Below, piece after piece: positions 1 to 25,051 of a DNA stretch of 25,051 nucleotides. The position numbers were made by a program, and so were the translations under genes. Each line of letters starts with the position of its first letter. Position 1 is the first letter of the stretch. Below the pieces are notes generated by a model. That model searched no databases. It saw only the letters and a program-made list of their open reading frames with translations, and had not been told where the DNA came from. Source of the DNA: a virus; the IMG/VR virus record IMGVR_UViG_3300032116_001225, positions 1 through 25,051 of that record. The stretch is one strand, 5' to 3'.

Positions 1-342
1 AACGCTGCTCTAGGAAAGATTGAGAACATCTGGAAGCGTTACCTTTCGACTTGGTATCCTGGCAAGCTAAGTGACTTCCTTGAACAAGCGAAAGTATACA
101 TTGACTCAGATGGATTCATGCAGACACATCAGGTCTATCATCCGAATTGGATCAATCGTTGTGTGCGTGATTTCAAAAAGCTAGATGCAAAGAGTCAAAG
201 AGAAGTGCTGACTAGAATCATTGAGAAACCTTTTGACATGCCGTCTAACGCAGAGAACAGAGCTAGACTTTTCAGAAGTTCTATTCTGCAAGAACGTAAA
301 GAATACCTTATGGTTAAACTAAAGATGATGATGGAGGAATAA
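1..342 (+). CDS. 3' end of an unidentified phage gene (partial)
   Basis: The reading frame is open from the first base of the window to a TAA at 340-342, so this is the last 113 codons of a gene that begins outside it. The ATG at 118 lies inside the frame and is not preceded by a clear ribosome binding site; the upstream codons read as ordinary protein (GKIENIWKRYLSTWYPGKL), so I treat the gene as truncated by the window. The visible part is basic and helical, ending in a Met/Lys/Glu-rich tail. I do not recognise the family. Its place directly before an exonuclease and nucleotide-metabolism genes suggests a replication or recombination role, but that is inference only. Confidence 0.75.
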   Translation, partial: NAALGKIENIWKRYLSTWYPGKLSDFLEQAKVYIDSDGFMQTHQVYHPNWINRCVRDFKKLDAKSQREVLTRIIEKPFDMPSNAENRARLFRSSILQERKEYLMVKLKMMMEE

Positions 343-575
343 TGCCAAACATTACTGGACAATGGTATACAGACTATGTGGAAATCGTCAAATGCTCAAA
401 CCCGATCTTGCACTACAACGAGTATTGTGGTACAATTGGCGAAGTGACGTTTGAAACCAGAACAGCTTTCTGGTTGAGACATCCTGACAATCGAAACTTT
501 TGGGTTTACAAGCGTGATGTAAAACGACTTGACTACCTGACAAGAGACATGCAGAAGAAACTAATGAAAGGATAA
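342..575 (+). CDS. Small hypothetical phage protein (77 aa)
   Basis: The ATG overlaps the preceding TAA by one base (TAATG), with GGAGG at 333-337 as ribosome binding site, so the gene is translationally coupled to its upstream neighbour. The 77-residue product is rich in aromatic and charged residues, with alternating hydrophobic stretches (YVEIV, TIGEVTF, FWVYKRDVKRL) that look like a small beta-rich domain, possibly an SH3-like barrel; that fold is a guess. There is no membrane segment or signal peptide. The family is not recognised. It sits two bases upstream of the exonuclease-like gene in what looks like one operon. Confidence 0.75.
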   Translation: MPNITGQWYTDYVEIVKCSNPILHYNEYCGTIGEVTFETRTAFWLRHPDNRNFWVYKRDVKRLDYLTRDMQKKLMKG

Positions 576-576
576 C

Positions 577-1488
577 ATGTCATATACCAAAGAAATCAAA
601 GAGGAAATCGTAAGTCTTTCCAAAGAAGGAATGACAGGTAGACAGATTGCTTCGTACCTGGGCTTGAGTAAAAGTGGAGTGAATGCTTTCCTTTCGCAAT
701 ACTACATGTATAAGCGTAAGCCTCGTATTCTATTCCTAGACGTTGAGACAGCACCAAGTGTAGTAGTAGCATTTGATCGATACGATGTGACCATTACCCC
801 GTCGCATGTACTAAACGAAGGTGGATGGATTATCAGTGCATCATGGTCATGGTACGGTGAAAATGAAGTACATGGTTTCTATGATAGAACAGATGTGATG
901 GCACAGCGAGACTTCGACGTTACCCAACGCATTGTTGAAGAAATTGAGAAGGCTGATCTTGTAGTTGCTCACAATGGTGACAGATTCGATATCCCAATCA
1001 TCAAGACTCGCGCTCTTCAGAATAAGATCGTGATTCGCAAGTCCATCAAGACTGTGGACACTCTGAAGATTGCTAAGCGCCTGAAGTTCAATTCTAACAA
1101 GCTCGACTCTCTCGGTAACTACCTTGGTGTCGGTCGTAAGATTCCGACTACTGGAATCACACTGTGGATTCAATGCATGAAAGGTGACTTCAAAGCACTG
1201 GACACAATGTTGAAATACAACAAGCAAGACGTTCAATTGCTCAAGGATGTATTCGATGAAATCCGAGCATACGATTCGAGTGCGATTAACTTCGGTATGT
1301 TCTTCGATGACGAACACGAACACTGCCCATCGTGCGGTAGTCCTCACCTGAGTGAAACAGGCAACGTGGTTCGAACAGGAACGGGTAAGTTTACTGAGTT
1401 GTCATGTGACGACTGTGGACGCATCAGTCGTCGCAAGCAAATGCTTAACACTAAAACACAGCGAGCTAAGCTGCTGGCTAAGGCTTGA
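577..1488 (+). CDS. HTH + DEDDy 3'-5' exonuclease-like (RNase H fold) + zinc ribbon protein
   Basis: A 303-residue protein with three visible parts. Residues about 4-42 form a helix-turn-helix like those of resolvases and transposases (EGMTGRQIASYLGLSKSGV). Residues about 50-232 carry the DEDD exonuclease motifs in order: Exo I D55-x-E57 (LFLDVETAP), Exo II around N133 and D138 (VVAHNGDRFDIPII) and Exo III Y214-x3-D218 (YNKQDVQLL), the DEDDy arrangement of DnaQ-like and YprB-like ribonuclease H-fold exonucleases. Residues 250-280 hold two Cys-x2-Cys pairs (C250/C253 and C277/C280), a zinc ribbon. The likely role is sequence- or structure-guided nucleic-acid trimming during replication or recombination; the substrate cannot be told. 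The start is fixed by AAAGGA at 567-572 and a one-base gap after the upstream stop. It could also be a stand-alone proofreading subunit. Confidence 0.85.
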   Translation: MSYTKEIKEEIVSLSKEGMTGRQIASYLGLSKSGVNAFLSQYYMYKRKPRILFLDVETAPSVVVAFDRYDVTITPSHVLNEGGWIISASWSWYGENEVHGFYDRTDVMAQRDFDVTQRIVEEIEKADLVVAHNGDRFDIPIIKTRALQNKIVIRKSIKTVDTLKIAKRLKFNSNKLDSLGNYLGVGRKIPTTGITLWIQCMKGDFKALDTMLKYNKQDVQLLKDVFDEIRAYDSSAINFGMFFDDEHEHCPSCGSPHLSETGNVVRTGTGKFTELSCDDCGRISRRKQMLNTKTQRAKLLAKA

Positions 1489-1491
1489 TAT

Positions 1492-1519
1492 GATCCCTGT
1501 CGAAAGACAGGGGTCTTTT
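1492..1519 (+). terminator. Rho-independent terminator-like hairpin with GAAA loop
   Basis: A 10-bp stem (1492-1501 with 1506-1515, one G-T pair) closed by a GAAA tetraloop is followed by TTTT at 1516-1519. It lies just after the exonuclease stop and 4 bases before the AGGAGA ribosome binding site of the next gene. It may terminate, attenuate, or act as an RNA processing and stability element. Confidence 0.65.
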
Positions 1520-1533
1520 GCATAGGAGAAATA

Positions 1534-2052
1534 ATGGAAAAAACAAATAGTGAATCAATCGCTTATCTAAACGCAAAGACTGAGAAGTTTAATGCGTGTG
1601 CTAACAAATCGGTACCTACATCGTGGCATGATCTACTGAACCAGATGAAGATCATTGAGAGTGAAATCAAGGAAATGCGTGACGCTATTGAAGTGCGCGA
1701 TCCTGTTGAATTACTTGATGGTTATGTAGATTCAATGGTAACTCTGCTTGGTATGCGCGACATGCTGGCGAATCTTCAGTTCGATGTGCGAGGCGCTGAG
1801 TCCACTGTTGCAGACAATAATGACAGCAAGTTTCTTTCTGGTTTCACAGAACCGTCGGTGTTCGAATACACAGTTCAAGGGTACAGAAAACAAGGTGTTG
1901 AAATCAAGACAATGTTTAATCCTGAATACCATTCATACTGTTTTGTTGATTCTAACGGTAAAGTCAGAAAGCCTCTTGACTATAAACCAGTGGATCTCAC
2001 ACCTTTCATTCCTTCAGTGTTATTTGGAGTACCAACAAATGCAGCAACTTGA
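1534..2052 (+). CDS. MazG-like nucleoside triphosphate pyrophosphohydrolase
   Basis: The 172-residue product has the all-alpha NTP pyrophosphohydrolase signature: E44-x2-E47 (ESEIKEMRDA) followed by E59-x2-D62 and D66 (VELLDGYVD), the ExxE...ExxD metal-binding motif of MazG, HisE and dUTPase-like enzymes. The C-terminal third (about 110-165, GKVRKPLDYKPVDLTPFIP) resembles the extension found in phage members of this group. The expected activity is hydrolysis of a (d)NTP to the monophosphate and pyrophosphate in the cytoplasm; the substrate is not predictable. AGGAGA at 1524-1529 sets the start. Its last 14 bases overlap the next gene, a second nucleotide hydrolase, so the pair is probably co-translated. 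Confidence 0.75.
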   Translation: MEKTNSESIAYLNAKTEKFNACANKSVPTSWHDLLNQMKIIESEIKEMRDAIEVRDPVELLDGYVDSMVTLLGMRDMLANLQFDVRGAESTVADNNDSKFLSGFTEPSVFEYTVQGYRKQGVEIKTMFNPEYHSYCFVDSNGKVRKPLDYKPVDLTPFIPSVLFGVPTNAAT

Positions 2053-2443
2053 ACTTCCACTAATGTTAAATGCCCCGCACACTCCACCTACAAATCCTTC
2101 CCCACCATTTCAGTTCACTCCTTCAACCGGCGTCAAGCTAGAAGAACTCATCAAACCACTTGGTGTCAAGTACGATAAAGAAAAAGTGCGTCCTACCCTT
2201 TTGTTCAAGTCACTGAAGCAACCACTAGATGAAGTATTAGCTGTGCTTGAGTTTGGTGCAAAGAAATACGCTCCTGACAACTGGAAGCATGTAGAAGGAC
2301 CACGATACGATGATGCAATGCTTAGACATATCCAAGCGTATCTCGGTGGTGAAATGAATGATCCTGAAACTGGACTTCATCACTTGGCTCATGCAACATG
2401 TTGTATCCTGTTCAAGATTTATCTAGACAAGAACCCCAAGTAA
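2039..2443 (+). CDS. dATP/dGTP diphosphohydrolase-like protein (DUF5664-type)
   Basis: The start is the ATG at 2039, preceded by GGAG at 2026-2029. The frame is open further upstream, but that stretch lies over the MazG-like gene and reads as low-quality sequence. The 134-residue product has a Pro-rich N-terminus (12-28) and then the conserved phage motifs KYDKEKVRPTLL (44-55), VLEFGAKKYAPDNW (69-82), RHIQAYLGGEMNDPETG (96-112) and HHLAHATCC (114-122). These match, from memory, the family annotated as dATP/dGTP diphosphohydrolase N-terminal domain (formerly DUF5664), distantly related to MazG. Relatives take part in removing dGTP or dATP in phages with altered DNA bases. Whether this protein does so is unknown. 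It overlaps the MazG-like gene by 14 bases. Confidence 0.75.
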   Translation: MQQLELPLMLNAPHTPPTNPSPPFQFTPSTGVKLEELIKPLGVKYDKEKVRPTLLFKSLKQPLDEVLAVLEFGAKKYAPDNWKHVEGPRYDDAMLRHIQAYLGGEMNDPETGLHHLAHATCCILFKIYLDKNPK

Positions 2444-2445
2444 CA

Positions 2446-2474
2446 TTGACATTTCAGAAAACGTGTGATATCAT
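2446..2474 (+). promoter_or_regulatory. Sigma-70 promoter, consensus -35 with extended -10
   Basis: TTGACA at 2446-2451, a 17-base spacer and TATCAT at 2469-2474, preceded by TG one base upstream (TGATATCAT, an extended -10). It starts 3 bases after the stop of the dNTP-hydrolase gene and points at the 136-residue hypothetical gene and the reductase. The design matches the two leftward promoters at 16405-16434 and 22890-22918. Confidence 0.7.
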
Positions 2475-2475
2475 G

Positions 2476-2495
2476 GTCCCCCTGTCGCGGGGGAC
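2476..2495 (+). other. Perfect 7-bp GC-rich hairpin at the promoter start site
   Basis: GTCCCCC (2476-2482) pairs with GGGGGAC (2489-2495) around a 6-base loop. No T-run follows, so it is not a typical terminator. A second, exclusive pairing, CTGTC (2482-2486) with GACAG (2493-2497), could form in a transcript that starts near 2481. It lies 4 bases upstream of the AGGAG that serves the next gene. Confidence 0.5.
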
Positions 2496-2508
2496 AGTTA
2501 GGAGAATT

Positions 2509-2919
2509 ATGAAAAAGAGAGAAAGTACCATCGTTGCATTGTGCATCATTTCTGAAAGTGAAATCGCAAAAGTCATTCCAACCTACTCAAAAGACTTCGA
2601 AGTAGATAATCCTGTAGCATTCAGAAAGATGTTGTGGGAGATTGGACTAGACACCAGTAGACCTTTCGAGCGACAAGATGGTCTGTGGCACAGGAATCGC
2701 CTCAACGAAGTTGTCATGTGCTCAAGATATGTCGGTCATGAACGATTGGATGCTGAGTGGTTAGCGAGTGGATATGCTAGCGTTTCAGCAATGGACAAAG
2801 CTTCCGGTTGCAGAATCCTTGAAGACATCTACAGAGCACGAAACCTGACAGAAGATAGACAAGCTGCCCTTGCTGATAGAGAAAAGTATACAGTAGAAGA
2901 TCAAACAGTACAAGGATAA
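2509..2919 (+). CDS. Conserved-looking phage hypothetical protein (136 aa)
   Basis: The start is the ATG at 2509 with AGGAG at 2500-2504. The in-frame ATG at 2398 lies inside the preceding gene and would run across the promoter and hairpin. The 136-residue product is soluble and charged. Its central part (GLWHRNRLNEVVMCSRYVGHERLDAEWLAS, given here only as residue span about 57-87) has the feel of small conserved phage proteins that share an RYVGxERxDxxWLxSG motif; no function is known to me. The C-terminal 40 residues are helical and acidic. The gene is the first after a strong promoter and is 6 bases upstream of the ribonucleotide reductase, so it is probably made together with it. Confidence 0.8.
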   Translation: MKKRESTIVALCIISESEIAKVIPTYSKDFEVDNPVAFRKMLWEIGLDTSRPFERQDGLWHRNRLNEVVMCSRYVGHERLDAEWLASGYASVSAMDKASGCRILEDIYRARNLTEDRQAALADREKYTVEDQTVQG

Positions 2920-2925
2920 AGATAA

Positions 2926-5130
2926 ATGAATACACAACGAATGCTATCAGAGTCAAAGTTCTACATGGGTTACTCAAGATGGGATGACACCCTTCAGAGA
3001 TATGAAACGTGGGAAGAAGCAGTTTCTCGCGTGATGAATATGCATCGTGAGAAGTACAAGGACAAGATGACTCCTGAACTTTCGGAGGCAATTGACTTTG
3101 CGCAACAAGCATACAGTGAACAACTAATTCTAGCTGCACAACGCTCGTTGCAGTTTGGTGGTGAGCAACTTTTCAAGCACAATGCTCGCATGTACAACTG
3201 CAGTGTCAGTTATGCTGACAGACCTGAGTTCTTTCAGGAAGCAATGTACCTGCTGCTATGCGGATGCGGAGTAGGCTTCAGCGTACAGAAGCATCACGTT
3301 GAGAAACTACCTGAGATTCGAAGCAGAAGTAAAAAGCGCAGTAAGATTTTCACAGTACCTGACAGTATTGAAGGATGGGCAGATTCATTCGGTGTCCTGC
3401 TGTCTAGCTATCTGACGCATGACGCACCATTCCCTGCATATCAAAACTGTCAAGTACACTTTGACTTCAGCCAGATTCGTCCGAAGGGATCGCTGATTTC
3501 AGGAGGGTTTAAAGCCCCAGGTCCAGATGGACTAAGAAACGCACTGGTTAAGTGTGAAACATTGATTGAGAGCTATCTAGCTAAAGGTATTACAACCATC
3601 AAACCTCTGATGGCTTATGACTTTGTGATGCACATGAGCGATGCTGTTCTTTCCGGTGGTGTTCGACGCTCAGCTACAATTTGTGTGTTCGACAAAGACG
3701 ATCAGGAAATGCTCACAGCAAAGACTGGTAACTGGTTCATTGACAACCCACAACGTGGTCGTTCTAACAACTCTGCGATGATCATCCGTGATGAACTGAC
3801 AAGAGAAGAATGGGCTAATATCATGAAGTCAGTTAAAGACTTCGGTGAGCCAGGATTCATCTTCAGCGATAGTAAAGAGTTCCTTTTCAATCCTTGTGTT
3901 GAAATCGGAATGCTACCTAAAACAGAAGAAGGTGTCAGTGGATTCCAATTCTGTAACCTTAATGAAATCAACGGTGGTAAATGTGTTGACGTTGCGACGT
4001 TCGAGAGAGCGTGCAAAGCCGCAGCAATTCTTGGTACACTGCAAGCCGGATACACTGACTTCAAGTACCTGAGTCCAGCATCGAAACAGATTACTGAAAA
4101 GGAAGCTCTCATTGGTGTGAGTATTACTGGCTGGATGAACAACCCTGACATTCTTTTCGATGAAGAGAACATGATCAATGGTGCAACCATCGTGAAAGAA
4201 ACGAACGCAAGAATCGCTAAGCTAATTGGTGTGAACCAAGCAGCACGAACAACTTGTGCTAAACCTTCAGGTAACGCATCGGTTATTCTTGGTACAGCTT
4301 CGGGTATCCACGGTGAGCATTCACCTATGTTCTTTAGAAACGTTCAGATGAATGCAGACGACGAAGTTGTCAAGCTTCTGCGCAAGTACAATCCTAAGAT
4401 GATTGAAACTTCAGTGTGGTCGCCTAATGGTACAGACGTAGTAGTCAGCTTCCCGATTAAATCAAAGGAAGGGTCAATCTATAAGAATGACCTACTGGGT
4501 GTCAAGCAGCTTGAGTACGTGAAGCTTGCTCAGCAGTTTTGGGTTGAGGCAGGCACGAACGTTGAACTGTGTGTTGACAGCAGACTTCGCCACAACATCA
4601 GTAACACAATCACGGTAGACAATTGGGATGAGGTTGAACAGTACATCTTCGATAACAGAAAATACTTCGCTGGCATTTCACTACTAAGTTTCTTCGGTGA
4701 CAAGATTTACGCTCAAGCTCCATTTACGGAAGTGAAGACTGAGAAAGTAATCTTTGACGAGTACGGTTCGGGTTCAATGTTTGCATCAGGACTAATCGTT
4801 GAAGGTCTGAAAGCTTTCGACAACAAGCTGTGGTTTGCTTGTGATACTGCACTAGGAATTGGTGCTGTGCTGACAGAAGAACACGAAGACCTTCTCAAAA
4901 GAGATTGGGTTCGTAGACTTCAGAAGTACGCAGACAATTTCTTCGATGGTGATAAGACGAAAGCTACTTACTGTCTTAAGGATGTGTACAATCTGCACAA
5001 ATGGATCACAATCGAGAAAGCACTGGTTGAAATCGATTTTGCTAAAAAGATGCCTAAACAAGACTATGTTGAAGCAGATAGTCTAGCTAGTCAAGCCTGC
5101 TCAGGTGGCGCTTGCGAAATCACTTTCTAA
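2926..5130 (+). CDS. nrdJ: Adenosylcobalamin-dependent (class II) ribonucleoside-triphosphate reductase
   Basis: The 734-residue protein matches the monomeric class II reductases in length (Lactobacillus leichmannii enzyme about 739) and in active-site layout. It contains the early redox cysteine (C92, MYNCSV), the radical site N322-P-C324-V-E326 with the thiyl cysteine C324, its likely disulfide partner C343 (FCNLNEI), the SGGVRRSA motif at 243-250, the phosphate-binding KPSGNASVILGTASG at 446-460, and a C-terminal C725-x4-C730 pair six residues from the end that would re-reduce the active site. These enzymes make dNTPs from NTPs with vitamin B12 coenzyme, with no small subunit and no oxygen need. 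No nrdB-like or nrdD activase gene is present. AAGGA at 2912-2916 precedes the ATG. It supplies DNA precursors for phage replication. Confidence 0.93.
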   Translation: MNTQRMLSESKFYMGYSRWDDTLQRYETWEEAVSRVMNMHREKYKDKMTPELSEAIDFAQQAYSEQLILAAQRSLQFGGEQLFKHNARMYNCSVSYADRPEFFQEAMYLLLCGCGVGFSVQKHHVEKLPEIRSRSKKRSKIFTVPDSIEGWADSFGVLLSSYLTHDAPFPAYQNCQVHFDFSQIRPKGSLISGGFKAPGPDGLRNALVKCETLIESYLAKGITTIKPLMAYDFVMHMSDAVLSGGVRRSATICVFDKDDQEMLTAKTGNWFIDNPQRGRSNNSAMIIRDELTREEWANIMKSVKDFGEPGFIFSDSKEFLFNPCVEIGMLPKTEEGVSGFQFCNLNEINGGKCVDVATFERACKAAAILGTLQAGYTDFKYLSPASKQITEKEALIGVSITGWMNNPDILFDEENMINGATIVKETNARIAKLIGVNQAARTTCAKPSGNASVILGTASGIHGEHSPMFFRNVQMNADDEVVKLLRKYNPKMIETSVWSPNGTDVVVSFPIKSKEGSIYKNDLLGVKQLEYVKLAQQFWVEAGTNVELCVDSRLRHNISNTITVDNWDEVEQYIFDNRKYFAGISLLSFFGDKIYAQAPFTEVKTEKVIFDEYGSGSMFASGLIVEGLKAFDNKLWFACDTALGIGAVLTEEHEDLLKRDWVRRLQKYADNFFDGDKTKATYCLKDVYNLHKWITIEKALVEIDFAKKMPKQDYVEADSLASQACSGGACEITF

Positions 5131-5145
5131 ATAGGAGTATGAATC

Positions 5146-5223
5146 ATGTCAGTAACATTTCTAATCGTGATTGTTGTGGTTCTACTTGCTTTACTCATTG
5201 GTACACTTCCTGGGAATTACTAA
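5146..5223 (+). CDS. 25-residue single-pass membrane micropeptide
   Basis: ATG at 5146 with AGGAG at 5133-5137 (8-base spacing). The product MSVTFLIVIVVVLLALLIGT continues for five residues to a TAA at 5221-5223. Nearly the whole peptide is one membrane-spanning helix. An overlapping ATG at 5139 gives a 29-codon frame without hydrophobic character and is less likely. It lies 15 bases after the reductase. Function unknown; position near the lysis genes is on the opposite strand, so a holin-related role is only speculation. Confidence 0.6.
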   Translation: MSVTFLIVIVVVLLALLIGTLPGNY

Positions 5224-5224
5224 G

Positions 5225-5329
5225 ATGAACGAACTACTCTGGACAATCAACCATTACTGGACTCGTTTCGTTAACTGGATCACCGGCAACGATGACGACG
5301 ATGACTACGGTCATTTCATTCCGGCATAA
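5225..5329 (+). CDS. 34-residue acidic-tailed small peptide
   Basis: ATG at 5225 begins one base after the TAA of the membrane micropeptide and ends with TAA at 5327-5329. The product starts with an amphipathic, Trp-rich helix (MNELLWTINHYWTRFVNWIT) followed by five aspartates and YGHFIPA. The ribosome binding site is weak, so translation would depend on coupling with the upstream peptide. The stop codon runs into the terminator. No family is recognised. The Trp-rich helix plus acidic patch could attach to the membrane surface. Confidence 0.5.
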   Translation: MNELLWTINHYWTRFVNWITGNDDDDDYGHFIPA

Positions 5330-5366
5330 AAAAGACCCCCTGGCACAAACCAGGGGGTTTTTATTT
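5328..5366. terminator. Bidirectional rho-independent terminator between convergent blocks
   Basis: A perfect 9-bp stem (5335-5343 with 5350-5358) has a CACAAA loop. A T-rich tract follows on the plus strand (5358-5366) and an A-tract precedes it (5328-5333), giving a T-tract for leftward transcription. It stops both the rightward metabolism operon and the leftward lysis operon. Confidence 0.9.
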
Positions 5367-5827
5367 TAGCGCAACCCTTTGAGGTAAATCGTTCGGCCAT
5401 TGGCTCCACGGGTAGCTCTTAGAATTTCGTTAACAATTTTGTTTTCATTGTAGGCTACATGCACCCATCCTGAGTCTGGAATGTCGTCTGTATAAAACTC
5501 TAGAATTAATTGAGTGAACTGTAGGTTCTCAGCAATCCACTGCGCGACTTCCAAGTTCGATACACCAGGGACTTCAATGTCAGCAGCCATCCCTCGCGTG
5601 TGGTCACTGTTAGGTGATCCACCAACCAGGGAGTTTACAGAAACAGACCTGAATCCTGATGAAATACTGACTGGTCCGAATCGATCACGAACGGGTTGAA
5701 GAACCATGTTGGCAAGTTTCTTCATGTTCTCGATTTCAGCCTGGGAAGGTGTATTATCAATACCGTTTCGAATTGCCATCTGACTCTTCGTCATTTCAGC
5801 AAGTGTGAAGTTCTTACTTAGTCTCAT
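5366..5827 (-). CDS. M15-family peptidoglycan peptidase (endolysin)
   Basis: The 153-residue product has the zinc peptidase signature of the M15 family (D-Ala-D-Ala carboxypeptidase and L-Ala-D-Glu endopeptidase types). SGFRS at 57-61 is followed by S74-D-H76-x3-G-x2-A-D83 (SDHTRGMAAD) and by H123 in GWVHVAY, giving H76, D83 and H123 as metal ligands, with an acidic residue just before H123 as likely base. There is no signal peptide, so release needs the holin encoded just upstream. It would cut peptide cross-links of the host wall at lysis. AAAGGA precedes the start, which overlaps the holin gene by 14 bases. It is the last gene of the leftward block, ending at the terminator. Confidence 0.87.
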   Translation of the reverse strand: MRLSKNFTLAEMTKSQMAIRNGIDNTPSQAEIENMKKLANMVLQPVRDRFGPVSISSGFRSVSVNSLVGGSPNSDHTRGMAADIEVPGVSNLEVAQWIAENLQFTQLILEFYTDDIPDSGWVHVAYNENKIVNEILRATRGANGRTIYLKGLR

Positions 5828-6359
5828 CGGTTTCCTTTCTAGCGAAGAATTTCATTACTTCATCTTTCATCTGGCTTCCACGAGATGATCCGAAGAAGAA
5901 GTTCATGATGGTAGAAATCAGCGTACCAAGCAGGAAGCCTACAATGGTATCTGCGAATCGAATACTTGCTTCAGGGATAGGGAAGAATGTAATGCCAACA
6001 AGATAGCATGCAGCGAAGATTGACCAACCAATAGCGAAGTACATTACGAATCGCTTACTGAAGAGGTCATCCTGTTGTAGTGCCTGCTTTTGCATATCAC
6101 GAGCATCTGCTGTATTACGATGTTCAGAGTCAACCATCTTTTGCTCTGCTTCAATCTTAAACTCAGCATGTTTCATTGAAGCAATACGTAGTTCAGCAAT
6201 CTTCTCAGGTGGAATATTACCGTCTTCGTTTGTCTCAAGCTTGATACCAGTCTTTTCTTCAACGTATCCGATGCCTTTATCTACAACCGCTTGTGCAAGC
6301 TTAGGTAGATTGTTAGCAATTAGGCTAGTTACGATGGTCGCCAGTAGTGGAATCGCCAT
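5814..6359 (-). CDS. Holin, three-transmembrane GTA-holin type
   Basis: The 181-residue protein has an amphipathic N-terminal helix (3-17), a charged middle with ADARDMQKQALQQDDLFSKR (84-103) and two strong membrane spans (about 105-127 and 136-157), then FFGSSRGS (155-162) and a charged tail. This layout, including the ARDMQK and SSRGS motifs, matches the phage and gene-transfer-agent family known as holin of 3TMs. It would open the inner membrane to let the downstream peptidase reach the wall. The start has AAAGGGA upstream and lies inside the end of the coiled-coil gene (35-base overlap), so the lysis genes are closely nested. Confidence 0.82.
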   Translation of the reverse strand: MAIPLLATIVTSLIANNLPKLAQAVVDKGIGYVEEKTGIKLETNEDGNIPPEKIAELRIASMKHAEFKIEAEQKMVDSEHRNTADARDMQKQALQQDDLFSKRFVMYFAIGWSIFAACYLVGITFFPIPEASIRFADTIVGFLLGTLISTIMNFFFGSSRGSQMKDEVMKFFARKETDETK

Positions 6360-6693
6360 AGCTAATCCCTTTCTCTTGTAGTAGTCTTTGGATTCTGGCT
6401 AACTTAAGCTTTAAATCCTCAATGATTGTGTATGCTTCACTGATTTCTTCTCGTGTAGCATGTAGTTGTTGAGCGAGTGTGCTGTTCATCTGCATCAGTT
6501 TCTCGTTCTGCTCAATCAATGTTTTCAATTGATCAGACTGAAGTTTACTAACTTCCGTTACTTGTTGGTGCTCTTGTCCTTTGGATTTAAAGAAGTAAGA
6601 AAGCACCAGGGAAACAAGAATCAGAAATGCAGCTAAGCTTTCCGGTAGGTGTTTGATGCCCGCAAATAGAGCACTGAGAAAAGGAAGTTCCAT
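6325..6693 (-). CDS. Membrane-anchored coiled-coil protein, candidate inner-membrane spanin
   Basis: The 122-residue protein has one membrane helix at about 20-35 (LAAFLILVSLVLSYFF) and a long coiled-coil helix from about 42 to 108, rich in Gln, Glu, Leu and Lys. This is the architecture of inner-membrane spanins (Rz), and the place directly before the holin and peptidase fits. Rz usually has its anchor at the extreme N-terminus and is paired with a small outer-membrane lipoprotein. I did not find a clear lipobox gene in or beside it, so the spanin label is inference. An antiholin or a membrane scaffold is possible. The ATG sits one base after the preceding stop (TAACATG). Confidence 0.7.
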   Translation of the reverse strand: MELPFLSALFAGIKHLPESLAAFLILVSLVLSYFFKSKGQEHQQVTEVSKLQSDQLKTLIEQNEKLMQMNSTLAQQLHATREEISEAYTIIEDLKLKLARIQRLLQEKGISYGDSTTGDHRN

Positions 6694-6694
6694 G

Positions 6695-6985
6695 TTAAAT
6701 CTCTTGAAAGTCTTTGGGGAGGTGTCGTCGTTTTACTTCGTTGATGAATGAGTTCAGGCAATGATCTTTGTCAAAGAAAAGTAAAGCATCGATTGTAGGT
6801 CTTGAAATCCTACCGAACCATTTTCCCTTGACTTCAGATCGAAAAGCTCGACTTGACAGAGTTTCATCTGCTGCACCAAAGGTCAGTGCGTTCAGAAGTT
6901 GACTCGTCGCTACAGTGTTCTGATGACACCACTCTTTAGTTGTACTTAGAATAGTACAGACAAGTATCCGAATACGTAGTACCAT
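6695..6985 (-). CDS. Conserved phage hypothetical protein in the lysis region (96 aa)
   Basis: The product carries a motif series that I associate with small phage proteins found near lysis genes: SQLLNALTFGAADETLSSRA (28-47), then IDALLFFDKDHCLNSF (65-80), and a basic C-terminus (EVKRRHLPKDF). No enzymatic motif or membrane span is evident. Two cysteines near the N-terminus (C10, C20) and one in DHC could matter. The start overlaps the upstream membrane-protein gene by 40 bases; GGAG lies 13 bases before the ATG, so a slightly different start is possible. Function unknown. Confidence 0.7.
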   Translation of the reverse strand: MVLRIRILVCTILSTTKEWCHQNTVATSQLLNALTFGAADETLSSRAFRSEVKGKWFGRISRPTIDALLFFDKDHCLNSFINEVKRRHLPKDFQEI

Positions 6986-7203
6986 GATTGCAAATACACT
7001 CCACCTGAAACAGTGTAAAGTCCATCTCTGATCTCAAATGTTCCGTATCCTTTCTTGTCGTACAACTCTTTAATTGTAGCTACAGCAATCAGGAAAGCAA
7101 AAGCAAAAGGGATACCGAATGGTACCATCACGGAGTAGATCGCTACCCCGTAAACGAAATGTTGAAACTTGTCATTGAGTAGCAGTAATTGTACCTTGTT
7201 CAT
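6946..7203 (-). CDS. Small phage membrane protein, DKxxHF family
   Basis: The 85-residue protein begins with a polar N-terminus, then DKFQHFVYGVAIY (11-23), two hydrophobic spans (about 16-30 and 33-45), and KELYDKKGYG followed by IRDGLYTVSGGVY (58-70). The order D-K-x2-H-F, K-E-x2-D and D-x3-T-x-x-G-G resembles small membrane proteins common beside phage holin genes. Their function is not known to me; a role in lysis or the envelope is inferred from position. A GAGG sequence lies upstream of the ATG. The gene lies 9 bases after the fibre-associated gene. Confidence 0.72.
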   Translation of the reverse strand: MNKVQLLLLNDKFQHFVYGVAIYSVMVPFGIPFAFAFLIAVATIKELYDKKGYGTFEIRDGLYTVSGGVYLQSWYYVFGYLSVLF

Positions 7204-7212
7204 AAAACCTCA

Positions 7213-7650
7213 CTATGCATCTACCGTTGCTGTAGCTGAAAGAGTAATCACAGCAGTGGACAGAATCAAACCACTTGTAGTTCTGATGTCAACGAGAACT
7301 GTAGCGTTACTTGAAGTAGAACCAAAGATTGTCTGGTTAGCTGTGACACTGATCGATCTGGTGGTTGTCAAGGGTAACCACACACCGAATGAACCATCTG
7401 CTGAGCCAGTCAGGATGGCGAATCTCGCTTCGTAGTCTGCAGCATTTCCACCGAGCAACCACTCCGAAGAGTATGAACCATCTGCTCCATTTGCCGTTTC
7501 AAATCTAGCTACACCATCTGATCCTAACTGGTAAGTTGAATTGGCAAACGCTGTAGCTGGAGACACTTTAAAGTCAGAATCGGAAATAGACCTATCGGTA
7601 ATTCGGACTGCTGATCCACCGGCAAGTAGTAGCATTGCAATACCTGCCAT
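7213..7650 (-). CDS. Small fibre-associated structural protein (145 aa), putative
   Basis: The product starts with a hydrophobic segment (MAGIAMLLLAGGSAV) and continues as a Ser/Thr/Ala-rich beta-type protein with a W-x2-G-x-A-x-Y-E-x-R motif (84-96, EWLLGGNAADYEAR) and GVWLPLTTTRS. I recall similar small proteins directly after tail fibre genes in many phages, and I infer a virion or fibre-accessory role. The starting segment is not a clear cleavable signal peptide. GGAG precedes the ATG, and only one base separates it from the fibre gene's TAA. Function remains unproven. Confidence 0.7.
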   Translation of the reverse strand: MAGIAMLLLAGGSAVRITDRSISDSDFKVSPATAFANSTYQLGSDGVARFETANGADGSYSSEWLLGGNAADYEARFAILTGSADGSFGVWLPLTTTRSISVTANQTIFGSTSSNATVLVDIRTTSGLILSTAVITLSATATVDA

Positions 7651-7651
7651 G

Positions 7652-9301
7652 TTAAACTACTCCTGCACCCGTTACGATAGCTTCAGTTGTGCTGTTATAC
7701 CAAATCGTAGCCATACCTCTAGCTGATAGAGTTCTGTTTCCGGTAGAAGTTGATCCTGCTAGTCGCAGTGTCAATCCTGAACCTTGTGTGAGTGTAATAG
7801 GAATACCACTATCATTATAAACAGATAGCGTAGTACCCGCAGCTTGACCAGTATTGAATGTCACACCGGCTGCTGTAGCGAAACACTTACCTGCTTCAAC
7901 ACCACCTGTTACTCTAGGAATGTTGCGATATCCAACTTCGATACCACCGTAAGTTACAACACCTGACGAGTCAATGTTAAGTCTTACTGTGCCACCTGTT
8001 GAAAATGACTGACTCGTTACTGTCACACCAGATCGAGCGATTGCAATTGCATTCTGGAAACTTGAAGCGGCATCGTTTGCAACATCAAGGTTGAACACTG
8101 AAGCATTGCTAGCAATTCTCCATGTTGTGTTACTGGCTGACTGATCTGATTCAGTCAAAAGGATTGCAGGAGTTGCATTTGTAACGTGCAATGGTGCCAA
8201 CGGTAGGGAAGTACCAATACCTAGGAAACCAAGGTTGTTGATTCGAATACCGGACGCAGCAGATGCCCAAGGAACAATACTTAGCGAATTAGATGAACTA
8301 CCCGGGCTTGCACCTGTACCAAACGCAATGTACTGATCACCTGTTACGGTTAACGGATTCCATGCACCAGCCGAAGCTGCTACACCAAATCTAATGAAAG
8401 GACCATCTGCTGTTGAATTTCTGAAGACTACAGTTTCTTCAGCAGTTGTTGAAGTCGTGGACTGTTGAACAATCAGTCGTGTAGTTGATGTACCCGGAAT
8501 AACACCGACACCAAAATTACCCAGGTGATTGAGCCACATGCGAGTAACAGGAGCAAGTGCGTTAGAAGTTCTGAAATGAAGAGTTGTTCTGTTCGAACCA
8601 TCGTTTGTACTTGCGATCTGACTGTCTCTCACTCCTAGACCAGTGTTACCTGCATCCAGAGATAGGACAGTTTCATTTGAACTCAAGTTAGATGAAATCT
8701 TTGCACTTGAAACACCTGACCTGAAGACATCAAGTGGTGCTCCCGGCGTGCTCGTACCGATACCTAGATTACCCGCAGTAGTGTGTGTAGAAACAAGTAG
8801 TCCATTTACATACGTTCTTACTCCAACGTTACCTTCAAGATCAGTAAAGTCAGTGCTTGATACGCTCAATAGATTAGTCGGTGTACCACCTGACAGTCTG
8901 CCTTTATAGGTGACTGTGTTATTCAACGTGATACCATTAGTTGACGAAATACTCAAAGGTTCCCAATTCGTTGCATCACTTGCTGGGTCAGTAGTTCCTG
9001 CACCGCTTGTTCTACGTCTGAAGTTCTGGAAAGTTGTCGGACTCCATACTTGCTGTCCGATTGTGTATGTTGTACCTGAAACCCAAGCTACTGCACCTGA
9101 TGCTAGGACTGCAGCATTAGCGGCAGCATTTGCAAGTGAAGCAGATAGAGAAGCAGAAGATTCCGAGTTACTTACTGCCGATTGAACTTCATTAAGTTCA
9201 AGTGCAAAAGCTGGAAGAGCACCAAGAAAGTTGTCGGCTCTGGTTGGGAAGTTCACAGGGTCGCTACGACTTGGTGGGGTTGGCAATGCTGTTACTGGCA
9301 T
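7652..9301 (-). CDS. Tail fibre protein with carbohydrate-binding-like module and GIGT repeats
   Basis: The 549-residue protein has a typical phage fibre N-terminus (TPPSRSDPVNFPTRADNFLG, 8-27), an Ala/Ser coiled stretch (37-68), a carbohydrate-binding-module-like segment (about 72-112, WVSGTTYTIGQQVWSP to ATNW), and a long Ser/Thr/Gly beta-rich shaft. The shaft includes recurring GIGT units followed by P and L-x-V (NLGIGTSTPGAPLDV near 178, NFGVGVIPGTSTTRLIV near 275, FLGIGTSLPLAPLHV near 361), as seen in trimeric fibres. No self-cleaving chaperone domain is visible at the C-terminus. It is expected to bind the host surface. AAGGATC precedes the start, 9 bases after the upstream gene. Confidence 0.8.
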   Translation of the reverse strand: MPVTALPTPPSRSDPVNFPTRADNFLGALPAFALELNEVQSAVSNSESSASLSASLANAAANAAVLASGAVAWVSGTTYTIGQQVWSPTTFQNFRRRTSGAGTTDPASDATNWEPLSISSTNGITLNNTVTYKGRLSGGTPTNLLSVSSTDFTDLEGNVGVRTYVNGLLVSTHTTAGNLGIGTSTPGAPLDVFRSGVSSAKISSNLSSNETVLSLDAGNTGLGVRDSQIASTNDGSNRTTLHFRTSNALAPVTRMWLNHLGNFGVGVIPGTSTTRLIVQQSTTSTTAEETVVFRNSTADGPFIRFGVAASAGAWNPLTVTGDQYIAFGTGASPGSSSNSLSIVPWASAASGIRINNLGFLGIGTSLPLAPLHVTNATPAILLTESDQSASNTTWRIASNASVFNLDVANDAASSFQNAIAIARSGVTVTSQSFSTGGTVRLNIDSSGVVTYGGIEVGYRNIPRVTGGVEAGKCFATAAGVTFNTGQAAGTTLSVYNDSGIPITLTQGSGLTLRLAGSTSTGNRTLSARGMATIWYNSTTEAIVTGAGVV

Positions 9302-9310
9302 AGTTGATCC

Positions 9311-10231
9311 TTATGTTAGACCCTCAATCTCTAGTTCGCAAATCGAATAAGACGGGTACTGAATTGAAATACTAAAGTCTCTGTAGAAACCATAAACCGT
9401 AAGTGCTGTCCTGTAAGTGTCAGACTCGTCACCGATCCACACACAAGGTGTAGCTCTTAGGTCAGAAAGAATTCGCTGAGTCTTTGCAACGTTACCTGCA
9501 ATGACTTCAATTGGAGAACTTACTCTCTTACTGAATGCTCGTTTAACGAATGAAGTGTTTCCGAATTCGTCAGTTTCTTTCTTTGAGTAGTCGATGATGC
9601 CTACACTTGTTCCATATGGAGTATGTCCAAGGAAGTATTGTGTACCTACTACAATCGTACCAACTTCAGCAGTCTGATTGTCTCTACTCCAAATTGTGAT
9701 GTTGATCGTACTTGGACCAAGAACAAAAGGAATATCGTTGAAGATAGCTTCGGAGTTCTCAATGTTTTCACTGAAGAAATATTCGTACCAGTCAGTGATC
9801 AATACGTCATCAAGTAGAATTGTCTTACTGTATGATACAGATGATCCTGTAACTGTTACCTGAATTGACTTTCCCTTTAACCCAAAAAAGGCTACAGTGT
9901 CGAACCCTTCGGTCATGTCAATTGTGAACGTTACAGTGTTTGTAATGAATGTGTTCTGACTTACCGATCCAGTTGAAACTTGTTGATCGAAAGCAGCGAA
10001 CTTGTTGTTGAAAGAATAGCGTCTCCAGTAAGCAGAGTTAACCGTTGTTCCATTGTAGGGATTCTGGTTAGTGTTCGCCTGGATGCATTGGTACGTATAG
10101 AAATCATTCGTTACATCCACCAGTTGACCCACTGTGTAAGCTGTAACGTTTGACCAAATACTGTTTGTGTTTAGTAGATTAGTTGCACTCACGTTGGAAG
10201 GCAACACAGTTCTAGGTTTTACTACTTTCAT
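9311..10231 (-). CDS. Phage tail structural protein with carbohydrate-binding-like N-terminus
   Basis: The 306-residue product opens with MKVVKPRTVLPSNVSATN and a Trp/Tyr-rich segment (about 25-72, IWSNVTAYTVGQLVDV to NSAYWRRYSF) resembling the small aromatic carbohydrate-binding modules of phage fibres. The rest is beta-rich. The C-terminal part (GIIDYSKKETDEFGNTSFVKR, positions about 212-232 region, and a final ICELEIEGL) resembles a conserved tail protein seen in several phages. It may be the tail-tip or distal-tail component, since it is the first gene after the tape measure. I cannot assign it to a Dit or hub family. GGAAAG lies upstream of the ATG. Confidence 0.72.
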   Translation of the reverse strand: MKVVKPRTVLPSNVSATNLLNTNSIWSNVTAYTVGQLVDVTNDFYTYQCIQANTNQNPYNGTTVNSAYWRRYSFNNKFAAFDQQVSTGSVSQNTFITNTVTFTIDMTEGFDTVAFFGLKGKSIQVTVTGSSVSYSKTILLDDVLITDWYEYFFSENIENSEAIFNDIPFVLGPSTINITIWSRDNQTAEVGTIVVGTQYFLGHTPYGTSVGIIDYSKKETDEFGNTSFVKRAFSKRVSSPIEVIAGNVAKTQRILSDLRATPCVWIGDESDTYRTALTVYGFYRDFSISIQYPSYSICELEIEGLT

Positions 10232-10253
10232 GTTTACTTTCCATGAGGAACGA

Positions 10254-10267
10254 CCCGATGAATCGGG
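10254..10267 (-). other. Small hairpin after the tape measure gene
   Basis: An inverted repeat (CCCGA at 10254-10258, TCGGG at 10263-10267) lies between the tape measure stop and the next ribosome binding site. No T-run follows, so it may be a weak attenuator or RNA processing element rather than a terminator. Confidence 0.35.
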
Positions 10268-10275
10268 CCGCTCTG

Positions 10276-13200
10276 TTATGTGCTAACAACTAGGCTATCA
10301 CCATCAGGTGTAAGTCTTTCGAAGATTCGGACAAGTTTTGCAAGATGCAAAGCAGTAGTCTTGGTATTAACTTCGAGTAGATCGATTCGACTCTGCAGAC
10401 TAAGATCACCTTCTGCGGTTGTACCCGTAGTCAGTGAAGGAAGAGTTCCTGTGTTAGTCAGCAGTCTTTGATTCAGAAGATTCAAAGCTTCAGTATTCTT
10501 TACCGTAGCTTCAACTGAACTCTTCTGCGTCTCAAGCACAAGTTGTTCCATTGAACTTCCACTGAACTTCTCAAGCTTCTCAGCAAACTCCATTACTTGC
10601 GCAAGGATGATTTGCTCCTGAGTCTGAGCTTCCTGTAGTGTTACAGCGTTACTTCTTGCCTTTTCGATTTCTCTAAGTGCAGCACCTTCGATCTTGTCAA
10701 TCGCAGAAAGATCACCGTTGCCAGCCATCGATAGGATGGCAGAGAATGATGTGTCCTCAGTCTGTCTACCTGTAACGAACTCACGAAGCTTTGCTCCACG
10801 AGACGTATATTGATCAACAAACTTGGTGTAATCTTCCTGTGCCTTCTTGGCGTCTTCTAGTGCCCATACCTGCTTTTGCAGTGCAGCAGCAGTTGCATCA
10901 AGAGTCTTGAGTTCCATCTCACGAAGAGTAACCGTATCACCTTGCAGTTCCAGAATCTGTCTTTGCAAGTTAGTGTAATCCGACATGCTGTCAGCTTGGA
11001 ATTCAATCATTTGAGAGAACGCACCTGACACACTGATCAAGTCAGCCAAAAGCTTTTGATCACCCGATGCCTTAATCTCGTCGACTAGCTTCCTGAAGTT
11101 CAGGATACTGTCAGGCATTGCAACACCGAACTTCTCAAACTCTTTACGTAGAACTTCAGTTACGTTAGCATTCTTCTCTTGAGCACTGTAGAACTTGTCG
11201 TAGTACACAGAAAGAGCTTCAGTTGCCTGATCTAGACTACCGAACAGTTGAACAAAACTATCAGCAGCTTTAAAGCCTGATACACTGGACTGATAAACAT
11301 TCCAACCTAGAAGTTTGAACGCTTCATTCATTTGCCCAAGTGTGCTTGACATTCTTGAGATGGTGTCACTTGCTGTTTCACCATATCTCTGGAACTCTGT
11401 CAGGTTAACAATCGAACTGACCATTGCATCACTGATTCGTTTGAATTCATCAGCAATAGCTTGAGCAGCGTCTTCATTTGACAAACCATTCAGGTTCAGT
11501 CTCATGTTGTAGCTGAAGGATGAAATTGCTTCTGTACCGATACCAAGAACACCCGCCATTTCTTCGACAGAGTTCTTTACAGTGAGATACTGAGCTTCGA
11601 TGCCACTACGTAGACCTTCGTCTAGTGCAGAAATGTTAGTAGAACGCTTGTCGCTTCTGAACACACCACCTTTTTGGAACAAGTCAGTGTATGAAACAAG
11701 ATTGCTTGCACCTGTACCCGTGAATGTACCCGAGATACCTGATTGATCAACCTTAGCTTGACTTCTACCGAACAGTTTTGAAATTACAGTTGATCCACTC
11801 AGAATGTTTGCAAGTTTATCACTGATACCTAACTTAGTCAGTGCATTCGTAACATCAGCACTCAGACCTGCACCAATACCTCCAAGTGGACCAAGGTCGT
11901 CTTGAAGTTGTCGTGCGCCAATCTTATTGAAACCCTGATCGTAGAACTTACCACCGACTTTGTATGCAGCAAGTGCAGCAAGTGCGTATGGTCCCATTGT
12001 AGCAAGACTCGGTAATGTGACACTTCCCAACGTAATTGGAGCAGCGGCAAATTTACCAATTGCAGCACCGATACCAATACCTGCACCAGCAGAAAGACCT
12101 CCTGACGCACCAGCAGCGGCAGCACCAGCAGGGCCGCCCATCATTGCATTCGCAAACGAATTGACAATAGGATTAATGAAAGCATCAATCTGAAGAGTAA
12201 TTCTCTGACGAAGAGCGTTTACGATCAGATCACGAAGTTTTTTCTTGGCTGCACCACCACCGTCAATAATGGCAGTAGCGATAACATCCGAGATAGACTT
12301 GCTGATTTCTTGCAGTTTCTTCAGGTAGTCTTCAGCAGCTTTATTTGAAGCATCACCCATTACTACTCTGATTCTATCTGCACGACGACGCAGTGCATCA
12401 TCTTGAAGTTCTTCAGCTTCAGCACCACCACGAGGTAACTTTCTCTGGATATCAGCGATTTCTTTTCTGTATTCAGCTTCAATCTTCAGAAGCTTAATCG
12501 TCTTGTCTTTTTCTTCGTTGGTTTTACCAATCAATGAAGCTTCAATTTCAACTTGAGTAATCGAATCAGCGACTTGCATGTTAAGCTTTTCGCTCTCTTC
12601 AGATAGACTCTGTTGAGCACGCAATACAGCTTCATGCTCGCGCTTCAATTCAGCTTGAGAAGCAGTGTACTCCCTGTTGATTCTGATATTCTTAGGTTGT
12701 TCTGCTGCCAATGCACGAAGTGCAGCGTTTACATTCTCTGTGCTTTCTCCAAACTCAAGTCCAGCTTCAATGATTCTTCTATAGTTTTCACTGTAAGTCG
12801 GAAGGTAGTCTTCTGACTTCAGGAAATACTTCTCAAGAACCGCCAAGGTTTTGATGCGATCTTTTTCGGCGTCATTGTTTTCTCTGGTCTTTGTTACCTG
12901 AACTTCATCAAGTTTACGAAGCCTTTCCATGTCTTTAGCAACAGCATCTAGATAACCACTACGAGATTCAGGGTTTGCAGTTTGACTAGCTAATACACTG
13001 TTCTTTCTGATACTTGCAACCAAACGTTCTCGTTCTGACATGTTGGCTTGAATAAGCTTCAGTGCGCCTTCGTCCAAGTCTCTTTGCTGTTTTGAATACT
13101 CAGCTTGGAGTTTCATTGACTCAGCAGCTTGTTGTCTCGCACGAAGTTCTGTTCTCAGAACATTCAATCTTTCCTGTGCTTGTTTCAGAAGTCTATCATC

Positions 13201-15489
13201 AGTCTTGATCCCGAACCAAGCTGACTGTCTCAGATTGGATTGAATATCATCAACACGATCCTGTGCTTCATCAACCATTCGCTTAAGTGCGCCTGTTGCA
13301 TCCCCACCATCTTTACGTGTAAGACCTTTAATGAAGCTGTCCCATGCATCACCCATCATTTTGGTGATATCAGCCCAGAACAAACCAAGTCCGCTCAGTT
13401 CATCTTTGATTGTAGCAACTTGTTCTCTCGTGATTCTTTCGTACTCAAGCACTGCTCTTTGACCAGCTTCGTACTCGTAACCAAGTCTTTGCAGTTGTTC
13501 GATCTGCTGAATTGTTTCAATGTTCACCATGCCCGTAGTGCGAGCAAGTTTTACCAGTGCATCTACCGGGTCTTTCTGAAGGTCACTGAAAGTCTTAACA
13601 GTTTTCTCGATGGCAACACCACCGTACTTCTCAAGCTCAATAGCAGCTTTAGCTACCATATTGATCTGAGTTGCTGTAAGGTCACCCTCTTTACCCATTT
13701 CTTGCATTACTTCAATGGATTTACCTGCTGAGAAGCCCATGTTTTCCAGGGCAGTAGCAGCAGCAAAACCTTGCGTTGTCGTAATACCTAGAGCACCATT
13801 TGTCAGAGCCATTGATCGAACAAACCTGTCGTTTTCACGAATGGCTTGGATCATACCGATTGGAATAGCCACCAGAGCAGCAGCGATGCCGAATACAATC
13901 GTACCAAAACCTAGGGTTGCAATTCTGAGCAGTGAAGCGTATAGACCTTGACCCGCTTTGTCAGCGGATTCCATCGCTACTCTCATTTGTTTCAATTCGT
14001 CAGACCTACCAACGATAGAAGCAAAGAAATTGATAACAGCATCGCCTGATGATACAATCGCACCCTTGAAGAAACCACCAATAGCAATCGAAGCATCACG
14101 GAATGACGAGGCGATCTGCTTTGCAGCTAGACCCATTGTCTTCGACAATTCTTTAGCATCAAGGTTAGCTTGCTGAATTGCAGCACGAATTTGGTCACCC
14201 TGTTGAATCATAACAATGAAAGGGTTTTGACCTGATGCAAGTGAAATACCAACGTCACCCATCTGCACAGAGACTGCACGAGCTAGGTTATCAGCATTTC
14301 TTTTATTCTCAGCTTCAGCTACTTTCTTGATGCCAACAGAAAGTTCATCGTATTTCTTCTTGGCTGCTTCAGCAGAAAGACCAGAGCGTTCGATGTTTCT
14401 ACGCAGTTTAGCCAGAGCATCAGTATAACGCTGGTTAATTGTGTTGCTGCTCTCGTTGAAATAAGTGTTAAGTCTTTGTTCTAGGTCAACTAGGTACTGA
14501 GTAGCCTTAGCCGATTCCATAGAAGCACGACGTTGTTTTTCAAGCGCAGATGCGTTGTTCAGGATCACACGAGCTTGGTCATCTGTAAGACCTTGCATGC
14601 GAAGTGAAGCACCTTGGTTCGCAACATTAGGACTGAATCCTTCGTTCAGGTACTGAGATTTGAATGCTTGTTGCTTTAGCAGTTCTTCCTGCTTTTTCAT
14701 CAAAGCATTTGTCTTTGCGATAGCAGTAGCTTTTTCATTCTCTGCTTCCAGAGCAGCTTTGGCTTCCTGGCGACGGAGTTCTTCCATCGCTTTTACTTGA
14801 AGCTCTTCCTTGGCCTTAGCTCTTGAAAGCTCGATTGTGTTCTTCGTTAGCTTTTCGATTTCAGCGTTGATCTGCTTGACTGATGAACCTTCAGCTTTCA
14901 TTGCTTCTGTAAGTCTTACGATATCACGAGACAGACCTGCAACTTCTTTTTGACTAAGGTTCAGACCTGAAGCCATTAGCTTGTTGATGTTCTCAAGCTC
15001 TTTGACTTCCTGCTGTAATGCCTTCATGTGACCAACTGATTTGTCAAACGGATTGACACCAGTGATCTTGTTCATGTCTTGGAATGCTTTAGCCAACTCT
15101 TTTAGTTCAGCAGTGGTAGCACCCATCAGTTTGGCAGCAGCCAATTGTGAAGACTGACCCTTTGTGAAACTGTCACCAAGCTTCAACATGCCATCAGCAG
15201 TGTCGATAGTTTGGTTACGCATTACCTTCAGTGTTGTTACTTGCTTCTCAACAGCACGAGCAGCTTTAGAACCAGAAGCTTCAGTATCATCGTTAGCCTT
15301 CTTGATCTTGTCGCTAGCTTTCTTGGTTTCATCAGCAACCTTTTCTACTTGTTGAGTAGACTTAGCGACACCCGCCAACGGCTTAGCCAGCCCACCAAGG
15401 GCTTCTCCTAGTTTGTTGATGTCAGCGATAGCAGACTTAACTGCACTAACATCGACACCAATTTTCAGTGTAGCTAGATCAAGAGACAT
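10276..15489 (-). CDS. Tail tape measure protein (1737 aa)
   Basis: This is the longest gene in the window. The protein is helical and Lys/Glu/Ala-rich over residues about 30-400. It has a segment at about 403-450 like the prophage tail length tape measure family (QMGDVGISLASGQNPFIVMI), a hydrophobic span near 522-546, more coiled coil (about 750-1080), and a Gly/Ala-rich hydrophobic region near 1110-1185. The C-terminal third is helical. It sets tail length and may help DNA pass the host membrane through its hydrophobic segments. Assuming about 0.15 nm per residue, as for lambda gpH, the tail would be near 250 nm. GGAG lies 6 bases before the ATG. It follows the two-frame chaperone, the normal siphovirus order. 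Confidence 0.92.
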   Translation of the reverse strand: MSLDLATLKIGVDVSAVKSAIADINKLGEALGGLAKPLAGVAKSTQQVEKVADETKKASDKIKKANDDTEASGSKAARAVEKQVTTLKVMRNQTIDTADGMLKLGDSFTKGQSSQLAAAKLMGATTAELKELAKAFQDMNKITGVNPFDKSVGHMKALQQEVKELENINKLMASGLNLSQKEVAGLSRDIVRLTEAMKAEGSSVKQINAEIEKLTKNTIELSRAKAKEELQVKAMEELRRQEAKAALEAENEKATAIAKTNALMKKQEELLKQQAFKSQYLNEGFSPNVANQGASLRMQGLTDDQARVILNNASALEKQRRASMESAKATQYLVDLEQRLNTYFNESSNTINQRYTDALAKLRRNIERSGLSAEAAKKKYDELSVGIKKVAEAENKRNADNLARAVSVQMGDVGISLASGQNPFIVMIQQGDQIRAAIQQANLDAKELSKTMGLAAKQIASSFRDASIAIGGFFKGAIVSSGDAVINFFASIVGRSDELKQMRVAMESADKAGQGLYASLLRIATLGFGTIVFGIAAALVAIPIGMIQAIRENDRFVRSMALTNGALGITTTQGFAAATALENMGFSAGKSIEVMQEMGKEGDLTATQINMVAKAAIELEKYGGVAIEKTVKTFSDLQKDPVDALVKLARTTGMVNIETIQQIEQLQRLGYEYEAGQRAVLEYERITREQVATIKDELSGLGLFWADITKMMGDAWDSFIKGLTRKDGGDATGALKRMVDEAQDRVDDIQSNLRQSAWFGIKTDDRLLKQAQERLNVLRTELRARQQAAESMKLQAEYSKQQRDLDEGALKLIQANMSERERLVASIRKNSVLASQTANPESRSGYLDAVAKDMERLRKLDEVQVTKTRENNDAEKDRIKTLAVLEKYFLKSEDYLPTYSENYRRIIEAGLEFGESTENVNAALRALAAEQPKNIRINREYTASQAELKREHEAVLRAQQSLSEESEKLNMQVADSITQVEIEASLIGKTNEEKDKTIKLLKIEAEYRKEIADIQRKLPRGGAEAEELQDDALRRRADRIRVVMGDASNKAAEDYLKKLQEISKSISDVIATAIIDGGGAAKKKLRDLIVNALRQRITLQIDAFINPIVNSFANAMMGGPAGAAAAGASGGLSAGAGIGIGAAIGKFAAAPITLGSVTLPSLATMGPYALAALAAYKVGGKFYDQGFNKIGARQLQDDLGPLGGIGAGLSADVTNALTKLGISDKLANILSGSTVISKLFGRSQAKVDQSGISGTFTGTGASNLVSYTDLFQKGGVFRSDKRSTNISALDEGLRSGIEAQYLTVKNSVEEMAGVLGIGTEAISSFSYNMRLNLNGLSNEDAAQAIADEFKRISDAMVSSIVNLTEFQRYGETASDTISRMSSTLGQMNEAFKLLGWNVYQSSVSGFKAADSFVQLFGSLDQATEALSVYYDKFYSAQEKNANVTEVLRKEFEKFGVAMPDSILNFRKLVDEIKASGDQKLLADLISVSGAFSQMIEFQADSMSDYTNLQRQILELQGDTVTLREMELKTLDATAAALQKQVWALEDAKKAQEDYTKFVDQYTSRGAKLREFVTGRQTEDTSFSAILSMAGNGDLSAIDKIEGAALREIEKARSNAVTLQEAQTQEQIILAQVMEFAEKLEKFSGSSMEQLVLETQKSSVEATVKNTEALNLLNQRLLTNTGTLPSLTTGTTAEGDLSLQSRIDLLEVNTKTTALHLAKLVRIFERLTPDGDSLVVST

Positions 15490-15548
15490 AATGTTCTCCG
15501 GTTGTCGTAAATAAAAGCTTTGCTTGTAAGCCGTTTAGCCAACAAGAA

Positions 15549-15569
15549 AAGCCTTCACTTGGAAGGCTT
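15549..15569 (-). terminator. Weak terminator-like hairpin between chaperone and tape measure
   Basis: An 8-bp stem (15549-15556 with 15562-15569) has a 5-base loop that contains the chaperone stop codon. On the minus strand it is followed by TTCTTG, not a full T-run. It may attenuate transcription into the tape measure gene, which is needed in few copies. Confidence 0.5.
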
Positions 15570-16350
15570 AGTGTTTTTCTTCATCTGTTTTTCTTGCTGC
15601 TTTCTCATGAAGTCCATGATTGCACCATCGAGCAGTCGAATCAGATCAACTTCCCATCGTCTAGGTGTAACATCGATTAATCTAAAGTAAGCATGCATGT
15701 CAGAGAATGAAATCGGGTTGTCGGTGAATCCATTACTTGATCTGTTGTTGTGTAGCTCAAGGAACCACACCCACACATCACGACAACTGTCAGGTAATTC
15801 TATAAGATTCTGTAGCTCTTTAGGAACTACACCTGTCATTCTCTCTACAGACTGAAGTTTATCCCTGGTTGTAGAACCATCAGCAGACCTTGTGTTGAGT
15901 GTAAACTCTTGCTTGGCATATTCGATGGTCTGTTCAATATCTTCAGGGTTGAAAGTAGAGGATGCTGTCGCTTTCCTCCATTACTTGATCACGAATCCAA
16001 GGATGCTTACGGAAGACTTCACGAGCAGCTTCTGCGGTAAATTCTACGTCCTTACCGTTGTCGGTGATACCACGCCAGCTAATCACTCGGACCACAGCCG
16101 AATTGATTGCCATTGTTTCGGCTTCTTCGATTGTGATTGTCTCGGGTTCTTTACCACGCTTTCTAGCAACAGAATCACGAGCCTGCATTTCAGCATAAGT
16201 CTTTCGAGCATAGTCCCTCACAGTCTTTGATTCAGGTCCACGAACTTTAATGAACGCACCAGTAGGTGTGTTTGACTTCGGGATCAATAGTTCGAATTCC
16301 GCACCAGCTTCGGCTGCTTCTGCAATGTTTGTTTTTGCTAGATCAAGCAT
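15555..16350 (-). CDS. Tail assembly chaperone G-T fusion made by +1 frameshift
   Basis: The frame with an ATG at 15839 is open much further upstream, past the end of the first chaperone frame. Translating through a +1 shift at CCC-TGA (15946-15948, 15943-15945) continues YFQP directly into EDIEQTIEYAKQEF, then LNTRSADGSTTRDKLQSVER, before MTGVVPKELQ. The continuation keeps the look of the phage chaperone extension (AKxEFTLNTRS...TTR...L). The predicted fusion is 264 residues: 135 from the first frame plus 129. In lambda the analogous G-T product is made by -1 slippage and is required for tail assembly without being in the virion. An independent start at 15839 is unlikely because the coding sense extends 35 codons upstream of it. 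Confidence 0.8.
15943..15948 (-). other. Candidate +1 ribosomal frameshift site CCC-TGA
   Basis: On the minus strand the first frame ends TTT CAA CCC TGA. Sliding the proline tRNA one base forward from CCC to CCT places GAA in the A site and opens the second chaperone frame. CCC followed by a slow stop codon is a known +1-prone arrangement. No Shine-Dalgarno-like stimulator is directly upstream; GGAGG lies about 25 bases before. Confidence 0.75.
15943..16350 (-). CDS. Tail assembly chaperone, unshifted product (gpG analogue)
   Basis: The 135-residue protein is acidic and helical in its C-terminal half (ITIEEAETMAINSAVVRVIS; DVEFTAEAAREVFRKHPWI), with a beta-like N-terminus (AEFELLIPK, TGAFIKVRGP). 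The AREVFRKHPWIRDQV ending fits tail assembly chaperones, placed between tail tube and tape measure genes. It would coat the tape measure protein and recruit tube subunits. Its stop TGA is preceded by the slippery CCC codon. It is the first gene after the promoter at 16405-16434, with AGGAG 5-10 bases before the ATG. Confidence 0.85.
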   Translation of the reverse strand: MLDLAKTNIAEAAEAGAEFELLIPKSNTPTGAFIKVRGPESKTVRDYARKTYAEMQARDSVARKRGKEPETITIEEAETMAINSAVVRVISWRGITDNGKDVEFTAEAAREVFRKHPWIRDQVMEESDSILYFQP

Positions 16351-16404
16351 TTGTAAACTCCTTTGTTTATTGTTAAGAATAGTTTTATCTCGTTTGAGAT
16401 TCGC

Positions 16405-16434
16405 ATTATATCATGTAGATTGCCGATTTGTCAA
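16405..16434 (-). promoter_or_regulatory. Consensus sigma-70 promoter with extended -10 for the tail module
   Basis: On the minus strand TTGACA (16434-16429) is followed by an 18-base spacer and TATAAT (16410-16405), with TG upstream giving TGATATAAT. It lies just after the tail-tube terminator and about 55 bases before the chaperone ATG, so it would restart transcription for chaperones, tape measure, fibres and lysis. Confidence 0.85.
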
Positions 16435-16441
16435 TACTACA

Positions 16442-16474
16442 CAAAAGAAAAACCCCGACACTAAGGCCGGGGCT
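16442..16474 (-). terminator. Rho-independent terminator after the tail tube gene
   Basis: On the minus strand a CCCCG/CGGGG stem (16472-16468 with 16457-16453, extended by a G-T and an A-T pair) with a 10-base loop is followed by TTTTTCTTTT. It starts about 15 bases after the tail tube stop codon and directly precedes the consensus promoter. Confidence 0.85.
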
Positions 16475-16488
16475 TTCGATTCTATCAA

Positions 16489-17721
16489 TTAAGCTAGAGA
16501 GTCTTGAATACTGATCGTAGTTCTTTCAGTAGCTTGACCAGCACCACCAGCAGCATTCAACAGAGCCATGAAGCTGTGCTGTGCAGTGATACCTTGTTCA
16601 CCGTCGTCACGAGTGTTACTGTTCACTTTTACGCGAGGCAGAACAATCGTCATGAAGTCAGCGTTACCGGCTGATCCCGTTGAAAGGATAGCGATTAGCG
16701 ACACTTCAGTTTCGTTAACGAACAGATCACGGAAAGTTGAGTTCTCAAAGTAAGCAGAGAAGTCACCATCTACAGCTACACGACCTTCGAAAAGTTCAGC
16801 GATACTGTTTGAACCAACAACCGTTGCGTTTTGCAGGTTACGGTTGATGTTGATGTTCAGACTTGTCAGCAGAGCAACAGGAGCACCGTTAACCAGCATT
16901 ACACCTGAAACCGAAGCGAAGATACCAGAAGTACCCTGTGCAGTCGGTGAAGTGAAATATTGCGTAGCACCAGTTTGCGCAAGATCACGACCCGTGAAAC
17001 CGAAGTCACAAGTCACAAGACCTGTAGCCGGTAGAGCCATGCTCGCTGTGTTAACCTTCAGACCTGTGAACACTTCAGAAGCAGGAACATCACTGTACCA
17101 TTCTTCGAACGTGTATGAACGGTCAACGTGACCACTGGTAGGAGCAAAAGTCTTCTTACCAATTACGGCAACTGTAGCACCAGTAACTGCAGAACCTTCT
17201 ACTGCCATCGCTACACCGTTCAACGGGATAACGTTCAGCACAGTACCAGTTACAGAAAGCACAACCATGTTCTTGGCAGTGTTAGCGGCTTGGAAAGTAC
17301 CAGCAGTAAATCGAATTACGTCACCGATCTTAATGCCATCCGTCAACCATGAACCAGCAGCACGAGTTACGTTCCATGTTGAAACGCTACCGATTGCTAC
17401 ACCTGTTGCGATTGTGATGCTCAGAGTAGTGATAGGAGCTACAGTAGCGAAGTCACGGGATAGAGCAGCACCGAAGAAATCAGCGTAGCTACCGGGAGAA
17501 AGTTCACCACTTAGACTACCGTCAACGCTGCGAACACCGTGACGCATGTCTGCGATTTGATAGTCAGTACGAATCTCACCAGATTCATACGTTTCTTTTG
17601 TCAGGTTAAAGTTAGCTGTAACACGACGTAGCAGTTTGCCAGAAGCAGCACCCGCAAGTGTACCCCATGTCGTTTCTTGCTTGTAACCAACCTGCTTGTT
17701 TACACCTGTTGCAATTGGCAT
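16489..17721 (-). CDS. Major tail tube protein
   Basis: The 410-residue protein begins MPIATGVNKQVGYKQETTWG and contains YESGEIRTDYQIADMRHGVR (64-83) and SLSGELSPGSYADFF, features of the phage tail tube family (Phage_tube_2 type). The middle (about 105-195) is a beta-rich inserted domain with GIKIGDVIRF, common in this family. The C-terminal region (DGEQGITAQHSFMALLNAAG) is also typical. It polymerises around the tape measure to form the tail tube. It is followed by a strong terminator, which fits a protein needed in many copies. AAGGA precedes the ATG. Confidence 0.87.
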   Translation of the reverse strand: MPIATGVNKQVGYKQETTWGTLAGAASGKLLRRVTANFNLTKETYESGEIRTDYQIADMRHGVRSVDGSLSGELSPGSYADFFGAALSRDFATVAPITTLSITIATGVAIGSVSTWNVTRAAGSWLTDGIKIGDVIRFTAGTFQAANTAKNMVVLSVTGTVLNVIPLNGVAMAVEGSAVTGATVAVIGKKTFAPTSGHVDRSYTFEEWYSDVPASEVFTGLKVNTASMALPATGLVTCDFGFTGRDLAQTGATQYFTSPTAQGTSGIFASVSGVMLVNGAPVALLTSLNININRNLQNATVVGSNSIAELFEGRVAVDGDFSAYFENSTFRDLFVNETEVSLIAILSTGSAGNADFMTIVLPRVKVNSNTRDDGEQGITAQHSFMALLNAAGGAGQATERTTISIQDSLA

Positions 17722-17801
17722 GTCAGATTCCTTATGTATTAGTTTGTTTCACTTTGCAAAGAGTTCGAATGTTTTAGGTACACTCGACAAAACCTGAAAC
17801 C

Positions 17802-18215
17802 CTAGTCGTATACTTCGACAGTCACAGGCACAACCAAGGGTGTTACCACCGCATTGTCTAGAATTAGATTTCCACCCATGTTAGGTGTAGTGAAAACTCT
17901 AATGCGAAGATTGTCTTTAATGATTTCGTATCCACGAGCAAATGTCGATCTAAGATTACCGGCAGTTTGCATTGTTGCAGCCACACCCTGATTGATTGGA
18001 CCAACAATAAAGAGTTGAACTTGGTAAAGTTCTCGTCTGTACTTCGATCCGAATACAGGGTCTTCTACTGCTGTAGGAATGATCTGACAACGAACATAAA
18101 GTGCATCATCTGGAGGATCAAACTCTACACTTTCCACAGCAAGAGGAATCGGAGACACTACGTCTCTAATCGCTTTCTGTAGAGTAAGAATTGTTTTTAG
18201 TACAGTATCTGGCAT
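17802..18215 (-). CDS. Tail terminator protein (DUF4128-like)
   Basis: I place the start at the ATG at 18215 (MPDTVLKTIL), one base after the previous stop and preceded by AGGGG. A longer in-frame ATG at 18281 would add 22 residues that read over the upstream gene. The 137-residue product has an N-terminal helix, then beta strands with an R-x-E-L-Y-Q-V-Q-L-F motif (RRELYQVQLFIV), VQ and VPVTVEVYD. This matches the alpha/beta tail terminator family (DUF4128; similar in fold to lambda gpU) that caps the tail tube at the head-proximal end. Position between tail completion and tail tube genes agrees. Confidence 0.78.
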   Translation of the reverse strand: MPDTVLKTILTLQKAIRDVVSPIPLAVESVEFDPPDDALYVRCQIIPTAVEDPVFGSKYRRELYQVQLFIVGPINQGVAATMQTAGNLRSTFARGYEIIKDNLRIRVFTTPNMGGNLILDNAVVTPLVVPVTVEVYD

Positions 18216-18216
18216 G

Positions 18217-18825
18217 TTACCCCTGATCGAATAGTGATTTGAACTTGCCTGACGCTTTGTAGATTGCTTGAATATCAGCAATTGTAGGCTTTGTAATACC
18301 AGAAGGAGCTTGAGTAGAATGACCTTGTTCTAGACCCATTGTCGCACCCGACCAATCTCGTCCACTAGGGAAATAACCTTTGTTCTTCGTGATGTAAGGT
18401 GCGTTGTTGTAGATGACAACGAATCCATTCTTCATTACATCGAAGTCTGAGATTTGAGTCTTTACTCTACCTAGAGACACACTTCCTTGTTCATCACCAG
18501 CAAGCCATCCACCTAGATAAGTAGAGCTTGGTGAGGTAAACAAGAAGTTAGCGTTACGAACATCACCAGCACCAACAGGAGCAGAGAAACGCCACGAGTT
18601 ACGTGCAGTACCTTCTGTAGTTGGTAGCATTCGACCGAAGAACGTATAGCTTCTGGCTTCATACTTGTCTGCATTAGTGTCAGAATTACCGAAAGGTGTA
18701 TTCATTACAGCTTTTTCGGTAAGCTCATAGAAGAATCCGGTGAACATGAAATCGAGCTTACGCACGAAAGTCTCTTCAACTTTCACAAGACTCTTTAGCA
18801 CTTCATCCAGATTCATATCAATCAT
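18217..18825 (-). CDS. Tail completion / neck protein, HK97 gp10-like
   Basis: The 202-residue product contains ARNSWRFSAP (about 74-83) and a C-terminal segment with IYNNAPYITKNKGYFPSGRD and LEQGHSTQAPSGI. The order of YNNAPY, GHS-x-QAP-x-G is the signature of HK97 gp10-like neck or tail completion proteins, which join tail to head. The start overlaps the preceding stop (ATGA), with no good ribosome binding site, so coupled translation is likely; MIDMNL offers a second ATG nine bases on. It lies in the head-tail joining cluster. Confidence 0.78.
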   Translation of the reverse strand: MIDMNLDEVLKSLVKVEETFVRKLDFMFTGFFYELTEKAVMNTPFGNSDTNADKYEARSYTFFGRMLPTTEGTARNSWRFSAPVGAGDVRNANFLFTSPSSTYLGGWLAGDEQGSVSLGRVKTQISDFDVMKNGFVVIYNNAPYITKNKGYFPSGRDWSGATMGLEQGHSTQAPSGITKPTIADIQAIYKASGKFKSLFDQG

Positions 18826-19178
18826 GTTTTCACACAGAGAAGTCGATATAGAATAACTTCACCCATCGCACCATGCTCGGAAACTCGTTGCACAGTGTAC
18901 GTGTCAGTTCCAGAGACAACCTTGTCGTTGACGGTTGGTTTCTCTGTGAATAGTGCAGCTTTAGCATAGAACTCAGCAACCTCTTTACCGATCAGATTCG
19001 GGTAGTTGTATTGACTAGCCTCAATCTGTCTCTTGTAAGCTTTGGCTGTAGTATCAACTTGTGTCGAACTAACAGCGCCTGTATCGAAGTCGTATGCTCC
19101 GTTTACAATTCTCCTGAACGTAACGTTTGCACCAAAGCGGTCAATCATTCTGTTTGTAGAGATTACAAAGAGATTCAT
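18822..19178 (-). CDS. Head closure / head-tail joining protein
   Basis: The 118-residue protein is beta-rich with DRFGANVTFRRI (13-24), YDFDTGAVSS, and a C-terminal DTYTVQRVSEHGAMGEVILY. The layout is that of head-closure proteins (SPP1 gp16 / phage head-tail joining type) that seal the portal channel after packaging. The ATG overlaps the connector stop (ATGA) and has GAGG 7 bases upstream, which supports this start over the Met at residue 11. Confidence 0.68.
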   Translation of the reverse strand: MNLFVISTNRMIDRFGANVTFRRIVNGAYDFDTGAVSSTQVDTTAKAYKRQIEASQYNYPNLIGKEVAEFYAKAALFTEKPTVNDKVVSGTDTYTVQRVSEHGAMGEVILYRLLCVKT

Positions 19179-19594
19179 TCCGGTACCTCAAAATAGTTAT
19201 CAGGATAAGTCTTTGGGTCAGTTGGTACAAGCACAGCGTTGTTGTCTTCGTTAAGGATGTTCTCACGCATATCCTGTTTGGAGATACCACCAGCATAAGC
19301 GCCAGCGAGTGTCAGTGCAGGATTGAAGTCAGGATTCTTAATGAACAACTGTAGAGCCATTCGATACTGTTCAGCAGCTTTCGATCCTTTTACACTGAAG
19401 ATGTCAACGGTTTCATCACCACGCATCGATAGCTTAAACAGGATACTCTTAGCTGCATCGATCATTGCACGACGAATGCTTGAGTTGTTTTTGTCAATGA
19501 AGTATGTGTACTCTTGATCTGACAACATCGGGAAACCAACGTCCGTGTCTGCCAGTTCATATCTTACTTGTTGAATTTGTTCTGGTGTAGCCAT
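19175..19594 (-). CDS. Head-tail connector / adaptor protein
   Basis: The 139-residue protein is mostly helical, beginning MATPEQIQQVRYELADTD and LSDQEYTYFIDKN, followed by AKSILFKLSMRGDETVDIFS, VKGSKAAEQYRMALQLF and a flexible C-terminus with DMRENILNEDNN. The helical array, size and position after the capsid gene fit HK97 gp6/SPP1 gp15-type adaptors that bind the portal. AGAGGAAA precedes the start. A neighbouring order of adaptor, closure, completion, terminator and tube supports the assignment. Confidence 0.75.
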   Translation of the reverse strand: MATPEQIQQVRYELADTDVGFPMLSDQEYTYFIDKNNSSIRRAMIDAAKSILFKLSMRGDETVDIFSVKGSKAAEQYRMALQLFIKNPDFNPALTLAGAYAGGISKQDMRENILNEDNNAVLVPTDPKTYPDNYFEVPE

Positions 19595-19638
19595 TGTGTT
19601 TCCTCTCTTAGTAAAGCACTCACATGAATACTTTAATA

Positions 19639-19658
19639 AGAGCCCCCGAAGGGGCTCT
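19639..19658 (-). terminator. Hairpin with TTCG loop after the major capsid gene
   Basis: On the minus strand an 8-bp AGAGCCCC/GGGGCTCT stem is closed by a TTCG tetraloop, a very stable RNA hairpin. The following TATTAAAG is only a weak T-tract, so partial termination is likely. No promoter is evident after it, so downstream head-tail genes need readthrough. Confidence 0.7.
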
Positions 19659-19674
19659 GTCGTACAAGCAGTGA

Positions 19675-20691
19675 TTAGTTGCTTGTGAAGCCACGGACAA
19701 CCGCAGCAGGACGACGGATCAGGTGAAGAGCGTTGTGCTCAGTCTGAAGTTCAATCTTTTCATCCTTACTATCACGGTATGAGAAGGCGTAAGCTTCCTC
19801 ACCAAGCGTGTTAACGTGCGAGAACTTGTTCGCAGGCGAGAAGTAGCTGATGAACATGTCAGCAGTACCACGCGGAACGAAGTAAGCATCGTTTGCAGGA
19901 ATCAGAGGAACACCGTTGTATGAACCACGGTACTCGATAAACTCCACACCACCGTGTTCGAAGCGGCGGAACAGACCTGAACCAAGGCGCTGGCGCAGAG
20001 GTTCTTGTGTCGAAGTGTAGAACTTGTAAGCTTCCTTGATACCAGCTTGAGCAATCAGCTTGCCGAAGAATGCAGGGCTGCAAAGAGCCACGACACTCGT
20101 TACGCTTTCACCACTCAGAATGTTGTCCTGAATGTGCGCGATAACTTCTTCAGCCTTAGCGATAACGTCAGTACCTGCGGTACCAAGCACGAAGTCAACT
20201 TCACGACGAGTAACACCGAAGTCACTGTAGTAGTTACCAACAACCGTACCGTTGGGAGCGTAAACTGCACCGTTCGTGATGGCAAATGCGCGAGCAGTTT
20301 CCATCGTAACTGCGTGGTTCATACGAATACGAGCCAGCTTACGAGCGATTACAGCAGCTTCCGTTTCAGCTTGGTCAGCGGTACCATAAGCACGCTTACC
20401 TTGAAGGTCTTGCGGGCTGACAGCATCGTCAAGCGGGAAGTGAGGGATTGCGAATGAACGCAGGGCAGCAACTTCGTCTCTGTTGACAAGGTTACGAGCA
20501 CCGCGAACTTGGTCAGTGATTACACCGAGAGTACCAGCTTTAGATTCGATAGTGATGCTGTGCTGAGCAACAGGCTCACTACGGAAAATACCAAGCTCAT
20601 TGATCAGACCCCAGGTATTGGGAATCAGATTCAGTTCTTCGGTATAGTCTACAAGCTCAAACGGCTTTTCAAATGAACGAACTGTAGGCAT
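19675..20691 (-). CDS. Major capsid protein, lambda gpE-like
   Basis: The 338-residue protein matches the lambda gpE capsid family: N-terminal FELVDYTEELNLIPNTWGLI (11-30), IFRSEPVAQHSITIE, a middle VSPQDLQGKRAYG and long helix of Ala/Glu/Arg, then FGKLIAQAGIKEAY, RRFEHGGVEFIEYRG, and the C-terminal FSPANKFSHVNTLGEEAYAF. It forms the HK97-fold icosahedral shell. The decoration protein gene lies 27 bases upstream, as in lambda (D then E). AAGGA precedes the ATG. The stop is followed by the stable TTCG hairpin. Confidence 0.92.
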   Translation of the reverse strand: MPTVRSFEKPFELVDYTEELNLIPNTWGLINELGIFRSEPVAQHSITIESKAGTLGVITDQVRGARNLVNRDEVAALRSFAIPHFPLDDAVSPQDLQGKRAYGTADQAETEAAVIARKLARIRMNHAVTMETARAFAITNGAVYAPNGTVVGNYYSDFGVTRREVDFVLGTAGTDVIAKAEEVIAHIQDNILSGESVTSVVALCSPAFFGKLIAQAGIKEAYKFYTSTQEPLRQRLGSGLFRRFEHGGVEFIEYRGSYNGVPLIPANDAYFVPRGTADMFISYFSPANKFSHVNTLGEEAYAFSYRDSKDEKIELQTEHNALHLIRRPAAVVRGFTSN

Positions 20692-20718
20692 TGTAATAGT
20701 CCTTAGTTGTAGTTAGAA

Positions 20719-21120
20719 TTAAACAGCGTCGTTTACACGAATGCCGAGAGCTTCAAGCTGTGCGTACAGCGCATTCTGTTCAGCCAGAAGGTCGAACGTT
20801 GCGTCGAGTACCAGAGCGAACTTGGAAACAATAGCTGGACCACGAACTAGGCACAGTACACGAGTGTCTGTGGTAGCAGGAATAGCTCTGTCTTCAAGGC
20901 AGATGGCGAAAGCGTTTTGTGAACCGTCTGAGGCAGTTTGTACAGCAATACGAACTTTACCGTTTGCAGTAACGCGACCAAGTACAGTACCTACAACATA
21001 GGTACGAGCACCGGCTTCGTTAGCAACAAGAACATCGCGGCAGTAAGCGAAGTTCGGCTCATATTCGTGCTTCACAAGGTGGCTAAAACGGAAGGTATCA
21101 GTAGCAAATGGAGCAGGCAT
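20719..21120 (-). CDS. Head decoration protein, lambda gpD-like
   Basis: The 133-residue product is beta-rich, with VKHEYEPNFAYCRDVLVANE, a central KVRIAVQTASDGSQNAFAIC and LCLVRGPAIVSK, and ends in a helix (AEQNALYAQLEALGIRVND). Length, order of motifs (FxR-x-x-G, G-x-A-x-AIC, RG-x-A) and position just before the major capsid gene match lambda gpD, a trimeric protein that stabilises the expanded head. GAGGAATAAATC precedes the ATG. It contains several Ala/Thr-rich stretches and no membrane span. Confidence 0.87.
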   Translation of the reverse strand: MPAPFATDTFRFSHLVKHEYEPNFAYCRDVLVANEAGARTYVVGTVLGRVTANGKVRIAVQTASDGSQNAFAICLEDRAIPATTDTRVLCLVRGPAIVSKFALVLDATFDLLAEQNALYAQLEALGIRVNDAV

Positions 21121-21134
21121 GATTTATTCCTCGT

Positions 21135-22130
21135 TTACTTTTCATTAATGATTTTTTGTGCGCGAAGAGCCTTGACGATAGGATTCTCTTTCACGAGAGT
21201 CGTAGTCGTTTCTGCACTTGCACCTTTTTCTTCAAACAATGCTGACTTTTCAACAGCACTATTCATCTCAGCAAGAACCTTGACAACAGCGTCAAAGTCT
21301 TCTTGTTTCTCTACTAGACTTACAGCTTTGAAAAGAACTTCAGCTTTTGCTTCATCCTTGACTGCAGTCTTCAGTGCGTCAAAGCGAGACTTGCGAATAG
21401 CTTCTGCACGTTCTTTGCGGAATTGATTTACTTCGTCCTTAGCCTTCTGAAGTTCTTCCATCGTCTCAGTCAGAGACTTTTGAATGTTTTCCAGGGCTGA
21501 CTTTTCAACCATTTCAACCGTAACTTCGGTTTCGATAGTTTTTGTCATAGATTTCTCCACATTTGGTTTTGAACCAGAGGCAGACGCCTCTTCTTTTCTT
21601 TCCTCGCTAGCGGGTGAGGCATCCTTGACTCTAGCCTTTGGTTTGGCAGTAGCCTTGGAATCTTTTTCATACTTCTTCAGTGCCTTCTCAATGGTTTCTT
21701 GATCAAGCATGAAAGACATGTATTGTTCTTCATCTAGTTCAGACAATCGCGTTTCAACATCCGTTGACTCTTGAAGTGACTTCAGAATCTCGAACGATTC
21801 AACCTTGGATTGAATCCAGTCTTCGTAAGATGTCTCAGAATCTGATTCGTCAGACTCAGGCGGAACATAACCCATGACACGAGCTAGAACTTCAGCGTCT
21901 TCGTAGTAAAGACCAAAGAATTTGCGTAGGAAATCAGGCACACTCATTGTGACCTTGATCGACTGCATCTTCTCAATAGCTTCTTCACTAAAACTTACTG
22001 CTTTCATCACTAGTGCATAATCAGCACCATTTGCTGGTCCACCTACAGCGGGACCAACCAGTGCGATGTGGCTGTCTTCTTTACTGAAGTCGATGTTCTT
22101 TAGAGTTCGTTTCGGTTTAGTCATCATCAT
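21135..22130 (-). CDS. Putative head scaffolding protein following the prohead protease
   Basis: The 331-residue protein opens with a run of Met and IDFSKEDSHIALVGPAVGGP (14-33), a motif that in related phages follows or forms part of XkdF-type proteases. It continues as a highly charged, Glu/Lys/Ala-rich protein with a low-complexity linker (about 155-190) and a coiled-coil helix (about 205-260). This is the profile of scaffolding proteins. AGAGG sits directly before the first of three in-frame ATGs; the third (22124) has better spacing. It overlaps the protease gene by 14 bases. It is likely cut or expelled during head maturation. Confidence 0.68.
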   Translation of the reverse strand: MMMTKPKRTLKNIDFSKEDSHIALVGPAVGGPANGADYALVMKAVSFSEEAIEKMQSIKVTMSVPDFLRKFFGLYYEDAEVLARVMGYVPPESDESDSETSYEDWIQSKVESFEILKSLQESTDVETRLSELDEEQYMSFMLDQETIEKALKKYEKDSKATAKPKARVKDASPASEERKEEASASGSKPNVEKSMTKTIETEVTVEMVEKSALENIQKSLTETMEELQKAKDEVNQFRKERAEAIRKSRFDALKTAVKDEAKAEVLFKAVSLVEKQEDFDAVVKVLAEMNSAVEKSALFEEKGASAETTTTLVKENPIVKALRAQKIINEK

Positions 22131-22857
22131 CCTCTAAGGTTTCGACTGTTGCGCGGGCACCAATGCTGATACCTGTGATATCACCAGACTTAATCATCTT
22201 CCAGATATTCTCATCATTAATCTGGAAAGTCATGAGCCAAGTGCCTTTTGTTACCGGAATTTCATTGAGCACAAAATCGGTAGGTGCGAGATATGATTCC
22301 ACAACATGAAACTTATCAGTCATGACTCTGTGGAAAAGATTAGCTCGCATTGCACTTTTGTTAAATGATTCCATCGCTTTACGAACGTCTTCTGCTGATG
22401 TATAGTCACCAGTCAGATCGGTAGAGTCGGGGAGCATTGCAACATAAGTTACCTGCATCAGTTCATCATTGTGTTGTTTCTCAATTGGAAGATCGAAACC
22501 TACAACTTTTTCTTCTGTGTTGAGTTCAGCTTCAGTGATGGTGTCACCGTAGCTTTTCAGAACTCCATTTTCTTTAAGCACTTTTCGAGTCCAAGCTAAA
22601 CCTGCTTTTCCGCCAGTCGTAAGAAACTCAAGAAAACCATCAGACGGTCCACCATCTGCTAGTCGAGCAAGTGGGTTAATCGACTTACCGATAAACTTCG
22701 TTTGCTTCGTGTAGAGTTCTTTAATATCATTTAGACTAAACTCAGTGCTCAATTTGTCGATGGTAGGCTTGCGGTTTTTCATGACTGCAATGCTTCGACC
22801 TCGACGCATGTTCTTTAGCACAGCATCCGGTGGAGTGTACTTTCTTGTCTCTTGCAT
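22117..22857 (-). CDS. Prohead maturation protease, XkdF/S78-2 family
   Basis: The 246-residue protein has the XkdF-type serine protease region at about 135-240: YVAMLPDSTDLTGDYTSAED (138-157), FNKSAMRANLFHRV with H176, VVESYLAPTDF with E187-S188, GTWLMTFQINDENIWKMI and GDITGISIGA. H176 and S188 are the likely catalytic pair by comparison with other phage S78-2 peptidases. The N-terminus is basic (VLKNMRRGRSIAVMKNRK) and the end is acidic (EDDDD). It would process scaffold or capsid proteins. The start has GGAGG 6 bases upstream and lies 33 bases after the promoter -10 element. Confidence 0.8.
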   Translation of the reverse strand: MQETRKYTPPDAVLKNMRRGRSIAVMKNRKPTIDKLSTEFSLNDIKELYTKQTKFIGKSINPLARLADGGPSDGFLEFLTTGGKAGLAWTRKVLKENGVLKSYGDTITEAELNTEEKVVGFDLPIEKQHNDELMQVTYVAMLPDSTDLTGDYTSAEDVRKAMESFNKSAMRANLFHRVMTDKFHVVESYLAPTDFVLNEIPVTKGTWLMTFQINDENIWKMIKSGDITGISIGARATVETLEDDDD

Positions 22858-22889
22858 ACATTTCCTCCATTACATAACTGTGAGACGCT

Positions 22890-22918
22890 ATTGTATCATA
22901 AAAACAACAAAATGTCAA
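22890..22918 (-). promoter_or_regulatory. Sigma-70 promoter for the head and joining genes
   Basis: On the minus strand TTGACA (22918-22913), a 17-base spacer and TACAAT (22895-22890), with TG making an extended -10 (TGATACAAT). It sits between the hairpin after the surface-protein gene and the prohead protease start, so it would control the protease, scaffold, decoration and capsid genes. Confidence 0.85.
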
Positions 22919-22920
22919 GT

Positions 22921-22945
22921 AAATGGGGGAATTTCACCCCCATTT
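22921..22945. terminator. Perfect 9-bp hairpin after the surface-protein gene
   Basis: AAATGGGGG (22921-22929) pairs with CCCCCATTT (22937-22945) around a 7-base loop. The plus strand has T7 immediately after (22943-22949); the minus strand, which is the coding side, has only TTTACTT. It therefore looks stronger against antisense transcription than for the gene it follows. The -35 of the next promoter starts just 2 bases beyond it. Confidence 0.75.
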
Positions 22946-22948
22946 TTT

Positions 22949-25051
22949 TCATGAAGCGGCAATTACTTGTACTGGAGCACTAAAAGCTTTAGCAGGAGGA
23001 TTCTGGAATACCGTACCATCACTGTCGGTAATGATCAGCCATCCAGTCTGTCCAATTGCCAAGCTTGAGTCTGTAACGTCGATTTCAAGAACACCACTCA
23101 GGTCAGTAATCTCTGTAGCACCTTGACAACTTGGACCGTTGAACAGGTCAGGACGATTCTCATCAAAGAAAGCCCACTTGAGGTTAACAAGTGAAGCAGC
23201 TGGTGCAGTTCCGTTTGTAGTAAGAACCACAACAATTCGTTTAAGAATTATTGATGAGCCAGCGTTTGTTGACTGAGTTACAGAAAGTGCAGAACTTACG
23301 TTACCAGCAGCGTCTCTAGCTCTTACTCTGAATGAGTAAGAAGTGCTAGGTGAAAGACCTGTAAATGTAAATGTCAGAACATTACCTACGTTTGAGTACG
23401 AGGTTCCACCGTTCGAACTTACTTCATACGCTGTAACCGCAACGTTGTCGCTACCCGCAGGCCAGCTAATCTGAACAGAACTAGCTGTAACTGTTCCAAC
23501 CGTAATTGAACCAGTTAGCGTAGGAGGCGTGGTGTCCGAAGCAGCACTCGTTGTGAAGTTACCTGTGATAGCTGTACTTCTATTGCCAGCAGCGTCGAAT
23601 GCACGAACATCCACCGTGTAAGCAGTCGAAGGTGTAAGTCCAGACAATGCAGTAGTCAGAACGTTTCCTACTGAAACATAAGAACCACCGTTCAGTCTAT
23701 ACTCGTATCCTGTAACTGCAACGTTGTCGCTACCTGCTGACCAGCTAATTGTCGCACCAGCAGATGTAATACCTGACGATGAGACTACACCTGTCATTGT
23801 CGGGTTAGTCGTATCACCACCACTAGTCGGTGTTACACTATTGGACGACGCACTCTCTGCTCCAAAACCGTTAGCGTTTTGTGCAGCAAGCGTGAAGGTA
23901 TAAGCTGTACCGTTAGTAAGTCCAGTGTGAGTAATTGGCAATGAAACACCAGTTACCGTACTACCACCGGGTGTCGCTGTTGAACGATATCCAGTAATTG
24001 CTGAACCACCATTACTTGCAGGAGCAGTACCGTTTACCGTTGCTTGAGCATTACCTACTGTAGCAGTACCAATTGTTGGAGCACCAGGGACTGTACTCGG
24101 AGTAAAACTTGCTGTACTTACAACGTTACTTGGGCCAGTTTGAGCAAAGTGCGCTCGATAAGCTGTACCGTTAGTAAGACCAGTCAGGTTGAAATCACGA
24201 GCACCAGTTGCACCACTAGTGATTGTCAAAGTAGGTGCTGCAAGAATAGCAGCAGCAGTAGGTGTAGCTGTAGCAGCAGGTAGAACTTGAATTGCCAATG
24301 TTGAAGAACCAGAAGGTGCAACGTCGGTTGTTACTCTAACTGTAGAAATGGTATTGCCAGTGCTTACGACTGTTGGAGCGGAAAGAGTTGGAACGCCACG
24401 ACTGATTGGGTGTGGTAGAGCCGAAGTCGTCGGCGAGTTGTACGCTGACAACGTGCGCGTACCGCTGATGCTGGTCAAATCTGAGTTATTCAGCAGCGTC
24501 CAACCGTCAATCCAATCTGCGACGTTCTCTGGGAGCGTACCAGTCGTCAGCGCTATGTAATCAGTGTCGGTCAATGCTCGGTTGTAGAAATGCACCTCCG
24601 CAATCGAACCCTTGTAGTAGAGAATTTTCTCACTCGTGTTGCGCTGAATTACGCCGATACTGGTTGTGTTCAGGTCGCCGGTTTGATCGGTTACTGTAGC
24701 AGGGTTAACTTCTTCGCTGGTGTCGCCAAACCAGACAGCTTGTGAAGTCGTATTGTAAACACCCATCTGAAGATTCCAGTTGGAATCTGAGAAGTCGGGA
24801 GGTGTGGTCTTAGTGGCATTTGCGTCTGTGTTGTAACGAAGACCGGCGAACTTACTACTATTGCCGCCGCCGATAGACATGCGGACCCACTTGTCCGCTG
24901 ATAGTTGGCTCATTGAAACGACTGTGCGTTCCGAGCCACCGTTAGTTTCAGACCCTACGTTCGCCACATATGCGACGATGGTGAATGGAAACGATGAGCC
25001 GACAACCCTCTGAGCGATGTCGAGGTATTGATTTATACCGTTTAGTGTGAT
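22949..25051 (-). CDS. LamG-like + four fibronectin-III-type domain surface protein (5' end outside window)
   Basis: The frame stays open to the right edge, and the codons before the GTG at 24967 still read as domain sequence (LNGINQYLDIAQRVVGSSF), so the true start is beyond 25051; at least 701 residues are encoded. The part near 24400-25051 is a laminin-G/concanavalin-A-like fold (PFTIVAY..., YYKGSIAEVHFYNRALTDTD). Four FN3-like units follow, near 24080-24370, 23820-24080, 23540-23820 and 23260-23540, the last two with the repeated SDNVAVT. A last domain has TNGTAPAASLVNLKWAFFDE and GWLIITDSDG. A surface-exposed virion protein or head fibre that binds polysaccharide is likely, since it abuts capsid genes. 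TGA ends it at 22949-22951. Confidence 0.8.
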   Translation of the reverse strand: MTLNGINQYLDIAQRVVGSSFPFTIVAYVANVGSETNGGSERTVVSMSQLSADKWVRMSIGGGNSSKFAGLRYNTDANATKTTPPDFSDSNWNLQMGVYNTTSQAVWFGDTSEEVNPATVTDQTGDLNTTSIGVIQRNTSEKILYYKGSIAEVHFYNRALTDTDYIALTTGTLPENVADWIDGWTLLNNSDLTSISGTRTLSAYNSPTTSALPHPISRGVPTLSAPTVVSTGNTISTVRVTTDVAPSGSSTLAIQVLPAATATPTAAAILAAPTLTITSGATGARDFNLTGLTNGTAYRAHFAQTGPSNVVSTASFTPSTVPGAPTIGTATVGNAQATVNGTAPASNGGSAITGYRSTATPGGSTVTGVSLPITHTGLTNGTAYTFTLAAQNANGFGAESASSNSVTPTSGGDTTNPTMTGVVSSSGITSAGATISWSAGSDNVAVTGYEYRLNGGSYVSVGNVLTTALSGLTPSTAYTVDVRAFDAAGNRSTAITGNFTTSAASDTTPPTLTGSITVGTVTASSVQISWPAGSDNVAVTAYEVSSNGGTSYSNVGNVLTFTFTGLSPSTSYSFRVRARDAAGNVSSALSVTQSTNAGSSIILKRIVVVLTTNGTAPAASLVNLKWAFFDENRPDLFNGPSCQGATEITDLSGVLEIDVTDSSLAIGQTGWLIITDSDGTVFQNPPAKAFSAPVQVIAAS
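23431..23470 (-). repeat. Direct repeat copy in FN3 domain (downstream unit)
   Basis: The 40 bases match 23710-23749 at 36 positions by hand alignment and encode the SWPAGSDNVAVTAY part of the last FN3 unit. The 279-base spacing equals 93 codons, one FN3 module, which points to module duplication. Confidence 0.8.
23710..23749 (-). repeat. Direct repeat copy in FN3 domain (upstream unit)
   Basis: Partner of the repeat at 23431-23470, encoding SWSAGSDNVAVTGY. A second pair, with 20 identical bases at 23901-23920 and 24159-24178, encodes the LTNGTAY segment of the first two FN3 units, 86 codons apart. Confidence 0.8.

Follow-up and report, generated by a model that had tools for sequence, protein, structure and literature searches.

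In phage lambda, gpG forms a coat on the tape measure protein while recruitment of the tail tube subunits falls to gpGT, and a small fixed share of the G-T fusion is needed for tail assembly. The window analysed here, a 25,051-nucleotide stretch of a freshwater phage (positions 1 to 25,051 of IMG/VR record IMGVR_UViG_3300032116_001225), carries a pair of this already known lambda type: two overlapping frames, G and T, both homologous to tail chaperones, are located between a tail tube-like gene and the tape measure gene, and T, which lacks a start of its own, reads as an extension of G, so that a short and an extended form would result. While lambda and most of its relatives shift by -1 on slippery heptamers, the family to which the window belongs would, however, shift by +1 on UUU_C.

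Shifts of -1, -2 and +1 are all on record for tail chaperones (PMC5009743), and +1 slippage at UUU_Y is likewise an established kind of frameshift. The +1 shift at UCC_UUU_CGU of influenza A virus has been proven by mass spectrometry, and the same study predicted that UUU_C sites with a restricted choice of neighbours would form a class (PMC3498833); plant amalgaviruses have UUU_CGN (PMC5052127). With PA-X and the amalgaviruses the phage family has in common a P-site tRNA-Phe that would move from UUU to UUC, usually CGN in the A site, mostly a C before UUU and no adjacent Shine-Dalgarno sequence. Those are, on the other hand, eukaryotic RNA viruses, whereas the phage family would depend on bacterial translation and adjust the ratio of a structural chaperone; its E-site codon is AAC (UCC in PA-X) and the A site of the window is CAA. 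In bacteria, UUU_Ynn is especially prone to +1 shifting and is probably where YopN-TyeA shifts; UUU is also the shift codon of FseA of ICEMlSym (PMC5009743). Both resemble the phage family in a +1 shift at a UUU codon in bacteria, but concern other genes with other flanking signals, in FseA an upstream Trp-Gly motif.

Forward shifts in phage tail genes have been described at CCC_UGA in the tsh genes of Listeria phages PSA, A118 and A500 (PMC5009743) and at CCC_UAA in gp17.1* of SPP1 (PMC6316719). The window happens to carry CCC_UGA as well, but those are major tail protein genes and not chaperone genes, and CCC before the stop is unconserved in the family of the window. For the tail chaperone of the haloarchaeal phage HSTV-2, like that of the window family, a +1 shift has been proposed, in an archaeal host (PMC5009743). 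According to the authors of PRFect, no general motif is known for forward shifts (PMC10885494). The paper on phage P26059A is silent on frames and frameshifting (PMC5964084), and the word 'frameshift' is absent from that on phage DC31 (PMC12195039), these being the closest cultured relatives. No report of UUU_C or of a conserved AAC_UUU_CGN in phage tail chaperones was found in the literature examined, to which the tail chaperone survey of Xu and colleagues (2004) did not belong, and the novelty of this use of UUU_C is therefore not proven.

The chaperone locus of the window

The genes of the tail module, including the chaperone pair, are all encoded on the - strand (Table 1). G starts with an ATG downstream of the Shine-Dalgarno sequence AAAGGAG and ends with TAC TTT CAA CCC TGA, its protein terminating in ...ESDSILYFQP. 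The T frame matches Pfam Phage_TAC_18 (E 1.8e-18) and the tail chaperonin family phrog_3817, while a single family of 271 positions, phrog_8233, covers both, matching G at positions 8-124 and T at positions 147-257, the pattern that a fusion should give. Of the flanking genes, the tape measure protein is the expected partner of the chaperone; phrog_290 bears the PHROG name minor tail protein, and the counterpart in relatives is annotated as major tail protein. In line with the original prediction, the second frame is open and protein-like before its first ATG at 15839, which lies 47 codons in and is preceded by no ATG, GTG or TTG.

Table 1. Features of the tail chaperone locus in the window.
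Feature	Position	Strand	Remark
Tail protein gene, directly upstream	16489..17721	-	phrog_290 E 5e-62
Gene G, short tail assembly chaperone, 135 aa	15943..16350	-	ORF; phrog_313 E 4e-18
T frame, C-terminal chaperone domain, open from stop to stop, 141 codons	15555..15980	-	+1 relative to G
Overlap of the open frames of G and T, 38 nt	15943..15980	-	shift must fall inside
E-site codon TAC	15955..15957	-	codon of relatives mostly AAC
Candidate slip site UUU_C	15951..15954	-	UUU_Y in 81/81 +1 junctions
P-site Phe codon UUU	15954-15952	-	
Codon UUC after the predicted slip	15953-15951	-	
Codon AAC, read next after the predicted slip	15950-15948	-	
0-frame A-site codon CAA	15949..15951	-	family mostly CGN
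CCC TGA, stop of G	15943..15948	-	site named in the original prediction
Tape measure protein gene, 1737 aa, directly downstream	10276..15489	-	phrog_24 E 8e-46; Pfam TMP_2 E 1e-25

The gap that separates the tail protein gene from G holds an intrinsic terminator-like hairpin (16477-16448, - strand), immediately followed by a 12/12 match to a sigma-70 promoter (16434-16405, - strand; TTGACA-18-TATAAT with TG), so that the chaperone genes may be transcribed separately; the annotation of Mannheimia phage 1152AP2 likewise shows a terminator in this position. Another hairpin with a T-rich tail, symmetrical on both strands, is located between T and the tape measure gene (15569-15549, - strand). Elsewhere in the window, a 734-aa protein (2926-5130, + strand) weakly resembles class II ribonucleotide reductase domains, in matches that stay below the threshold.

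Conservation of UUU_C among relatives

A tblastn search detected homologues of either G or T among cultured phages, and alignment-based scans of IMG/VR provided 160 loci, where scans with single proteins had provided few. IMG/VR loci and isolates together yielded 90 distinct junctions, 81 at +1 (the window included) and 9 at -1; the 81 correspond to 42 clusters at 80% identity and are related, so that counts among them are not independent. A nucleotide search of phage records recovered merely two weak matches near the chaperone locus, and a scan of GTDB genomes no prophage relative. T is offset by +1 in the closest cultured phages, Limnohabitans phage DC31 and Curvibacter phage P26059A, and by -1 in phages of Pasteurella, Mannheimia and Vibrio and in the Bradleyvirinae; the cultured family members infect freshwater Comamonadaceae. 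The chaperone pair with a +1 offset near the 3' end of G, as originally predicted, is thus confirmed. T is conserved across relatives including the part that precedes any start codon, which makes the pattern more than chance, and the first ATG, GTG or TTG of the relatives' T usually lies tens of codons past the slip site. In the available annotations, the T part of DC31 (L006 1609-2085) is without any CDS, and T of P26059A (L007 1586-1738) is annotated from an internal start and thereby shortened.

In each of the 81 +1 junctions UUU_Y is found in frame within the overlap (74 UUU_C, 7 UUU_U), where stretches of equal length elsewhere in these genes lead one to expect 1.5 by chance. The usual motif is AAC_UUU_CGN: the codon before UUU is AAC in 65/81 and AAT in 8/81, and the codon after it is CGN in 57/81 (CGA 38, CGC 15, CGT 4), otherwise often CAA (8) or CAG (6), while elsewhere in these loci TTT accounts for 51% of Phe, AAC for 45% of Asn and CGA for 8% of Arg codons. 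AAC is thus preferred to AAT by 65:8 although the T frame does not read the base by which they differ. The stop of G, UGA in 77/81, follows 1-8 codons, and usually 1-5, beyond the slip codon. UUU_Y is the sole codon of the overlap that permits re-pairing in 58/81 junctions; where the overlap is as short as 11 nt, the T frame opening directly after a stop, at ACTTTCNNTRA (11 junctions), this codon is UUU_C and a shift is possible nowhere else.

Substitutions in 144 close pairs point to the same place. Rates by codon position are 0.10/0.04/0.32 for the G frame upstream and 0.15/0.11/0.32 for the T frame downstream, the periodicity of the T frame is already visible in the first 40 nt past UUU_C, and UUUC (positions 0 to +3) is invariant, which together place the change of frame at UUU_C. 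The window, with TAC_UUU_CAA at 15957-15949, belongs to the UUU_C class in having a 0-frame UUU followed by C and a downstream frame at +1. Its site is nevertheless the least typical, with TAC where AAC is usual, CAA where CGN is usual, and CCC_UGA two codons further on; owing to CAA in the A site, the strict UUU_CGN motif fits the family but not the window itself.

Signals that could assist the shift are few. Within 20 nt upstream of the slip codon, the Shine-Dalgarno-like motifs GGAG, GAGG and AGGG occur in 0/80 and AGGA in 4; a GGAGG about 25 nt upstream was considered as a stimulator and dismissed, as it encodes a conserved Glu-Glu and is too distant. RNA structure downstream of the slip is not unusual in the window, and the family mean z of -0.9 to -1.1 is a weak tendency that we read as no clear stimulator; a structural stimulator is possible in some family members. 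The window encodes no tRNA. The likeliest aid in most members would be CGA, slowly read in the A site, a pausing role that we infer, as CGA also encodes the T-frame residue after the slip; its enrichment may come in part from the overlapping T-frame Asp codon. Transcript slippage on a homopolymer was discarded, the site having only three Ts.

Alternative readings of the junction

The original prediction had located the shift at the stop codon of G, where tRNA-Pro would slip by +1 on CCC_UGA, helped by slow termination. Its coordinates, frames and peptide are correct, a +1 step there entering the same frame without a gap and giving FQP-EDIEQTIEYAKQEFTLNTRS, and CCC_UGA has been proven to shift by +1 in Listeria phages and supports 15% shifting in E. 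coli pheL (PMC5009743), with CCC_UAA of SPP1 as a further precedent (PMC6316719). However, the comparison with related phages, which the prediction itself had proposed, finds CCC directly before the stop in 1/81 junctions, namely that of the window, versus UUU_Y in 81/81; the relatives share UUU_C though they have no slippable codon ahead of the stop, and the CCC of the window is accounted for by a T-frame Pro codon (NPED; DPSE and DPND in relatives). Regulation in the manner of prfB, through RF2 or the state of tRNA-Pro, finds no comparative support either, as the stop lies at varying distance, 1-8 codons, past the slip and the Shine-Dalgarno sequence just upstream that characterizes the CUU_UGA of prfB has no counterpart within 20 nt. 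That the ribosome slips at CCC_UGA, or leaks at both UUU_C and CCC_UGA, is accordingly considered unlikely, with CCC_UGA as a minor second +1 site possible in the window phage alone. What had been recognized is a real +1 chaperone frameshift, placed two codons too far downstream.

Other ways to obtain T are far less probable still. A -2 shift, as in phage Mu, would reach the same frame as +1, and more distant homologues use -1 heptamers as most tail chaperones do, but -1 gives the wrong frame in the window, an in-frame X_XXY_YYZ is present within the overlap in 2/81 +1 junctions, and in 2/81 the Phe tRNA could pair again after moving back by two bases, the window requiring tRNA-Phe on ACU; backward slippage is thereby highly improbable. 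The chance that T is a separate protein made from the ATG at 15839 without fusion appears equally slight: P26059A and other records annotate T from an internal ATG, yet a start at 15839 forfeits at least 38 conserved residues (YAKQEF etc.) and is preceded only by a weak, abutting GAGAGA, the coding periodicity of T begins at UUU_C, and 13 relatives have T frames without any ATG. The window being a metagenomic contig, one gene might have been split by a sequencing or assembly indel, but the IMG/VR contig L002 has 100% identity to the window over 5405 bp and is gapless across the junction, which makes an assembly indel unlikely, and some 80 further distinct junctions, those of the isolates DC31 and P26059A among them, have the +1 offset too, so that an artefact can hardly be entertained.

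Proposed mechanism and direction of the shift

Very probably, then, peptidyl-tRNA-Phe slips by +1 at UUU_C and a G-T fusion of the lambda-type G/GT pair is produced. Most ribosomes would read G through to UGA and make the short 135-aa chaperone, whereas a minority would slip by +1 at TAC_UUU_C, the peptidyl-tRNA-Phe re-pairing from UUU to the overlapping UUC while the next codon, CGA in most relatives, waits in the A site. Reading would continue with AAC CCU GAA... to a 264-aa fusion, ...DSILYF-NPEDIEQTIEYAKQEF..., with the predicted junction ...ILYF-NPEDIEQ... in the window and the junction peptide DQVMEESDSILYFNPEDIEQTIEYAK. Were the ribosome to slip at CCC_UGA, the fusion would be equally long, with Q replacing N and a junction peptide 14 Da heavier, so that the junction peptide alone tells the two sites apart. 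By analogy with lambda, coating the tape measure protein would be the task of the short chaperone and recruiting tail-tube subunits that of the T domain, and the frequency with which tRNA-Phe slips by +1 from UUU to UUC would determine the share of the fusion.

In relatives with a -1 offset, the corresponding position is taken by a classic heptamer: G_GGA_AAC in Pm86, G_GGA_AAG in Mannheimia phages, A_AAU_UUC in L022 and U_UUU_UUC in the Bradleyvirinae. Pseudomonas phage PaMx28 (L013, about position 1210-1225) has six Ts where its Bradleyvirinae relatives have seven in U_UUU_UUC, so that its offset becomes +1/-2 rather than -1; this reflects either an error of sequencing or genuine variation. 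Three close relatives at -1 (L097, L145 and L182) have A_AAU_UUU where their kin have AAC_UUU_CGN, and are placed among +1 members in the tree, which requires three changes of direction, two of them forced by starred branches. As a single +1 clade is not rejected by the AU test (p 0.10), repeated switching of the shift direction is only suggested by the sequences. On balance, we slightly favour the view that this tailed-phage family possesses an autonomous AAC_UUU_CGN +1 cassette, devoid of a Shine-Dalgarno sequence and of conserved structure, as the bacterial counterpart of the PA-X/amalgavirus class, whose direction may flip to -1 (A_AAU_UUU) on the same Phe codon.

Forward shift sites within genes are hard to spot, and the site allows annotators to repair a T gene that is missed altogether in DC31 and truncated in P26059A. 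The family moreover offers dozens of natural variants in which the slip codon stays fixed amid changing E-site and A-site codons, so that the determinants of slippage at UUU_C in bacterial translation could be tested on an existing set of sequences. A switch between -1 and +1 at one Phe codon would, finally, illustrate how the required protein ratio can persist through a change of mechanism.
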